A DNA stretch of 64,000 nucleotides. Source: Chthoniobacteraceae bacterium (GTDB lineage: Bacteria > Verrucomicrobiota > Verrucomicrobiia > Chthoniobacterales > Chthoniobacteraceae). This document shows positions 1 to 64,000 of this stretch, piece by piece. Below the pieces are notes generated by a model. It saw only the letters and a program-made list of their open reading frames with translations, was not told where the DNA came from and made no database searches. Position numbers and translations under genes: made by a program. Where the stretch lies: the NCBI GenBank assembly GCA_028293625.1, contig JAQGOL010000042.1, positions 62,001 through 126,000 of the forward strand. The letters run 5' to 3'. Every line of letters starts with the position of its first letter. Positions within the stretch are counted from its first letter, which is position 1.

Positions 1-507
1 CCGAAGGAGGGAATTCAAATTCGTCTGAAAGCTTCCGACGGCCAAAGCTACTCGCCCCTCGCCGGGAAGGCCCGGACGGCAACCGTCCTTCTATTCCTCA
101 TGCATGACTGTCCGGTGACCAATGCCACGGCGCCGGAGCTGGCCCGGCTTGCCCGCGATTTCGCTGCGCATGGGGTTGAGTTCTTTGGCATCTACATGAC
201 GGAGACAGAAAAGGAAATTGAAACGCATCGCCGCGAGTACGGGTTGCCGTTTCCTGGGTTGCTTGATCCAAAACTGCAACTTGCCCGTCTGGCTGGGATC
301 ACACGCGCCCCCGAAGCCGCTCTTTTTTCTCCCCAAGGCGAGCTGCTTTACCGAGGCCGAATCGACGATCGTGCTATCAAGCCCGGCACGATGCGGCCAA
401 AACCGAGCCGTTACGATCTGCGCCTGGCCCTTGAGTCCGTTCTTGCCGGACGCCAGCCCGAGCCGCGGTTTACCACTTCCATCGGCTGCTACCTGCCGCT
501 CGAGTAA
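1..507 (+). CDS. Redoxin / AhpC-TSA-like protein, 5' end outside window
   Basis: The frame is open from base 1, so the gene begins upstream and only the last ~168 codons are present. The visible part has a thioredoxin-fold layout: a hydrophobic strand, then HDCPVTN, then a helix (APELARLARDF) and a strand (VEFFGIYM). This matches redoxin domains whose active site carries one Cys in a DCP motif rather than CxxC. Further on, LLDPKLQLARLAGITRAPEA and LLYRGRIDDR resemble the cis-Pro region and the last strand of such proteins. In related bacteria these domains occur alone or fused to cytochrome or monooxygenase modules; the missing N-terminus prevents a choice. The likely role is thiol-based redox chemistry at or outside the membrane. 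Confidence 0.75.
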   Translation, partial: PKEGIQIRLKASDGQSYSPLAGKARTATVLLFLMHDCPVTNATAPELARLARDFAAHGVEFFGIYMTETEKEIETHRREYGLPFPGLLDPKLQLARLAGITRAPEAALFSPQGELLYRGRIDDRAIKPGTMRPKPSRYDLRLALESVLAGRQPEPRFTTSIGCYLPLE

Positions 508-533
508 AATGATCGGTTCAATGAACGCTAACC

Positions 534-592
534 AACGGCTGATGCGACAAGTTCGTCACATCAAGCCGTTCAGCAACCTGACATTAATCAGG
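534..592. terminator. Inverted repeats between convergent genes, possible terminator
   Basis: Two small stem-loops lie in the 104-base gap between the redoxin end and the converging PEP-CTERM gene. The first pairs AACGGCTGATG (534-544) with CATCAAGCCGTT (559-570), with one bulged base. The second pairs CCTGA (577-581) with TCAGG (588-592). Neither has a clean T-run, so termination is inferred from position only. Confidence 0.3.
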
Positions 593-611
593 CGTGTTAT
601 CTTGCTGTTGG

Positions 612-3407
612 TTACGCAGCGTTGCGATCGCCCGAGGACCGGCGCTTCCGCAGGCCGGCGAACCCAAGCAGACTGATTGCCCCAAGGAGCGCGGCGGACG
701 TGGGCTCGGGGACGGCGACAATCTCGTATCCGCCGGTAAAGGGAATCGCCCGGTAGCCCGAGCCAAAGGTCGCGAAGACGACGTCGTTTTGGGTGAAGGC
801 ACTCATAAATTCACTGGCATTGCCGCTGAAGAGCAGGCGATCGCTGGCCGTGGTTCCCAGAGTTGTGCCCGTGCCCGACCAATTGAGAATGCTCAACGTC
901 GTGCCTGCAACATGCGTGCCGACGCCGGCAAACAGAAGATCCTGGCCACCGGTGCCGGTGCCGAAGTCGAGTGTGGAATTAGAATTGAGTGCCAGCAGCC
1001 CAAAGCTCTCCGAGGCGTTTGCCAGGCTGTTTGCCAACTGCAACGTGCCACTCGACCCGGTTGCGCCAAGTGTCAGGACGCTGGTCGGGCTATTTACCGC
1101 GTTGTCAGCTGAAAGAAGCAGCGTGCCTTGGGCAACGTTGATCGCAGTCGAACCGCTAATGCTTCCGGTGACCGTTAACGTGCCGCCGTTCACCGTCGTG
1201 GCTCCATGATATGTATTGGCTCCATCGAGCACTTGGGTGCCGTTGCCGGATTTGACCATGCTGATCGCATTCGCGCTGTTGGTGTCGGTGATCGTGCCGC
1301 TGAAGGTGGTGGTGCCGCCGGCTGGATTCAGTGTCAATGTCACAGGCGTGGCGGCCGCTCCATTGATCACCGAGCCGCCGTTGGCACCGAAGTTGGCGAG
1401 CGAGGCAACGGTCTGCGTGACGCCATTAAGATCGAGCGTCGCGCCGCTGGCGATCTGCACAGCCGAGCTGGCCGGCAGGATATTTGTCCCGGTGGCCACC
1501 GATGCGGTGCCTACCACTTCCAGTTCGCCATATCCGTCGTAGCCATTCAACTGTGTTCCAAAGTTGAAGCGGACGGCAGACACGCCGCTGGCCAGAAGTC
1601 CGCCTGCTGCGTTGAGCGAGGCAAGGTTTGTGCCTCCTCCCCCTGCAAAGTCGTCGTTGCTTCCGGGGATGGCCGTGAAGACGGTCGGATTAGCGACAGT
1701 CGAGTAACTGATGTCTGTAAGAGTAATCTTCGCGCGCCCGGAGTCCTGCCATTGAGAGAAGAGATTGATCGTCGTAAGGTCGTAGCCCGTGACGGAGGAG
1801 CCAAGCTTGTAGGTAAGCGACGCATTATTGGCGACCACATAGGTGCTGGTGAATTTGAAAGCCGGGATGGCACTGTCGGTCAGTACCCCGGCGGGTCCTG
1901 TGTTTTCGCTCCTGGCGTTGGTATTTGTGTTGGCGATAAGCGTGCCGCCAGAGGTCAACAAATTGTTGTTCGCCGGGGCGAAGCTGTAGGAGCCGGAATT
2001 CGTGTAAGCCGCCGTCCCGACCGCCGCCGCCACCGCGTTCAAGCCCTGAAGCTTAAGAACGCCGCCGCTCACCACAGTGCTGCCCGTGTAGGTGTTGTTG
2101 CCGGTGAGGGTGAGTGTGGCGGCACCGCTCTTGAGCAATCCGCCCGCTCCGTTGATGACGCTGCCGAGCGTCGAAGCCGATGCAATCTCAAGGGTGCCAG
2201 CCGCAATCGTCGTGTTGCCCGTGTAGCTGAGCGCGCCGCTCAGGGTCAGGGTGCCGGCACCCGATTTGACCAGCGCTCCCGAACCGCTCACAGGTCCGCT
2301 TAAAGTCTGCGGAGCGCTGCTCGCGATCTCCAGGGCGCCGTTGCCGAGGTTGATCGCCTTGCCGTTGTCGATCACGGCCCCTGAGAAAACCAGCCTGCCC
2401 GCGCCGGCCTTAATCAGATCGCTGCCCAGGGTCACCGCGGTGGAAATGGTGTGCGTGCCGCCGGCGTCAGGCGTTGAAAGGACAGCGACGCCCGCCACAT
2501 CGGCCTGGATGGTGAGGACGCTGCTGTTGGTGGATGAAAGCGTCCAGCTATTGGCACCCGTGCCTGCAAACTGGACATGCCCAACGGTCTGGTTTGTGTC
2601 GAGATTGATTGTAGACGCCACAGCCGGAGCCACAAAGCTGGCGTTCGACCCCGAGGCCGTTGGCACCGCTTTACTCCAATTGGCATCGGTCCAGTTGCCG
2701 CCAACCGAGCGGTTGTTGTCGAACACCTGCTCGCTGCTAAATCCGTAAAAATGATAGGTGTCGTTGAACGCCAGCGGCGTGAAATTAATCACCTCCGAAG
2801 CCTGACTGGCGGTGAAGGTATAGCGCAGCAGGCTCAAAGGACTGATATTCTCATCGAAAAGTCCCGAACTCACCCCCGAGGTGGCGCTCGTCACGGTATT
2901 TACCCGTCCGCCCGCGCTCCCAAATCGGGCATTGTAGGCTGTGAACACATAAGTCTGTCCCACCGTCAGGTTGTTTAAGGTGACGACTCCGGGATGCCCG
3001 TTGTAGTTGAAGTCGCCCAGCAACGTGCCAAGCTGGCCGCCAACGCCCGTCACAAACCCCGGGTTTGCCGCATAGCCGGTGCCGGCGCCGGTCAGCACCA
3101 GGTTTGGATTACTCGCGTCGTTGGGATTAAAAGTCACTCCGTTGACCGTAACCGCCGGACCGCCCGGGTTTAGTATCGCGTCGTACGTTTTATTAATGCT
3201 CAGGCCGACATTGCCATCCGGATTCGTCGGATCGACCGTGGCGCTGGAGAAAATGGCATCCGCCGCCTGCATATGAAGTGCGAACGCAAGAGCGGCAATG
3301 GAAGTACTGAGGATTGTTTTTGTCGAACGGCGTGGGACTGACGCCGAAACGCCTTTCGACAGGGGTGCGAGGGTGAGGGAACGGGGGGAAACTTTTGGGA
3401 TGAGCAT
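612..3407 (-). CDS. PEP-CTERM protein with autotransporter-type beta-strand repeats
   Basis: This is a large secreted surface protein. The C-terminus reads VPEPTSAALLG, then a hydrophobic stretch and a basic tail (RKRR). That is the PEP-CTERM signal recognised by exosortase in EPS-producing Gram-negatives. The middle holds at least three copies of the autotransporter-associated beta-strand repeat, such as KSGAGTLTLSG and KSGNGTQVLDG, each followed by a T/Y-T-G-x-T turn and a GTL strand, which predict a beta-helix. The N-terminus has a basic segment (PRRSTKT) and a hydrophobic signal peptide ending near MQAADA. I place the start at 3407; the frame is open to 3485, but that stretch holds two inverted repeats that look like 5' regulatory DNA. 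No good Shine-Dalgarno is seen at either site. No exosortase gene is in the window. Function beyond surface attachment is unknown. Confidence 0.85.
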   Translation of the reverse strand: MLIPKVSPRSLTLAPLSKGVSASVPRRSTKTILSTSIAALAFALHMQAADAIFSSATVDPTNPDGNVGLSINKTYDAILNPGGPAVTVNGVTFNPNDASNPNLVLTGAGTGYAANPGFVTGVGGQLGTLLGDFNYNGHPGVVTLNNLTVGQTYVFTAYNARFGSAGGRVNTVTSATSGVSSGLFDENISPLSLLRYTFTASQASEVINFTPLAFNDTYHFYGFSSEQVFDNNRSVGGNWTDANWSKAVPTASGSNASFVAPAVASTINLDTNQTVGHVQFAGTGANSWTLSSTNSSVLTIQADVAGVAVLSTPDAGGTHTISTAVTLGSDLIKAGAGRLVFSGAVIDNGKAINLGNGALEIASSAPQTLSGPVSGSGALVKSGAGTLTLSGALSYTGNTTIAAGTLEIASASTLGSVINGAGGLLKSGAATLTLTGNNTYTGSTVVSGGVLKLQGLNAVAAAVGTAAYTNSGSYSFAPANNNLLTSGGTLIANTNTNARSENTGPAGVLTDSAIPAFKFTSTYVVANNASLTYKLGSSVTGYDLTTINLFSQWQDSGRAKITLTDISYSTVANPTVFTAIPGSNDDFAGGGGTNLASLNAAGGLLASGVSAVRFNFGTQLNGYDGYGELEVVGTASVATGTNILPASSAVQIASGATLDLNGVTQTVASLANFGANGGSVINGAAATPVTLTLNPAGGTTTFSGTITDTNSANAISMVKSGNGTQVLDGANTYHGATTVNGGTLTVTGSISGSTAINVAQGTLLLSADNAVNSPTSVLTLGATGSSGTLQLANSLANASESFGLLALNSNSTLDFGTGTGGQDLLFAGVGTHVAGTTLSILNWSGTGTTLGTTASDRLLFSGNASEFMSAFTQNDVVFATFGSGYRAIPFTGGYEIVAVPEPTSAALLGAISLLGFAGLRKRRSSGDRNAA

Positions 3408-3430
3408 GAGAGCCGAGGGGGGGGTGAATA

Positions 3431-3483
3431 ATCTTGCCCCACGATATGTGGCACAAGATTCAGGGATCCTACGATAAGATCCC
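3431..3483. promoter_or_regulatory. Two adjacent inverted repeats upstream of the PEP-CTERM gene
   Basis: At 3431-3459, ATCTTG-cc-CCAC-gatat-GTGG-ca-CAAGAT forms a 29-bp dyad with 10 of 12 arm positions paired. At 3463-3483, GGGATC and GATCCC flank a 9-base spacer. Both lie just upstream of the preferred start (3407). They could be an operator or a structured 5' leader. Confidence 0.4.
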
Positions 3484-3684
3484 AAACTGGTCTATGCTGC
3501 GCATATGGAATTCGCACCCGGAATCCCCTCGCGTGGACTGGCTTGCGGACTGACTGCCATCGCCGTCTGCTGCACGTTATAAATCGTGTTACTTGGCTCT
3601 GATTTCCATATTATTTTGATCTCGCAGTTTGGCCAGGCAATCGCGGATGCGGCCATGAAAAGAGTGATCACGAATACCTGGACT

Positions 3685-4674
<990 letters not shown>

Positions 4675-4700
4675 GCCGGCTCGCTGGCGGCTGCGCTTGT

Positions 4701-4835
4701 TTAGTCCACCACCAGATTGACGGCAGCGTCACCGCGCAACGCTTTGAAATAGGCGCACGTCTGGTGCGCGGCTTCCATCACGCGTTTTGCCTGCTCGCGC
4801 TCCACTCCGGGAAGCTGCGCATGCAATTCGCCTGT
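4701..4835 (-). pseudogene. C-terminal remnant of an Ohr/OsmC-family peroxidase gene
   Basis: Reading the minus strand from 4835 to the stop at 4701 gives about 44 codons that match the end of organic hydroperoxide resistance proteins. The pattern is GELHAQLPGV, then EAAHQTCAYF, then ALRGDAAVNLVV. In intact Ohr the Cys of the H-x-x-C-P-Y-S segment is the resolving cysteine; here it reads HQTCAYF. There is no room for the first ~95 residues, including the other catalytic Cys and Arg, because the SGNH hydrolase gene ends exactly where the match begins. I read this as a fragment left by a deletion or insertion. Confidence 0.6.
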
Positions 4836-6124
4836 TATTTTACCAGCTCGCCTACCAGCAGCAGCGCACCGGGATAGATCGCCGTGCCATTGAAGCGCTC
4901 GGGCTTGTCGATCTTCTCTTTGCGCCGGGCAAGGATCGTCTCCTTGTCGGGTTGATCGGGGTGGATTTCGATCTTCACGCTATGCACAACATCGGGCAAT
5001 TCGGAGCCGATGAGCAACGTGGCGAGACGGTAATAGGTGGAGTAGGCGTCAAAGCGCGGCACTATCCGGGCGGGCTGATCATCAAGAGTCACGAGCACCT
5101 GGCCGCAATCCGGTCCAAGCAGATCATAAAGCGCCGCATGGGTGCCGCGAAACCTGAACGTGATGGTTTCGCCGGGCCTGCTGCCCCGGTACATCGCCTT
5201 GATATTGCCTGAAAAGCGTTTGGCTAACTCCTCCTTTTGAAGATCGAGCGCTACTATTCCTTCAGACAAACTGAGCTCGCTAATGGGCAGCAATTTAGCG
5301 AGCTCATAGTTGGTGGCGCTCAGAGGCGCCTGAAGGAGATGAGGCTCCGCGTTTTTCGACTCTGCTTCAATCGGTCCAAGCGACCGCACAATCGCCTGAA
5401 GATAAAGTTCGTGTCCGGTCTCCGGATACGGATGAACGCCATCGGACGCAAAGACAACCTTGTCGCCAATCGACTTTTTTTCCTCCTCGCTTTTGGGCAG
5501 GGGCGCGCTCCAAATCAGGCGCCCCTCCTTTGCAAGCTCTGCAGCGTGCGCGGCCATGTGAATGGACGGAATGCCATAATACTCAGCCACCTGTTCCATC
5601 GTCGACGCGGCCCGCGGATATTTACCTTCCATCATCGGACCGGCGATCGCTTCACTTAAAGTGTAGACAAAGCAGATGTCGCACTGGGGCAAAGCGCGCC
5701 AGGTCTGCCGCACGATCCCTTCCATGCAACGGACGATCTGCTCAGGCTCGGCCCCGGCGTCATTGACGGCAAACTCAACAAACAGGAGATCGGGGTTTAG
5801 ATCGAGCAGATCCTGTTTAAGCCGGAAGACGCCAAGGTCGGAGCCGGTTCCGCCGATGGCCGCGTTGATCTCAGAGAATTTCACCGCCGGATAGGTGGCT
5901 TGAAAATGGGCCAGGCTTTTGGGACGCCATCCGGCCTGAGCTGTAATGGAGCCTCCCAGATAGCCGACTTTCATCTCCGCATTGGGCACTTTGAGTTTGG
6001 CGAAAAAGTTAGGCAGTCCGGCACGGCTGTGGAATTCCTGCGCTGCAACCAGCGAAGAATTGGCTGCGCGAACGACGCAAATCAGCACGTAGCCGGCAAT
6101 GAGAAGAAGCAATCGAAGTTTCAC
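4835..6124 (-). CDS. Secreted SGNH/GDSL-type hydrolase
   Basis: The 429-residue protein starts with a signal peptide (MKLRLLLLIAGYVL, cleavage near VRAAN). Block I is VGYLGGSITAQAG with nucleophile S59. A Gly block (IGGTGSDLG), an Asn block (VEFAVND) and a terminal DGVHPYPETGH with the catalytic Asp and His follow, so the SGNH tetrad is complete. After the esterase domain comes a ~150-residue all-beta region (ITFRFRGTHAALYD) resembling accessory domains that bind carbohydrate. A role in de-esterifying extracellular polysaccharide is likely. Its stop codon abuts the Ohr remnant. Confidence 0.85.
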   Translation of the reverse strand: MKLRLLLLIAGYVLICVVRAANSSLVAAQEFHSRAGLPNFFAKLKVPNAEMKVGYLGGSITAQAGWRPKSLAHFQATYPAVKFSEINAAIGGTGSDLGVFRLKQDLLDLNPDLLFVEFAVNDAGAEPEQIVRCMEGIVRQTWRALPQCDICFVYTLSEAIAGPMMEGKYPRAASTMEQVAEYYGIPSIHMAAHAAELAKEGRLIWSAPLPKSEEEKKSIGDKVVFASDGVHPYPETGHELYLQAIVRSLGPIEAESKNAEPHLLQAPLSATNYELAKLLPISELSLSEGIVALDLQKEELAKRFSGNIKAMYRGSRPGETITFRFRGTHAALYDLLGPDCGQVLVTLDDQPARIVPRFDAYSTYYRLATLLIGSELPDVVHSVKIEIHPDQPDKETILARRKEKIDKPERFNGTAIYPGALLLVGELVK

Positions 6125-6419
6125 AATTTGAACAAAATCAAAATCTGTTGTTGCGAGCGATGGGGTTTTGGAAAAAAACCACGCTTAGCTGGAGACGCGC
6201 GGTGGGCGCCATCTGGATGAAAGATTGCGTATTGAGGGAATGGGGCCACGCTGAGAACGTGATAAAAAACGTCCAGCAACCATGCCCGTCTCCCGCCCCC
6301 CCGGGAAAGGGGTTGGGTCGGGGCGATGGCAGTTGGAAATTTTCATTTGGCCTTGCGACGACTGGAGCCAAGCCGTGCGCGAGTTCGACGGCAAGTGCAC
6401 GTGCGTCGCGTATTTTTCC
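6125..6419. other. Intergenic region upstream of the KaiC module
   Basis: About 295 bases lie between the divergent SGNH gene and the first gene of the KaiC module. The segment near 6285-6330 is G/C-skewed (runs of C then runs of G) and can fold on itself. I see no convincing gene, RNA or promoter, although the start of the 6420 operon must be driven from here. Confidence 0.4.
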
Positions 6420-6866
6420 ATGAGCCGTGCCACTCCACAGACACGAAATCTCGCCGTGCATTTAATTGCTTATGAGACAGAGGAGAACAAATTGTCAGAA
6501 GATGGGCTCCCCGCGGTTTTCCACGTCTGCGAGACGCTGCGACCCCATTTGGCGACCCTGATGGGAAAAGCTGGCTTCCGGGCAATCCTTTCACGGGCTA
6601 TTGCGGTGGCGGGCGCGGAAATCCCTTGGCTGGCTGCGATGCAGGTCACGCCAGAAGGGTCTTTGGGAGGTTGGGATAAGCCGGAAACGCAAGTGCATTC
6701 CGAGGAATTCACCGAAGGCTGTGTGCTTTTTGTCGCCCAACTGCTTGGGCTTTTGATCGCTTTTATCGGGGACAGTTTAACGCTCCGCCTTGTGCGCGAT
6801 GTATGGCCGCAGCTATCCCTCGAAAACTTGAACTTTATTACAGGAACCAGCCATGAAGAAGTCTAG
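6420..6866 (+). CDS. Unrecognised 148-aa protein, first gene of the KaiC module
   Basis: I do not recognise a named family. The product is small, mostly helical and has no signal peptide. Visible blocks are VFHVCETLRPHLATLMGKAG, an AGAEIPWLAAMQV segment with a Trp, and a C-terminal hydrophobic stretch (VAQLLGLLIAFIGDSLTLRL) followed by VWPQLSL. The ATG at 6420 is preferred over 6282 because the upstream part is low-complexity GC-rich shadow. Its end overlaps the kaiC start by 14 bases, which implies translational coupling and a shared job with the ATPase and two kinases downstream. It is not KaiB: there is no thioredoxin-like pattern and the length is wrong. A partner or adaptor of the KaiC-like protein is inferred. 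Confidence 0.7.
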   Translation: MSRATPQTRNLAVHLIAYETEENKLSEDGLPAVFHVCETLRPHLATLMGKAGFRAILSRAIAVAGAEIPWLAAMQVTPEGSLGGWDKPETQVHSEEFTEGCVLFVAQLLGLLIAFIGDSLTLRLVRDVWPQLSLENLNFITGTSHEEV

Positions 6867-8409
6867 CGATGCGGCCAAACGCAAACTGCCAAAAAAAGAC
6901 GAGGCGAAGGCAGGGAAAGTGATTATCCGTAAGATACCGACAGGCGTGCGAGGCCTGGATGACATCCTGGGCGGAGGCATCCCGGAGTTTTCCTTTAACA
7001 TCATCGCGGGAAGTCCTGGCTGCGGTAAAACCACGCTTGCGCATCAGATTCTTTTCGCCAACGCGTCCACCGCCAATCCCGCACTTTATTTCACCGTCCT
7101 CGGCGAGCCTGCGATGAAGATGCTGCGCTATCAGCAACAGTATTCGTTCTTCGACGAATCTAAGCTGGGCACAGCGATTCGTTTCATCAATCTCGCCGAC
7201 ATCGTGATGGAAAAGAACCTGGATGCGGTTTTCGACGAGATCGCCAGGCAAGTGACGGAAGTGGGCCCAAGTCTTGTGGTGGTCGATTCTTTCCGCACCG
7301 TGGTTCGCAAAGCGCTGCTCAGCACGAGCGAGCTCGAGATGCAGATTTTCATCCAGCGCCTCGCCCAGTTCCTGACCAGTTGGGAAGCCACCACGTTTCT
7401 CGTCGGGGAATACGTTCTTGAAGAGGTGCGAGACAATCCGGTTTTTACGATCGCCGACGGTCTCATCTGGCTCTCCCAGGTGGCGGAGCGAAATTCCGTG
7501 GTGCGCAAACTTCAGATCATGAAATTGCGCGGGCAGGAGTCGGTGCCGGGCCTGCACACCGTTCGCATCAGCACGAGCGGGCTGCAGGCGTTCTCCCGGA
7601 CACTTGGTTTGGTTGGAAAAAAACAGCCTCCCGCGCAGCGGCGGCGCTTATCAATGGGTATTGATGAATTGGATAAAATGCTCGGCGGCGGCATTCTTGA
7701 AGGCGATAGCCTCCTTATCGCGGGCCCCTCAGGTACTGGCAAATCGGCGCTGGCAACACAATTTATCGCTGAAGGAATCCGCAACGGTGAGCCGGGCATC
7801 ATCGCCGTTTTTGAAGAGCGCCCAAACGGCTACGCGGAGCGAGCCGCCGGCTTTGGACTCGATTTAAAAAAACCGCAGGAGAACGGAATGCTTGAGATTC
7901 TTTATCTGCGTCCACTTGACTTATCGGTCGATGAAACCATGCAGGAACTCCTTGAGGCGATTGAGCGGGTCGGAGCGAAGCGACTGGCAATCGATTCGCT
8001 GGTTGGTTTTGAAATGGCGCTTGCACCGGGATTTCGAGCCGACTTTCGTGAGTCGCTCTACCGCATGATTGGCGCACTGACCGGAGCCGGCATCACGATT
8101 CTCAGCACTGTGGAAGTGGAGGATACCTTCACCGCCATGCCCTTCAGCCATTATGCGATTTCTTTTCTTACCGACGACATTATCCGGCTGCGTTTTGTGG
8201 AAATCACCGGCCAGCTCCGCAAGGTGCTCGTCATCATCAAAATGCGCGGCGGCAATCACAGCAAAGATATTCGCGAGTATGTCATCACCGACAAGGGAGT
8301 GGTGGTGATCGGTCCGCGCCAGACCGATTATGCGAGGCTGACCAGCGGCCTCCCGGAACGCATAGGCCAGGAGATGGAAAAGGCGCCGGAACCGAAGGCC
8401 ACGCAATAG
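6853..8409 (+). CDS. KaiC-like double-domain RecA-family ATPase
   Basis: The 518 residues form two tandem KaiC domains, as in cyanobacterial KaiC. Domain one has Walker A GSPGCGKT at 53-60 and Walker B LVVVDSF. Domain two has Walker A GPSGTGKS near 290-298 and Walker B LAIDSL. The catalytic Glu pair is intact in domain two (FEERP, 321-322) but reduced to G84-E85 in domain one. The C-terminal region aligns with the KaiC phosphosite loop: the S431 equivalent is kept (S437), the T432 equivalent is Phe (F438) and the T426 equivalent is Ser. Neighbours are histidine kinases, not kaiA or kaiB. AGGA lies shortly before the ATG. The role is probably an ATP-dependent switch feeding the kinases; clock function is not supported. 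Confidence 0.9.
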   Translation: MKKSSDAAKRKLPKKDEAKAGKVIIRKIPTGVRGLDDILGGGIPEFSFNIIAGSPGCGKTTLAHQILFANASTANPALYFTVLGEPAMKMLRYQQQYSFFDESKLGTAIRFINLADIVMEKNLDAVFDEIARQVTEVGPSLVVVDSFRTVVRKALLSTSELEMQIFIQRLAQFLTSWEATTFLVGEYVLEEVRDNPVFTIADGLIWLSQVAERNSVVRKLQIMKLRGQESVPGLHTVRISTSGLQAFSRTLGLVGKKQPPAQRRRLSMGIDELDKMLGGGILEGDSLLIAGPSGTGKSALATQFIAEGIRNGEPGIIAVFEERPNGYAERAAGFGLDLKKPQENGMLEILYLRPLDLSVDETMQELLEAIERVGAKRLAIDSLVGFEMALAPGFRADFRESLYRMIGALTGAGITILSTVEVEDTFTAMPFSHYAISFLTDDIIRLRFVEITGQLRKVLVIIKMRGGNHSKDIREYVITDKGVVVIGPRQTDYARLTSGLPERIGQEMEKAPEPKATQ

Positions 8410-8418
8410 GAGAAAGTC

Positions 8419-10467
8419 ATGGGCACTGAACTATTATCGGTAGAAGTGCCAGTCGATCTTGCCGGTCTCAGTCTTGAGATTGCCGAATACTCTCCTTTGC
8501 CGATGGCCACGGTGGAGGGATCAACGCGCATTGTGCGGTACGTCAACCGCGCTTTCTGCCAGTTGCTGAACCAATCGGTTGAGCAACTTGTCGGAAAACC
8601 GCTTAATGTATTGCTGCCCGAGAAAGACGACTGCGTCACATTGCTGGACCACGTTTTTCGCTCCGCGCGGCCGGAATGCCACACTCAGCAGGAACATTCC
8701 AAACCGCATCCGATTTTTTGGTCATACACGATGTGGCCAATCATTTCCAAAAAGCGCGTGGTGGGAGTTATGATTCAGGTCACGGAAACCGCGCAAACCC
8801 ACGCGACGGCGCTTGCTTTCAATGAAGCATTGGTCATTGGGTCTGTGCGCCAGCATGAACTCACCGAAGCGGCCGAGAGTTTAAATGCACAGCTTCGGGT
8901 GCAGATCAGCCAACGCCAGCAGGCGGAGGAAGCGCTCCGTGAAAGCGAGGAACGGTTTCGCAGTTTGTTTGTCTCCGCGCCGATGGCCATCTTCGCCTGC
9001 GATCGGGAGATGCTCATTCAGCAATACAATGCTCTTACGTCCGAACTTTGGGGCCGGGAGCCCGTGGCTGGTGTGGAGCGCTTTTGCGGCTCCAGCCGGT
9101 TTTGGATGTGCAAGGAGACGTCAGAAAGCCTGATGCTGGAAGTGCTGCGGACCGGCCTTTCCAAGCTTAATGTAGAGCTTTCCATCGAGCGGCCCGATGG
9201 CTCTCGTGTGCCCGTGCTGGTCAACTTCGCGGCACTCAAAAATGGAGAAGGTAAAATCACCGGGACGATCGTTTCATTTGTTGATCTGACTGAACGCAAG
9301 AAACTCGAGCAGCGCCTGCTCCACTCGCAACGCATGGCGAGCATCGGCACGCTGGCGGGCGGCATTGCGCACGATATGAACAACTCGCTGGCGCCGATCA
9401 TGATGTCGATCGAACTGCTAAAGAGAAAGTTTACCGACCCGACCAGCGAAGGTCTTTTAAAGCTGATCCACTCCAGTGCCCAGCGGGGTGCGGAAATCGT
9501 CCGCCAAGTGCTTTCTTTTGCACAAGGCGTTGACGTTTTAAGCACAGAAGTTCACGTGCCGCAGCTGATTGGCCAACTCGAGAAAATCGTCGCTCGAATT
9601 TTTACTGGCAACATCCGGCTCCATAGCGATCTTCCGCCAAAACTGTGGCCACTGATGGGTGACCCGGCACAGCTTCACGAAGTTTTGCTGAACCTCTGCC
9701 TGAATGCGCGCGACGCAATGCCGAATGGCGGGCTCGTGCTGATTTCGGCTGCAAATCGCTTGGTCGACGCCACGGAAGAGGGGCTTAGCCAGAACCCGAA
9801 ATCCGCGCCGGGCCGGTACGTTTTGTTGGAAGTCAAAGACCACGGCACCGGGATCGCGCCCGGGATCATGGAACACATTTTCGAGCCGTTTTTCACGACC
9901 AAAGAATTTGGCAAAGGCTCGGGTCTGGGGTTGTCGACCTCGCTGGCGATTATTAAAAGCCATGGCGGCTTCCTGCATGTCGTGAGCGAGATGGGGAACG
10001 GGACGGCCTTCCAGGTTTTTATACCGGCGCAACCGCAAGGTTCCTTGCTTGTATCGGATCCGATGCCGGCTCCCGATCTGCTGCGCGGAAACGGGGAGCT
10101 TATCCTTGTGGTCGATGATGAGGATCCCCTGCGCCGGATGACTCAGAGGATTCTCGAAACGTTCGGATACCGCGTTGCTCTGGCTTGCGATGGAGTGGAG
10201 GCGGTCGCGGTTTATGCGAGGCAAAGAGAAGAAATCGCAGTTGTCCTCACCGATATGGCGATGCCACTCATGGACGGTGCCGAAGCCATCCGCGTCTTGC
10301 GGGGCATGAACCCGGCGCTGCCGATCATCGCAGCCAGCGGCCTCATATCCAATATTGACGAGGCTGCCCTTGCAGCCCTCGGTATAAACCACATCTTATC
10401 CAAGCCGTATACGACCGCAATGCTGCTCACGATGGTGCGGCAGCTCTTGAAAGGGGAGTCGAAATGA
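8419..10467 (+). CDS. PAS-containing hybrid histidine kinase with C-terminal receiver
   Basis: A good ribosome site (AGGAGA) precedes the start. Domains in order: PAS (~20-110), a linker helix with the motif NEALVIGSVRQHELTEAAE, a second PAS (~175-290), a HisKA dimer domain with phospho-His H318 (AGGIAHDMNNS), an HATPase with N box and G box (GKGSGLGLS), and a receiver whose phosphoacceptor is D612 (VVLTDMAMP). No membrane segments are seen, so it is a cytoplasmic sensor. The linker motif recurs almost unchanged in the next kinase. It follows kaiC by 9 bases and overlaps the next gene by 4 (ATGA), so the three are translated together. Confidence 0.93.
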   Translation: MGTELLSVEVPVDLAGLSLEIAEYSPLPMATVEGSTRIVRYVNRAFCQLLNQSVEQLVGKPLNVLLPEKDDCVTLLDHVFRSARPECHTQQEHSKPHPIFWSYTMWPIISKKRVVGVMIQVTETAQTHATALAFNEALVIGSVRQHELTEAAESLNAQLRVQISQRQQAEEALRESEERFRSLFVSAPMAIFACDREMLIQQYNALTSELWGREPVAGVERFCGSSRFWMCKETSESLMLEVLRTGLSKLNVELSIERPDGSRVPVLVNFAALKNGEGKITGTIVSFVDLTERKKLEQRLLHSQRMASIGTLAGGIAHDMNNSLAPIMMSIELLKRKFTDPTSEGLLKLIHSSAQRGAEIVRQVLSFAQGVDVLSTEVHVPQLIGQLEKIVARIFTGNIRLHSDLPPKLWPLMGDPAQLHEVLLNLCLNARDAMPNGGLVLISAANRLVDATEEGLSQNPKSAPGRYVLLEVKDHGTGIAPGIMEHIFEPFFTTKEFGKGSGLGLSTSLAIIKSHGGFLHVVSEMGNGTAFQVFIPAQPQGSLLVSDPMPAPDLLRGNGELILVVDDEDPLRRMTQRILETFGYRVALACDGVEAVAVYARQREEIAVVLTDMAMPLMDGAEAIRVLRGMNPALPIIAASGLISNIDEAALAALGINHILSKPYTTAMLLTMVRQLLKGESK

Positions 10468-12164
10468 GCCATGACGAAATTGCTTCGGCAAAAATTTCCG
10501 GAGAGCTCATTCATGAGAACTGCGACAACTGCGCGCGAATGCTCGAGCGGATGGTTGAGGTAAATGAAGCGCTGATTATCGGAGCCGTGCGGCAGCACGA
10601 GTTTACAGAAGTGGCGGAACGCCTGAACGCGCATCTTCAGATCGAGATCGTTGCACACAAAAAAACGTCCCGCGAGCTGGCGGAAAAAGCCAATCTCCTT
10701 GATCTGAGCAATGACGCCATCATCGTAAGCGATTTTGACGATCAGATCACGTTGTGGAACCAGGGCGCTGAAAAGCTTTACGGCTGGTTTTCCGAAGAGG
10801 TGCTCGGCAAAGACCTCAACTCGCTTTTGCGGACAGAGTTTCCGACGCCGCGGGAGAAAATCGCGCTGCAACTCGAACATGAAGGTCTCTTTATCGGCGA
10901 GGTGGTGCAGACCACCCGTGGCGGACGCCGGATCCCGTTGATCTGCCGCTGGGTAATGGACAGGAAAACCAGATCTATTCTGACCAGCTTCACGGACATC
11001 ACCGAACGACATGCGGTTGAATCAGCACTGGCCAACCGCGCGGTAAAATTAGCGAGTGCCAATCGGAGCAAAGACGAGTTTTTAGCAATGCTCGCCCACG
11101 AGTTGCGCAATCCGCTTGCCTCGCTGAGCAACGCCGCCGCGATTTTGCAAATAACAGATGTCAGCGTCGACGACCGCGGGCACGCCCAGTATATTATCAA
11201 TCGGCAGATCGAAAATATGAGCCGCATGATCGACGACCTGCTCGATGTCTCGCGTATCACTGAGGGGAAAATCGAACTCCGCAAGCAGCCTGTGGCCCTG
11301 GAAGCGATCCTCACTGCCGCTACGAGTCTCGTGCGCGCAAACTGTATTTTTCGGCATCAGGATCTGACGGTTTCGCTCCCCGTCGAGCCGATCTTTTTAA
11401 ATGCCGATACTACCCGGCTTGAACAGGTCTTTATCAATCTTCTTGGCAATGCCTGCAAATATAGTGGCGACGGCTGCAGCATTGCTCTCAGCGCGGAGCG
11501 CGCTGTCGGCGTTGAGCCGCCCGAGGTCGTCATCTGCGTGCGCGACAATGGCGCAGGCATCGACGCTGAACTGTTGCCCCGCGTCTTTGATCTCTTTGTT
11601 CAAGCCACGCGTGCGCTGGACCGCTCGCATGGCGGCCTCGGCATCGGCCTCACCCTCGTAAACCGGCTCGTGACCCTGCACGGCGGCAGCGTCGAAGCGC
11701 ACAGCGCGGGCCTCGGCCATGGAAGCGAATTCACCGTCCGGCTGCCGATCCTTCATCAGACGCCGTCGGCGCCGTTGCCGCTGCCGGCCCCCATTCAGGA
11801 AACTTCCCGCCGCATCCTCATCGTCGATGACAACACCGATTCCGCGCGCAGCATGGCCATTCTTCAGTCGCGCCGGGGCCACGTGACGCGCACCGCTTTC
11901 ACCGGGCCCGATGCGCTTACCGCGGCCGCTGAATTCCTGCCCGAAGTTGTGCTTCTCGACATTGGGCTGCCGGGCATGGACGGTTTTGAAGTGGCGCGCC
12001 TCCTTCGCAGGATGCCCGTCATGGCAGGCGCGTTGCTGATCGCCATGACCGGCTATGCGAGCGCCGAAGATCGGCATTTGGCGGCTCAGGCCGGCTTTGA
12101 TGAACATCTCATCAAACCCGTCGATCTTGAGACGCTGCGCGACTGGCTGCGGACGCGGCCTTGA
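10464..12164 (+). CDS. Hybrid histidine kinase with PAS and receiver, fourth gene of KaiC module
   Basis: Translation begins at an ATGA overlap with the previous kinase, helped by GGGGAG. The N-terminus carries the same linker motif as its neighbour (NEALIIGAVRQHEFTEVAE). One PAS domain (~70-180), HisKA with H212 (LAHELRNPLAS), HATPase (DNGAGIDAELLP, GLGIGLTLV) and a receiver with D499 (LLDIGLPGMDG) follow. The protein is soluble. The E-L-R-N-P H-box type differs from the D-M-N-N type of the preceding kinase, so they are not recent duplicates; the shared linker is therefore notable. No separate output regulator is encoded nearby, so the phosphoryl target is unknown. Confidence 0.93.
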   Translation: MSHDEIASAKISGELIHENCDNCARMLERMVEVNEALIIGAVRQHEFTEVAERLNAHLQIEIVAHKKTSRELAEKANLLDLSNDAIIVSDFDDQITLWNQGAEKLYGWFSEEVLGKDLNSLLRTEFPTPREKIALQLEHEGLFIGEVVQTTRGGRRIPLICRWVMDRKTRSILTSFTDITERHAVESALANRAVKLASANRSKDEFLAMLAHELRNPLASLSNAAAILQITDVSVDDRGHAQYIINRQIENMSRMIDDLLDVSRITEGKIELRKQPVALEAILTAATSLVRANCIFRHQDLTVSLPVEPIFLNADTTRLEQVFINLLGNACKYSGDGCSIALSAERAVGVEPPEVVICVRDNGAGIDAELLPRVFDLFVQATRALDRSHGGLGIGLTLVNRLVTLHGGSVEAHSAGLGHGSEFTVRLPILHQTPSAPLPLPAPIQETSRRILIVDDNTDSARSMAILQSRRGHVTRTAFTGPDALTAAAEFLPEVVLLDIGLPGMDGFEVARLLRRMPVMAGALLIAMTGYASAEDRHLAAQAGFDEHLIKPVDLETLRDWLRTRP

Positions 12165-12350
12165 TGGCAGGCGCAAGCCTTTAGTTGAAAAGGGAAAGAT
12201 CGCAGCCGCCCGTTTTTCGTCGGCTGGGAAGCCACTGATATACAACCAGCGGGAAAACATGGTGCGAACTTCGGCCGGTTGCCTCACGCATCCCCTCCCC
12301 TCGGCAAATCCCGAAGTCGCCCCGGAAGAGTTTTCCCATCCACCTTTACC

Positions 12351-13868
12351 ATGACCGCCATCCTAGCGCTCGACCAAGGAACCACGAGTTCCCGCGCCAT
12401 TTTATTCAATCACGACGGCACCATTCATGCCGTGGCCCAGCGGGAGTTTAAGCAAATATTCCCGCAATCGGGCTGGGTGGAACATGACGCCATTGAGATC
12501 TGGAACACGCAGATCGAGACCGCGCGTGAAGTGCTTAAAAATGCCGGACTCACGGCTGCGGACATCGAGGCCATTGGAATCACCAACCAGCGTGAAACCA
12601 CGCTTTTATGGGATCGAAAAACGGGTCGGCCCGTGGCCAACGCGATTGTCTGGCAGGACCGGCGGACCGCCGCATTTTGCGATGAGCTCAAAGCGGCCGG
12701 CCACGCGGATTTAATCCAAAACCGCACGGGCCTTGTCATTGACGCCTATTTTTCGGGCAGCAAAGTGCGCTGGCTTCTTGACCATGTACCCGGCGCACGG
12801 GAGAAAGCCGAGCGAGGCGAACTGGCATTCGGCACAATCGATTCCTGGCTGGTTTGGAATCTCACCGGCGGCGCGCTCCATCTAACCGATGCCAGCAACG
12901 CCTCGCGCACGATGCTCTTTAATTTGCAAACCGGCGATTGGGACGACGAACTGCTCAGGATCCTCGAAGTGCCGCGCTCGCTCTTGCCCGAAGTACGCTC
13001 TTCCAGCGAGGTTTACGGAGAGACGGCACCCGGTATTTTTGATTCGCCGATCCGAATTGCAGGTATTGCGGGTGATCAGCAGGCAGCGCTTTTTGGACAG
13101 AACTGTTTTGCGCGCGGCTCCGCCAAGAATACCTATGGCACGGGCTGCTTTATGCTGATGAACATTGGCGACCAACCGAGAATTTCCCGCCATCAATTGG
13201 TGACCACGGTAGCCTGGAAGGCAAATGGGCAAACCGAGTTCGCCCTTGAAGGGAGTGTGTTTATCGGGGGCGCGGTCGTGCAATGGCTGCGGGACGGTTT
13301 GGGGCTGGTGAAATCGGCGGAGGAAATTGAGCGTTTGGCGGTTTCCGTGCCTGATTGCGGAGGCGTCTACATGGTGCCGGCATTCGCGGGGCTGGGCGCC
13401 CCGCACTGGGACCAATATGCGCGCGGCACTATCATGGGAATCACACGGGGCACTACGGCGGGCCATTTCGCAAGAGCCGCCCTGGAAGGCATCGCTTTTC
13501 AGGTGGCCGACATCCTTGAAATCATGAATCAGGACTCCGGCATTCCCATCACTGAACTGCGGGTGGACGGCGGCGCCTGCTCCAACAATTTGCTCATGCA
13601 ATTTCAGGCCGACCTGCTTCAGGTTCCCGTGGTGCGGCCCAAAGTCATTGAAACCACTGCCCTTGGCGCCGCCTATCTGGCCGGACTGGCCACCGGTTTC
13701 TGGAAAGATCGCGGGGAAGTGCAACAGGCCTGGCAGATCGATCGCATTTTTACTCCTCAAATGTCCGCTGCCGATGCTGCCCATCGCCGGGCCCGATGGA
13801 AGCAGGCCCTGAATCGGGCGCGGGATTGGGAGGAACACACCACCGTCAACGTTGAACGGGCTCTCTAA
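12351..13868 (+). CDS. glpK: Glycerol kinase
   Basis: This enzyme phosphorylates glycerol to sn-glycerol 3-phosphate using ATP. It is a FGGY-family kinase of 505 residues. The N-terminal phosphate loop is [15 protein letters not shown]. The substrate region has TNQRETT and VWQDRRT, and the C-terminal FGGY signature is the region [19 protein letters not shown]. The ATG at 12351 sits just before the conserved first strand; the upstream 24 codons in frame look non-coding. The glpD gene follows after 3 bases and glpF next, forming a full glycerol uptake and oxidation operon. Confidence 0.96.
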
Positions 13869-13871
13869 ACG

Positions 13872-15434
13872 ATGAACCGCCACTCTTTTCTTCAGCGCCT
13901 CCACGAACGGACCGACCCGTGGGACATTGCCATTGTCGGAGGAGGCGCCACGGGAGTAGGCATTGCGGTTGATGCCGCCGCGCGCGGTTACAGCACGGTG
14001 TTGTTGGAACAATGCGACTTTGGAAAAGGCACTTCCAGCCGTTCAACCAAGCTTGTCCATGGCGGCGTGCGCTATTTGCAGCAGGGCAATATCCCGTTGG
14101 TGATGGAAGCACTTAAGGAACGCGGGCTGCTTCTGGCCAATGCGCCGCATCTTGTGCATGACCTGGAGTTCGTTGTGCCGAATTACCAATGGTGGGAGGC
14201 TCCATTCTACGGGATCGGCATGAAAGTCTACGATCTGTTGGCGGGCAAATATGGGTTTGGCTCGTCGCAACTGCTTTCGCGCGAGGAGGTGCTCCAGCGG
14301 ATTCCCACGCTTGAACAGGAAGGACTGCGTGGCGGTGTCAAATATCACGACGGCCAGTTTGATGACACCCGGCTTCTGATTAATCTGGCGCAAACCGCCG
14401 CCGAACAAGGTGCGTGCCTCCTCAATTACGCACGTGTCGATGGCATCTCCAAGGACGCCGAGCGGTTCGTCACAGGCGTGCGCTTTTACGATGAGGAAAA
14501 CGGCCGGGCTCACACCGTTGCGGCACGCTGTGTCATCAATGCGACCGGGCCGTTTTGCGACGCGTTGCGCCAGGTCGATGAACCCGACGCCCCGGCAATG
14601 ATCGCCCCCAGCCAGGGCGTGCATATTGTGCTGAGCCGGGAATTTCTGCCGGGCAACACCGCCATCATGGTGCCGCACACGCGCGATGGCCGGGTCATGT
14701 TCGCCATCCCATGGCATGGCCATGCCCTCGTCGGCACTACCGACACGCCCATCGCCAAAGCGACGCTTGAACCAAAGGCGCTCTCCCAGGAACTCGATTT
14801 CATCCTCGAAACGGCCGGTGATTACCTCGCCAAACATCCCACCCGCGCCGATATCCTCAGCGTTTTCACCGGCATCCGTCCCCTGGTGAAAGCCGGCGAA
14901 TCGAGTTCCGGCACGGCCGCCCTTTCCCGCGACCATACTATCCACATCTCGGGCTCGGGCCTGCTGACCATCGCGGGTGGCAAATGGACCACCTACCGCA
15001 GGATGGCCGAGGATGCCGTCGATCACGCCATCGTCCTTGGGGGAATGGCTGAGCGGCCATGCGTCACGAAGGATTTGCGTGTCCATGGCGCTCACCGGCA
15101 TTCCGAACAGTTTGGCAATCTTGCCATCTACGGCTCCGATGCAATTGCGATCGGGCAACTGATCCGCGAGGACGCACAACTTGGTGTGATGCTCAGCCCT
15201 GCCCTGCCAATCAACGGTGCCCAGGTCATCTGGGCGGCCCGGCAGGAAATGGCACGCACCGTCGAAGATGTCCTGGCTCGTCGAACCCGGGCGCTCTTTC
15301 TCAACACCAAAGCCGCGCTGGCGATGGCGCCCTTGGTGGCGCGATTGCTAGCCAAAGAAATCGGTCGTGATGAAGCGTGGGAGCAGGCACAGGTCGCCGA
15401 CTTTGGCACACTCACTCTCAATTACATGATTTAA
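13872..15434 (+). CDS. glpD: Glycerol-3-phosphate dehydrogenase (FAD, aerobic)
   Basis: This enzyme oxidises glycerol 3-phosphate to dihydroxyacetone phosphate and passes electrons to membrane quinones. The dinucleotide fold is AIVGGGATGVGIAVDAA, followed by the GlpD-type segment SRSTKLVHGGVRYL. Later motifs are PWHGHALVGTTDT and the second FAD contact AGGKWTTYRRMAEDA, with a helical C-terminal domain. At 520 residues it is the usual GlpD size. It lies 3 bases after glpK and 4 before glpF. The product feeds triose-phosphate isomerase, encoded at 29126-29896 on the other strand. Confidence 0.95.
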   Translation: MNRHSFLQRLHERTDPWDIAIVGGGATGVGIAVDAAARGYSTVLLEQCDFGKGTSSRSTKLVHGGVRYLQQGNIPLVMEALKERGLLLANAPHLVHDLEFVVPNYQWWEAPFYGIGMKVYDLLAGKYGFGSSQLLSREEVLQRIPTLEQEGLRGGVKYHDGQFDDTRLLINLAQTAAEQGACLLNYARVDGISKDAERFVTGVRFYDEENGRAHTVAARCVINATGPFCDALRQVDEPDAPAMIAPSQGVHIVLSREFLPGNTAIMVPHTRDGRVMFAIPWHGHALVGTTDTPIAKATLEPKALSQELDFILETAGDYLAKHPTRADILSVFTGIRPLVKAGESSSGTAALSRDHTIHISGSGLLTIAGGKWTTYRRMAEDAVDHAIVLGGMAERPCVTKDLRVHGAHRHSEQFGNLAIYGSDAIAIGQLIREDAQLGVMLSPALPINGAQVIWAARQEMARTVEDVLARRTRALFLNTKAALAMAPLVARLLAKEIGRDEAWEQAQVADFGTLTLNYMI

Positions 15435-15438
15435 CATT

Positions 15439-16185
15439 ATGAGCCCGTATCTCGCGGAATTCATCGGCACCGCACTGCTTGTTATTTTGGGTAATGGCGT
15501 GGTGGCAAATGTCGTGCTTGAACGCACCAAAGGCCAGGGTGGCGGCTGGATTGTCATCACCGCCGGCTGGGGATTTGCCGTATTTGTAGGAGCCTTTTGC
15601 GCCGCCCCCATCAGCGGCGCACACATCAACCCGGCGGTGACGCTGGCGATGGCCTGCACCGGGCAGCTCCCGTGGGCCCAGGCTCCGGGCTACATCGGAG
15701 CACAATTGGCGGGCGGGATCGTCGGCGGGTCGCTGGTTTATTTTTTTTATCGCGAACATTTTAAATTGTCCGCCGACGCGGATGCCAAGCTCGCCTGCTT
15801 CGCAACCGCTCCCAATATCCGCCACCTGCCACAAGCGTTTTTCTGTGAGGTGCTCGGAACATTTGTCCTCATCCTGCCAATTTTCCTCATGACCCAGCCA
15901 AGCATGAAGTTTCCCGTTGGCGCGGTCACTTCGGATGTCGGCGTCGGTTTAGGAACTATCGGCCTGATTCCTGTGGCGCTTCTTGTTTTCGCCATCGGCC
16001 TTTCGCTCGGCGGCACCACCGGTTATGCCATCAACCCGGCACGCGACCTCGGGCCACGGCTCGCCCACGCCTTTTTACCCATCCCTGGCAAACGCAACAG
16101 CGGCTGGGGATATGCATGGGTGCCCGTCGCAGGCCCGCTGGTTGGGGCGCTCCTTGCCGTTGCTGCGCGGAAAGTGCTCATCTGA
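15439..16185 (+). CDS. glpF: Glycerol uptake facilitator (aquaglyceroporin)
   Basis: This MIP-family channel admits glycerol across the inner membrane. Both half-helix signatures are present: GAHINPAVTLA with NPA at 64-66 and GYAINPARDLGPR near 195-205. The Asp after the second NPAR is typical of glycerol-conducting rather than water-only channels. Six hydrophobic spans are visible in 248 residues. It is the last gene of the glpKDF operon. Confidence 0.93.
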   Translation: MSPYLAEFIGTALLVILGNGVVANVVLERTKGQGGGWIVITAGWGFAVFVGAFCAAPISGAHINPAVTLAMACTGQLPWAQAPGYIGAQLAGGIVGGSLVYFFYREHFKLSADADAKLACFATAPNIRHLPQAFFCEVLGTFVLILPIFLMTQPSMKFPVGAVTSDVGVGLGTIGLIPVALLVFAIGLSLGGTTGYAINPARDLGPRLAHAFLPIPGKRNSGWGYAWVPVAGPLVGALLAVAARKVLI

Positions 16186-16420
16186 ATTGGCATGGCAAAA
16201 AAGTCGCGAATTCCCATCGAGCCTGGGTGGCGATGCCGGCGGCCGATAATTTTCTTGGTGCTGCGAAACACAAGGGTAGGCTTTGAAACAACCGCCCGCT
16301 TACTCCCCGCCCCTGATCCGCTCCCAAGTCGTTCACGATCGGCCACATGCCAGGCACGATCCTGACGATTCTTAATGCAATCAATCGGCTGCGTGTTTGT
16401 GGCTTTCCCCTTCACGAATC
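16186..16420. other. Intergenic region after the glp operon
   Basis: These 235 bases separate glpF from a co-directional lactonase-like gene. I see no strong hairpin with a T-run and no gene on either strand. Confidence 0.3.
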
Positions 16421-17683
16421 ATGCAGCCTGTTTCCATCATCTCGCGACGTTTCTTTCTTAAAAATTCTGCCGCCCTCACCATTGGCGCCCTGGGATTGGC
16501 CTCCATGCTCAACGCGCGGGCTGGCGAAGAGCCGCTCATCGCTTACGTGGGAACGTATAGTTCACCTCTGCATAACGTCGGGCCAACGCAGGTTGATTTG
16601 CCCCCGGGAAACGGACGTGGCATTCACCTTTTTCAAGTGGACCGCGCCACCGGAGTGATGTCGCCGCGCGGCGTATATGAGCAAGCGACAAGCCCAAGTT
16701 GCCTGGCTTTTGATTCCTCCAAAACCCACCTCTATTCAGCCAATGAAACCGATCGCTCGGGTGACTCTGGTTCGATCAGCGCGTTTGCCATCGATCGCGC
16801 CAATGGGGAGCTCAAGTTGCTCAATACCGTGAGCTCCGGTGGTGCCGGACCAGCTTATTTGAGCATCCATCCGTCCGGACGTTTTGTCCTGGTGGCCAAT
16901 TATTTCGGCGGATCCGTGGCGGTGCTGCCCATTCTGGCCGATGGCAGTCTTGGAGCTGCGACTGACATCAAAAAGGATGTAGGCACGGTTGGTCCAAAAA
17001 AAGCGACAAATGCTCCTGGTGGAAGTTTCGCCATCAGCGGCCACGACCAGGCTCACGCGCACATGATTCAGGCCGATCCCTCGGGACGCTTTGTTTTGCA
17101 TGCCGATTTAGGATTGGATCAGATCTTCGTCTGGAAGTTTGATCAACAGACGGGAGTTCTCACGGCAAACGAGCCCCCTGCCATCTCATTGCCGCCGGGC
17201 GACGGTCCGCGGCATTTTGCCTTCCACCCCAACGGACGCTGGCTCTATTCACTGCAGGAAGAAGCTTCAAACATCGTATTGTTTGACTACGACTCCACGA
17301 ACGGAAAGTTGGCACAAAGGGAGACACTCTCCAGTTTGCCGCCGGGGTTTGCCGGCAGCAGTTTTGCCTCCGAGATCATGGTTTCCACGGACGGCCGGTT
17401 TGTATACGCCGGCAACCGCCTTCATGATGCCATTTCGATTTTTTCAGTTGGCGAGATGGGCGCCCTTACCTTCCTGGGCGAAGAATGGACCCGCGGTGAC
17501 TACCCGCGCAGCTTCGATGTCGAACCGTCCGGGACTTTCCTCTATTCGTGCAATCAGCGGGCTGATGCCATCACCGCCTTCCGCATTGACCGAAAATCGG
17601 GCGGCCTTGTATTCACCGGACATTTCACACCGATTGGCAATCCTTCAATCATCGTTTTTCTCGATCTCGGAAAAGCGAAGTAG
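16421..17683 (+). CDS. Exported seven-bladed propeller lactonase (6-phosphogluconolactonase-like)
   Basis: The N-terminus has a twin-arginine motif (SRRFFLKNSA) followed by a hydrophobic stretch, so a folded protein is exported by Tat. The mature protein begins PLIAYVGTYSS, the first blade of the YbhE/Pgl lactonase family. Repeats such as GRFVLVANYFGGSVAVLPI, GDGPRHFAFHPNGRWLY and GRFVYAGNRLHDAI mark successive blades. Cytoplasmic YbhE hydrolyses 6-phosphogluconolactone; an exported member more likely acts on other lactones, so the exact substrate is open. The ATG at 16421 places the arginines near the start. The next gene also encodes a secreted propeller-like protein. Confidence 0.87.
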   Translation: MQPVSIISRRFFLKNSAALTIGALGLASMLNARAGEEPLIAYVGTYSSPLHNVGPTQVDLPPGNGRGIHLFQVDRATGVMSPRGVYEQATSPSCLAFDSSKTHLYSANETDRSGDSGSISAFAIDRANGELKLLNTVSSGGAGPAYLSIHPSGRFVLVANYFGGSVAVLPILADGSLGAATDIKKDVGTVGPKKATNAPGGSFAISGHDQAHAHMIQADPSGRFVLHADLGLDQIFVWKFDQQTGVLTANEPPAISLPPGDGPRHFAFHPNGRWLYSLQEEASNIVLFDYDSTNGKLAQRETLSSLPPGFAGSSFASEIMVSTDGRFVYAGNRLHDAISIFSVGEMGALTFLGEEWTRGDYPRSFDVEPSGTFLYSCNQRADAITAFRIDRKSGGLVFTGHFTPIGNPSIIVFLDLGKAK

Positions 17684-17729
17684 AAGAGTCCGGCACGATG
17701 TGGCAGCCTCGATCCGCAACGCCCCTGCC

Positions 17730-18719
17730 ATGAAACGATCTCTTCTTTTTTGCCTTGCCTGCATCAGCATCAAGCTGAGCTCCGGCCTGTTGCTGGCGGA
17801 ATCTGCGCCGGATATCATCACATTTTTTGGAATGTGTAATGCCTCGGCGATCACGGCGGTCGATTCCGATCGATTCATAGTCGCCGATGACGAGGACAAC
17901 GTTCTGCGGATCTATCGGCGCACGGGTGGAAAACCGCTTGCCGAACAGGACGTCTCGGAATTTATCGGAAACAAAGGGAAAAAGAAAACCAAGGAAGCCG
18001 ATTTGGAAGCGAGCGCGCGCATCGGCACCCGCACATTTTGGATCTCATCTCACGGTCGAAACTCCACAGGCAAGGAAATGCCGGACCGCCAGCGCCTCTT
18101 TGCCACCGACATCCGGCTTTCCGGCGACTCCGTAGCTATCGAACCGACCGGCAAGCCGTATACGGGCCTGCTTCACGACCTTATCAATGAAAAACGCTTC
18201 GCCCATTACAAGTTTGCGGAAGCGGCGAAGATCGCTCCCAAAAGTCCGGGAGCATTGAACATTGAAGGGCTTTCGGCGACTCCCGAAAATCATCTGCTGA
18301 TCGGATTTCGGAATCCTGTGCCGGAGGGAAAAGCGGTGCTGATCCCGCTCTTAAATCCGAATGAAGTCATTCAGGGAGAACATGCCCGATTTGGTGATTC
18401 AATTGAATTGGATCTTGGCGGGCTTGGCATCCGGGGCATCGATTATCAATCCGGACGCTATATGATCATAGCCGGGCCTATCAATGAAGGTGGCACATCC
18501 CGGCTGTACGAATGGAACGGCAAAGATCAGGTGCACTTGGTTAAGGGAATTTCTTTTGCGGGATTAAATCCGGAAGGTGTCGCATTCAAAGGCGAAGACG
18601 GAACCGGAGAGTATTTTGTTATTAGCGATGATGGGACGCTTCCGATTGACGGCATCAGCTGCAAGGATCTGGAGGATCAAACAAAAAGAGAGTTTCGCGG
18701 CAAAGTATTCAAATTTTAA
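17730..18719 (+). CDS. Secreted DUF3616-type protein
   Basis: A signal peptide (MKRSLLFCLACISIKL, cleavage near LAESA) leads a ~310-residue mature protein. The segments SDRFIVADDEDNVLRIYR, FWISSHGRNSTGKEMPDR and LNIEGLSATPENHLLIGFRN fit DUF3616, a predicted beta-propeller of unknown function. The open frame runs back to 17139, but that part overlaps the lactonase gene in another frame and is a shadow; the ATG at 17730 starts the signal peptide. It is probably co-transcribed with the lactonase-like gene 46 bases upstream. Confidence 0.82.
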   Translation: MKRSLLFCLACISIKLSSGLLLAESAPDIITFFGMCNASAITAVDSDRFIVADDEDNVLRIYRRTGGKPLAEQDVSEFIGNKGKKKTKEADLEASARIGTRTFWISSHGRNSTGKEMPDRQRLFATDIRLSGDSVAIEPTGKPYTGLLHDLINEKRFAHYKFAEAAKIAPKSPGALNIEGLSATPENHLLIGFRNPVPEGKAVLIPLLNPNEVIQGEHARFGDSIELDLGGLGIRGIDYQSGRYMIIAGPINEGGTSRLYEWNGKDQVHLVKGISFAGLNPEGVAFKGEDGTGEYFVISDDGTLPIDGISCKDLEDQTKREFRGKVFKF

Positions 18720-18758
18720 TACAACGCGCTTCACGACGCGGTCGGGAAAGCCGGATTG

Positions 18759-19565
18759 TTATTTCCCCGAGTGAATAGACCAGAGTGCCAGACGCCGGAA
18801 AATTTCCATGTTGTCGTGGTCTCTGATTGCCACACCGCCAATCCCTTTTCCACTCAATGCGTCGTTTGAAATCCAGCCCGCGTCGGTGACAGCGATAAAA
18901 CGGCCTTTCCCAGACTCAGCGGCGGCCAAAAGCACGCCCGCCTCGTCGCGAGTCCCACTGATCGGTTTTTGCGCCAGATCATTGCTCACGATCGCACGCG
19001 GTTTGGCGGCGTTTTCCGGCGAAAGCAGAAGGTTGTTGCCGGTATAATATGCCCAGCGCAAACCACCGATGATCGGCACGGAGTCAGCCAAAACGATCTT
19101 TTTGGCGTCTGTATAGATACTTTCGAACTTCATGCCGAAGGCCGACAATAGCGCGTTAAAATCGGCCGTCTCAAGGTTGTGATTCTCCTGGTTCCCCATG
19201 ACAATCAGCCCGCCCCCGTCCCCGACAAAACGCGCAAGGCTCTCGACATCGACGGCTGAACAATGGTGCGGCGCGGGATAGCCGGCAACGGCCTTGTCGC
19301 TCGGGTTGGCTACCAGCACGAGCGCAACTCCCTTCAAGGTCTCTTTCGTTAAAGGGAGCTCATTGACGCGAACTTCAAACTGGCTGGCAAGTTGGGTGAG
19401 CACTTCTTTGTAGCTGCCGTCCGGCAGATAACGTGTCTCGCCTTTGGCATTGAAGTATCGGCTATATAACAAGACAGGCTTGGCATCCGCGGAGCGAGCA
19501 GAAGAAAGCGCCGCGAGAACGAGTCCAATTAAAAGCATCCAGGTGGGAGGGAGGAACAAACGCAT
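18759..19565 (-). CDS. Secreted protein with a class I amidotransferase-like fold
   Basis: A signal peptide (WMLLIGLVLAALSSARSADA) precedes a ~240-residue domain. Features are LLYSRYFN at the start, VALVLVANPSD, FVGDGGGLIVMGNQENHN where the GATase nucleophile elbow would lie, and AAESGKGRFIAVTDAGWISND at the end. This pattern resembles DUF4350 or ThuA-like proteins. The Cys nucleophile expected in a true amidotransferase is not seen at the elbow, so a binding or non-amidotransferase role is more likely. It converges on the DUF3616 gene. Confidence 0.65.
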   Translation of the reverse strand: MRLFLPPTWMLLIGLVLAALSSARSADAKPVLLYSRYFNAKGETRYLPDGSYKEVLTQLASQFEVRVNELPLTKETLKGVALVLVANPSDKAVAGYPAPHHCSAVDVESLARFVGDGGGLIVMGNQENHNLETADFNALLSAFGMKFESIYTDAKKIVLADSVPIIGGLRWAYYTGNNLLLSPENAAKPRAIVSNDLAQKPISGTRDEAGVLLAAAESGKGRFIAVTDAGWISNDALSGKGIGGVAIRDHDNMEIFRRLALWSIHSGK

Positions 19566-19638
19566 GGAATGGATTCAAGCGGGATTAACAAGAGGATGAA
19601 AAGGCGCAATTTTTCGTGAGCGTCCGGCAGGGAGACTA

Positions 19639-20088
19639 TTATTTGATCGCCACAAAGGTGCCGCTGAAATCAACCGCCACCTCTCCTTCCTCCTCAACCG
19701 TTACCTTGAGCGCGATACGCGCCTTTCCTTTTCGCGCAAAATCGAGCTTGAAGACCTCCATTCTCTTTTCCTCGGGCAAACGGCAGACCGCCCGGATATC
19801 GCCCCGCACAGGCCGCCGAAATGAGAGGGCGCTGTCGCGGATGACGACGTGGCAATTGCGGTCGCCCAGCGCAAGCCAGATCATTCCGTAGCCTGCAAGG
19901 GTGGCTACCGCGCTGAGACTGCCGCCAAACGCGGTCCCCAAATGGTTATGATTAAGGGCGAGCGGCGCCTGGAGTATGAGCTGGCGCTTATCATAAAGAA
20001 CCACGCGTATCCCCATTGCCCGTGTAATGGGAATCTTCTCGTGAAAGTAACCCTCGATTTCCTGGAGTAAGTGCTGTTCATCGCTCAT
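19639..20088 (-). CDS. Hot-dog thioesterase domain protein (YiiD C-terminal type)
   Basis: At 149 residues this is a single hot-dog fold. The N-terminal helix (LLQEIEGYFHEKIPITRAMG) is followed by ILQAPLALNHNHLGTAFGGSL, the central helix with the H-N-H-x-G-T-x-F-G-G-S pattern of the YiiD_C putative thioesterase family. The remaining strands end with VAVDFSGTFVAIK. It probably hydrolyses an acyl-thioester; the substrate is unknown. It appears to be a single-gene unit. Confidence 0.78.
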   Translation of the reverse strand: MSDEQHLLQEIEGYFHEKIPITRAMGIRVVLYDKRQLILQAPLALNHNHLGTAFGGSLSAVATLAGYGMIWLALGDRNCHVVIRDSALSFRRPVRGDIRAVCRLPEEKRMEVFKLDFARKGKARIALKVTVEEEGEVAVDFSGTFVAIK

Positions 20089-20367
20089 TTTTTATTTGAG
20101 CCAAGCTTGCAATAGGTAGTTCCCAAAGCGCTTTTGTCGGCTCCGAAACAGAGTTATCTTCACGAATTTCACCATCCATATGCACCGGCGGCGATTGAGT
20201 CGGCCTGCAAGCAAAAAGGCGCTGGCGGGCTGCTCGGAGCGATTTGTCAAATGGCTTGAGCGCAAAGGTTTCTGATAACCAAACTCGCACCCGGAGAGGG
20301 AAAAGCCGGACGAGTCGTGCGTGCCCGCGATCGTTCTGCGGGCGCGCACTCCGGCGCAAAGCGGCTG
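20089..20367. other. Intergenic region, nothing recognised
   Basis: About 280 bases lie between two minus-strand genes. Open frames here are short, lack family features and overlap each other. No RNA or repeat was recognised. Confidence 0.3.
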
Positions 20368-21273
20368 CTATTTGGCCGAACTCTGCTTGAGAAGTCCGTC
20401 AATAGTCCTGGCAAGCTCCGTGTTGACCACGCTCTCAACCGAGCGTTTCTCCTTCGCCGCAATCGCTTCAAGCTGCGCATTCTGACGCAAAGAAACCTTG
20501 ATTTTACCGACTTCAACAGCGCCCGGCAGATCCTGCCAGCCTTCGTTCACCTTGGAAATCTGGGCCGCGTCGAGACCGAACCCTTTTAAGACGCCTTGAG
20601 CCATCATCTGATTGCCGGCAGGATTCATGTGCACGCCATCAGCGGTAAGGTAATTGCCATTTGTTTTGGGTTTACCCACCTGCGCGGCGGCCTTCACGGC
20701 CTCCTGCATTTCCGCGTTCAGATCGGCCAGGGCGCATTTTTTCTCGGCGGCAAGCCCGCGCAGAAACTCGTTATAGGCCGCCAGCTTCTGGTTAAGCTCG
20801 TTGGCCTGATCTTCCTTGATCATCGTGGAGGTCAGAATCATCACCTTGACCCCGGCAGCTTGCGCGCGCTCGACAATGGCGGTGATGTTCTTTTTGTAAT
20901 CCTCGAGCGGCACGCCCTTTTCTCCATGCCAGACATCGTTGACTCCGCAGCTTAAGGTCATCCAATCGGGTTTCTTGCTCAGCACGTCATTCTCAAGACG
21001 CTTAAGCATGTCGTTGGATTTATGGCCGCCGATCCCGGCGCCTATCGCGGTCGCTTTCACCCCATTCGCCTCCAATCCGCTCATGACCAGCCAGACGTAG
21101 CCGCTTGGACTCGAAGCGCCCTGTGCGGTAATCGAGTCGCCCAGGAACGCGATTTTTTCTCCGTTTTTAACAAGTAGTTCAGCCTCTGCATTCAACGGGT
21201 TAAAGAGACTTACAACGCACATGGAAAGTGCGCCAAAAAAAGAGATCAATGGTTTACGGGGGAGTGTAATCAT
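20368..21273 (-). CDS. Secreted SGNH/GDSL hydrolase, TesA-like
   Basis: The signal peptide (LISFFGALSMCVVSLF, cleavage near NAEAE) leads to block I IAFLGDSITAQGA with S47. Block II is IGAGIGGHKSND, block III SCGVNDVW with Gly and Asn, and the terminal block DGVHMNPAGN with Asp and His. All four SGNH residues are present. The fold is of the single-domain lysophospholipase/rhamnogalacturonan acetylesterase type, so deacetylation of plant polysaccharides is plausible. Start at 21273 is chosen; the frame is open to 21312. A Lys/Glu-rich helical tail follows the domain. Confidence 0.87.
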   Translation of the reverse strand: MITLPRKPLISFFGALSMCVVSLFNPLNAEAELLVKNGEKIAFLGDSITAQGASSPSGYVWLVMSGLEANGVKATAIGAGIGGHKSNDMLKRLENDVLSKKPDWMTLSCGVNDVWHGEKGVPLEDYKKNITAIVERAQAAGVKVMILTSTMIKEDQANELNQKLAAYNEFLRGLAAEKKCALADLNAEMQEAVKAAAQVGKPKTNGNYLTADGVHMNPAGNQMMAQGVLKGFGLDAAQISKVNEGWQDLPGAVEVGKIKVSLRQNAQLEAIAAKEKRSVESVVNTELARTIDGLLKQSSAK

Positions 21274-21474
21274 GGGGGTCACAGGATGAGTCGGAAGCGG
21301 GTTCTGGTTCAAGCCCTTAACAAGGCGGATTTACGGTTCATCAGCGCTCCCCTTGGCAGCAGGCTCGCGAGGGCGATGCGCAAAGCGAACTGCGATGGCG
21401 CGACAATGCGCCAGGAGCGGTTTTCTTGTTTATTTTTGAATGATAGCTCCGTCTATTGGTCTAACCCGGGGCGT

Positions 21475-22275
21475 ATGAAAATGTTAAGAATTCCTTATCT
21501 GGCACTTGGTCTAAGCGTGGTTCTTGTGCTTCCGGCGGAGGCGGCAAACCGCGGAGGCGGGGGCGGTTCATTCCGGGGAGGCGGGGGCACCGCCTTTCGT
21601 GGAGGTGGAGGCAATGCCTTTCGTGGAGGTGGGAGCACTGCTTTTCGGGGAGGCGGGGGCACCGCTTTTCGGGGAGGCACAACCCGTATAAGTTCCCGGC
21701 CGGTCGCTTTCTCACAATGGAACAGATCACCGCGCCTTAGCAGTATGCGCGCGTCCAATGAGCGCTGGCAAAACACCGGCAACTGGCAAGGCAATCGAAA
21801 CTGGCAAGGCAATCGCAATCGCAACTGGCAAGGTGCCAATTACTGGAGAGGCAACCGCGATTGGAATTACGCCGGCAATCGGTACCGTTATAATAACCGG
21901 TTTGGCGTTTTCGCAGGCGGCTACTATCCTGCTTATTATGGCGGATACCCCAGCTACTGGGGTTCCGATTATCCCTATTATCAGACCGCCTGGGATTACC
22001 CGGACTACTCCAGTAGCTACTACGAAGATTATCCCGCTCAAACCAGCTACTCCACACCGATCTACTACAGCACCGCCGCGACCACCACCATCGTTGGATC
22101 ACGCGCGGCACAGGTTCAAAGGCAGCTGGCGGTGGCAGGCTATTATCGCGGTCCCATCGATGGGATTGTGGGCCCGATGACTCGGGCGGCAATCTATGCT
22201 TACCAGCGGGACCATCGCCTTCCGGTGACCGCGAACATTACCTGGCCGCTCCTGCGTTCGCTGCGCTTGAGTTAA
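21475..22275 (+). CDS. Gly-rich secreted protein with C-terminal peptidoglycan-binding domain
   Basis: A signal peptide (PYLALGLSVVLVLPAEAA) is followed by about five FRGGGG(T/N/S)AF repeats, then Asn/Trp/Arg-rich repeats (NWQGNR several times) and a Tyr-rich stretch. The C-terminal ~55 residues form a PG_binding_1 domain: VQRQLAVAGYYRGPIDGIVG, then TRAAIYAYQRDHRL. The design suggests a wall-associated or periplasmic structural protein anchored by peptidoglycan binding. The repeats are in coding sequence and account for the direct repeats seen at the DNA level near 21560-21680. The start at 21475 puts two Lys before the hydrophobic core. Confidence 0.8.
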   Translation: MKMLRIPYLALGLSVVLVLPAEAANRGGGGGSFRGGGGTAFRGGGGNAFRGGGSTAFRGGGGTAFRGGTTRISSRPVAFSQWNRSPRLSSMRASNERWQNTGNWQGNRNWQGNRNRNWQGANYWRGNRDWNYAGNRYRYNNRFGVFAGGYYPAYYGGYPSYWGSDYPYYQTAWDYPDYSSSYYEDYPAQTSYSTPIYYSTAATTTIVGSRAAQVQRQLAVAGYYRGPIDGIVGPMTRAAIYAYQRDHRLPVTANITWPLLRSLRLS

Positions 22276-22483
22276 GAGTGCTGCCGGTTGGAGGATGGCG
22301 TGCCATCGTCACGTGGGTATGAGAGGAGGTGGGAGGGCGAAAGAGTTTAAAATTTTCTCAGGCAGTTTGTTCGGTCCCATAGGCAAGGGTGAGAGATCCA
22401 GGGGGCCATTTGTCGCCGGTGTTTGAAGCCGGGAACGGAAGATGGCGGCCGGATGGGGTGGGCGTTGCAATGTTTGCGAGAAG

Positions 22484-23068
22484 ATGGACAAAGGCGCGCC
22501 GGAAAATGTTACGCTGCTTTCTGTGACATTTCATTCCCCTACCCCGGCTGTATTCCTTGACCGTGATGGCACTCTGATGGAGGAGGTTGATTATTGCCGC
22601 GATCCGGCCCGCGTTTCTCTCTTTGCCGGTGTACGGGAAGCGCTTGGACGGCTCAAAGAGGCTGGGTTTTTTACGGTGATTGTGAGCAACCAGAGCGGGA
22701 TCGGCAGGGGTCGTATTACGATGCAGGAATACGAAGCGGTGCATGCGCGGCTTTTGGAGCTCATCGGCGAGGAGCTGATCGACGCCGCGTATTTTTGCCC
22801 GGATAAACCTGGGGACGAGTCGTTGCGACGTAAACCCGCGCCAGGGATGCTGCTGGAGGCCGCGCGGGAACATGCGCTTGATTTAAGTCGTTCATGGATG
22901 ATCGGCGACAAGGCAATCGATATGCAATGCGGTAGAAACGCCGGGGTTCAACCGATCCTGGTGGAGACCGGTTATGGCGCCAACGAGGATGCAAGCGGCG
23001 CAGAGTTCGTTGCAAAAGACTTTGCCACTGCCGCCGACTTCATCCTAAAGCAATGCCATGTCCGCTAA
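22484..23068 (+). CDS. gmhB: D,D-heptose 1,7-bisphosphate phosphatase (HAD family)
   Basis: GmhB removes the C7 phosphate in ADP-heptose synthesis for LPS core. The HAD nucleophile motif is FLDRDGTLMEE, then VSNQSGIGRG (motif II), a Lys in RRKPAPGMLLEAA (motif III) and MIGDKAIDMQ (motif IV). GmhB proteins carry a Cys/His zinc site between motifs II and III; here only YFCPDKPGDES is seen, so the metal site looks incomplete and histidinol-phosphatase-type HAD activity is an alternative. The start is uncertain: 22484 has GAGAAG near it, 22442 is also in frame. It overlaps kdsB by 11 bases, which supports an LPS role. Confidence 0.8.
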   Translation: MDKGAPENVTLLSVTFHSPTPAVFLDRDGTLMEEVDYCRDPARVSLFAGVREALGRLKEAGFFTVIVSNQSGIGRGRITMQEYEAVHARLLELIGEELIDAAYFCPDKPGDESLRRKPAPGMLLEAAREHALDLSRSWMIGDKAIDMQCGRNAGVQPILVETGYGANEDASGAEFVAKDFATAADFILKQCHVR

Positions 23069-23804
23069 GATCGCCGTAATTATCCCCGCCCGATACGGGT
23101 CCACGCGATTTCCTGGCAAGCCTTTGCACCTGATCGCAGGCAAACCTCTCATTCAGCACGTTTGGGAGCGCAGCCGCCAGGCCAAGGGCATTGATGCTGT
23201 GATCGTGGCAACCGATGATATGAGGATTGCGGAAACCGCCTTCAAGTTTGGGGCAAAGGTCTCGATCACCTCGGAAAAGCATCGCAGTGGCACGGATCGC
23301 TGCGCCGAAGCAGCCAAGGGACTCAAAAAGTTCACCCATTTTATCAATGTCCAGGGCGACGAGCCGCTCATTGACCCGATCCTCATCAGCAATCTGGCAA
23401 AGACGCTGGCTTCGGAGAAAAAGATTTCCATGATCACAGCCGCGACTGAGTTTGGCGCGGATGAAGACGTGAACAATCCCAACGCAGTCAAGGTGGTGCT
23501 CGATCGGGATTCCAATGCCCTTTATTTTTCGCGGAGCCCAATTCCGTTTGCCCGCGACCCGGCCACACCGGCCGCGTTTTATCTGAAACACCAGGGAATC
23601 TATGGCTACTCCCGCAAGTTCCTGCTCAGATTTGTTAAATGGAAGCCGAGCCAGCTTGAAAAAATCGAGCAGCTTGAGCAGCTGCGCGCGCTTGAGAACG
23701 GCTGCAGGATCAGAGTGCTCATGACCTCGGGAATCTCCGTGGGAGTTGATTCCCTTGCCGATGTCGCGGTCGCCGAACGACTTTTAAAAGAAGGCCAGCT
23801 GTAG
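23058..23804 (+). CDS. kdsB: CMP-Kdo synthetase (3-deoxy-manno-octulosonate cytidylyltransferase)
   Basis: KdsB activates Kdo with CTP for lipid A-Kdo assembly. The N-terminal signature is IIPARYGSTRFPGKPL. Further landmarks are VIVATDD, the CTP-contact region HRSGTDRCAEA, and FINVQGDEPLIDP with the metal-binding Asp. FSRSPIPFARDP and KHQGIYGYSRKFL complete the family pattern. The length, 248 residues, is standard. With gmhB it shows the cell makes LPS and is Gram-negative. Confidence 0.95.
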   Translation: MSAKIAVIIPARYGSTRFPGKPLHLIAGKPLIQHVWERSRQAKGIDAVIVATDDMRIAETAFKFGAKVSITSEKHRSGTDRCAEAAKGLKKFTHFINVQGDEPLIDPILISNLAKTLASEKKISMITAATEFGADEDVNNPNAVKVVLDRDSNALYFSRSPIPFARDPATPAAFYLKHQGIYGYSRKFLLRFVKWKPSQLEKIEQLEQLRALENGCRIRVLMTSGISVGVDSLADVAVAERLLKEGQL

Positions 23805-23862
23805 AGGGCGCCAGTGCCGGTTTCAGCTGGTGATTCCGGGCGGGTTGCACTTTACCGGGAAA

Positions 23863-25311
23863 TTATGCGAGCAAGCCCGGGACGACATTTCCGGAGACAT
23901 CGGTCAGACGGAAATCGCGGCCTTCATGGCGATAAATGAGCCGTTTGTGATCAACCCCCAGGAGATGCATCAAGGTGGCATGCAGGTCGTGCACATGCAC
24001 CGGATCGCGAACGATGTTGTAGCCGAAATCGTCGGTCTCCCCATAAACGGAGCCACGCTTAATTCCGCCGCCGGCCATCCAAACAGTAAAACAGCGCGGA
24101 TGATGATCGCGTCCAAAATTGTCGGGCTTTATCTCGCCCTGACTATAGGCGGTGCGGCCGAATTCGCCGCCCCAAATTACGAGGGTATCATCAAGGAGGC
24201 CGCGTTGTTTGAGATCGGTAATAAGTGCGGCGGCGCCTTGATCTGTCTCCTTTGTTTTCTGACGAAGGCCGGCGGGCAAACCACCATGGTGATCCCAATC
24301 GCGATGGCAAAGCTGGATAAAACGCACACCGCGTTCGGCCATCCGGCGGGCAAGCAGACAATTATTGGCAAAGGACGGTTTGCCTGGCGTGGCACCGTAG
24401 AGATCGAGGATCTCTTTCGGTTCCGTGCTGAGATCGGTCAACTCGGGCACGCTCGTTTGCATGCGAAATGCCAGTTCGTAGTTCTCGATCTGCGCGTTGA
24501 TGGCCGGATCGCCGAGCTCCGAGAGTGCCAGCCGGTTAAGTTCATTGGCGGCATCGATGAGCTGGCGCCGGGTGCCGCTGCTCATTCCTTCGGGATTGGA
24601 AACAAAAAGCACGGGATCGCCGGCGTTGCGAAACTGAACCCCACCAAACTGTGCGGGCAGGAAGCCGCTTCCCCAATAGCGTGACTGCAAAGTCTGGCCG
24701 CCACCGCCGCTTGTCAGGACGACAAAGGACGGCAGATCGCGGTTCTCGGTGCCGAGGCCGTATGCGAGCCATGCGCCCATTGTGGGCCGGCCTGGCTGCT
24801 GGTTGCCTGTCGCGAAAAATGTCACCGCCGGATCATGATTGATCGGGTCGGTGAAAACCGAACGCACAAAGGTGCAATCGTCGGCAATGCCGGCCAGATT
24901 CGGCAACAGCTCTGAGAGATCCATCCCGGCCTGGCCATATTTCGCGAATTTAAAGGGCGACCCGACGCAGAGCAGGTTTTTTTGGCCACTCGTCATCGTT
25001 GTGATCCGCTGACCTTTGCGGATGCTCTCCGGAAGATCCTTACCCGTCATCTCAGTCAATTTGGGTTTTGGATCAAACAGATCGAGATGCGACGGGGCGC
25101 CCGACATGAAGAGATAGATAACCCGTTTGGCTTTCGGCGCGAAATGGAGATGGCCGAGGGCGCCCGGGACCGGCGGACCGGCCTGTGATTGCCCGAATAA
25201 TTGCGGATTCAACAGCGACGAGAGTGCCAATGCACCGATCCCCGTTGTGCTTTGCTTGAGAAAAGTGCGTCGCGTGAGCGCGTTTTGGAGCCGGGAGGAA
25301 AAATCGTTCAT
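23863..25311 (-). CDS. DUF1501 protein, Tat-exported
   Basis: The N-terminus has a twin-arginine signal (TRRTFLKQSTTG) followed by a hydrophobic stretch ending near FGQSQA. The body matches DUF1501, related to sulfatase/alkaline phosphatase folds: RVIYLFMSGAPSHLDLFDPK, VRFIQLCHRDWDHHGGL, VIWGGEFGRTAYSQG and DHHPRCFTVWMAGGG, with His/Asp residues placed like metal ligands. DUF1501 genes almost always accompany a DUF1549/DUF1553 gene in Planctomycetes and Verrucomicrobia. Here that gene ends 16 bases upstream, so the two form an operon. The substrate is unknown; polysaccharide or sulfated glycan processing is often proposed. Confidence 0.92.
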   Translation of the reverse strand: MNDFSSRLQNALTRRTFLKQSTTGIGALALSSLLNPQLFGQSQAGPPVPGALGHLHFAPKAKRVIYLFMSGAPSHLDLFDPKPKLTEMTGKDLPESIRKGQRITTMTSGQKNLLCVGSPFKFAKYGQAGMDLSELLPNLAGIADDCTFVRSVFTDPINHDPAVTFFATGNQQPGRPTMGAWLAYGLGTENRDLPSFVVLTSGGGGQTLQSRYWGSGFLPAQFGGVQFRNAGDPVLFVSNPEGMSSGTRRQLIDAANELNRLALSELGDPAINAQIENYELAFRMQTSVPELTDLSTEPKEILDLYGATPGKPSFANNCLLARRMAERGVRFIQLCHRDWDHHGGLPAGLRQKTKETDQGAAALITDLKQRGLLDDTLVIWGGEFGRTAYSQGEIKPDNFGRDHHPRCFTVWMAGGGIKRGSVYGETDDFGYNIVRDPVHVHDLHATLMHLLGVDHKRLIYRHEGRDFRLTDVSGNVVPGLLA

Positions 25312-25327
25312 AGGTGTGCGAGCTCCT

Positions 25328-28300
25328 TTAGTTTGTGATAGTCTCGTTGAGGTTCAGGAGCACGTTGGCCACAGTCATCCAGGCAGCCAGTTGGCTCTCA
25401 TCGACCCCGGCCGGCCTTGGCAGGTCGCCAACTTTGAGCAAAGCGGCGGCTGCGGCCTTATCCTGGGTATAGGTGGCGAGCTGGGTTTGAAGCGTTTTAG
25501 AAAGCACGTTCATTTCCCTTGGAGCCGGAGGCCGCGCCAGTGCAAGGCGCCATCCGTATGCAAGCCGGCTGGCGTCATCGGAACCGCCCTCCTTTAAAAT
25601 GCGCTGCGCCATGGCTCGCGCTGCCTCGACAAAAACAGGATCGTTCATCAACACCAGCGATTGCAGCGGAGTGCTCGTCCTGGCGCGTTGGGCGACACAA
25701 AATTCGCGGGTTGGCGCGTCGAGCGTGATAAAAGACGGATAGACCGTCGAGCGCCGCCAGTAGACATACAGACCGCGCCGGTAGAGATCCGCGCCGGTCG
25801 ATTTCTGGTAAGTGTAGCCGCTCATCTCGTTGATTTCCCAGGTACCGGCCGGTTGCGCGGGCTTGATGCTTTTACCGCCGAGCTGCTCGTTGAGGATGCC
25901 ACCGATGGCGAGGGCGTTGTCGCGAATGAACTCCGCGTCGAGGCGCTGGCGCGGCCCGCGGGCAAGCAATCGGTTTTCGCTGTCGCGCGCGAGGAGTTCG
26001 GGTGTTGTCTTCGCGCTTTGCCGGTACGTGGCGCTCATGACCATCTGTTTGATGGCACGCTTGGTATCCCAGTCGGTCATAAAATCAGCCGCCATCCAGT
26101 CGAGCAATTCAGGATGACTGGGCCATTCCCCTTGCGAACCAAAATCGTTCAGGGTTTTGACCAATCCAGTGCCAAAGAGCATGCCCCACCAGCGATTGAC
26201 TTGCACACGTGCCGTCAGCGGTTGGTCTTTTGAAACAAGCCATTGCGCAAAATCGAGGCGGTTGAGCGGCTTCCCAACCGAATGCGCGGGAACCGGCGGG
26301 AGAAACCCCGGTACGGCGGCATCAACTTTCCCGCCGTTTTGATCGTACTGGCCGCGCACTTTGATGAAGGTGTCTCGCGGCTTTGGAAGTTCAGCCATGA
26401 CCATCGTGTTCGGAACGGTGCCTTCCAGATCGGCGCGCGTTTTCTTCAAATCGGCCAGCTGCTTTTGCGCTTCGACAAATTCGGGCGCCTGCGTTTCGCG
26501 AAAGAATTTCGCGAGCTGTTCTTTTTGGGCGGGAGTACGCTGATCGGCAGGGATCGAGGCAAGTGCAAGGGTCGCAGTGCCTCCCAGGAACGCTACTTCA
26601 GATACTCCAAGCGCACGCTCATAGATGCGGAAATCGTCCACCCGCCCGGTGAAAGGTGCTGAGATCCCGCCACGACGCCCAATGGTGAAAGGCGCATCGG
26701 TCTTGATTGTGGCGGTTAGGGCATCCCGTTGAATGGCAAGTTTCACGGCTTCGCCATTGACGTAAAGTTTGACACCAGACGCTTTGCCCGAGCCATCGTA
26801 GCTGAACGCGAAATGAAGAAAAGTGTCCGCCGGCAAATCTTTTTCCGCCTGAACATGAATGGCGTTTTCAGGCCATTTATTGATCAGATGGATGCTTGGA
26901 CGCAGTCCGTGAAATTCCACATCCCAGCCGCGCACATTGGTGGTGGCATCCATTTTCCCAAAAGGCGAACCTCCTTCGGGTTTAAGCCGCAGCCAAGCGC
27001 CTGCCGTGAAGGGTTGATCTTTTTCGAAACCAAATTTTTCGCCGTAGTCGAGCCAGCCATTGGCCGAAACTCGGTAACTGTTTGCCACCGAACCTTCCAC
27101 AAAAGTCCCTTCACCGTTGGGCTTTGCCACCACCAGCTGACCGGCATCGGTGATCCCGTTTCCGTCCGTGTCGAGGGGAATCCTTGCCCACGGGCCGGCC
27201 GGCTCGGCGCCCGTCCCTCTGGCCGCCACATTTTTCTCCCACTCCGACTGCTTGAGATCGAGGCTCTTTAATATCGCTTGGGATTTCGTCTCGGCGGCAG
27301 CGATCTCGGTATCGAGACGATTCAAATCGTGTTCCTGTGCGGTGGACGGGACGCGTAGAAATGGCTTTGGATTTCGGTCGCGCACACCGTCCTTTCCGGT
27401 CTCAGGAACGTTGTGGAAAAAAGCGTAAATCTGGTAAAAATCGCGCTGAGTAATCGGGTCGTACTTATGATCATGACATTGAGCGCATCCAACGGTCAGT
27501 CCAAGCCATGTGACACCGGTGGTATTGACACGATCAACAACGTAAAGGTTAAGATATTCCTCCTCAATCAGGCCACCCTCGTCGCTGGTCATCACGTTGC
27601 GATGAAAACCGCTGGCGACCTGCTGCTGGATTGTCGCATTCGGAAGTAAATCGCCCGCCAATTGTTCAATCGTAAATTGACTAAATGGCATGTTTTCATT
27701 AAATGCGTTTATCACCCAACCCCGCCAGAGCCACATATCGCGCAACGAATCGTTATGATAACCGCTGGTGTCGCCGTATCGCGCAAGGTCAAGCCATGGC
27801 AGTGCCAGGCGCTCACCAAAGCGGGGCGATCCGAGCAGCCGATCGACCACTTTTTCGTACGCATTCGACGCCGTATCGTGCACAAAAGCATCCGTTTCGC
27901 CAATCGTTGGAGGGATTCCGGTCAGGTCGAGGGAGACCCGGCGAATCAGACGGGCTCTTTCTTCCTCGGGAGCCGGAACGAGTCGCTCAGCATGAAGGCG
28001 TGCCTGCACAAAGGCGTCGATCGGCAATCCGGCGGCGTCCGTGTTTGGAACCGCAGGTTTTCTGACCGGCTCAAACGCCCAGTGGCCTGTCCATCTGGCT
28101 CCCTCTTTGACCCATTGCCGGAGGAGGTCAATCTGTCCGGGGTTAAGATGCTTGGAATGCTTGACGGGCGGCATGACCTCCTCTTTGTCGCTCGTTGAGA
28201 TTCGCCGGATCAGCTCGCTGCCGGCCGGATCCCCCGGAACTACAGCCACCTCTCCGGACTCGGCTTTTCCGAAAGCCGATTCCTTCATATCAAGGCGAAG

Positions 28301-28453
28301 GCCGGCCTTGCGTTTGCCACTATCAGGACCGTGGCAAGTGTAGCAGTTTTCGGACAGAATCGGGCGGACATCCCGATTAAAATCGATCTCCGAGGCGCTG
28401 ATGCCCGACGAGAACCCCGCGACTGCAACGAGCTGAAAGAAAAATCGCTTCAT
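25328..28453 (-). CDS. Cytochrome-DUF1549-LamG-DUF1553 protein
   Basis: The 1041-residue secreted protein begins with a signal peptide (FFFQLVAVAGFSSGISA). A c-type heme domain follows with CYTCH at 37-41 in the planctomycete cytochrome context (VRPILSENCYTCHG). DUF1549 spans roughly 140-355 (PPTIGETDAFV, LARYGDTSGYHND). A concanavalin/LamG-like module lies around 450-610 (FSYDGSGKASGVKLYVNGE, IGRRGG). DUF1553 covers about 710-1000 (RVQVNRWWGMLFGTGLV, RLDAEFIRDNAL). The carbohydrate-binding-like insert suggests it works on a glycan. It is the first gene of a pair with the DUF1501 gene, probably acting together in the periplasm. Confidence 0.93.
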   Translation of the reverse strand: MKRFFFQLVAVAGFSSGISASEIDFNRDVRPILSENCYTCHGPDSGKRKAGLRLDMKESAFGKAESGEVAVVPGDPAGSELIRRISTSDKEEVMPPVKHSKHLNPGQIDLLRQWVKEGARWTGHWAFEPVRKPAVPNTDAAGLPIDAFVQARLHAERLVPAPEEERARLIRRVSLDLTGIPPTIGETDAFVHDTASNAYEKVVDRLLGSPRFGERLALPWLDLARYGDTSGYHNDSLRDMWLWRGWVINAFNENMPFSQFTIEQLAGDLLPNATIQQQVASGFHRNVMTSDEGGLIEEEYLNLYVVDRVNTTGVTWLGLTVGCAQCHDHKYDPITQRDFYQIYAFFHNVPETGKDGVRDRNPKPFLRVPSTAQEHDLNRLDTEIAAAETKSQAILKSLDLKQSEWEKNVAARGTGAEPAGPWARIPLDTDGNGITDAGQLVVAKPNGEGTFVEGSVANSYRVSANGWLDYGEKFGFEKDQPFTAGAWLRLKPEGGSPFGKMDATTNVRGWDVEFHGLRPSIHLINKWPENAIHVQAEKDLPADTFLHFAFSYDGSGKASGVKLYVNGEAVKLAIQRDALTATIKTDAPFTIGRRGGISAPFTGRVDDFRIYERALGVSEVAFLGGTATLALASIPADQRTPAQKEQLAKFFRETQAPEFVEAQKQLADLKKTRADLEGTVPNTMVMAELPKPRDTFIKVRGQYDQNGGKVDAAVPGFLPPVPAHSVGKPLNRLDFAQWLVSKDQPLTARVQVNRWWGMLFGTGLVKTLNDFGSQGEWPSHPELLDWMAADFMTDWDTKRAIKQMVMSATYRQSAKTTPELLARDSENRLLARGPRQRLDAEFIRDNALAIGGILNEQLGGKSIKPAQPAGTWEINEMSGYTYQKSTGADLYRRGLYVYWRRSTVYPSFITLDAPTREFCVAQRARTSTPLQSLVLMNDPVFVEAARAMAQRILKEGGSDDASRLAYGWRLALARPPAPREMNVLSKTLQTQLATYTQDKAAAAALLKVGDLPRPAGVDESQLAAWMTVANVLLNLNETITN

Positions 28454-28505
28454 ATCCGTAGAGCTATCAACGCCACGAAGCAGCGATTCTTAGTGAAAAC
28501 AGGCT

Positions 28506-28551
28506 GTAAAAACGAAATAGAAAGGGTTCTTTAAAACAACCCGGTTTTTAC
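28506..28551 (-). terminator. Nested inverted repeat downstream of the STAS gene
   Basis: GTAAAAAC (28506-28513) pairs with GTTTTTAC (28544-28551), enclosing GGGTT/AACCC. Read on the minus strand, the inner hairpin lies after the STAS stop and is followed by a pyrimidine-rich stretch with TTTTT. This fits a terminator for the STAS gene, but it could also be part of the leader of the DUF1553 gene. Confidence 0.45.
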
Positions 28552-28575
28552 GAGTGCAGAGCTGCGATTCCCGCT

Positions 28576-28959
28576 TTATATGTCGCCCGCATCCTCACAG
28601 GAGAGACACTGAATCGCCTCCGCGAGACTCTCGTAAATGCTCACCTCGACATTCGGCGCCTGGTGAAAACGAGCAACCAGATTAAACCCGATGTCCTTGC
28701 GAGGATCAGGCACGATTCGCACGACCCGCTTTATCCCCTTCGCATTGCAGAGATCCATGATCTCGCCAATACAGGCCGCGCACTCCACATCCATGGAGTC
28801 GAGGCCACTCAAGTCGGTTAAGAGGAGAAAACCGGGCTGCATGTGATCCAAAAGCGCTCTGAGTTGGGTGAAACAACAACTCATCTCATCGCTCCCGACG
28901 TGATCACTAAAGCTCATCGTGACGACGCGTCCCGAGCTGTCGGCTTCAGTGCGATACAT
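28576..28959 (-). CDS. STAS-like domain protein
   Basis: A 127-residue cytoplasmic protein. Alternating strands and helices (GRVVTMSFSDHV, FLLLTDLSGLDSMDVECAAC, KRVVRIVPDP, VSIYESLAEAIQ) fit the STAS fold of anti-sigma antagonists and SpoIIAA-like regulators. The segment DLSGLDSMD sits where STAS proteins carry a phosphorylatable Ser (D-x-S). No kinase or sigma partner lies next to it. It probably regulates a signalling partner by binding, inferred from fold only. Its upstream region contains a small CGATTC/GAATCG dyad. Confidence 0.65.
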   Translation of the reverse strand: MYRTEADSSGRVVTMSFSDHVGSDEMSCCFTQLRALLDHMQPGFLLLTDLSGLDSMDVECAACIGEIMDLCNAKGIKRVVRIVPDPRKDIGFNLVARFHQAPNVEVSIYESLAEAIQCLSCEDAGDI

Positions 28960-29019
28960 CGGATTCCTCCTTGATCCACGCGCTCGGGGTTTTCATGCTC
29001 CTACTCTCTCACCGATTTC

Positions 29020-29038
29020 CGATTCGCCTAAGGAATCG
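29020..29038. promoter_or_regulatory. CGATTC-N7-GAATCG dyad upstream of the STAS gene
   Basis: A perfect 6+6 inverted repeat with a 7-base spacer lies about 60 bases upstream of the minus-strand STAS start. Its core equals that of the octamer repeats at 34281-34439. An operator is possible. Confidence 0.3.
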
Positions 29039-29125
29039 ATAAAACTTTTCACCCCTCCCGAGGCCCGTTCGCGGAGCTTTAAATCACCGAGATACGTGGC
29101 TTGCTAGCCGCCACGCCGGAATGCG

Positions 29126-29896
29126 TTAACCAAGCAGCGTGCAAGCCTGCTTGATGATCTCCGTGAAACCGCGCGGATCGAGACTCGCTCCGCCTACCAG
29201 CGCGCCGTCAATGTCGGCTTGCCCGAGCAATTCAGCCGTGTTAGCGGGTTTAACGCTACCGCCGTATTGAATCCGAATTTTTTCGGCGGTCGCATTGTCC
29301 GACATGGCAGCCAGGATGCCGCGGATAAAAGCATGCGCTTCCTGGGCTTGTGCCGGGGAGGCTGTGCGGCCGGTGCCGATTGCCCAAACCGGTTCGTAAG
29401 CAATGACCGTGTCATCGAGTTGCTGGGGACTCAGGCCAGCAAGGCTGCCGCGAAGTTGCCGCTCAAGAACTTGCTCCACCTGCCCCCCGTCGCGTTCAGC
29501 GAGTGTCTCGCCGATGCAGACAATTGGCTTCAGCGAAGCCTCCAAGGCCGCCTTGGTTTTTTTATTCACGATCTCGTCGGTCTCACCGAACAGGCTGCGA
29601 CGCTCGCTATGGCCGAGCACCACAAAACGGACAAAGAGTTCGCGGAGCATCTCGGCGCTGATCTCGCCGGTAAACGCACCCGATTTCTCCCAATGCATAT
29701 TCTGCGCGCCCAGTTTGATGTTCTGAACTTTGCTCAACCCATCGGAAACACGCGCCAAAGCGGTAAAAGGCGGCACGAGCACGATGTCGACACGCTTTTC
29801 GTCGCCGATTTCGAGAAGGAACGTTTCCAGGAATGAATCAGACTCGCCCTGAGTCATGTTCATCTTCCAGTTGGCGGCAATGATTTTCTTACGCAT
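29126..29896 (-). CDS. tpiA: Triosephosphate isomerase
   Basis: TpiA interconverts dihydroxyacetone phosphate and glyceraldehyde 3-phosphate. The catalytic Lys is in ANWKMN near residue 11, the catalytic His in VVLGHSERR and the catalytic Glu in AYEPVWAIGTGRTAS, which also forms the mobile loop. The phosphate-binding IQYGGSVKP and DGALVGGASL are present. Length 256 is standard. It is the third gene of gap-pgk-tpiA, 18 bases after pgk. Confidence 0.97.
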   Translation of the reverse strand: MRKKIIAANWKMNMTQGESDSFLETFLLEIGDEKRVDIVLVPPFTALARVSDGLSKVQNIKLGAQNMHWEKSGAFTGEISAEMLRELFVRFVVLGHSERRSLFGETDEIVNKKTKAALEASLKPIVCIGETLAERDGGQVEQVLERQLRGSLAGLSPQQLDDTVIAYEPVWAIGTGRTASPAQAQEAHAFIRGILAAMSDNATAEKIRIQYGGSVKPANTAELLGQADIDGALVGGASLDPRGFTEIIKQACTLLG

Positions 29897-29914
29897 GAAA
29901 AGAGTCGGTTGCTA

Positions 29915-31120
29915 CTATGCGTTCTCGCTAAGGGCAGCCACGCCTGGAAGCGTTTTGCCTTCCAGAAGTTCAAGCGAGGCACCGCCACCCGTTGAGATGA
30001 ATGTCATCTTGTCGGCCAAACCAAACTGCTTGACCGCCGTGACCGAATCGCCGCCGCCGATGATGGTGACAGCTTCCGTATTGGCGGCCAGTGCTTCGGC
30101 CAGGGCACGAGTTCCTTTGGCAAACGGAGCGAGTTCGAAAATACCGACCGGCCCGTTCCAAAGAATCGTTTTGGCCTTCGCGATTTCACTGCTGTAAAGG
30201 GCGATCGTTTCCGGCCCGATGTCGACCGCTTCAAATCCGTCAGTAACACCGCCATTAATCTTGGTCGGCTGTGGCGTGGCCGTCGCGCTGATTTCCTGGG
30301 TCTCAAGGTTGTCGACTGGCAAAAGGAAGCGGACGCCCTTTTCTTTGGCAAGCGCCAGAAGCTCATGGGCGAGATCGACCTTGTCAGCCTCCACACGGCT
30401 GTTGCCGGTTGGGATGCCGAGCGCCCTGAAAAATGTGTATGCCATCGCGCCGCCGATCAGGAAGACGTTGGCCTTCTCCATCAGCGATTTGATGACTCCG
30501 ATTTTATCAGAGACCTTGGAGCCGCCCAGAATCACCAGGAACGGTTTGGCAGGCGAAGCGAGTTCCCCCTCCAAATATTGAAGCTCTTTTTCCATCAGCA
30601 GCCCCATCGCTGACTGGCCCGCAAACCGGGCGATGCCCGCGGTGGAAGCGTGGGCGCGATGGGCGGCGCCAAAGGCGTCGTTGACATAAACATCACCCAA
30701 TTTGGCGAGCGCTTGCGCAAAGACCGGATCGTTCGCTTCTTCCTCCGCATGGAAACGGACGTTCTCCAAAAGCACCACGTCGCCGTTGTGCATGTGGGAA
30801 ATGATTTTCTCAGGCACCACGCCAATGACGTCGTGGCTGAAAATGACCGGATGGTTGATCAAGGTGTGAAGATGATCCGCCACGGTCCTCAGCGAATACT
30901 TGGGGTTCACCTTTCCTTTCGGCCGGCCAAAGTGCGCCATGAGGATCACTTTGGCGCCGCGCTCGCGCAACGCGCTAATCGTCGGCAGACTTTCGCGGAT
31001 GCGAGTGTCGTCGGTGATATGGAGGTGGCCTTCACGTTCCTCGGTGGGAACGTTAAAGTCGACGCGAACCAGGACGCGTTTGCCGGAGACATCGAGATCG
31101 CGGACGGAGAGCTTGGACAT
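29915..31120 (-). CDS. pgk: Phosphoglycerate kinase
   Basis: Pgk makes ATP from 1,3-bisphosphoglycerate. The signature KRVLVRVDFNVPT opens the N-terminal domain, with AHFGRPKG and ENVRFHAEE for substrate contacts. The nucleotide side shows VILGGSKVSDKIGVI, LIGGAMAYTF, WNGPVGIFE and IGGGDSVTAV. Length 401 matches the family. It is 18 bases downstream of gap and 18 upstream of tpiA, a classical glycolytic operon. Confidence 0.97.
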   Translation of the reverse strand: MSKLSVRDLDVSGKRVLVRVDFNVPTEEREGHLHITDDTRIRESLPTISALRERGAKVILMAHFGRPKGKVNPKYSLRTVADHLHTLINHPVIFSHDVIGVVPEKIISHMHNGDVVLLENVRFHAEEEANDPVFAQALAKLGDVYVNDAFGAAHRAHASTAGIARFAGQSAMGLLMEKELQYLEGELASPAKPFLVILGGSKVSDKIGVIKSLMEKANVFLIGGAMAYTFFRALGIPTGNSRVEADKVDLAHELLALAKEKGVRFLLPVDNLETQEISATATPQPTKINGGVTDGFEAVDIGPETIALYSSEIAKAKTILWNGPVGIFELAPFAKGTRALAEALAANTEAVTIIGGGDSVTAVKQFGLADKMTFISTGGGASLELLEGKTLPGVAALSENA

Positions 31121-31138
31121 GGAAAGGTGAATAAGAGA

Positions 31139-32905
<1,767 letters not shown>

Positions 32906-33063
32906 CTGAAGAGGCAATCGCGTTCGCGGCCCCTGGGAGAAGTTTCCCCGACCGGCTTCGCAGGCGCATGCCTGATTGTAGGCGGGCTTCCAATTGGCGA
33001 TTCTGGGGTTGCCGGCTTCCCCGGGGTTGAGGAAAGCCGTTTCCCCCCAGTTAACACGTTATT

Positions 33064-33360
33064 ATGCGCACTGTTCCCGCGGTTGACGAAAGGCGTCTCG
33101 CCCTGCTCAACCGAGCTGATTTGTTCCACAACTGGCGCTCCTCTCATGAGTGCCGTTATTGCACCCTGTGCGACCGCAATTTTAGCGGCATCGACGTCAG
33201 GCTCAGCTGGTTTAGACGAGACTGTGTCCGGCTTCATTGCCCAACTCCCACTTGCACGGCCGGGCCTTCCAATTGGGTGCATCCCGACAATCCGCTCGTC
33301 TCCGAAGAGGCGTGGGAAGATTGGGAACGCATTTTCCGCGAAACCGAGGCGTCGGCGTAG
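33064..33360 (+). CDS. Small Cys-rich zinc-ribbon-like protein, unknown function
   Basis: The 98-residue product has CRYCTLC early and LHCPTPTC later, two Cys clusters that could hold one zinc. Between them lies GIDVRLSWFRRD, and after them WVHPDNPLVSEEAWEDWERI, rich in Trp and acidic residues. The balanced ribbon layout and ordered C-terminal helix argue for a real gene despite a longer frame on the opposite strand. It is soluble. I cannot name the family. It converges on the SRPBCC gene. Confidence 0.6.
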   Translation: MRTVPAVDERRLALLNRADLFHNWRSSHECRYCTLCDRNFSGIDVRLSWFRRDCVRLHCPTPTCTAGPSNWVHPDNPLVSEEAWEDWERIFRETEASA

Positions 33361-33386
33361 GAACGCCGGAAGTGCTGAAAAGAAAT

Positions 33387-33836
33387 TTACCGGATCTCGC
33401 CCCGCCAAGCTCCCGTGGCGCGCCCACGTTCCTCGATAAAGTCCTGAAAGCGCTTCAGATCTCCTTCTATCCGCCCCGAAACAAGCCCCAATGCATCGCC
33501 GATCTGTTCGGTAATCCCGAGCGGCTGATAGCTTAGCGAGAGAGTCACTTGAGTTTTGCCGGGCGAGAGCGCTTTGAAGCTCACTGCTCCGGCATTGGGC
33601 GCTCCGGTTACACTGCGCCAGGCGATGCGTTGATCGGGCACTTGCTCATAGATCTCCGCCTCCCATTCCTCGGTTTTTCCCCAGAGCTTGGCCTTCCAGA
33701 AGAGGCGTTTATCGCTGAGCTGGCGGACCTCCTCCACCCCTTGCATGAATTTAGGGAACTCCTCAAATTGCGTCCACTGGTTATAGACTTCGTGCAACTG
33801 GGCGTTTACATCAATTGATTTTTCAAGTGTTTCCAT
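33387..33836 (-). CDS. SRPBCC (polyketide cyclase/START-like) protein
   Basis: The 149 residues form one helix-grip fold. It opens with LEKSIDVNAQLHEVYNQWTQ, then FPKFMQGVEEVRQLSDKRLFW, a pattern typical of cyclase/dehydrase proteins. PDQRIAWRSVTG and GKTQVTLSLSYQP give the central strands and the C-terminal helix is IEGDLKRFQDFIEERG. Such proteins bind hydrophobic ligands; many relatives are stress-related membrane-adjacent proteins. The ligand is unknown. Confidence 0.85.
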   Translation of the reverse strand: METLEKSIDVNAQLHEVYNQWTQFEEFPKFMQGVEEVRQLSDKRLFWKAKLWGKTEEWEAEIYEQVPDQRIAWRSVTGAPNAGAVSFKALSPGKTQVTLSLSYQPLGITEQIGDALGLVSGRIEGDLKRFQDFIEERGRATGAWRGEIR

Positions 33837-34467
33837 TCTGCTTTTTCTTGGCTCCTTCCCGGCGATCTCCTTTTCCAGCCGCCGGAGTCACCGGGATCAG
33901 CGCGATGTATGATGGGCACGGTCTGAAGATGCGGCATTCCCCTTACTGGTAACAATCGGGGATGCAGCAAAGCGCGACCCGCTCCGGCAAGAACCACTAC
34001 GTATCAGTCAGGGGGCTGCCTGATATTTCTTGAACGGAACGCTGTCGCGCACTGTAGGGATAACTGCTTAGAGTACGCATGTGTTTGCACACCGCCGATT
34101 TTTCTTTAAGCGCAAATGGGCTCTCCCAGCCGGCGGCGCGTTGGCTCGACAGACCCGGCCTGATCGATTGCCGGAGGGGGTGGCACGAGTAAAAAACAGC
34201 GAGAAGGGGCTTTCAAACATTTATGACATTAATGTTGCCAAAGAACATTACCTTATGAAGCTTTCAGGGCCGGCCCAGATAACGATTCACTTGAACCAAT
34301 GAAGAGGAATCGTTTGTCTTCTTACACCGGCAACCGCGTATTGATGGGAGGACAGATCGAAAAAACAGCCCGCCACGCATTTCATAAGTTCACGTCGGCA
34401 GAATCAAACGGGGCAACGATTCGTATTTAATGAATCGTTATTTCCTGTTCATCTTCATGATAAAACG
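33837..34467. other. Long intergenic region upstream of the response regulator
   Basis: These 631 bases hold no gene I can support; the 73-residue frame at 34081-34302 has no family features. The right half is A+T-richer than its surroundings and contains AACATT three times plus the palindrome ACATTAATGT at 34226-34235. It also contains the four-octamer array listed separately. It is best read as a large regulatory region, possibly with an unrecognised small RNA. Confidence 0.5.
34281..34439. promoter_or_regulatory. Four copies of octamer AACGATTC as two inverted pairs
   Basis: AACGATTC occurs at 34281-34288 and 34415-34422; its reverse complement GAATCGTT occurs at 34307-34314 and 34432-34439. 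The pairs have spacers of 18 and 9 bases and end 29 bases before the ATG of the LuxR-type regulator. An 8-mer this dense is not expected by chance. Operators for a dimeric regulator, perhaps the downstream one, are the simplest reading; alternating stem-loops are the other. Confidence 0.6.
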
Positions 34468-35166
34468 ATGAGTCCAGACCTCGCAGAAGCACCTAAACCC
34501 GCGCAAACCACGGTGAAAGAACGGCGCATTCTTATTGTGGATGATCACCCGGTTTTTCGCCATGGAATCGCGGCTCTTATCTCCGCCGAGAAAGATCTGA
34601 CCGTTTGCGGGGAAGCCGAAAGCGCTCCCGCCGCGCTTGAAGCGATGCGGCGGCTGCAGCCCGATTTGGCAATGCTCGACATTTCACTTCAGGGAACCAA
34701 CGGGATCGAACTGATTAAATTGATGCGTTCCGAGCAGCCGCGTCTGCCGGTGCTGATCCTTTCAATGCATGACGAATCGTTGTATGCGTTACGCGCGTTG
34801 CGTGCCGGAGCAAAGGGTTATGTGATGAAGGCTGAGGCGATGACGCAGGTTCTTACGGCGTTGCGCAAGGTGCTGAGCGGAGAGATCTATGTGAGCCCGC
34901 GGTTTAGCGAGCGGCTGGTTTTCAAAGCGATTCAGTCGCTTGAGGGAGGAATGGGGTCGCCCGTGGATAAGCTTTCGGATCGTGAGCTGGAAGTGCTGCA
35001 GTTGTTGGGTAAAGGCTTTGGCACGCGCGAGATCGCTAATGAGCTACATTTAAGCGTTAAAACAATTGAAACCCACCGCGCGCATATCAAGGAAAAACTC
35101 GGATTCAAGGACGCCGGCGAAATGGTCCGTTTTGCCATTGATTGGGTGGCACAGGAACAAGGGTGA
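34468..35166 (+). CDS. NarL/FixJ-family response regulator
   Basis: Domains: a receiver (~20-135) with the acidic pair in IVDDHPVF, phosphoacceptor D71 (AMLDISLQG), Ser in ILSMHDE and Lys in GAKGYVMKAE; then a LuxR helix-turn-helix (LSDRELEVLQLLGKG, IANELHLSVKTIETHRAHI). All receiver catalytic residues are present. No kinase is adjacent. The nearest kinase of the matching HisKA_3 type is at 40482-42038, five kilobases away. The palindromic octamers upstream make autoregulation plausible. Confidence 0.93.
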   Translation: MSPDLAEAPKPAQTTVKERRILIVDDHPVFRHGIAALISAEKDLTVCGEAESAPAALEAMRRLQPDLAMLDISLQGTNGIELIKLMRSEQPRLPVLILSMHDESLYALRALRAGAKGYVMKAEAMTQVLTALRKVLSGEIYVSPRFSERLVFKAIQSLEGGMGSPVDKLSDRELEVLQLLGKGFGTREIANELHLSVKTIETHRAHIKEKLGFKDAGEMVRFAIDWVAQEQG

Positions 35167-35176
35167 GGAACGCCGT

Positions 35177-36580
35177 TCACGGTGCGTCTTTGACTAAATA
35201 ACGCGCAATCAGGGCGCGCCGGCTGATTTTTCCCCGCTCATTGGTGGGAATCTCAGGCACGACCCAGACATCTTTGGGCACCTGCCACGGGCTGAACTGG
35301 GTGTGACAGAAGCGAAGAATGGCAGCGGTATCGCCCGGTTGTTCCGTTGCGACGCACGCCACCGGTTCCTCGCCGCGCAGCGCCGAGGGGACGCCAAAAA
35401 CGACCACGGCCTTGACTCCGGGAAAGAGAAGGAGGCGCTGTTCAAGCTCCACGGGATTGAGCTTTCGGCCCGCCACGTTGATCACGTCGGAAACGCGTCC
35501 ATCAATGAACATGCCGCGGGAATCCCAACGGATCAGGTCGCTGGGAACAAAACGTCCATTTTCAAGCGACTCGGTGTCGCGAATGGGAAAATAACCATCT
35601 CCCACCGCCGCGCTTCGCACACAAATGCTTGCCCCGCCCTCAACTCGCTCCACGTCGACTCCGCGCATCGGCTCCCCCGCAAAACCGTCGCGATAATCAA
35701 ACGCATCGGAAGCGTCATACCCGATTCCGCCGCATTCTGAAGCGCCGTAGAAAGTGTGGATTTTGAGTCCGAATTTTTCGGAGAACCGCGTGGCCACATC
35801 TTTTGACAAAGGAGCGCCTGCCGAGATGCAAAGCCGCAGATGAGGCAAGGCCGGCAGATTTTCGAGTTCGGCAAACTTCTGGAAAAAGATTGGCATGCCG
35901 GCAAAGACGGTGGCCTTGCTGCTTGCAAGATCATTTAAAATAGCCCGTGGCATCCGATCCTCGCTGGCCACCAACGGAATCCCATTGGCAATCAGGGGGG
36001 TGAGCAGATTGCTAAAACCATAGGAGTGCGAAAACGGGATAACGCCGAAATTCAGGTCGTGCCGGCCGATTCCCATCGTCGAGCAGATCTGCTCGCAATC
36101 GGCCAGAAGTTGGAAGGCGCGGAAGCGGATGGCACGAGGAGCCGAGGTAGTGCCGGAGGTAAGTTTTAAAAAATCGGGTCGCGGTGTGTCCCAGCAGACC
36201 GGGGAAGCCGGCTCGCAGGGATGGAACTGAATCCGGCCCGCGGATTCGGTCAGTAAAACCGCGGCGTTGCAGGCATCCAGCGCCGCGCTCAACTCAGCCG
36301 CCTCCATATGCCGCCCCAATGGCAGCGGGATAAGGCGGGCGCGAAACAGGGCAATCAGGAGCGCGGGCCAGCGCACGCTATTGCCGATTTGCACCGCCGC
36401 CACCGAGCCGGGAGCCAAGCCGGCGAGCTCCCTGGCGAGCGATTGCGCCTCTTCTTCAATCTGAGAAAAAGTGCGCGATTGGGAGCCGTTTGGGACAAAG
36501 ATCGCGGTCGAATCTCGACAGCGGCTCAACGTCTTTTTCCAACTCAATAGCAACGCATTCTGCGGGAAAGACTCAGACAC
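35177..36580 (-). CDS. AMP-dependent ligase (acyl-CoA synthetase-like, ANL family)
   Basis: The enzyme activates a carboxylate as acyl-AMP. Core motifs: phosphate loop [16 protein letters not shown] (A3), [12 protein letters not shown] (A5), [20 protein letters not shown] (A7-A8), and [11 protein letters not shown] with the C-terminal catalytic Lys (A10). At 467 residues it is shorter than most acyl-CoA synthetases (about 520), with a compact N-terminus. The open frame runs to 36922 but that part overlaps rpmE; the GTG at 36580 is the only plausible start before the first conserved helix. No carrier-protein gene is nearby, so the acceptor (CoA or carrier) is unknown. Confidence 0.82.
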
Positions 36581-36649
36581 GAAATTGGACGTTTTTTTTT
36601 GGTTGCAGCAAAGAGGAAGGCCTATAGGGTTTACCTCCCTTTTACAGCC

Positions 36650-36874
36650 ATGAAAGCAGATATCCATCCCAACTACACGGAAACCACGATCGCATGCGCA
36701 TGCGGGGCGGCTTACCACACCCGTTCGACTCGTCGCGACCTCAAGATCGGCATCTGCGCTCAGTGCCATCCTTTTTTCACTGGTGAACAGAAGTTCATCG
36801 ATACGGCAGGCCGCATCGAGAAATTCTCCCGCCGTTACTCCGGCATGCAGACGCGCGCCGCCAAGAAAGCTTAG
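36650..36874 (+). CDS. rpmE: 50S ribosomal protein bL31
   Basis: The 74-residue protein begins [11 protein letters not shown], the bL31 start. It is the zinc-binding form, with Cys in TIACACGAA and [10 protein letters not shown], then [15 protein letters not shown]. The start at 36650 is fixed by homology. A strong terminator follows at once, so it can be made independently of prfA. Confidence 0.96.
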
Positions 36875-36893
36875 TTTTACCAGCGGAACTTTC

Positions 36894-36933
36894 AAACGGT
36901 GAAGGTGCTGTTGCGCCTTCACCGTTTTGTTTT
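36894..36933 (+). terminator. Intrinsic terminator after rpmE
   Basis: AAACGGTGAAGG (36894-36905) pairs perfectly with CCTTCACCGTTT (36916-36927) around a 10-base loop, followed by TGTTTT. It lies 20 bases after the rpmE stop and 92 before prfA. Confidence 0.88.
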
Positions 36934-37025
36934 ACACGGCACCGCCAGGCGATGCCCTTGACGGCTTCGCGGCTGAGCCTCTGAATCCAGCCGCCGCTTT
37001 TTCTTTTCCGCTTCCGCTCTTCTTT

Positions 37026-38120
37026 ATGGATTTTGCTCCTCTCATCTTAAAAAAGGCGGACCGGTTTCGCGAACTCGAAGCCGAAATCGCCTCCGGAAAT
37101 CTTTACAGCGATCCGGGCCGCGCCAAGGATCTCCTGCGCGAACATACGCGGCTCAAAGAACTGATCGCCAACTGGGAGGAACTCCAAAAAACCGAACGTG
37201 ATCTGGCCGACAACCGCGAACTCGGTTCCGGACCGGACCGTGAAATGGCTGAGATGGCGCTGGCGGAAGTGCCGGCGCTCGAAAAACGGATCGCCGAGCT
37301 TGAGCTTGCCGCGCAGCTTTCACTCTTGCCGCCCGATCCTAATGAAGATCGGGACGCCATCGTGGAAATTCGCGCCGGAACCGGGGGCGATGAAGCGGCG
37401 CTTTTTGCCGCCGATCTGTATCGGATGTATACGCGTTTTGCTGAGAACAGCGGACTCAAGATTGAACCGCTTGAATCCAGCCCATCGGAATTGGGTGGCC
37501 TGCGTGAAATGATTTTCAAAGTCTCGGGTCTCGCGGTCTTTCGCAAGCTGCGCTACGAGAGCGGCGTCCACCGGGTCCAGCGCGTGCCGTCGACTGAAAC
37601 CCAGGGCCGAATCCATACTTCCACCGCCACCGTGGCCGTTTTGCCCGAAGCCGAGGAAGTTGATTTCGAATTGAAGGCCGATGAATTGCGAATCGATGTC
37701 TGCCGTTCAGGCGGACCGGGCGGGCAAGGCGTTAACACAACCGATTCCGCGGTCCAGGTCCTTCACATCCCGACCGGCACAATTGTCCGCTGCCAGGACG
37801 GACGCAGTCAGCAGAAAAACAAAGCCAAAGCGCTTCAAATTCTTCGTTCGCGTCTGCTTGAGCGTAAACAAAACGAGGAGCACGAAAAATACGCCGCCCA
37901 CCGCAAAAGCCAGATCGGCTCCGGGGGAAGAAGTGAAAAAGGCCGCACTTACAATTTTCCGCAGAACCGCGTCACCGATCACCGCATTAACCTGACCCTC
38001 TACAATCTCGATTCCTTTCTCGAAGGCAACATCGGGCAGATGCTTGAAGCATTGCAGACGCAGGATATGGAAGAGCGCCTCGCGGAAGCCAACCTGGAAG
38101 GCATGTCAAACGCGGGTTGA
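37026..38120 (+). CDS. prfA: Peptide chain release factor 1
   Basis: RF1 ends translation at UAA and UAG. The catalytic GGQ is at 232-234 (GGPGGQGVN). The region RVPSTETQGRIHTS precedes it, and RF1-type features (RAGTGGDEAALFA) are intact. RF2's SPF tripeptide is absent. The start at 37026 gives 364 residues, the usual size; upstream frame overlaps the rpmE terminator. The prmC gene, whose product methylates the GGQ glutamine, follows after 10 bases, so enzyme and substrate are co-expressed. Confidence 0.95.
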   Translation: MDFAPLILKKADRFRELEAEIASGNLYSDPGRAKDLLREHTRLKELIANWEELQKTERDLADNRELGSGPDREMAEMALAEVPALEKRIAELELAAQLSLLPPDPNEDRDAIVEIRAGTGGDEAALFAADLYRMYTRFAENSGLKIEPLESSPSELGGLREMIFKVSGLAVFRKLRYESGVHRVQRVPSTETQGRIHTSTATVAVLPEAEEVDFELKADELRIDVCRSGGPGGQGVNTTDSAVQVLHIPTGTIVRCQDGRSQQKNKAKALQILRSRLLERKQNEEHEKYAAHRKSQIGSGGRSEKGRTYNFPQNRVTDHRINLTLYNLDSFLEGNIGQMLEALQTQDMEERLAEANLEGMSNAG

Positions 38121-38130
38121 GTATCGCGCG

Positions 38131-38961
38131 ATGAAAACCGTCCTCGAGGTAATTAAGGCGACGACGGCTTATTTTGAAAAGCACGACGTAGAAAGCGCGC
38201 GTTTAAATATTGAGTATCTGCTGGCTCATGTGCTCGGCAAAAAGCGGATGGAACTTTATATGGAGTTCGATCGGCCGCTCAGCGATCAGGAACTTGGCCC
38301 CCTGCGGGAACTTGTCCGGCGCCGTTCAACAGGAGAACCGCTTCAGCATATCCTCGGAACGGTTGAATTTCTCGGGCGCACATTTCTTTGCGACAAACGG
38401 GCACTGGTCCCCCGCCCCGAAACAGAACAGCTCGTCGAACTGATCCTCACTGAGCGCCGCGATTTTCGACGCATTCTCGACGTCGGCACCGGGAGTGGCA
38501 TCATTGCGTTAAGCCTCGCCGCCGAATTGCCTGAAGCGTCGGTCCAGGCGGTCGATATCTCAGAAGAGGCTCTGGCGCTCTGCGCTGATAACGCGCGGCG
38601 GCTCGGTCTCATCGAGCGCGTTGTATTGATAAAAAGTAACCTGCTTCAAAATATTGAGGGCGAGTTCGATCTCATCGTCGCCAACCTGCCGTATATCGAC
38701 AGCGCGCTGATTCCCACACTCTCGCGTGAAGTTCTGTTTGACCCACTAAACGCTCTTGACGGCGGACGCGATGGACTCGAATTGCTCCTTATTCTGATCG
38801 ACGCCGCACGCAAACATCTGCGCGGGTGGCTTGCCCTAGAGATCGGGCACGATCAATCCGACTTTCTTTCTGATAAACTTTCCGGCCTCGGGTATACCAA
38901 TATCCGCGCAACGACTGACTACCAGGGTCGACGCCGATTCCTCTTCGCAAATCATGGATAA
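38131..38961 (+). CDS. prmC: Release factor glutamine methyltransferase
   Basis: PrmC methylates the GGQ Gln of release factors with S-adenosylmethionine. The helical N-terminal domain ends near 80, then PRPETEQL, the SAM motif ILDVGTGSGI (116-124) and VDISEEAL follow. The substrate motif, usually NPPY, reads NLPY at 185-188. The Asn and Tyr are retained, and the genomic position next to prfA supports the assignment. It overlaps murA by 8 bases. Confidence 0.93.
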   Translation: MKTVLEVIKATTAYFEKHDVESARLNIEYLLAHVLGKKRMELYMEFDRPLSDQELGPLRELVRRRSTGEPLQHILGTVEFLGRTFLCDKRALVPRPETEQLVELILTERRDFRRILDVGTGSGIIALSLAAELPEASVQAVDISEEALALCADNARRLGLIERVVLIKSNLLQNIEGEFDLIVANLPYIDSALIPTLSREVLFDPLNALDGGRDGLELLLILIDAARKHLRGWLALEIGHDQSDFLSDKLSGLGYTNIRATTDYQGRRRFLFANHG

Positions 38962-40213
38962 AATTCTCGTTCACGGCGGCCACACCCTCACCGGCTCTGT
39001 TAAAATCAGCGGCTCAAAAAATTCAGCCCTGCCGATTCTTGCAGCCACATTGCTTACCAAAGAACCGTGCGTGATTCATCACGTGCCCGATCTTAGCGAC
39101 ATTCATTATATGTTGCAGATTATCTCGCACCTCGGCGCCCAGGTCGAGCGCGCCAGCGGCACGGTGCGCATCGAGGCCGAGTCAATCAAGACTGTCGCCC
39201 CGTATGAGATCGTGCGCAAAATGCGCGCTTCTGTTTGCGTGCTTGGGCCGTTGCTCGGACGCGAAAAAGAAGCGACGGTTTCCCTGCCCGGCGGCTGCGT
39301 TATTGGCGATCGGCCGATCGACCTGCATCTTAAGGGATTTGAAGCGCTCAACGCGGCACATCGCGTGGAGCAAGGCAATGTCAAGGTCTTCGCCAGTGAG
39401 CTCCGCGGCAGCGTCATCAACCTGCGCGGCAAGCTTGGACCAACCGTTCTTGGCACCGGCAACGTCATGATGGCGGCCGTGCTCGCCACCGGGACCAGCG
39501 TCATCGAGGGAGCCGCGGCGGAACCCGAAGTGGTTGATCTTGCCAATTTCCTCACCAAAATGGGGGCCAAAATCGAAGGCGCCGGCACCTCGCGGATCAT
39601 TATCGAAGGGGTCAAGGAACTTCACGGCGCTGAACACGAAGTCATCCCCGACCGGATTGAAGCCGGCACGTTTCTGGTTGCAGCCGCGATTGCGGGAAAA
39701 GAAGTGCAACTAAAACGGGTGGAGCCGACTCACCTTACCGCGGTCATCGATGCGTTGAATCAATCCGGCTATCGCACAACTTCCGGCGTCGGCACTTTGA
39801 CCCTCCACGGCAACGGCCAGGCAAAACCGCTTCAACTCACCACCGAGCCCTATCCCGGCTTTCCCACCGATATGCAGGCGCAGATGTGCGCTTTGCTCAG
39901 CCGCACCGCAGGCAGCAGCACGGTCATGGAAACGGTCTTCCCACAGCGCTTTATGCATGTCTCCGAACTCAAGCGGATGGGCGCCGACATTGAACTCGAA
40001 GGATCGACCGCCATTATTAAAGGAATCAACCGGCTCAGCGGCGCGCCTGTGATGGCGAGCGACCTGCGTGCATCGGCGGCCCTTGTGCTGGCCGGGCTCC
40101 AGGCGGAAGGCGTTACCGAGGTCAACCGCGTTTATCATATCGACCGCGGTTATGAGTCCATTGACGAAAAACTCAACGGCTTGGGAGCTCAAATCGAGCG
40201 GGTAAAAGCATAG
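38954..40213 (+). CDS. murA: UDP-N-acetylglucosamine 1-carboxyvinyltransferase
   Basis: MurA commits UDP-GlcNAc to peptidoglycan using PEP. K22 and N23 lie in GSKNSALPI. The PEP-reactive Cys is C115 in SLPGGCVIGDRPIDLH, the fosfomycin target, at exactly the E. coli position. Further family motifs are VNRVYHIDRGYE and PTDMQAQ. Length 419 is standard. It is the last gene of rpmE-prfA-prmC-murA. Confidence 0.97.
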   Translation: MDKILVHGGHTLTGSVKISGSKNSALPILAATLLTKEPCVIHHVPDLSDIHYMLQIISHLGAQVERASGTVRIEAESIKTVAPYEIVRKMRASVCVLGPLLGREKEATVSLPGGCVIGDRPIDLHLKGFEALNAAHRVEQGNVKVFASELRGSVINLRGKLGPTVLGTGNVMMAAVLATGTSVIEGAAAEPEVVDLANFLTKMGAKIEGAGTSRIIIEGVKELHGAEHEVIPDRIEAGTFLVAAAIAGKEVQLKRVEPTHLTAVIDALNQSGYRTTSGVGTLTLHGNGQAKPLQLTTEPYPGFPTDMQAQMCALLSRTAGSSTVMETVFPQRFMHVSELKRMGADIELEGSTAIIKGINRLSGAPVMASDLRASAALVLAGLQAEGVTEVNRVYHIDRGYESIDEKLNGLGAQIERVKA

Positions 40214-40481
40214 CCCGAGCAGCCGTCCTATTCGGAGGCAATATTTCCTCCTTTCTTAGTCTCCGCGGAGTGAAATTCCGGCGGCGTGTCAGCGCGGCTC
40301 AATGGACGGGTCAAACGCGCGTATCTCTATTTGTAATTCAACGAATAATCTGTTTTGTTCATTACCTGCAAAGGTTTTAGCGCGATTTAGATTTTGACTA
40401 CAGGTTGAAAATTGCGTTTCCGACATCCCATTATCCTCCAGCTCGCGTGCTGCGCTTCACATACCCATCCTTTCTCATCGG
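40214..40481. other. Intergenic promoter-like region upstream of the sensor kinase
   Basis: 268 bases between co-directional genes. After the weak hairpin below, 40325-40425 is A+T-rich (TTGTAATTCAACGAATAATC) and probably carries the promoter for the kinase at 40482. No gene or RNA was recognised. Confidence 0.3.
40234..40257 (+). terminator. Weak terminator candidate after murA
   Basis: GGAGG (40234-40238) pairs with CCTCC (40247-40251), followed by TTTCTT, 20 bases after the murA stop. The stem is only 5 bp. Confidence 0.4.
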
Positions 40482-42038
40482 ATGAATTTGCTTTTTATTG
40501 GGCAGCATCCCCCTGGCTTGGACAACATTCTCTCATCGGCGGCATTCGCGGATGTTTCCTATAGAGAGCTCTCATCGGATCCTCGGCTTTGGCGTGAGAA
40601 CATAGGGTCTCCTGATCTGATTCTGATTGGAACCGGTCCCGATACGGCGCTCGAGTGCCTTGCCTTTGTTCGAACCAGCGAGCCATCGATACCGGTCGTC
40701 CTTCTCCTCGCACTGCAGGATGAGGATGTCGGGATACTCGCACTTGAAAATGGAGCCTTCGATTACCTTCTCACGAGCGAATTCGACGCCCGCACCATGG
40801 CTCGGCTGATTAGAAATATCAGCTCCCAAGCGCAACTGGAAAGACGTCTCCGGGAGTGGTCGCTGACTCAAAGCCATGAGGCGCTCGACCCCCAGAGTGT
40901 CGAGGCCGCCATGCGCGAAAAACTTAGCATCGCACTGGAAGCGGCCAGCTTGGGAACCTGGGAGTGGAATACGGCGGCCCGGCGAGGAATCTGGTCGGAC
41001 CGCTGCAAGGCGATGTGTGGCTTGCCCGCGGACGCGGAAATGAGTTTCGAGCAGGCGATGATGGCGGTTCACCCGGAAGATCAGGGCTTTGTTTCGAAGT
41101 CATTTGAAAACGCGATTAACGAGCACGTCGATTGCGACATTGAATACCGGACTCTTTGGCCGGATGGCAAAACCGTACGATGGCTCTCGTTGCGTGGCCG
41201 TACGACTTACGACGCCCTTGGCAATCCGCTGCAGACCAGCGGCACCGTTCAGGATATCACTCCGCGCAGGCACGCAGAGGAAGCATTGCGCAGCCTGAAT
41301 ACCGAACTCGAAGCGCGCGTAGAGACCCGCACCCGGGAACTCGAGGCGGCCAACAGCGGTCTTCACAATGAAATGACTGCGCGCAGGCGGCTCGAAGAAG
41401 AGATCCTGGAAATCAGTGAACGCGAGCAAAGCCGCCTTGGGCAGGACCTCCACGATGGTCTTGGACAGGAACTCGCCGGTATTGCGCTTCTCTGCAAGGT
41501 GCTGGCCAATAAGCTGGGCGAGGAAAGCCATCTGCAAACACAGGCGGCCAATTCCATATGCAGTCTCATCTCGGAATCGATCAATAGTGCACGCTATCTG
41601 GCAAAAGGCTTTTATCCGGTTGAACTTGAGCGCGGCGGCCTGCTGATTGCCCTCCAGGATCTGGCCAACCACGTCAGCCAGCGTTTCGGCGTTTCATGCG
41701 AACTTCGCCACCCGAATTTTAATCGTCAGCTGGAGAAAAACGTTAAAATCCATCTCTACCGGATGATCCAGGAGTCGATTTCCAACGCCATCAAGCATGG
41801 GCAGGCGAGTTCCATCGTGATCGAGGCAAAGCTTGAAAAGAACGTCCCTCTCTTCTCGGTAACCGATGATGGAATCGGCTTCCAGCCTCCGGCGCCCTCA
41901 GATCCCGGGATTGGCCTTCATCTGATGAATTATCGGGCGCGTCTAATTGGCGCTCAAATTACCATTGAAAATCCTGAACCCGGCGGATGCCGCGTGGTAT
42001 ATCGCCTGCAGCCTCGGATCTCTTCTGCTGGTGCCTGA
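40482..42038 (+). CDS. NarL-type sensor kinase with degenerate receiver and PAS
   Basis: Residues 1-125 look like a response-regulator receiver by length and strand pattern (PDLILIGTGPDTA, SIPVVLLLALQDED, GAFDYLL), but the phosphoacceptor position reads IGTG instead of L-D and the acidic pair after strand 1 is GQHP; it is a pseudo-receiver. A PAS domain (~145-265) and a coiled coil (~270-315) follow. HisKA_3 has H324 in LGQDLHDGLGQEL and the HATPase has SVTDDGIGFQ and GIGLHLMNYRARL. This subclass phosphorylates LuxR-type regulators. None is adjacent; the one at 34468 is a candidate. Confidence 0.9.
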   Translation: MNLLFIGQHPPGLDNILSSAAFADVSYRELSSDPRLWRENIGSPDLILIGTGPDTALECLAFVRTSEPSIPVVLLLALQDEDVGILALENGAFDYLLTSEFDARTMARLIRNISSQAQLERRLREWSLTQSHEALDPQSVEAAMREKLSIALEAASLGTWEWNTAARRGIWSDRCKAMCGLPADAEMSFEQAMMAVHPEDQGFVSKSFENAINEHVDCDIEYRTLWPDGKTVRWLSLRGRTTYDALGNPLQTSGTVQDITPRRHAEEALRSLNTELEARVETRTRELEAANSGLHNEMTARRRLEEEILEISEREQSRLGQDLHDGLGQELAGIALLCKVLANKLGEESHLQTQAANSICSLISESINSARYLAKGFYPVELERGGLLIALQDLANHVSQRFGVSCELRHPNFNRQLEKNVKIHLYRMIQESISNAIKHGQASSIVIEAKLEKNVPLFSVTDDGIGFQPPAPSDPGIGLHLMNYRARLIGAQITIENPEPGGCRVVYRLQPRISSAGA

Positions 42039-42107
42039 ATGGCGCGATTTTTCAAAAGGCTCGCGCCCGCGAGGCCGAAGCGCATATGACTTGCGCCACC
42101 ACCTCTT

Positions 42108-42230
42108 ATGAAAAACATCCCTGCTCTTCTCGCCATCGCTTTTCTCACCCTGAGCCTGGGTGCCTGCCAGACCGCTTCCAAGAAATCGTGTTGCTCGCCG
42201 AAAGCGGCAGCTTGCAGCACCGCCAAATAG
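42108..42230 (+). CDS. 40-aa Cys-rich lipoprotein
   Basis: A short frame, MKNIPALLAIAFLTLSLGAC followed by about 20 residues, with a textbook lipoprotein signal: two-residue basic start, hydrophobic core and lipobox LGAC. The mature peptide has three further Cys runs (KSCCSPK, AACSTAK) and several Lys. It resembles entericidin-sized lipoproteins in size only. It lies 69 bases after the sensor kinase and may share its transcript. Function unknown. Confidence 0.6.
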   Translation: MKNIPALLAIAFLTLSLGACQTASKKSCCSPKAAACSTAK

Positions 42231-42277
42231 AGAGCTTCTCAGCTCGCAATGCAGAGGTCTTTGCCGGTCTCTGCGTT

Positions 42278-43426
42278 TCACCACTCCGCCACGGCGCCGT
42301 CTTCCGTGCGCCAAACCGGGTTGCGCCACCGGTGCCCCACCGAGGCGGCCTCGCGCACTTTGGCTTCATCAATTTCCACACCGAGGCCCGGCTTGGTCAG
42401 TAAATCGACAAACCCATCGTGGTAATGGAAAACGCTCGGATCCACGAGGTAATCAAGAAGATCGCTGCCTTGATTGTAATGAATCCCGAGGCTCTGTTCC
42501 TGGATAAAGGCATTGGGCGTGCAGAAATCGACCTGCAACGATGCCGCGAGACAAAGCGGCCCGAGCGGACAATGCGGCGCCAAAGCGACATCGTAAGCCT
42601 CGGCCATCGTGGCGATTTTCTTTAACTCACTGATTCCTCCTGTATGAGAAACGTCGGGTTGAAGAATATCCGCCCCGCCCGTGGCGAGGAGTTGTTTGAA
42701 ACCCCAGCGCGTAAACTGGCGTTCACCGGTTGCGATCGGAATGGAGGAGGTTCTGCGCAAATCAAGGAGCGCTTCGTTGTTCTCGGGCAAAACGGGCTCT
42801 TCAATAAAGAGCGGGCGCACCGCTTCGAGCTCGTGCATCAGCAATTTCGCCGTCCCCTTATGCACACGGCCATGGAAGTCGATCGCGATCCCAAAGTCCG
42901 GCCCGCATGCTTCGCGGATCGCAAACGCGCGTTCGACCGCTTCAGTTACTTTGCGGGAAGACCCGATCCATTCCACTTCCTCGGTCCCATTCATTTTAAT
43001 GGCGGTATAACCCTGCGCCTTTTTCGCAAGCGCCTCCCGGGCCACATCCCCGGGCCGATCGCCGCCAATCCATGCATAAACCCGGATCTTTTCCCGGACC
43101 GCCCCTCCCAACAACTCGTAAACGGGCACCCCAAGCGCCTTCCCTTTGATATCCCAAAGCGCCTGGTCAATTCCGCTCATCGCGCTCATGAGCACCGGGC
43201 CGCCACGGTAGAAGCCGCCGCGGTAGAGCACCTGCCAGATATCTTCAATTCGACGCGCATCTTTTCCGATCAGAAAATCGCTCATCTCCTCAACCGCGGC
43301 GCGCACCGTGTCCGCCTTTCCTTCGACAACCGGTTCGCCCCATCCCACCAACCCGCATTCGGTTGTGATTTTCAAAAACAACCAACGTGGCGGCACAGTA
43401 AAGAGCTCAAGAGAACGGATTTTCAT
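42278..43426 (-). CDS. Galactonate dehydratase-like enolase-superfamily enzyme
   Basis: The mandelate racemase/muconate cycloisomerase layout is complete: capping domain (MKIRSLELFTVPPRWLFLKI), barrel with YTAIKMNGTEE, metal ligands D in AIDFHGRVH, E in FIEEPVLPEN and E in ATGERQFTRWG, and the base His in APHCPLGPL. DFHGR is the galactonate dehydratase pattern, where the His acts as general acid. D-galactonate to 2-keto-3-deoxygalactonate is the best prediction, though other acid sugars are possible. The start at 43426 is preferred; the frame is open to 43516. Kdo-type aldolase and kinase genes are not adjacent. Confidence 0.87.
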   Translation of the reverse strand: MKIRSLELFTVPPRWLFLKITTECGLVGWGEPVVEGKADTVRAAVEEMSDFLIGKDARRIEDIWQVLYRGGFYRGGPVLMSAMSGIDQALWDIKGKALGVPVYELLGGAVREKIRVYAWIGGDRPGDVAREALAKKAQGYTAIKMNGTEEVEWIGSSRKVTEAVERAFAIREACGPDFGIAIDFHGRVHKGTAKLLMHELEAVRPLFIEEPVLPENNEALLDLRRTSSIPIATGERQFTRWGFKQLLATGGADILQPDVSHTGGISELKKIATMAEAYDVALAPHCPLGPLCLAASLQVDFCTPNAFIQEQSLGIHYNQGSDLLDYLVDPSVFHYHDGFVDLLTKPGLGVEIDEAKVREAASVGHRWRNPVWRTEDGAVAEW

Positions 43427-43553
43427 GCGTGGAAGGAGAAATAATTTTACGGGGCACGTCTTGTAACTGCCGGAGTGGCGCGAGGGAACACGGATTTGCT
43501 CATTCCTTTCGTCCACCTTGACTTGAACGCGTTAATTCATGCCAATAACCGCG

Positions 43554-44414
43554 ATGAAATCCCTCCTCTTCAAGACCTCGCTGGCGCTCCTGGCCGCCGC
43601 GGCATTTACTCACGCGGCTCCGCTGCCGGACTCCATTAAAACCAGCGGCTTTGCCATCGGTTGTCAGGCGTGGACCTTTAACAAGTTCAGCGTGTTCGAA
43701 GCCATTGAAAAAACCGCGCAAGCCGGCGGCAAAACCATCGAGTTCTTCCCTGGCCAGAAACTTTCAGCTGAAGAACCGGCTGTGAAGTTCGATCATAACT
43801 CGCCGGCCGAGGTGATCGAAAAAGTAAAAGCCAAATGCAAGTCGTTGAATGTCACGCCTGTTGCTTATGGAGTCGTTGGACTTTCCACGGACGAAGCAAG
43901 TTCCCGCAAAGTATTCGAGTTCGCGAAAGCGCTGGGCATCCTCTGCATCAACACCGAGTCCGTTGAAGCGCTCGATACCGCGGAGAAGCTAGTCAAGGAG
44001 TTCGACGTCAAAGTCGGCATCCACGATCATCCCAAGCGTCCCGACAACCCCAGCTACCGTGTATGGGATCCCAACTATGTGCTCGAAGTCACCAAGGATC
44101 GCGATCCTCGCATCGGAGCCTGCGCCGACACCGGGCACTGGGTTCGCAGCGGACTTAAACCCGTTGATTGTCTGCGCATCCTCAAGGGCCGCATCATGAG
44201 CAGCCATCTCAAGGATTTGCACGCGCCGCTCCCCAGCGGCCACGACGTCATCTACGGCACTGGCGTCAGCGATATCAAAGGCACGCTTGCTGAGTTCAAG
44301 GAACAAGGGTTTGAAGGCCCGATCTCCATCGAGTATGAGTACAAAATGGAAGACAATCTTGAGGAAGTAAAAGGCTGCATGAACTTCATCCGTTCGTTAG
44401 GCACGAACCCATAA
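43554..44414 (+). CDS. Secreted TIM-barrel sugar isomerase/epimerase-like protein
   Basis: A signal peptide (KTSLALLAAAAFTHAAP) leads a xylose-isomerase-like barrel. Conserved blocks are AIGCQAWTFNKFSVFEAI, GGKTIEFFPGQ, VGIHDHPKRPDNPSYR, GACADTGHWVRSGL, MSSHLKDLH and SIEYEYKME; the His, Asp and Glu residues form the metal site of this family. Members isomerise or epimerise sugars, but secreted ones in Verrucomicrobia and Planctomycetes are common and uncharacterised. It is divergent from the galactonate dehydratase-like gene, so a shared sugar-acid pathway is possible. An ATG at 43539 is an alternative start. Confidence 0.83.
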   Translation: MKSLLFKTSLALLAAAAFTHAAPLPDSIKTSGFAIGCQAWTFNKFSVFEAIEKTAQAGGKTIEFFPGQKLSAEEPAVKFDHNSPAEVIEKVKAKCKSLNVTPVAYGVVGLSTDEASSRKVFEFAKALGILCINTESVEALDTAEKLVKEFDVKVGIHDHPKRPDNPSYRVWDPNYVLEVTKDRDPRIGACADTGHWVRSGLKPVDCLRILKGRIMSSHLKDLHAPLPSGHDVIYGTGVSDIKGTLAEFKEQGFEGPISIEYEYKMEDNLEEVKGCMNFIRSLGTNP

Positions 44415-44433
44415 CCTCCTCTCTCTCTCCTCC

Positions 44434-44473
44434 AAGGGTGGACACTGTTAAATCCAGTGTCCGCCCTTCTTTT
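44434..44473. terminator. Intrinsic terminator between convergent genes
   Basis: AAGGGTGGACACTG (44434-44447) pairs with CAGTGTCCGCCCTT (44455-44468), 13 Watson-Crick pairs plus one G-T, with a 7-base loop and CTTTT after it. It serves the isomerase gene and may act on the opposite strand too. Confidence 0.85.
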
Positions 44474-44527
44474 CCTACTCTTAATCGCTCCGCCCTTCAG
44501 TTTCCCAAAGCGACGGAAGATTACGAA

Positions 44528-47344
44528 TTACTTCGCGGCCTGGGCCTGGCGCGCGTCGAATTCCTCCCAGAACTCGTAGACGGGCTGGGTTATCCGTTTA
44601 TAAGAGAGCCGCTTGATGGAAGGATGGCCGCGAAGGAAATCAATCTCCTTGCATTGGCTGGGAATAATAACGGCCTCGAGCGTTGTCATTTCAAGAAGCG
44701 GATAAAGATCGGTGAGATCAACGCAGCCTTCGAGGCGAAGTTCACGCAGCGGCGTTCCCACCAGCGCGCTGAGATCGCTGATGCCTGTGCGGCTCACGTC
44801 CAGGCTTTGCAAGGGAAGCCCGTGCAACGGCGTCAGATCCTTTAACAGCCTGCATCCCGACATGAGAAGCTGCTCAATTTTCATGCCGCGCAGCACGCTC
44901 AAGTCGTTAATCCGGGTATCGGCAATGCGAAGTGATTGCAATGGGGCGCCATTCAAAGGCGATAGGTCGATAATCCGCGTCCCCTCGGCGCTAAGCGCCC
45001 TTAGTGGCATGCCTGCCAGCGGCATCAAGTCATGCACCCGCGTCCGGTTAAGAGAAAGTCTCTGAAGCTCGCGTCCCTTTAATCCGGTAATATCACTGAG
45101 TCCGGTATCATCGAGGTTGAGGCTGATAATTGGCGCATCGCCCAGCTTTCGGATATCGGGTTGCGGCAACTTGCTTAGATCTACTTCAAGGGTTTCATCG
45201 TCGTTGCTAACCGAACGCTCCTTCAGGCCGGCACTTCGAAAATACGCTTTCCAATGATTAGAAAAAAGCTCCTTGTCGTGTCCGATCCCCTTGAGCACTC
45301 CAAGTGCCTCACCCACCCGGTTCTGCCCAAGCAATGCCGCGTGAAATTCTTTCAACATAGCCGGGGTAAGCTTTCCCTCGCGCGTCGCATCCGCCAGCAA
45401 ACGGCGCGTGAGAGCCAGATTAAGCCGCGCTTTCTGATGCCCGGGATTGCGCTCCAGAACGGTCTCGTAAGCGGCCGCGGCCTCTTCCCATCGAAGTAAC
45501 GACTGGAGGATATTGGCGCGCAGATAGTTGTAGTCCGGATCGTTAGGCACCTGCTCGAGCGCATATTCAATCTTATCGAGCGCGTCGATGAACTTCTGAT
45601 CGTCCGTCAGATTTTGCGCCTCGGCGAAATAGGTCGGCGCGGTGCCGTGCAACTCGACCAGGCGATCCGCTGCGAGCCTTTCACTTTCCAAGGCGCGCGC
45701 CGCGTTTTCTACCGCGTGCTGTTCGTTCTCGAGCGCCCGATTCTTTTCCTGCGAAAGCTGGTAGATGAATCCCACCACCATCACATTGATAATCACAAAG
45801 GCCAACGCGATCAGCGATACTTCTCCTTTGTGCCGGCCTACAAAAAGCAGTCCATGTTTTAATACACTGGCGCGCTCGGCTTTTGTAGGAAACCCTCCCT
45901 GCCAAGCCGTGATATCCGACTGCATCTCATCGACCCGCTGATAACGCGCCGCCGCCTCCAGATGCATCGCCTTCATCACGACGGCGGAAAGCCCTTCCGG
46001 CACGCGGCGGCCGGGGCAATGCATCAGCAACACCGGCTCTTCCGCCTGCAATAGCCGGCGCAGTTTCCTGACCGGCTTGTTATAGCTCGATGGCGGCAGG
46101 ATCTGGCTGCCGAGAATCTTCTCCACCATCTCCGAGACGTTTTCGCCCGCCACCGGCGCACGCAACGTCAGGATGGCATAAAGGATTTCGCCCAGCACAA
46201 AGACATCGGAGCGCGAGTCGATCTTATCGAGTTCCCCTCGCGCCTGCTCGGGTGAAATATAGGGGGGCGTGCCGACAATCAGCCCGTGCATGGTTTCAAA
46301 GCCGCGCCCATCCGTTGCCGGCTCCAACTTTCCGCTCTCCTCCACGCTCTGCGCGCCTTCCTGCTCCCGCCGGGCGCCGGTCATGTTCTTTGCCAGGCCC
46401 CAATCCATGACGAGCACTTCGCCATAATTACCGACCATGATGTTCTCCGGCTTCAGATCCCGGTGAATGACCCCTTTTGAATGCGCGAAGGCTACCGCGT
46501 CGCAGATCTTTTGGAAGATGGTGATCAGGGTGGCCAGCGGATACCTCTCAATGGTCGCCACATCGCCACTGCGCACGCCGCGGAGCACTTCGGCCAGGGT
46601 CGCTCCCTGAACATATTTCATCGCGTAAAATGGCTCTCCCTGCTCATCGAGCCCCAGTTCGTAAACCGGCACGATATTGGGATGCTCAAGCTGGCCAGTC
46701 AGCTGTGCTTCATCCACAAAACGGAGCACGTTCTCGCGCGAAAACTGCGTCCCCGTCTTCATCACTTTCATCGCCACGGTCCGCCGGATCCGCAGGTCGC
46801 GCGCCTGCATGATTACACCCATGCCGCCCTGCGCAATCGATGCGGTGACCCGGTATTTGGCCGCCATGAGCATCTCGCGCACCGGCCCCAACCCGAGATC
46901 CTTATCCCAGAGTGCCTCGGCAAACCGGCGCGTGGACGATTCCTCCAAACCAATCCGCAGCCGCGCCCCCCCGATTTGCACCTCCTGATCGGCCCGCACC
47001 CGGGTCGGGATCTGCACCTGGACTCCGTCGATGAACACTCCGTTGCTGCTCTCCAAATCTTCCAGGATCAACTCGAAACCACTGAGCGTCAGACGCGCAT
47101 GATGCCGCGAAACCTGGTCCGCATCGACCACAACGTGGCAGCTCGAATCCCGCCCAATAATGTATTCCCCGTTCTCGATCGAATAGCGCGAAATGAGCTT
47201 CTGATTGCAGTAGACAACGATCTGCGCGCTGATCACATCGGGGGCAGCCTCCGGAGACGCGGCGGGAACCGGTAAAATGGGCAGAGGCGGGAAGTCGGAC
47301 ACAGGAGTTAACAGATCTGGAGCCGACCCCTTAGACAAACTCAC
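44528..47344 (-). CDS. FHA - Ser/Thr kinase - TM - TPR - leucine-rich repeat protein
   Basis: A 938-residue multi-domain signalling protein. The FHA domain (~60-130) has IIGRDSSCHVVVD and SRHHARL, binding phosphothreonine. The Pkn2-type kinase (~165-480) has the Gly loop IAQGGMGVIM, VAMKVMK, IHRDLKPENI and MDWGLAKN; the DFG site reads DWG, as in several bacterial kinases. One transmembrane helix (~505-527) follows, then a TPR region (~565-640) and regular LRR-like repeats (~740-915; LSLNRTRVHDLMPLAGMPL, LRIADTRINDLSVLRGMKI). The listed start is a GTG just after a terminator hairpin; GTG at 47236 is an alternative. The substrate is unknown. Confidence 0.92.
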   Translation of the reverse strand: MSLSKGSAPDLLTPVSDFPPLPILPVPAASPEAAPDVISAQIVVYCNQKLISRYSIENGEYIIGRDSSCHVVVDADQVSRHHARLTLSGFELILEDLESSNGVFIDGVQVQIPTRVRADQEVQIGGARLRIGLEESSTRRFAEALWDKDLGLGPVREMLMAAKYRVTASIAQGGMGVIMQARDLRIRRTVAMKVMKTGTQFSRENVLRFVDEAQLTGQLEHPNIVPVYELGLDEQGEPFYAMKYVQGATLAEVLRGVRSGDVATIERYPLATLITIFQKICDAVAFAHSKGVIHRDLKPENIMVGNYGEVLVMDWGLAKNMTGARREQEGAQSVEESGKLEPATDGRGFETMHGLIVGTPPYISPEQARGELDKIDSRSDVFVLGEILYAILTLRAPVAGENVSEMVEKILGSQILPPSSYNKPVRKLRRLLQAEEPVLLMHCPGRRVPEGLSAVVMKAMHLEAAARYQRVDEMQSDITAWQGGFPTKAERASVLKHGLLFVGRHKGEVSLIALAFVIINVMVVGFIYQLSQEKNRALENEQHAVENAARALESERLAADRLVELHGTAPTYFAEAQNLTDDQKFIDALDKIEYALEQVPNDPDYNYLRANILQSLLRWEEAAAAYETVLERNPGHQKARLNLALTRRLLADATREGKLTPAMLKEFHAALLGQNRVGEALGVLKGIGHDKELFSNHWKAYFRSAGLKERSVSNDDETLEVDLSKLPQPDIRKLGDAPIISLNLDDTGLSDITGLKGRELQRLSLNRTRVHDLMPLAGMPLRALSAEGTRIIDLSPLNGAPLQSLRIADTRINDLSVLRGMKIEQLLMSGCRLLKDLTPLHGLPLQSLDVSRTGISDLSALVGTPLRELRLEGCVDLTDLYPLLEMTTLEAVIIPSQCKEIDFLRGHPSIKRLSYKRITQPVYEFWEEFDARQAQAAK

Positions 47345-47384
47345 AAAAACGAATGGCGTGTTCCACTTTTATGGAACACGCCAT
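47345..47384 (-). terminator. Strong intrinsic terminator of the lipoprotein gene
   Basis: A perfect 13-bp stem, ATGGCGTGTTCCA (47353-47365) with TGGAACACGCCAT (47372-47384), 6-base loop. On the minus strand it is followed by TCGTTTTTGT. It ends the lipoprotein transcript, and the T-run touches the GTG start of the kinase gene. Confidence 0.88.
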
Positions 47385-47407
47385 CGGCGAAAACATCGCA
47401 GATCAGA

Positions 47408-47689
47408 CTACATGCCGGGGAGCGGCTCCGCCTGCATCGGCGCCAAAGGAGGCGGCATGACCACCGGCGCCGGCGCATGAACCCGGGGAGAAGAGGAGCC
47501 GGACGGATCGGACGGCGTCGTGTCCCCGGGCGCGGGAGGCGTCGGGATAATCGGAATACTGGGTCTGGAGGGCGGCGGCACAAAATGATTGCGCTTGGGC
47601 CCATACACATCGCTGTAGATCGTACCGCATCCGGAAACGGCTACTAACACGGCTAAAAGGGGGAAAAGGCTGAGGGTTCGGCGGGACAT
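47408..47689 (-). CDS. Pro-rich lipoprotein, unknown function
   Basis: The ATG at 47689 follows a clear ribosome site (AGGGAG). The signal (MSRRTLSLFPLLAVLVAV) ends in lipobox SGC. The mature ~70 residues are Pro/Ser-rich and disordered (PPPSRPSIPIIPTPPAPG, APAPVVMPPPLAPM), with GTIYSDVYGPKRNHF at the front. Probably an envelope-anchored spacer protein. Confidence 0.8.
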   Translation of the reverse strand: MSRRTLSLFPLLAVLVAVSGCGTIYSDVYGPKRNHFVPPPSRPSIPIIPTPPAPGDTTPSDPSGSSSPRVHAPAPVVMPPPLAPMQAEPLPGM

Positions 47690-47811
47690 ACGCTCCCTGT
47701 ATGAGAAGGGCGCGCACCCCGTCAATCTCGCGTCTCTCTTAAGAGCCGATTTATTGGCTCCAAGGCCGGACCCGACGCCTCATTCAGGCGAAGGGCGTGG
47801 GGCTCGGAGAT

Positions 47812-47861
47812 GGAGCGGGCGGAAAAGGGCATTGCAACAATTCCTTCGTTCCGCCCGCTCC
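47812..47861. repeat. Perfect 13-bp inverted repeat downstream of DoxX
   Basis: GGAGCGGGCGGAA (47812-47824) pairs with TTCCGCCCGCTCC (47849-47861). Inside, AAGG/CCTT adds four more pairs with a 2-base bulge. It lies 7 bases past the DoxX stop and lacks a T-run. Either a transcript-stabilising 3' hairpin or a repetitive palindromic element. Confidence 0.55.
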
Positions 47862-47868
47862 GGATTGT

Positions 47869-48240
47869 TCACGCACGAACCAGCCCCGCGAAAGCCTGAC
47901 GATAATGTAACAGAAGAGTGACTGAAAGCAGGCCCAAAACGATGCCAAGAGGCAGCCCGCTTCGATCGAGGAAAAGATCGTAAAAAAGGATATTCACAAC
48001 GACCGGACCAACGAGCGTCAATCCCAACGGTATATAACGCCCGCTCAGAAGCACGACCCCTCCCACGATCTCAAAGAGCTTGATCGCATAGAGGTAACCG
48101 CTCCCAAAAAGCGCCCCCATGAACGCGCCGGCGGCACCCTGCGGCGGCGGCATTGGAATGAAGTGGAAGAATGCATTCAGCCCGAAGACAACAAAGATGA
48201 GTCCAAGCAGCAGACGCGCGATGAGAGCAACAATTTTCAT
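47869..48240 (-). CDS. DoxX-family membrane protein
   Basis: The 123 residues form four transmembrane helices. The first (VALIARLLLGLIFVVFGLNA) has the DoxX start; the middle contains AIKLFEIVGGVVLLSG with the charged KLFE typical of the family. DoxX relatives are linked to redox and detoxification. It lies 12 bases downstream of the pirin gene, so the two are probably co-transcribed. Confidence 0.85.
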   Translation of the reverse strand: MKIVALIARLLLGLIFVVFGLNAFFHFIPMPPPQGAAGAFMGALFGSGYLYAIKLFEIVGGVVLLSGRYIPLGLTLVGPVVVNILFYDLFLDRSGLPLGIVLGLLSVTLLLHYRQAFAGLVRA

Positions 48241-48252
48241 GATTGATTGGGT

Positions 48253-48948
48253 TCAATTCAAATCGAACAAAAGGACCTGCGAATCTTTGGTGGCGCCAAG
48301 TTCCAATGCAGTTTCTTCGGTAATGGCGGCGGCATCCCCGGCGCTGAGCGACTGGCCATTAAGGGTGATTTCACCTTCTGCCACCTGCAGCCAGGCACTG
48401 CGACCGGGCTCCAGCGTGTGAGTCAGACGGTTGCCGGATTGAAGTTTGCCCAGCCAGAGATCCGCGTCCTGATGGATGGAAATTGAGCCGTCGCGGCCGC
48501 TTTTGCTTGCCACCAGGCTCAAAGTCCCGGCGGGCGTGTTCACCATCGACTTCTCCTCATAGCGAGGCTTCACGCCTTTGCTTTCCGGAGTAATCCAGAT
48601 TTGGAGCATGTGCACCGCTTCATCGGCCGACGGATTGTATTCGCTATGAGTGATGCCGCTGCCGGCCGCCATGTATTGGAATTCACCGGGCCGGATCACA
48701 CGGCCATTTCCCATTGAGTCCTTGTGCTGAAGCGAGCCGCTCAACACATAGGTAATGATTTCCATGTCGCGATGAGGATGCTGGCCGAACCCGCCCAACG
48801 GGAGGACGATGTCGTCGTTAATCACGCGCAGGGTGCGAAACCCCATCCAGTTCGGATCGTAGTAATCGGCGAAGCTGAAAGAGAAATAACTATCCAGCCA
48901 GCCGTGGTTGGCATGGCCGCGTTCGTTGGCTTTTCGTGTCTTAATCAT
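48253..48948 (-). CDS. Pirin-family protein (YhaK/YhhW type)
   Basis: A bicupin protein of 231 residues. It opens MIKTRKANERGHANHGWLDS. Cupin metal ligands appear in GFGQHPHRDMEIITYV, where two His precede a Glu three residues later, and in SGITHSEYNP. The second cupin is degenerate. Some pirins have quercetinase activity; others act as redox sensors. The frame extends to 49314, but that upstream part overlaps the divergent LysR gene and is a shadow. LysR control is likely. Confidence 0.9.
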   Translation of the reverse strand: MIKTRKANERGHANHGWLDSYFSFSFADYYDPNWMGFRTLRVINDDIVLPLGGFGQHPHRDMEIITYVLSGSLQHKDSMGNGRVIRPGEFQYMAAGSGITHSEYNPSADEAVHMLQIWITPESKGVKPRYEEKSMVNTPAGTLSLVASKSGRDGSISIHQDADLWLGKLQSGNRLTHTLEPGRSAWLQVAEGEITLNGQSLSAGDAAAITEETALELGATKDSQVLLFDLN

Positions 48949-48986
48949 GCCCAACCGTAGCCTGCCCCCCTGAGTATCGGGAAATA

Positions 48987-49009
48987 GCATGTTTCTTGGC
49001 TTACCATGC
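48987..49009. promoter_or_regulatory. Candidate LysR box in the pirin/lysR intergenic region
   Basis: GCATG (48987-48991) and CATGC (49005-49009) form an inverted repeat with a 13-base spacer in the 84-base gap between divergent genes, the usual place for a LysR regulator to bind. Confidence 0.45.
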
Positions 49010-49032
49010 GTCAAAGGTATGCTCGCGGTTCC

Positions 49033-49902
49033 ATGGAACTCCGTCATCTCCGTTATTTTGTCGCCGTCGCGGAGGAGGAAAACGTCACGCGCGCCGCCGC
49101 CAGGCTCCACGTCTCGCAACCGGCCGTCAGCCGGCAGATCCGCGACCTGGAAGATCACCTTGGCGTGACCCTCCTCGAACGAAGCGCCAAGGCGGTCCGC
49201 CTCACCGAAGCCGGACGCGTTTTTCTGACTGAAGCGCGCGCCGTCCTCGATCGCGCCACGGAAGCCGAGAAGACCGCGCGCGCTGTCGGCGGTGGCATGC
49301 AGGGCGAGATCCATGTCGGATACGCCCCCTCGCTAACGGTGCAGATCCTTCCCAAGGCGCTCCGCCAATTCCAGGGCGAGTTCCCCAAGGTGCGCGTTTC
49401 CCTTCACGATTTTTCGAGTGAACAGATGTTAACCGGCCTTCGCGATGGGAGCCTGCACGTGGCGCTGGGGGTGCGTCCGGCCGGGCAGAAGCTGCGGGGG
49501 TTGGTGTTTAAAGAGATTGCCAAATACGCCATGTGCGTGGCCGTGGCGCCCGGTCATCCCCTCGCCCGCAGCCGCGGGGTCAACCGGGCCAAACTCGCGG
49601 ATCATCCTTTAATCGCCTACACACGGGCTGATTACCCCGAATATCACGAAGCGCTGGATGAACTCTTCGCATCACATCCCCCGCGGATCGCCGAGGAGCA
49701 CGAAAGCGTGACCAGCCTTATCGCTGCGGTCGAAGCCGCGCGCGGCGTGGCGATCGTGCCGAGCTCCATGGCCTGCATGGTCGGTCCCCGGCTAAAAATC
49801 GTCCCACTGATTCCCCCCTCCGCTCCCATCGTCGTCGGAGCAATCCGCCGCGAAGGGACTGAATCGAGCGCTGTCGGCAAGTTCATTGCCGCCGCCTCCT
49901 GA
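49033..49902 (+). CDS. LysR-family transcriptional regulator
   Basis: The N-terminal winged helix is typical: MELRHLRYFVAVAEEENVTR, then AAARLHVSQPAVSRQIRDLE and LLERSAKAVRLTEAGR. The effector domain starts IHVGYAPSLTVQILPKALRQ. Length 289 fits. The start at 49033 matches the family; an ATG at 49006 lies in the presumed operator. It is divergent from the pirin-doxX pair and probably regulates it. The inducer is unknown. Confidence 0.93.
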   Translation: MELRHLRYFVAVAEEENVTRAAARLHVSQPAVSRQIRDLEDHLGVTLLERSAKAVRLTEAGRVFLTEARAVLDRATEAEKTARAVGGGMQGEIHVGYAPSLTVQILPKALRQFQGEFPKVRVSLHDFSSEQMLTGLRDGSLHVALGVRPAGQKLRGLVFKEIAKYAMCVAVAPGHPLARSRGVNRAKLADHPLIAYTRADYPEYHEALDELFASHPPRIAEEHESVTSLIAAVEAARGVAIVPSSMACMVGPRLKIVPLIPPSAPIVVGAIRREGTESSAVGKFIAAAS

Positions 49903-50052
49903 ATGCGGATGTCTATCGGCTTTCCGCAAAAATCCGATGCGCGGTTTAATGGGGCTTACCTGGCGGCGTTTTTCGGAATCAGTGGCGACCGGGATAGTTT
50001 GCAACAGGAAGTTGCATTCTCCAGCTGAGCAAGGAAAGCCGCAGGTACCAAG

Positions 50053-50206
50053 CTAGCAGAGTTGCTGAATCTTCGTAAGTGCTTCGAACTTGAGAATGGC
50101 ATCGCCTTTGGTGAAATCGGGTATTGTCATCGGCTCGCCATTGCCAGCGGCAAACGCCGGCATGGGCGCGGCGAGGACGGCCGCGAGCGCAAGGAGTGGA
50201 TTTTCG
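50053..50206 (-). pseudogene. Remnant of a secreted protein, N-terminal part (DUF6288-like)
   Basis: The minus-strand frame reads a signal-peptide-like stretch (LLALAAVLAAPMPAFAAGNG) then MTIPDFTKGDAI, and stops after 12 more residues. P-D-F-T-K-G after a signal peptide is how some large secreted Verrucomicrobia proteins (DUF6288 type) begin. No start codon precedes the signal, because the frame runs into the end of the upstream esterase gene. I read it as a truncated gene; the family link rests on a short stretch. Confidence 0.35.
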
Positions 50207-51418
50207 TCAGTTTGTTTTTTTGAGTTGCTTGAGTTCCGCCATCGCCTCGGCAAGGCCCTTGCCGATGCCGCCGAGGATTTTCGCCGAGCCGAGGTAGTGA
50301 AATTCGAGATTTGAGATGCCTTTCTCCAGCACCAGGCGCTCGCGCTCAGTCAGCCCCTCCGCGCGCAGTTTCTCCATTACGGCTTTTTCATCGACGGGTG
50401 TCAGTTTGCTCTCGGCGGCGAGCTTCTTCGCGTGCTGTTTGATGTCGTTTTCCTTCGTCTTCGCCGCTGTCAGTTCCTGGTCCCAGTAGTTCTCCGTGAG
50501 CAGTGCGGCGACGTTGTCTTTGAACTCCGGCAGCGATGCCGGGGCCGCCATCGCATCGCGGAAGTTTTGATGCGTCGCTTTGTATCGCTGCTGGTCGGGA
50601 CCATACTGCGCCGTCGGCCCGCCAACGCCGAGCACGCCGATGACGAATGGCAGCTTCGGCGCGTTCAAATCCCGCCGCACGTCACGGATGAAATGGGCCA
50701 TCGCCGTGCTGTAGGCATCGTAACCGCCCGGCTTCTCGCCGTTAGGATACGTGCTGCCGTCGACGAGGTCGTTCCAGCCCTGAAACCACGCAAAACCCGC
50801 CAGCTCATAGCCCTGCGCCGCGTCGTAGTCGGGCACCACGCGCTTGATGTCGCTGAGCACCATTTTCACATGCTCGACGATGAGCCGGTAATTCACGCCC
50901 GTTGCTGTCACCTTCTCCGCTTTCATCGCTTCGATCTCCTTGCCCTGCTTTTGAAAAACCGCCAGCTGCGTTTCGTTGAACATATACGGCCCAGCGCTCG
51001 GCGGACGGAAATCCGTGTTCAGGCTCTTGCCGCCCCACGAGGTCTTGATGAGCAAAATGGGCGCGTCCGTGAACTTCTGTATGTAGAGGCCAAACGTGAA
51101 CTCCGGCCCGATTTTCTCGCCCGACGCGCCGAAGCCCGCCGTCAGCTTCCCCGTCTGCTCCGCCTCCGCGCAGCCGATCGAGGAAATCCAGACGCGCTCG
51201 CAGACCTTTGGCTTGCCATCCGCGCCCATCATTTCCGCCAGCATCGGCTTCGTCGCCGGATCCATGCCGATGTGCTCAAACGTGCTCACTTTGGCATGCC
51301 CCTGCATATTTGATTGCCCGGCGAGGATGAAAACTTGCAGCGGCTTTTTTTCCGCCGCGAATGAATGGCTGCAAAAGAGCGCAAAGACGGAGAACAGGAG
51401 TTTTAGCGACGGTTTCAT
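50207..51418 (-). CDS. Sialate O-acetylesterase-like protein (SASA)
   Basis: Signal peptide (LKLLFSVFALFCSHSFAAE), then QVFILAGQSNMQGHA with nucleophile S36, the SASA/DUF303 hallmark. ILLIKTSWGGKSL and AGFAWFQGWNDLVDG are the further conserved blocks. The SASA fold is SGNH-like; the terminal His region is unclear. These enzymes remove acetyl groups from sialic acid or, in environmental bacteria, other glycans such as xylan. The C-terminus is a Lys/Glu-rich helical tail. It is the last gene of an operon of secreted proteins. Confidence 0.85.
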   Translation of the reverse strand: MKPSLKLLFSVFALFCSHSFAAEKKPLQVFILAGQSNMQGHAKVSTFEHIGMDPATKPMLAEMMGADGKPKVCERVWISSIGCAEAEQTGKLTAGFGASGEKIGPEFTFGLYIQKFTDAPILLIKTSWGGKSLNTDFRPPSAGPYMFNETQLAVFQKQGKEIEAMKAEKVTATGVNYRLIVEHVKMVLSDIKRVVPDYDAAQGYELAGFAWFQGWNDLVDGSTYPNGEKPGGYDAYSTAMAHFIRDVRRDLNAPKLPFVIGVLGVGGPTAQYGPDQQRYKATHQNFRDAMAAPASLPEFKDNVAALLTENYWDQELTAAKTKENDIKQHAKKLAAESKLTPVDEKAVMEKLRAEGLTERERLVLEKGISNLEFHYLGSAKILGGIGKGLAEAMAELKQLKKTN

Positions 51419-51460
51419 GGTTGATTGAGTGTGGTGGGTGCGGCTTCGGTGGTGTTTTTA

Positions 51461-52822
51461 TCACGGCAACGGTCCCAGGCTCAGCCAACCGGGAGCATCG
51501 CGCTCTTGCTCCGCATTGGCGAAGCGCAGGGGTTTGCCGCCTGGCAGCGGGTTGATGATGCGCAAGGCGAGCGTGAGTTGCGCGGCCGGCTTTTCCGGCA
51601 GATTCAAAGTGGCGTTCCATTCGCGCGGCGCATTGCCGGGAAACAGACCCGTGATTTTCCAATCCACCGGCCAACTCAGCGCGGGGCGGCCCTCCAGATC
51701 CAGCGCGGCAAGTTCGATGCGCCAGTCTTGGTAAAAGGGGGCGACGCCTTGATTTATCACGCTCACCCAAACCTTCACGCGCTCGCCATCGCGAATGATC
51801 GTTGCCGTGGGCACATGGAAATCGTAGCCCATGTGGCGCACATGCTCGATGGCGCGGCGATAGCGCTCGGGCTCGGCTCTTTTTTCGAAAAGACCACTCT
51901 CCATGAGCCAGCTAACATGCGTTTGTTCCACGCAAATGGCGAAGTCCTGCGCCTTCGGGTGCTCTGGCTTGGCATCATGCACTTGGCCCCAGACCTCGGG
52001 TCTCACCTCGCCGCCAATGGGTTGGGTGCGCCATTTGTTCAGGGCGCTCTCTCCCGCTGCTTTCAGCGTTCGCATGTAGAACCAACTGCCGCTCTCTTTG
52101 CCGATGTCGAGTGTGCCCCAGGCGAAGGAATCATCGTGATAGCCAAAGTGCAGTTTCGCATTCGCTGCGAAGTCGGGGTGATCCTCGCCCGCCGGATACC
52201 GCAGCAGCACGGGCGTGCGTTTCAATGCCCGCTCATAGGCAGCAAGCACGCGCTGCTGAGTTTTCACCGAGGCGAACAAATCTTCCCGCGGCCAAGTGTG
52301 CCACTCACCCCAGGAGCCAAGCAGCCCGGCGGTGAGGTAGGCAATGCGTGGGTCGCCATCGTATCGCTGGCCGAGAGCAGCAACGAAGCTCTCCAGCGCG
52401 CCCACCAGCCGCTCGTCGGCATAGTCGGGGCTGTAGCAAACATCAGCGGGTGGTTTCTCAGAGTCGTTCTTCCACTGCGTGACTTTCACACCCTGATCAC
52501 GGAGAAATTTGGGCATGCCGGACTTCCGCCCCGGATACTCCAGCCAGACTCGCAGGATGGCCTGATTCCCCCGCGAGGCGATACCGCTGAGGAGCGCCTC
52601 CAAAGGTTCCCAATCAAAGGTCTCCGCTCCCTTCATCAGATCCGACAACGGCAGGTAATCAAACTCCATGCTGTGGGGGAAGGTATCCCCCGCCATGCCG
52701 GAGTAGGGAACGAGCCCCTTGAGAGGATTGTCGGCAGGTGAAGGTGCAGGCTGCGCTCCGCTCACATTTCCATGGCCGCAAACGAAAGCAAAGAGCGCCC
52801 AGAGTAAGATGCGATGACTCAC
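51461..52822 (-). CDS. Secreted DUF4874/DUF4832-type protein
   Basis: A signal peptide (LLWALFAFVCGHGNVSG) leads a protein opening NPLKGLVPYSG, typical of the DUF4874 N-terminal domain, followed by LRVWLEYPGR, GLLGSWGEWHTWP and a late beta-rich domain like DUF4832. The G-S-W-G-E-W-H block with acidic residues at strand ends looks like a glycoside-hydrolase-type barrel, so action on polysaccharide is plausible but unproven. It overlaps the upstream propeller gene by 4 bases (ATGA). Confidence 0.78.
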   Translation of the reverse strand: MSHRILLWALFAFVCGHGNVSGAQPAPSPADNPLKGLVPYSGMAGDTFPHSMEFDYLPLSDLMKGAETFDWEPLEALLSGIASRGNQAILRVWLEYPGRKSGMPKFLRDQGVKVTQWKNDSEKPPADVCYSPDYADERLVGALESFVAALGQRYDGDPRIAYLTAGLLGSWGEWHTWPREDLFASVKTQQRVLAAYERALKRTPVLLRYPAGEDHPDFAANAKLHFGYHDDSFAWGTLDIGKESGSWFYMRTLKAAGESALNKWRTQPIGGEVRPEVWGQVHDAKPEHPKAQDFAICVEQTHVSWLMESGLFEKRAEPERYRRAIEHVRHMGYDFHVPTATIIRDGERVKVWVSVINQGVAPFYQDWRIELAALDLEGRPALSWPVDWKITGLFPGNAPREWNATLNLPEKPAAQLTLALRIINPLPGGKPLRFANAEQERDAPGWLSLGPLP

Positions 52823-54294
52823 GGCTTCGGGATTTCGTTTAGCGTGTAGTAGGCGCGGTCGTGCAAAAGCACCTCGCCGTCGCTCGACTTGAAAGCGGGC
52901 AGGTGGAAGTCATGGACGTGGCCCCGCACGAGTCCCTGCACTTGCAGGCGCACGCTCATCGCGTCGGGCGCGACTTTGACGGCGGTGACGGTCGGGCGCG
53001 TTTGGTCCACCTCAGGGCTGCCGTAACCTTGCTGATAAATGTGCGTGTAGGTCTCCAGCGCGTAGCTCTCCGGGCGGGCGGCCTGCGCAGCGTCGGCGGG
53101 GCGCGTGAAGCGCAGCACAAAGCCGTCGGGCTGCGCGCGGATGTCGAGAATCTCGAACGGCGTGCGCCCGGTCCAGTCGAGGCGCTGGAGCAGATTGTCC
53201 TTCATGCCGCGCACCGGCCAGCCGCGGTTGGTACCGCCGGTGATGAGCTTGCCGTCCGGCATGAAATGCAGTGCCAGCAGTCCGATGCCGAGTCCTTCGC
53301 GGAACGGATAACACGCGCCCTGCCACACGCCGTTTACCTGCTCCGTCGTCGCGCGCATCACGATGCTCAACGTGTAGTCGCCGACAAAAATCTGTTCATC
53401 GAACGGCCCGAACTTTCCACCCGCGCGGCACACCTCGAACCCGGAGATCGAGCGCCCCATTTTTTTGTAAGGAAACACCACCGCGTAGGGCACGAGTTCC
53501 TTCACACGCTGCCGCTCCGTCTCCATGCGCGACGGTGACATTGGCATCACCGGCGCCGGCCCGATCTCTGGCGCGAAGGGATACCAGTTGAAGCTGATGG
53601 GATGTCCCATGAAGCCGCCGGGTTTAAGGTGCTTGAGCGAACACGAGCCATTCCACGGCCCCTGACTCTCCACGTAAAACATCTCGCCGCTCTCATTTGC
53701 GCCTACACCGAGCGGACTTCGCAACCCGCTGCACAGCGGCACGGCCTTCCCCTCCGGCGTAATCTTCAACGCCCAGCCGCGAAACAGTGCTTTCGAGTTG
53801 TAGGATTCGGACAAGCCGAGCGCGACGTAGAGATTCCCCGCCGCATCAAACTTAGAGCCGCACGCAAACTCGTGGTAATGTCCGAAGCCCCACGCGTCGC
53901 TCACTGTGTCGAACCGATCCGCGCGCCCATCGCCATTCGTATCGGCGATGCGCGTCACCTCCGTCGCGTGCGTGGCGAAAAACGCGCCGTCGCGCCAAGC
54001 CAGCCCGAGCACTTCATCCAGCCCGCTCGCAAACCGCTCCACGCGCGGTTTCGGACGCTCATCGCCCGCCCCGCTGAACAACAAAATCTCGCCCCGCCGC
54101 GTCCCGACGGCCAGGCGTTCATCGGGCAGCGAGACGAAGCTGCCCGCCTCGACATACACACCCTCGGGCATCGGGATGTCCACGATGCGATAATAGGCTG
54201 CCTCCCGCTCCGCCGTCCCCCAGGTATCGCCAAACTCCTCCGCCACGGCGACGAGCGGGAGCAGGCAGAGGAGAGTGAAAAGATGGAAGCTCAT
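52819..54294 (-). CDS. Secreted beta-propeller protein (sugar dehydrogenase-like)
   Basis: Signal peptide (FTLLCLLPLVAVAEE), then propeller blades: FVSLPDERLAVGTRRGEILL, LDEVLGLAWRDGAFFATH, FDAAGNLYVALGLSES, GLRSPLGVGANESGEMF, and LLALHFMPDGKLITGGTNRG. The pattern is of PQQ-dependent sugar dehydrogenase/NHL-like proteins that Verrucomicrobia often pair with cytochrome c. No clear PQQ ligands can be named. A beta-sandwich tail follows (FVLRFTRPADAAQAA). ATGA overlaps on both sides link it to the cytochrome gene and the DUF4832 gene, so it may pass electrons to that cytochrome. Confidence 0.8.
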   Translation of the reverse strand: MSFHLFTLLCLLPLVAVAEEFGDTWGTAEREAAYYRIVDIPMPEGVYVEAGSFVSLPDERLAVGTRRGEILLFSGAGDERPKPRVERFASGLDEVLGLAWRDGAFFATHATEVTRIADTNGDGRADRFDTVSDAWGFGHYHEFACGSKFDAAGNLYVALGLSESYNSKALFRGWALKITPEGKAVPLCSGLRSPLGVGANESGEMFYVESQGPWNGSCSLKHLKPGGFMGHPISFNWYPFAPEIGPAPVMPMSPSRMETERQRVKELVPYAVVFPYKKMGRSISGFEVCRAGGKFGPFDEQIFVGDYTLSIVMRATTEQVNGVWQGACYPFREGLGIGLLALHFMPDGKLITGGTNRGWPVRGMKDNLLQRLDWTGRTPFEILDIRAQPDGFVLRFTRPADAAQAARPESYALETYTHIYQQGYGSPEVDQTRPTVTAVKVAPDAMSVRLQVQGLVRGHVHDFHLPAFKSSDGEVLLHDRAYYTLNEIPKP

Positions 54295-56513
54295 GGCGTG
54301 GTGGTGATGTGATATTGGAGCTTCAACTCCCCACGCGCAGGCAGCAGGAGTTCCCTTGCGCCGTCGGCGTCGCGCAGGAGTGGCGCGGCAGGCAGGCGGA
54401 CGAGGAGATTTTTTCCGATGGCAAATTCGTTCGCGCCGCGCGGCTCGATGAGTTTGTCCACGGCCACCCGGAAGTGCAGGCCGGCGGGCGGGTTGAGAAT
54501 TTTCAGTGTGCGTTCAAGGTAAAGTTTTCCGGCGGGGTCGCGGCATTCAGTGAAGGCGTCTTCCACGGTGAATGCGCCGGGGGCGTAGCGAAAGGTGGGG
54601 CGTTGCCGGGCGTCGAGGGTGTAGCCTTTGAAAGTGAACGGTGATAATCCCGGCGTCGTGTCGAGCAAGGGCCATGCAGTCGTCGACGATTCCAGCACAG
54701 CGAAGGCGGAGCCGGGCGGGAAGTCCACCACATCTTTGCCAAGGAGGCGTGCCTGACCGGAGCCTTGGCCGCGCCAGAGGCCGGAGGCTTCGATGAAGCC
54801 GCCGATCCACACGGAGCCGAGACGCATTTGCGCGGCGTCAAAGGCGAGGTTGATGCCTCCGGGATAGCCGACGCCGATGCCGCGTTTGCCGATGCCGGGG
54901 AAGGCGCGGCGCACGATGACCGCCTCGTCGCGCACCTCGACGACGAGCGGCTCCAGCACCAGCCCGGCGGGTTCGCCCGCCTCGGGGCCTTGCGCGAGGA
55001 ATTGCCAAAGCGCATCACGCTGCTGGCCGGGGTCGCCGCCGAGCACGCCGGGCAACGTCGATTTTCCATCCGGCCAAAAGCCGGGCATCACCGTGAGCGG
55101 CGCGAACCGCTGCGGCTGCGCGAGGAAATGATGGAACCAGTTTTGCTCCAGCCGCTCCGTCATCGTAGTAAGTTCCGGCCCGTGAATGGCGGCGCTGCGG
55201 CCGCGAAATGTGTGGCAGGCAATGCAGTTGAAGCCCTTTGTGCCCGCCAGTTCGCAGCCCACGTTGTGCGGCTTTGCGGCTGGCTGCACGCGCTCGAACT
55301 TCGCAGGCGGCAGCGTGTCAATTTGCTTGAGCCACGCGACGAGCGGCTCGGTATTCGCCGCGCCGAATTTCGGCATCCGGGTATTGATAGAAGGCCGCAC
55401 GCCCGCGCCGTTGGCGACCACTTCGCGCAGCCACGCAGCCTTGAGCTTCGCGCCTACGCCCGTGAGCGGCGGCGGGATGCGGCCCTGCTCACCGAGGCTC
55501 TCCTCGCGTCCGGTAAAATATTCACCACGATGCGTGGCGACGCCGCCGAGTGCGTCGCGCTGATGGCACGCGATGCAATTCAGCCGCGTGAGCGTGAGCT
55601 GTACCATCGCCGCGGCCTCCCATGCCTTCGCCTCATCGGCGAGCGCCGCACGCAGCGAGGCGCGCTGGTTTTCCGCCAGCGGATAATGCGGCCAGGCTCC
55701 GCGCCTCTCCAACAAACAACCCTCGCCCGCGCGCACCTTGCCCAAAGCGGGCAGCGAAGGCGCCACGATCTTGTCTCCAGCGCTGTGACACGCATCGCAG
55801 CGATGTTGCGCGAACAGCGTTTTCCCGCGCGCGGCGAGCGCCGCGTCGGGCTGGAAAACCTCTGCTGCCGCTTTCTGCTCGCGGAGCGAATAGCTCGCAA
55901 TGTCCTCCGCCTCGAAGTGCTCCAAATGGCAATCCGGCATCCGCCCGCTGGGACGCGCGGCGAGTGGGTCCTGCAAAAACGCTGCAAGGCTCACGAGCGT
56001 GTATTTCTCCGCCACTGGCCCGAGTGGCACCGAGCCGGACAGCGCCTTTTCCGGCGAATGACACGCCACACAGCCAACCGAGTGATACAGCTTCCGCCCA
56101 CGTGCCACCGCCTCCGCCGCAGGCACCGCCGACGCCGCCGGCTTGCCCAGCGAAGCGAGGAAATGCGCCAGAGCCTTCGCCACATCCGCGCGCTCCGCAT
56201 CGGGCAAATGTGCGAGCACATCCGGCATCGTTGTCCCCGGCTTCACGCCCGACGGACCTGCAATGAACCGCTGCAAATGTGCCGCATTTACTCGCGCCCC
56301 GACCGCCGACAAATCCGGGCCGCTCTTCGCCGCAAACGCCGGCTGTGTCGTAGCGTGACAAGCTGTGCAACCCAGCTCGCTAACCAGCACCGCCCCCGCG
56401 ATTTTCTCCGTGACTGCGCGCTCCAGTCCGCCGATCACCGGCGGCTCCGCCGGGCTCGCAGCGGCGGCATGGCCGCACACGAGCGCAAGAAAGCAGAGGA
56501 TGTATTGCTTCAT
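54291..56513 (-). CDS. Multiheme c-type cytochrome protein (five CXXCH)
   Basis: A 740-residue secreted protein with five heme-binding sites: CTACH (49-53), CVACH (148-152), CDACH (239-243), CIACH (313-317) and CIACH (430-434). Distal Met candidates follow several (TTMPD, RMPDC, RMPKF, VMPGF). The C-terminal ~230 residues are beta-rich without heme (GIGVGYPGGINLAFDAAQM, GGFIEASGLWRGQG) and resemble DUF6797. Signal peptide at 1-19. Electron transfer from a periplasmic dehydrogenase is likely, the adjacent propeller being the obvious partner. Confidence 0.88.
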   Translation of the reverse strand: MKQYILCFLALVCGHAAAASPAEPPVIGGLERAVTEKIAGAVLVSELGCTACHATTQPAFAAKSGPDLSAVGARVNAAHLQRFIAGPSGVKPGTTMPDVLAHLPDAERADVAKALAHFLASLGKPAASAVPAAEAVARGRKLYHSVGCVACHSPEKALSGSVPLGPVAEKYTLVSLAAFLQDPLAARPSGRMPDCHLEHFEAEDIASYSLREQKAAAEVFQPDAALAARGKTLFAQHRCDACHSAGDKIVAPSLPALGKVRAGEGCLLERRGAWPHYPLAENQRASLRAALADEAKAWEAAAMVQLTLTRLNCIACHQRDALGGVATHRGEYFTGREESLGEQGRIPPPLTGVGAKLKAAWLREVVANGAGVRPSINTRMPKFGAANTEPLVAWLKQIDTLPPAKFERVQPAAKPHNVGCELAGTKGFNCIACHTFRGRSAAIHGPELTTMTERLEQNWFHHFLAQPQRFAPLTVMPGFWPDGKSTLPGVLGGDPGQQRDALWQFLAQGPEAGEPAGLVLEPLVVEVRDEAVIVRRAFPGIGKRGIGVGYPGGINLAFDAAQMRLGSVWIGGFIEASGLWRGQGSGQARLLGKDVVDFPPGSAFAVLESSTTAWPLLDTTPGLSPFTFKGYTLDARQRPTFRYAPGAFTVEDAFTECRDPAGKLYLERTLKILNPPAGLHFRVAVDKLIEPRGANEFAIGKNLLVRLPAAPLLRDADGARELLLPARGELKLQYHITTTP

Positions 56514-56674
56514 GGCGTTTCAATTTTGAAGGCGGGCCGGGAAAGCACGCCTTTGGAGAGTTCGCCGTAGTGGTCGGAACGCCAAAAACTTCTGAGGTTG
56601 GTAGCGGTGGCGAGCGCGAAGTGCATCGGTTTCATGCGATGAAAGTGCGACTTCACATCAGCGACAAGGCGCAT
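56510..56674 (-). CDS. Short ORF with coupled stop, possible gene remnant
   Basis: A 54-residue frame whose stop overlaps the cytochrome ATG by four bases (ATGA), the same coupling used by the two genes below it. It begins after GGCGG and an A-run. The product ends ATNLRSFWRSDHYGELSKGV and a basic tail. I do not recognise it. It is either a small leader gene of the operon or the last part of a longer gene replaced by the DUF5685 gene upstream. Confidence 0.35.
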   Translation of the reverse strand: MRLVADVKSHFHRMKPMHFALATATNLRSFWRSDHYGELSKGVLSRPAFKIETP

Positions 56675-56705
56675 TTTTTTCCGCCGGCAACTCCGCCATT
56701 CCCGC

Positions 56706-57761
56706 TCAGTTGCAGGAACAGTCGCAGCCGCAGCAGCCGCAGCCATCCCCGTCGCACGGATTGCAGTCGCAAATCGCGCCGCCAGCTCTCGGGCTGCACC
56801 GCACGCACTCGCAACAATCGAAACAATCACACCAGCCCCAGCAATCGCAGCAATCCCGACAGCGCCATGATTGGTGCTCTCGTGGCGCCGGCGTTTTTCG
56901 TTTCCGGGTTTTCTCATCCGCCCGGCTTTGGGAAACCGCCAGAACCCGGCGGTTGGCGCCCTCCACGAGCACGCCTCGCAGCAGATCCCGATTCCGGCGC
57001 ACGGTTAAGGAATCAAAGGCCACCCGTAAACGTTCGGAGGCCTGCCGCATGACAGTCACGACTCTCTCGCGCCGGGCGTTTTCTTCAACGAGAGCATGGA
57101 GCGGATTAAATCGGCGGCACTTTTGATCGCCCGCCCAATCTTCCCAGGCGTCCTGCGTATAGACGAGAAAACCGAGTTGCCAGCCGATTTCCCTGAGCGC
57201 GGCCGAGGGCGCTCCGGCAAGTTGGCCAAGATGCGCGACGATCTCGCCATAGGCGGCGCAGGTGGGTTGCGCGGCCGAGGCGAGATCCGCCCGTGAATGT
57301 TCCTCTTGTGGCTGGGCTCGCAGCAGCGCCGTCACATCATCAACGTGAAATCCGAGTGCGTGCAAACGTCCGAACGCCGTGGTGCCGGCCTCCCCAAGCA
57401 TTTCACGCCCCGCCATTGCCAGCCAGCGGCGCGCTCCGCGTTCATCGTTGGCGTCGTCTTCGAGTTTGGTGCTCAACCCGCAGATTGTCACCGCGGCGGC
57501 GTATTGAAGAATCGGTCCCGCACGCAGCATTTCGCGCTTTTTGCCCAGGGGATTGCAGCAAGTTGTGTTGATCACGGCCGGTCCGTCCACCGTGAGCGCG
57601 GAGCCGAGGAGCGCCAGGAAAGCGCTGTCCCGATTGACCAGGCAACGAGCCCATGCGCCGTAATCCCGATGCAGGCACGAACTCAGCCCGCAGAAATGCG
57701 CGCGGTACATCGTCGCAGCGCGGCTGCAGCACAATACGGGGCCAGGGAGGAATCCAAACAT
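56706..57761 (-). CDS. DUF5685-type protein with Cys-rich tail
   Basis: The start MFGFLPGP with two Cys, then YRAHFCGLSSCLHRDYG, matches DUF5685. The body (~60-285) is helical (LLGSALTVDGPAVINTTCC, LGFLVYTQDAWEDWAGDQK). The last ~53 residues contain 19 Cys in motifs such as CRDCCDCW, CDCFDCCEC and CGCCGCDCSC, often alternating with Asp. This could be a metal-binding (zinc or copper) tail. It overlaps no other gene and stands between the operon and the antiporter. Confidence 0.72.
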   Translation of the reverse strand: MFGFLPGPVLCCSRAATMYRAHFCGLSSCLHRDYGAWARCLVNRDSAFLALLGSALTVDGPAVINTTCCNPLGKKREMLRAGPILQYAAAVTICGLSTKLEDDANDERGARRWLAMAGREMLGEAGTTAFGRLHALGFHVDDVTALLRAQPQEEHSRADLASAAQPTCAAYGEIVAHLGQLAGAPSAALREIGWQLGFLVYTQDAWEDWAGDQKCRRFNPLHALVEENARRERVVTVMRQASERLRVAFDSLTVRRNRDLLRGVLVEGANRRVLAVSQSRADEKTRKRKTPAPREHQSWRCRDCCDCWGWCDCFDCCECVRCSPRAGGAICDCNPCDGDGCGCCGCDCSCN

Positions 57762-57844
57762 TCAGCGAATCGTGCAGAGGCTGCTTGAGCGAAGCAACTC
57801 TCGCTCTTCATTGCGTCCGCCAGCGGCCGCGAGCATTTGACACG

Positions 57845-59362
57845 CTATAGGAAAAGGAAACACGCGGCCATGACCGCTGTAGGGATGAACGCGCCAAGTG
57901 CGAGGCTGAGCGGGGCGACGCCATCGTGGAAATACCCGGAGAGGATTGACTGCCCGGCGGGGTTTGGCGCATTCGCGATTACGGTAAGGCCGCCGCCGAC
58001 AACCGCCCCGGCGACGACGGCATATTTCAGACCGTCGCTAAAGCCCGGCACGAGCGTGGCAAGGTAAGTGATGGCGGCGTTGTCGTTGAAGGCGGTGAGG
58101 CCTGTGGCGCCGAGAAGCAGCGGTGTTTCTCCGAGCCGCGCGAGCACCGGCTCAATCCACCAGCCTTGCAGGCCGCCATGGACAACCAGGCCGCCAAGGA
58201 AGAAGCCGACGAGCAGCGCGGGCCTGAGACTGAGCGGATTCTGGTGGTGCTCAGTGGCCGCCGTGAAGGCGAGAAAGAAGAGGAAGCCGCCAATGAAGAG
58301 TGCCGGGTAGTGCGCGGTGAAGACCGTCCAGCCGAGGAAAGCGAGATGCACCACGGTGACCCACACGGGGACCGGATCGGTGCGGTCGCTCCACTGTTCT
58401 GGTTGTTCGTCCGCATCGACCGAGCGGCGCAGGGCCGCAAATTCGCGACGGAAGCGAGCGAAACATATCAGGTTCGCGACGACGATGCCGACGATCGCCT
58501 TCCAGCCAAAGTGCGAAAACATGAAGGGTGTATTCCAATTCCACTTCGTGGCGACCATGAGCACAGGCGGTGCGGCGAAGTGAGTAAGCGTGCCGCCAAC
58601 CGAGATGTTTACAAAGAGCAGCCCGAGCGTGGCGTAGCGAAACTTCACGCTTGGATGCAGATCGTAAAACTGCCGGGCGAGAAGCAGCGCGCAGATCGTC
58701 ATCGCCGCCGGCTCAGTGATGAAAGAACCGAGCAGCGGGCCAATCGTAAGAATGGAGAGCCACCACGCCGCCGGCCGGCCTCCACCGAGGCTGGCGAACA
58801 TTCGCAGCCCTTGCTCGGCGAAGCGCAGGACGGGCCGCGTCGCGGCAATGCACATGATGACGACGACAAACATGGGCTCGGTGAAGGTGACGCCGTGGCT
58901 AATGTAATGCTCCGCGGCAGGCCAGCCTTTGAAGACGCTGAAAGCCACCAGTAGCGGCACGACCCAGATCCCGAAGATGGCCTCAATCTCGCCGAGGAAA
59001 TGCATGATTTCCGCCTTGAATGAAACCCGATCCTTCGCCCCTTCGAGAGACGAGAACTCTTCGGTACTGCTTTGGTCGCGGATTTTTGCAGTGTGTTCGT
59101 CGCGCCACCGGTGGGCGAGGTGCATGAACTTCGTCGCGAGAAAAGTATGCACGATCGCGAGCAGGAAAATGACCGTCGCCACCAGGTTAAAGGGATCAAC
59201 CGTGATCCGATGCAGGAGGATTTCGAGGATTCCGGTCCGGTCGGCATCGGCGTATTGGTCGAGCGGTACCGGAACGCCTGGTCCTGCCGCCGCCTCCGCC
59301 GCGAACAGAGATGGCACGCCCAGCACTCCGGCAAAGATGATGAGTAATAAGAAGCGTCCCAT
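57845..59362 (-). CDS. Putative Na+/H+ antiporter (Na_H_antiport_2 type)
   Basis: About 505 residues with a signal-like first segment and 11-12 transmembrane helices. Landmarks: ILLHRITVDPFNLVATVIFLL, IEAIFGIWVVPLLVAFSVF, LGSFITEPAAMTICALLL, NISVGGTLTHFAAPPVLMVA, GATGLTAFNDNAAITYLATL. These resemble the arsenite/Na+ antiporter-like fold with two broken helices, each with polar Asn/Asp residues (ITEP..., FNDNA). Role in pH and sodium balance is inferred. Start at 59362 follows the hydrophobic segment; an upstream frame runs to 59404. Confidence 0.87.
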   Translation of the reverse strand: MGRFLLLIIFAGVLGVPSLFAAEAAAGPGVPVPLDQYADADRTGILEILLHRITVDPFNLVATVIFLLAIVHTFLATKFMHLAHRWRDEHTAKIRDQSSTEEFSSLEGAKDRVSFKAEIMHFLGEIEAIFGIWVVPLLVAFSVFKGWPAAEHYISHGVTFTEPMFVVVIMCIAATRPVLRFAEQGLRMFASLGGGRPAAWWLSILTIGPLLGSFITEPAAMTICALLLARQFYDLHPSVKFRYATLGLLFVNISVGGTLTHFAAPPVLMVATKWNWNTPFMFSHFGWKAIVGIVVANLICFARFRREFAALRRSVDADEQPEQWSDRTDPVPVWVTVVHLAFLGWTVFTAHYPALFIGGFLFFLAFTAATEHHQNPLSLRPALLVGFFLGGLVVHGGLQGWWIEPVLARLGETPLLLGATGLTAFNDNAAITYLATLVPGFSDGLKYAVVAGAVVGGGLTVIANAPNPAGQSILSGYFHDGVAPLSLALGAFIPTAVMAACFLFL

Positions 59363-59458
59363 AAAAAGTGGATTTTTATCATCCCTCGCCGCCCTCGCCA
59401 GCAATTGCGATCCGCGACTCGCGCCCAGGTTAGAGTTGAACTGAAGTTTTGGAGCGCG

Positions 59459-59722
59459 TCAGCGGATTCGATTTTTTTCAATCACGCCCGCGATGATAAT
59501 CGCGAATGCGATCAGCCTGACTATATACACGAAAGGCGCCAACTCGTTTTGCGGACTCACGGTGACGAGCACAATGCGCTCCAAGGCAAGCACTGCGAAT
59601 GCGGCGATAAAAAACGCAAAGAGCCGGTCGCCGGTTCTCCGCCACAGCCTCAAAAAGTGGAGCGCGACGGACACGCATCCCATGAAAATCGCGCCCGAGA
59701 GAAAAGTGCTCAGCGTTGCCAT
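59459..59722 (-). CDS. Small three-helix membrane protein (DUF5985-like)
   Basis: The 87-residue protein has three hydrophobic helices: LSGAIFMGCVSVALHFLRLW, RLFAFFIAAFAVLALERIVL and YIVRLIAFAIIIAGVIEK. The R-T-G-D-R-L-F turn after helix 1 is the DUF5985 mark. It is 7 bases from the next gene of similar architecture and is the last of a three-gene set. Function unknown. Confidence 0.75.
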   Translation of the reverse strand: MATLSTFLSGAIFMGCVSVALHFLRLWRRTGDRLFAFFIAAFAVLALERIVLVTVSPQNELAPFVYIVRLIAFAIIIAGVIEKNRIR

Positions 59723-59729
59723 AGAATCG

Positions 59730-59987
59730 TCATTTTTCGTTAAAGATGAGTCCGTAGAGCAGTGCAGTGAGGCCAAGCAGCGTCACGCTACTGCGGATCG
59801 GCTGTAAATCGATGCTGGGGAAGACGACGAGATCGACGAAGAGCAACACATTTGTGAGCGTCAGCGCACAGAAGCAAATCGCGCTCCAGAGCAGAAGTTT
59901 CACATGGCTGCCACGGTACGCGCGAACCAGCAGGACCGCGCAGGCCAGGCTCGTGAGGGCGCAGAGAAGATAGACGATCTGGGGCAT
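59730..59987 (-). CDS. Small three-helix membrane protein, paralog-like partner
   Basis: The 85 residues have helices at IVYLLCALTSLACAVLLVRA, LLLWSAICFCALTLTNVLLF and SVTLLGLTALLYGLIF. The pattern is the companion type of DUF5985 proteins. The start at 59987 lies within the frame open to 60068, directly after the winged-helix gene (60375-59989). The two small proteins probably assemble together in the membrane. Confidence 0.75.
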   Translation of the reverse strand: MPQIVYLLCALTSLACAVLLVRAYRGSHVKLLLWSAICFCALTLTNVLLFVDLVVFPSIDLQPIRSSVTLLGLTALLYGLIFNEK

Positions 59988-59988
59988 A

Positions 59989-60375
59989 CTATTGTGGGCG
60001 AAATCGAAATGCGTCGGCGAAGCTTTGCGCGGAATTCCCATCGGGCTTGAAAATGGTTTCGATGACAAGGACCGGCCGCACCCGGTAAGCTTGAATCGTT
60101 TCAGTTACCGCCGCGGCGAGTTGGAGATTTTTTGGCTCGTAACGATAAGCCCCCTTCGCGTTCTCCATTTCTATGAGCAGACCCGCTCGTATAAATCCCG
60201 CCAGCCGGCTCCTGATCGACTGCTCGTTGCTACGAAGCGCCATATCGATTGCACTCACAGTCCATTCCCGCTCAGGGGCACTCGACACCAGTGCGAGGAT
60301 TTCGATCTGCTCAACGCTGTGGATATACTCGCGAAGGAAGTCCTTCACCGCAGTAGAGAGTCCTTCGTTTAACAT
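59989..60375 (-). CDS. Winged-helix-like regulatory protein
   Basis: 128 residues. Early helices IHSVEQIEILALVSSAPER and WTVSAIDMALRSNEQSIRSR, then LAGFIRAGLLIEMENAKGAYRYEP, form a wHTH with a wing. The C-terminal helix LAAAVTETIQAYRVRPVLVIETIF follows. It is the first gene of a set with two small membrane proteins. It may be a DNA-binding regulator of the set; no ligand domain is visible. Confidence 0.7.
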   Translation of the reverse strand: MLNEGLSTAVKDFLREYIHSVEQIEILALVSSAPEREWTVSAIDMALRSNEQSIRSRLAGFIRAGLLIEMENAKGAYRYEPKNLQLAAAVTETIQAYRVRPVLVIETIFKPDGNSAQSFADAFRFRPQ

Positions 60376-60590
60376 TAATGGTCAGGGCGGTAATTTTTTT
60401 GAGGTGCTAGAAACGCCGGATTTTCGATACTGGCGACCAGATCATCATTTTAGAAAGCCGTTGGCCAGCTACCTGGCGGCCCGGGCCATCTTCGAGCCAT
60501 TTTTTGCGTCGCTCACAACCGCCCGGCTGTTCCCGGTACCACGGCAGCATGCTCGTTTGCGGGCTCCATTGGGCGACAGCGGAATCCGGT

Positions 60591-62162
60591 TTACTTTGAC
60601 GAAACGGCCTTTGGGCTTTTGAGCTGCGCGCCTTGCTGGATGGCAAAAAGATTGTTCATCGTGGCGATGTAGATGACTCCGTTGGCGGCGGTGGTGGTTG
60701 CGCTGATGTAGTCTTTGAAATCGACCGAGGCGAGCACCTGCTTTTCTTTGCTGGCCGCCAGAATCGAGAAATCGCCTTTGCGGGTGCCGATATAGACTTT
60801 GCCGTCGGCCACCATGGGAGACGCCCAGACTTCCCCCTTCATCTTGTGCGTCCAGTACGGCTTGCCTGTTTCAGCATCCAGACAGTGAATGTTACGGGAA
60901 GTATCGGTGACAAAAACGAGTCCCTCCCAGACTGCGGCCGTCGACATCGTATGTTTATCGAGCGGATACGACCAGATCTCGCCCGTGTGGGTGAGGTCCT
61001 TTGTTTTTGTCAGGTCAATGCACTTGAGCCACGCCTCGTTTTTGCCCCACCAAAGGTCGCCGCCGCCGGCCACAAACATTCGGGTTCCAAGAACCACCGG
61101 CATCCCGTAAATGTCGCTCGGCCCTTGTTGTTTATTGTTGGTAAAGCGATGCACCTCTTCCTTGGGCGCATTCGGATCGATGTCGTAGGCCCAAACTTTT
61201 TTTAAGGTCAATACTTCGCCAGGCGCCGGGCTCTTTGTAACCGGCTCAAATGCGCGCACCACTCCATCTCCTCCGGCGAAGACAATCAGATCGCGGCCGT
61301 CGAGTTTTGCCAGCGCCGGAGAAGACCAGGTGGAATGGAAGATAATGGGGGCAATCTGTTCGCGATCGCGCGCCACGAGCCGTCCCGTTGCTTTTTCCAA
61401 TACAATCAGACTCGGTGCATCGGGGGTTCGGATTGCCCGATGCGAGTTATCCACACCGGTGCCGGTGTTTACGTAAAGATAGTCACCCAGGATCAGGATG
61501 GAGCTGTGGGCGCCGTCGTGCGGCCATACGCCGGCCTCCGCTGGCATATCAAATGCCCAGAGGATATCGGCGTCCAGCGGATTGGTCTCCGAAGGGGTTG
61601 TCACGGAGGCCGGTTTGAACTCCGGCGGGAGCGCGGCATGCGGAGTCAGATGGGCGCCTTCGTCCTTGAACGGGCCGTCGTTACCGTTGGCGAGACCCTG
61701 CACATCGAGGCAGATCACCTCGCCCCGATTATCCACCAGATAAGCGCGCTCACCTTCAATGGTCGCCGGCGACGAGATGCCGGTCTTTGGCCAGTCGAAG
61801 TAATCGTCTTCGGTCCGCTTGGGAACCACCAGCTGCCAAAGGAGCCGCCCATCGTTTTCGTCCAGGCAAAGAAAGATGCCGCGATCGCCAACGCGAGTAG
61901 GATCGCGCGGCTCCGAGTTGCTGGTGCCGATGTAAACACGCCCCCCGGCGACAATAGGCGTGGAATGGGTCTGGCCCCCAAGCGGCACCACCCATTTGAT
62001 GTTTTCACCGGTCTCCGGATTGAACGAGGAAGGAAGCCCTTTTTCCTCGGAAACCATATTGCGCGTCCAGGCCGCGCCCCATTGCGGCTGATCAGCGGCC
62101 GAGGAAAGCATACAAAGGGAGAGAATGGCGGCAAGCGCGTGCGCGGCGGATCGATAATTCAT
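60591..62162 (-). CDS. Secreted PQQ-type beta-propeller protein
   Basis: A signal peptide (AAHALAAILSLCMLSSAAD) leads an eight-bladed propeller with repeating W-docking blades: GENIKWVVPLGGQTHSTPIV, GRLLWQLVVPK, GKPYWTHKMKGEVWASPMVA. Similar proteins are quinoprotein alcohol dehydrogenase-like or BamB-like; the classical PQQ-binding Cys pair is not evident. It has no cytochrome domain. Start at 62162 is chosen by the signal peptide; the frame is open to 62213. Confidence 0.83.
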   Translation of the reverse strand: MNYRSAAHALAAILSLCMLSSAADQPQWGAAWTRNMVSEEKGLPSSFNPETGENIKWVVPLGGQTHSTPIVAGGRVYIGTSNSEPRDPTRVGDRGIFLCLDENDGRLLWQLVVPKRTEDDYFDWPKTGISSPATIEGERAYLVDNRGEVICLDVQGLANGNDGPFKDEGAHLTPHAALPPEFKPASVTTPSETNPLDADILWAFDMPAEAGVWPHDGAHSSILILGDYLYVNTGTGVDNSHRAIRTPDAPSLIVLEKATGRLVARDREQIAPIIFHSTWSSPALAKLDGRDLIVFAGGDGVVRAFEPVTKSPAPGEVLTLKKVWAYDIDPNAPKEEVHRFTNNKQQGPSDIYGMPVVLGTRMFVAGGGDLWWGKNEAWLKCIDLTKTKDLTHTGEIWSYPLDKHTMSTAAVWEGLVFVTDTSRNIHCLDAETGKPYWTHKMKGEVWASPMVADGKVYIGTRKGDFSILAASKEKQVLASVDFKDYISATTTAANGVIYIATMNNLFAIQQGAQLKSPKAVSSK

Positions 62163-62246
62163 TCGGGAGGAAATTGGAATGCGATGGAAGAACGCAGGCG
62201 GGTGCGGGCGCAATCTTAATCCTTCAGGAAGCCGGATCGCGGCGTT

Positions 62247-64000
62247 CTATACGCGGGTCGGAAGACCCGATGGCGGACGTGAAGGCAAGGCGAGCACCGA
62301 GGCCAATGTCTTCAGCAACGCGTCCGCAGTATACGGTTTTGGCAATGTCGCGGAGATCTTCCCAAAATCGAAATCCGGCAGAGGAGCGGCATCAGCGTGG
62401 TCGGTGAAAACGACAATCTTGAGCGATTCATCCTGGGCGAGCAACCCGCGCACGAGCTTAAGTCCGTCGGGAAAGGAAGCGCTGACATCGGTAAGTACGG
62501 CGACGATCTCGGTGCGGTGGCTTTTATAAAGGGCAAGTCCATCGCCGGAATTGGAAGCGGTGATTGTGCGGTAACCGTGCAACTCGATCACCGTGCGTGC
62601 CATCGTCTGAATACTGACATCGTCGTCGATAACCAGAACCAGCTCGCCACGGCCATAACGGGCGGTCAGCGCGGCGGCGGGTGCCGCGGGGGAACCGACT
62701 GCCGGAGCCGCCGGCAGGTAGATTTTAAAGCAGCTGCCGGAATTGACCGTGCTCGAAACCGAAATAAACCCGTCGTGACTGCGAATAATCGCGGCCGTGG
62801 TGGAAAGCCCAAGGCCCGTGCCACCGCTGGTCGCCGGAGCCTGCTGACTCTTTTCGGTCGCACCGGATCCACTCCCTTCAGTCCCGATCCCGTCGGTTCC
62901 GGCATTGGCGCCCCCCGTCTTGGTGGTAAAGAAGGGTTCAAATATCTTGTCGAGAATATCGGCGGCAATCCCGGTGCCCGTATCGGAGACTTCAAGCAAT
63001 ACGTAATCCCCATGCCTGGCTTCGGTGCGAAACTTCCCGTCGAGAACTGCGGAGCCGGTTGCCGTGATTTTTAAAGTCCCGCCATGAGGCATGGCATCGC
63101 GGGCATTCACGCAAAGATTCAGGAGCACCTGATGAAGCTGGGTGGCGTCCGCGATGACGGTGGGGAGATGAGCGCCCAGGACCGTTTCGATGCGGATATC
63201 CTTGGGAAAGGTTTCCTTCGCCATTTTTACCATCTCCTCAATGACGGACGAAAGGTTGAGCGCCGCGCGCTTGCCCTGCACGCCGCGGCTGAACGTGAGG
63301 ATTTGCTTTACGATATCGGCCCCGCGTTGCGCGCTTGCTTCAATGGTGGCGATCATGCGCTGTTCACGCGCCCCGTGGAGTGCGTCCCGCAACATCGGCG
63401 CACACATCACAATCGGGGTAAGGATGTTGTTGAGATCATGCGCGATTCCGCCGGCCAACGCGCCGAGGGTTTCCATGCGTTGCGCGCGCAGGAACTGCGC
63501 TTCAAGCTTCTTCTTCTCGGTAATATCTTCCTTGGTGGCCAAATAATGGGTCGGCTCCCCGCGCGCGTCCCGGATCGGCGAGATGGTGGCGAATTCCCAG
63601 AACAGTTCGCCGTTCTTTTTCTTATCGCAAAATTCCCCGCGCCATTCCAACCCCGCCTCAAGCGCTTCCCACAGGCGCGCGTATTCGGCCTCCCCGATGC
63701 TTTCGATCTCAAAAATAGTCGGTCTCCTGCCGAGCACCTCCAATGCCGAGTAACCGGTGACCTCCTCAAACTTCGGATTCACGTATTCAATAAACCCGCT
63801 GAGATCGGTGATGATAATGGAGACCGGGCTCTGATCGACGGCGCGCGAAAGTTTGCGCACCTGCTCCTCCGCAAGCCGGCGAACGCCCCGCTCCTCGATT
63901 TCCCTCAACGCCCTCCAGATGGCGGCCACCAAACGTGAGCGCCGGTCTTTAAGCACGTAATCGACCGCCCCCATCTTAAGAAGCTCCACGGCAAGCTCCT
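62247..64000 (-). CDS. Hybrid histidine kinase, 5' end beyond the window
   Basis: The frame remains open through 64000 on the minus strand, and its first visible residues (GAVDYVLKDRRS) are the end of a receiver with its Lys; so an N-terminal receiver domain is cut by the window edge. Then come a PAS (~55-160), HisKA with AGGIAHDLNNILTPIV, HATPase (FFTTK, GGTGLGLSTTAAI) and a second receiver (LVLVIDDDVSIQTM, VLTDVSASFPDG). A long Ser/Gly linker lies inside the ATP-binding domain near 375-395. The region is a REC-PAS-HK-REC relay. No output gene is near. Confidence 0.9.
   Translation of the reverse strand, partial: ELAVELLKMGAVDYVLKDRRSRLVAAIWRALREIEERGVRRLAEEQVRKLSRAVDQSPVSIIITDLSGFIEYVNPKFEEVTGYSALEVLGRRPTIFEIESIGEAEYARLWEALEAGLEWRGEFCDKKKNGELFWEFATISPIRDARGEPTHYLATKEDITEKKKLEAQFLRAQRMETLGALAGGIAHDLNNILTPIVMCAPMLRDALHGAREQRMIATIEASAQRGADIVKQILTFSRGVQGKRAALNLSSVIEEMVKMAKETFPKDIRIETVLGAHLPTVIADATQLHQVLLNLCVNARDAMPHGGTLKITATGSAVLDGKFRTEARHGDYVLLEVSDTGTGIAADILDKIFEPFFTTKTGGANAGTDGIGTEGSGSGATEKSQQAPATSGGTGLGLSTTAAIIRSHDGFISVSSTVNSGSCFKIYLPAAPAVGSPAAPAAALTARYGRGELVLVIDDDVSIQTMARTVIELHGYRTITASNSGDGLALYKSHRTEIVAVLTDVSASFPDGLKLVRGLLAQDESLKIVVFTDHADAAPLPDFDFGKISATLPKPYTADALLKTLASVLALPSRPPSGLPTRV

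Follow-up and report, generated by a model that had tools for sequence, protein, structure and literature searches.

A KaiC relative that travels with a small uncharacterised protein, and often with a helix-bearing kinase, in bacteria of several phyla

In the cyanobacterial KaiABC clock, a two-domain KaiC works with KaiA and KaiB, and its state is thought to be read by an output histidine kinase, SasA, which signals to RpaA. KaiC homologs in other bacteria are poorly defined, although kaiC-histidine kinase operons without kaiB were described in 2011 in Ramlibacter and others (PMC3164672). In those operons, KaiC is directly followed by a dedicated kinase whose N-terminus (RtaNt) is called receiver- and KaiB-like and was already proposed to dock on KaiC, and kaiB is absent from the genome. 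In archaea, KaiC-like ATPases are reported to act as signal transduction hubs that serve several output domains, with domain fusions among them (Makarova, Galperin, and Koonin 2017, as described in PMC5847659).

We analyzed a 64,000-nucleotide stretch of DNA (the window) from a Chthoniobacteraceae bacterium (GCA_028293625.1, contig JAQGOL010000042.1, positions 62,001 to 126,000 of the forward strand), in which a first-pass annotation had pointed to four overlapping or touching genes acting as one unit: an unknown 148-aa protein (here X), a KaiC-like ATPase, and two hybrid kinases, without KaiA or KaiB. This observation held up, since all four open reading frames were found on the + strand, with a 14-base overlap between X and KaiC, 9 bases between KaiC and kinase 1, and an ATGA overlap between the kinases. 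The features of the unit are as follows.

6420..6866 (+), X, a 148-aa protein of an unnamed family, predicted to be mainly helical
6853..8409 (+), X-type KaiC, 518 aa, with two RecA-like domains
7093..7110 (+), KaiC CI catalytic position, TVLGEP in place of the FEE-type pair (first glutamate lost)
7723..7749 (+), KaiC CII Walker A, GPSGTGKSA
8155..8178 (+), KaiC CII phosphosite region, AISFLTDD, with Ser at the S431 position and Phe at the T432 position
8419..10467 (+), hybrid histidine kinase 1 (PAS, conserved helix, PAS, HisKA, HATPase_c, REC), H-box His318, REC Asp612
8803..8937 (+), conserved helix in kinase 1 (residues 129-173)
10464..12164 (+), hybrid histidine kinase 2 (conserved helix, PAS, HisKA, HATPase_c, REC; the PAS before the helix is absent), H-box His212, REC Asp499
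10545..10679 (+), conserved helix in kinase 2 (residues 28-72)

KaiC scored 238.7 bits against PF06745 (cut-off, 26.6) in two domains, with a Walker A motif in each, and both kinases carry the domains and the phospho-accepting His and Asp of hybrid histidine kinases. In contrast, X had no Pfam or NCBIfam match at E ≤ 1 and no PDB sequence match at E ≤ 5. The start of X at 6420 agrees with its homologs, and X differs from the closest homolog in hand (locus L023) mostly at third codon positions (36, 21, and 81 differences of 138 each). Promoter-like and terminator-like sites between 6000 and 12500 were no more frequent than in shuffled sequence. The absence of Kai partners, as judged by KaiB, holds for the locus but not for the organism, since the genome encodes seven two-domain KaiCs and six KaiBs over the cut-off beside four of the others. 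With one of these KaiBs as the query, no KaiB ORF was detected in the first 20 kb of the window or in loci L013 to L015 and L023 to L059, although the same procedure found the other KaiBs of the genome.

We next assessed whether these genes co-occur elsewhere, which the annotation had set as its own test. A search of genome contigs with X alone as a single sequence found nothing, whereas an alignment of four homologs found 37 loci. X was followed by a KaiC gene in 51 of 51 testable loci, namely the window, 47 loci found by searching with X or its profile, and 3 found by KaiC; these loci are labelled Verrucomicrobia, Acidobacteria, Planctomycetes, Flavobacteriales, Nitrospirae, and proteobacteria, and many are from metagenome bins, while L055 is from the strain Zavarzinella formosa DSM 19928. 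The count leaves out L050 and L140, whose contigs end right after X, and L143, which has an X remnant and no KaiC; it includes L034, although its KaiC frame lacks the first part (157 bases after X). The extended X1 copies in L134, L139, and L142 do not precede KaiC and were not counted as pairs, nor was L122, the second KaiC of genome G320, which has a broken N-terminal end and no X by tblastn. As a control, the six other KaiCs of the Chthoniobacteraceae genome have no X (X occurs once), nor does the one Ensifer plasmid KaiC that we examined (L092).

The X-associated KaiCs form one clade with 100/100 support and are 57 to 95% identical to each other but at most 32% identical to eight other KaiCs; L032, which is frame-broken in CII, was left out of the identities and the tree, and four further KaiCs of the phylum (L084 to L087) are not in the alignment. 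In this clade, the CI catalytic pair reads Gly-Glu in 31 of 31 rows, compared with 0 of 8 other KaiCs, whereas the CII Walker A is intact in 31 of 31. The T432 position is Phe in 30 of 30 rows that reach the site, with Ser before it in 28 of 30. We considered whether X replaces KaiA/KaiB in an hourglass or clock with the kinases as output, as in KaiC-SasA. The general layout, the retained Ser, and an SGxPxR-like A-loop remnant in several rows are compatible with a timer, but the broken CI pair, the loss of the T432 phosphosite, the lack of KaiB in the X loci tested with one KaiB query, and a score far below the cut-off of the circadian equivalog TIGR02655 (174.8 against 546.25 bits) make this reading unlikely. 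Similarly, the kinases do not resemble SasA at their N-termini, where no KaiB-like Pfam match was detected at E ≤ 1; PAS matches were found instead, and the model shows a PAS-like part plus a long helix.

In 28 of 43 testable loci, the gene after KaiC encodes a kinase with a conserved helix (AMNEALLxxSVRQHELTEAAE), and in 18 of these 28 only 3 to 14 bases separate the two genes (using first possible starts). The 43 loci exclude L050, L140, L143, L024, L028, L029, L035, L040, L054, L058, and L059; L056 was dropped from alignment A2. Since the helix sits on HisKA, HisKA_3, and HWE kinases, it does not simply follow one catalytic family. In the Chthoniobacteraceae genome, only the two kinases of the unit matched the whole helix profile (E = 1.3e-20 and 3.4e-19 genome-wide, although both rows are in the profile), against 78 HisKA matches. 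Among 288 genomes of the phylum, X, X-type KaiC (71 to 74% identical; every other listed match was 31% or less, with one partial match at 36%), and the convincing helix matches fell in the same 3 genomes, including this one. Among 200 genomes of the class of genome G298 (Acidobacteriota), 8 had X and the helix (one X being a remnant), 4 had X only, 1 had the helix only (a weak match), and 187 had neither (Fisher P = 8e-11, not corrected for kinship). Because only 5 candidates per genome were scored in one of these searches and 14 to 20 in two others, absences are at that sensitivity. In G482, an X remnant lies beside a helix kinase with no KaiC. A helix match in G494 was weak (E = 7.8e-5, profile positions 11 to 39), while a match in G253 lies in a frame opposite another open frame and not in a kinase and was judged spurious. 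Co-occurrence across phyla is thus confirmed for X, KaiC, and one kinase, whereas the second kinase is optional.

The remaining 15 of the 43 loci lack a profile-detected helix kinase after KaiC: 10 acidobacterial loci with the order CRP-X1-X2-KaiC, L057, L142, and 3 Caballeronia loci. The Caballeronia neighbors, probably a GGDEF-kinase fusion, carry a similar helix by eye, but the profile does not detect it (best E = 1.6 on these loci alone with filters off), so they were counted as lacking it. Conversely, helix kinases were seen with no KaiC near in L117 (12 kb seen), L119 (720 bases seen before it), and L143. These exceptions raise the possibility that the helix is only the general signaling helix between PAS and kinase, inherited with the operon, such that the kinases are mere neighbors and KaiC-X acts on something else. 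Consistent with this view, one continuous helix (residues 128 to 184 of kinase 1) is predicted after a PAS-like fold, and parts of it resemble coiled coils of other kinases (E = 0.03 and above). However, Asn, Leu, and Gln are invariant and Arg nearly so in the 18 rows aligned (which were chosen for having the motif), also in kinases without the first PAS and in an HWE kinase, and no other kinase of this genome matches the whole profile. We consider this alternative doubtful, although it cannot be dismissed.

The annotation's interpretation, that the ATPase may transmit a metabolic or redox state to the kinases with X as adaptor, was only partly supported. X goes with KaiC rather than with the kinases, because the CRP-X1-X2-KaiC lineage has X and KaiC but no helix-bearing kinase in the 13 genomes searched; X is therefore probably a KaiC cofactor, and an adaptor between KaiC and the kinases is less likely. 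A metabolic or redox signal is not supported by anything found here, nor is it excluded. We also considered whether X is a kinase partner, for example, a histidine phosphotransfer or anti-kinase protein, as might be expected of a small helical protein in a phosphorelay operon. This seems very unlikely, since no invariant or nearly invariant His was present in 37 aligned rows and X stays with KaiC both in these 13 genomes and in 14 loci where no kinase core was found. The AlphaFold2 model of X (mean pLDDT 77.5, pTM 0.74) has helices at 6-24, 32-67, 69-73, 94-116, and 118-128, with two short strands between, and no clear structural relative, so its role is inferred from gene order alone. The invariant or nearly invariant residues of X include G49, G52, R59, and W129-P130. 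The best Foldseek E value was 1.2 and the best VIA-align Z score was 4.1, with rows mostly of one viral capsid protein that we read as common helix packing; KaiA or KaiB folds were not among the rows shown, which proves nothing.

Taken together, these comparisons show that X and this KaiC subtype are a fixed pair, often followed by a kinase carrying one specific helix. Beyond this, everything on mechanism is inferred, including binding, ATP turnover, and phosphorylation. In the model that we favor, with only modest confidence, the KaiC ring works as a nucleotide-driven switch, with ATP turnover mainly in CII because CI has lost one catalytic glutamate; X would bind KaiC as a dedicated cofactor that sets or reads its state; and the ring would dock on the helix between the sensor and catalytic parts of the kinase, the likely contact, so that the KaiC-X state gates autophosphorylation and relay to the REC domain. 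Outputs would be exchangeable: HisKA, HisKA_3, or HWE kinases, probably the GGDEF-kinase fusion in Caballeronia, and perhaps a CRP/FNR regulator in the acidobacterial lineage. It is possible, although we hold this more tentatively, that this is a widespread and not yet described bacterial signaling system, in which a KaiC ring with an obligate new cofactor serves as a common control hub that plugs into different output enzymes through one conserved helix, a non-clock use of KaiC with its own docking code.

What KaiC does outside cyanobacteria is an old question, and this module offers a defined subtype with a fixed partner, a fixed gene order, clear residue signatures, and a candidate contact site, such that how a KaiC without the two-site phosphorylation clock talks to kinases can be tested on three purified proteins, with natural swaps of the output enzyme as ready-made controls. 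It also points to a protein family with no entry in the Pfam and NCBIfam copies searched. The X family, the KaiC signature, and the shared helix appear new, and searches of open-licence full text for X or the helix, as letters or by context, found nothing; to this extent, the annotation's suggestion of an undescribed combination is right for X and the shared helix, but KaiC-kinase operons without KaiB were already published. Relative to those operons (PMC3164672), a kinase also follows KaiC here, but six KaiBs lie elsewhere in the genome, X precedes KaiC, and the kinases share the conserved helix. A figure legend in that paper lists SF-type sites and hypothetical proteins among neighbors, so some X-type KaiCs may be drawn there. 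Relative to the archaeal hubs, the module is bacterial and its outputs are linked by gene neighborhood and a shared helix, with X, rather than by the domain fusions described.

Finally, KaiC matches PADLOC mad8 (E = 1.5e-11), which could hint at an anti-phage defense system. This match lies in the nucleotide-binding domain and is likely the general P-loop, X and kinase 1 have no PADLOC match, and kinase 2 has three weak ones in its REC and ATPase parts, making a defense role only a remote possibility. One further locus, L035, seems to join KaiC to an EAL domain, but its contig name gives a coverage of 1.77 and the join falls inside CII, so we treated it as a probable chimera.

We first examined the organization of the locus, which consists, as the first-pass annotation had described, of four overlapping or touching genes; all four are on the + strand. 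The genes and their neighbors are arranged as follows.

4835-6124, opposite strand: the gene upstream of the unit
6420-6866, + strand: X, a protein with no match in Pfam or NCBIfam
6853-8409, + strand: KaiC
8419-10467, + strand: hybrid kinase 1
10464-12164, + strand: hybrid kinase 2
12279-16185, downstream of the unit: ordinary-looking glycerol genes, read by eye as glpK, glpD and glpF

Pfam detected KaiC twice in the second gene of the unit and PAS, HisKA, HATPase_c, and REC in the third and fourth. In contrast, X had no sequence match in the PDB either, and its 37 aligned rows gave only stray Pfam matches (best E value, 0.021). X occurs once in this genome, apart from one chance match at an E value of 1.1.

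Since the annotation had described the module as lacking KaiA and KaiB, we next surveyed the genome for KaiC and KaiB. Seven two-domain KaiCs were present, and six KaiBs over the Pfam cutoff were found next to four of them, with one or two KaiBs each (contigs C13, C31, C26, and C11). The KaiCs on contigs C8 and C21 and in the window have no KaiB beside them, although the C21 contig ends 1.6 kb after its KaiC. Thus, "without KaiB" describes the locus and not the organism.

To determine whether X and KaiC are a pair, we searched 288 genomes of the phylum with X and recovered three genomes, including this one; the family profile returned the same three. A scan of genome contigs with an alignment of four homologs gave 37 loci, which were labeled Verrucomicrobia, Acidobacteria, Planctomycetes, Beta-, Alpha-, and Deltaproteobacteria, Nitrospirae, and Flavobacteriales, although nearly all of these are metagenome bins, so single labels may be wrong. 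A set of 200 genomes of the class of G298, the genome of one acidobacterial locus, gave 12 with X, two of which had already been identified. Among plasmids, Paracoccus was found with X and three Caballeronia loci (L089, L090, and L091) were found with KaiC; the Caballeronia X is divergent (profile E values of 2e-9 to 5e-8), and the KaiC of L091 is split in two frames. In total, of 54 loci examined (3 + 37 + 10 + 4), X is followed by KaiC in 51 of the 51 where an intact X has enough contig behind it. The window itself is one of these 51, while 47 were found with X and 3 with KaiC. The three loci left out were L050 and L140, which end right after X, and L143 (genome G482), where a fragment of X with a stop lies beside a helix kinase (see below) with no KaiC (6674-9199) and which looks like decay of the module. 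As a control, the six other KaiCs of this genome have no X, nor does an Ensifer KaiC (locus L092), the one plasmid KaiC examined apart from these loci. Furthermore, a tblastn search with X found only the Paracoccus record among 72,556 plasmid records, whereas 284 records had a KaiC match. No KaiB ORF was found in the X loci tested, namely, the window, L013 to L015, and L023 to L059.

Longer paralogs of X (about 200 to 250 aa, here termed X1), which carry a C-terminal extension, were also observed in Acidobacteriota (L033, 9327-9953; L134, 3875-4555; L139, 7521-8201; and L142, 6523-7233). These copies lie before X-KaiC, divergent from it, or apart near a CRP-like gene and are not always next to KaiC.

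The KaiCs next to X form a subtype. They are 57 to 95% identical to each other (28 rows, 378 pairs), 48 to 54% identical to the two Caballeronia KaiCs, and 20 to 32% identical to eight other KaiCs (six of this genome, one Ensifer, and one PDB chain). They form one side of a branch with 100/100 support, although long branches meet in this tree. Within the phylum, the X-type copies of the two other genomes are 71 to 74% identical to that of the window, while all other listed matches are 31% or less, apart from one of 36% over a partial match. The CI catalytic pair reads Gly-Glu in 31 of 31 rows and in 0 of 8 other KaiCs, whereas CII keeps Walker A and Phe-Glu-Glu (Phe-Glu-Gln in Caballeronia). 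The position of S431 is Ser in 28 of 30 rows and Ala in the two Caballeronia rows, and the position of T432 is Phe in 30 of 30. The roles of these residues are established for Synechococcus KaiC (PMC5520375).

We then compared the kinases. The two window kinases share about 45 residues, which were aligned with 16 further kinases. Within this genome, a profile of this helix finds these two kinases (E values of 1e-20 and 3e-19, although both are in the profile), and the four next matches, with E values of 0.03 to 0.95, cover only part of it; by comparison, the genome has 78 HisKA matches. In the 288 genomes of the phylum, the helix was found in the same three genomes as X, plus one match judged spurious (Fisher P = 1e-6). 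In the class of G298, it was found in 9 of 200 genomes, 8 of which have X (one a remnant), while 4 genomes have X without it (Fisher P = 8e-11); neither P value is corrected for relatedness. Of the genomes that hold the 37 contig loci, 35 were searched (excluding that of L045), and the helix was found in 19. Of the 16 without it, 13 belong to the acidobacterial lineage described below, and the others are G289, G299, and G321. Of 43 loci where the gene after KaiC can be seen, 28 have a helix kinase at that position, as do 28 of the 33 outside the acidobacterial lineage. Most of the 24 helix matches in the genomes of the contig loci lie in the known loci; of the seven others, three run off contig ends, L118 and L122 follow a KaiC, and L117 and L119 show no KaiC.

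The class of kinase carrying the helix varies, with HisKA hybrids, HisKA_3 in L042 and L045, and HWE plus a separate REC-like protein in Paracoccus. The N terminus of kinase 1 is predicted to be a PAS-like alpha-beta part followed by one helix from residue 128 to 184 that contains the motif (mean pLDDT, 81.5; pTM, 0.57). An apparent KaiC-EAL fusion was also observed in L035 (6416-8377), but this is a low-coverage Nitrospirae contig, and the fusion is probably an assembly chimera.

Other outputs were suggested by two groups of loci. In one acidobacterial lineage (14 loci in 13 genomes), X1 and X2 precede KaiC (X1 lies off the contig in L056), and no kinase core was found in the stretches examined. 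A CRP/FNR-like gene lies directly before X1 in 11 of the 14 loci (L028, L029, L030, L031, L033, L034, L037, L038, L047, L050, and L059), in broken frames in L031 and L047, whereas the other three have under 600 bases before X. Pfam analysis of two of these genes gave cNMP_binding plus HTH_Crp_2 in L037 and cNMP_binding alone in L028. In two of the three Caballeronia loci, which lie on plasmids of two strains, KaiC is followed by one protein with GGDEF, HisKA, and HATPase_c (by Pfam in L090 and by likeness in L089). In all three, a convergent kinase with a receiver part stands on the other strand. These have a similar helix by eye, although the profile does not reach it.

Taken together, these comparisons indicate that the unit is a real, conserved, and apparently undescribed variant of KaiC-based signaling, and they partly support the interpretation in the first-pass annotation. 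The strict pairing of X with KaiC, the subtype signatures, and the restriction of the helix were shown by comparison, whereas the function of the unit is inferred from genomes alone. Given that X stays with KaiC when the helix kinase is absent and that it is decayed in the one case where KaiC is gone (G482), we infer that X is probably a KaiC cofactor, rather than the adaptor that had been suggested. In this view, KaiC-X would gate the kinase through the helix, which lies where PAS signals normally pass to the catalytic core. A two-site phosphorylation clock is unlikely. With respect to the input, the annotation had suggested a metabolic or redox state, but our data speak neither for nor against redox.

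Some features of this arrangement have precedents. KaiC followed by a kinase without KaiB, with a proposed KaiC-docking N terminus, has been described previously (PMC3164672), KaiC has been proposed to act as a signaling hub in archaea (cited in PMC5847659), and multiple KaiCs, few of them with KaiB, have been reported in myxobacteria (PMC11832031). We found no description of X or the helix in the passages of the open-license literature that we examined, although a figure legend in PMC3164672 lists hypothetical proteins among kaiC neighbors. Within this genome, one of the six further KaiCs (loci L016 to L021), that on contig C8, is directly followed by a hybrid kinase, much as in the published kaiC-HK operons.
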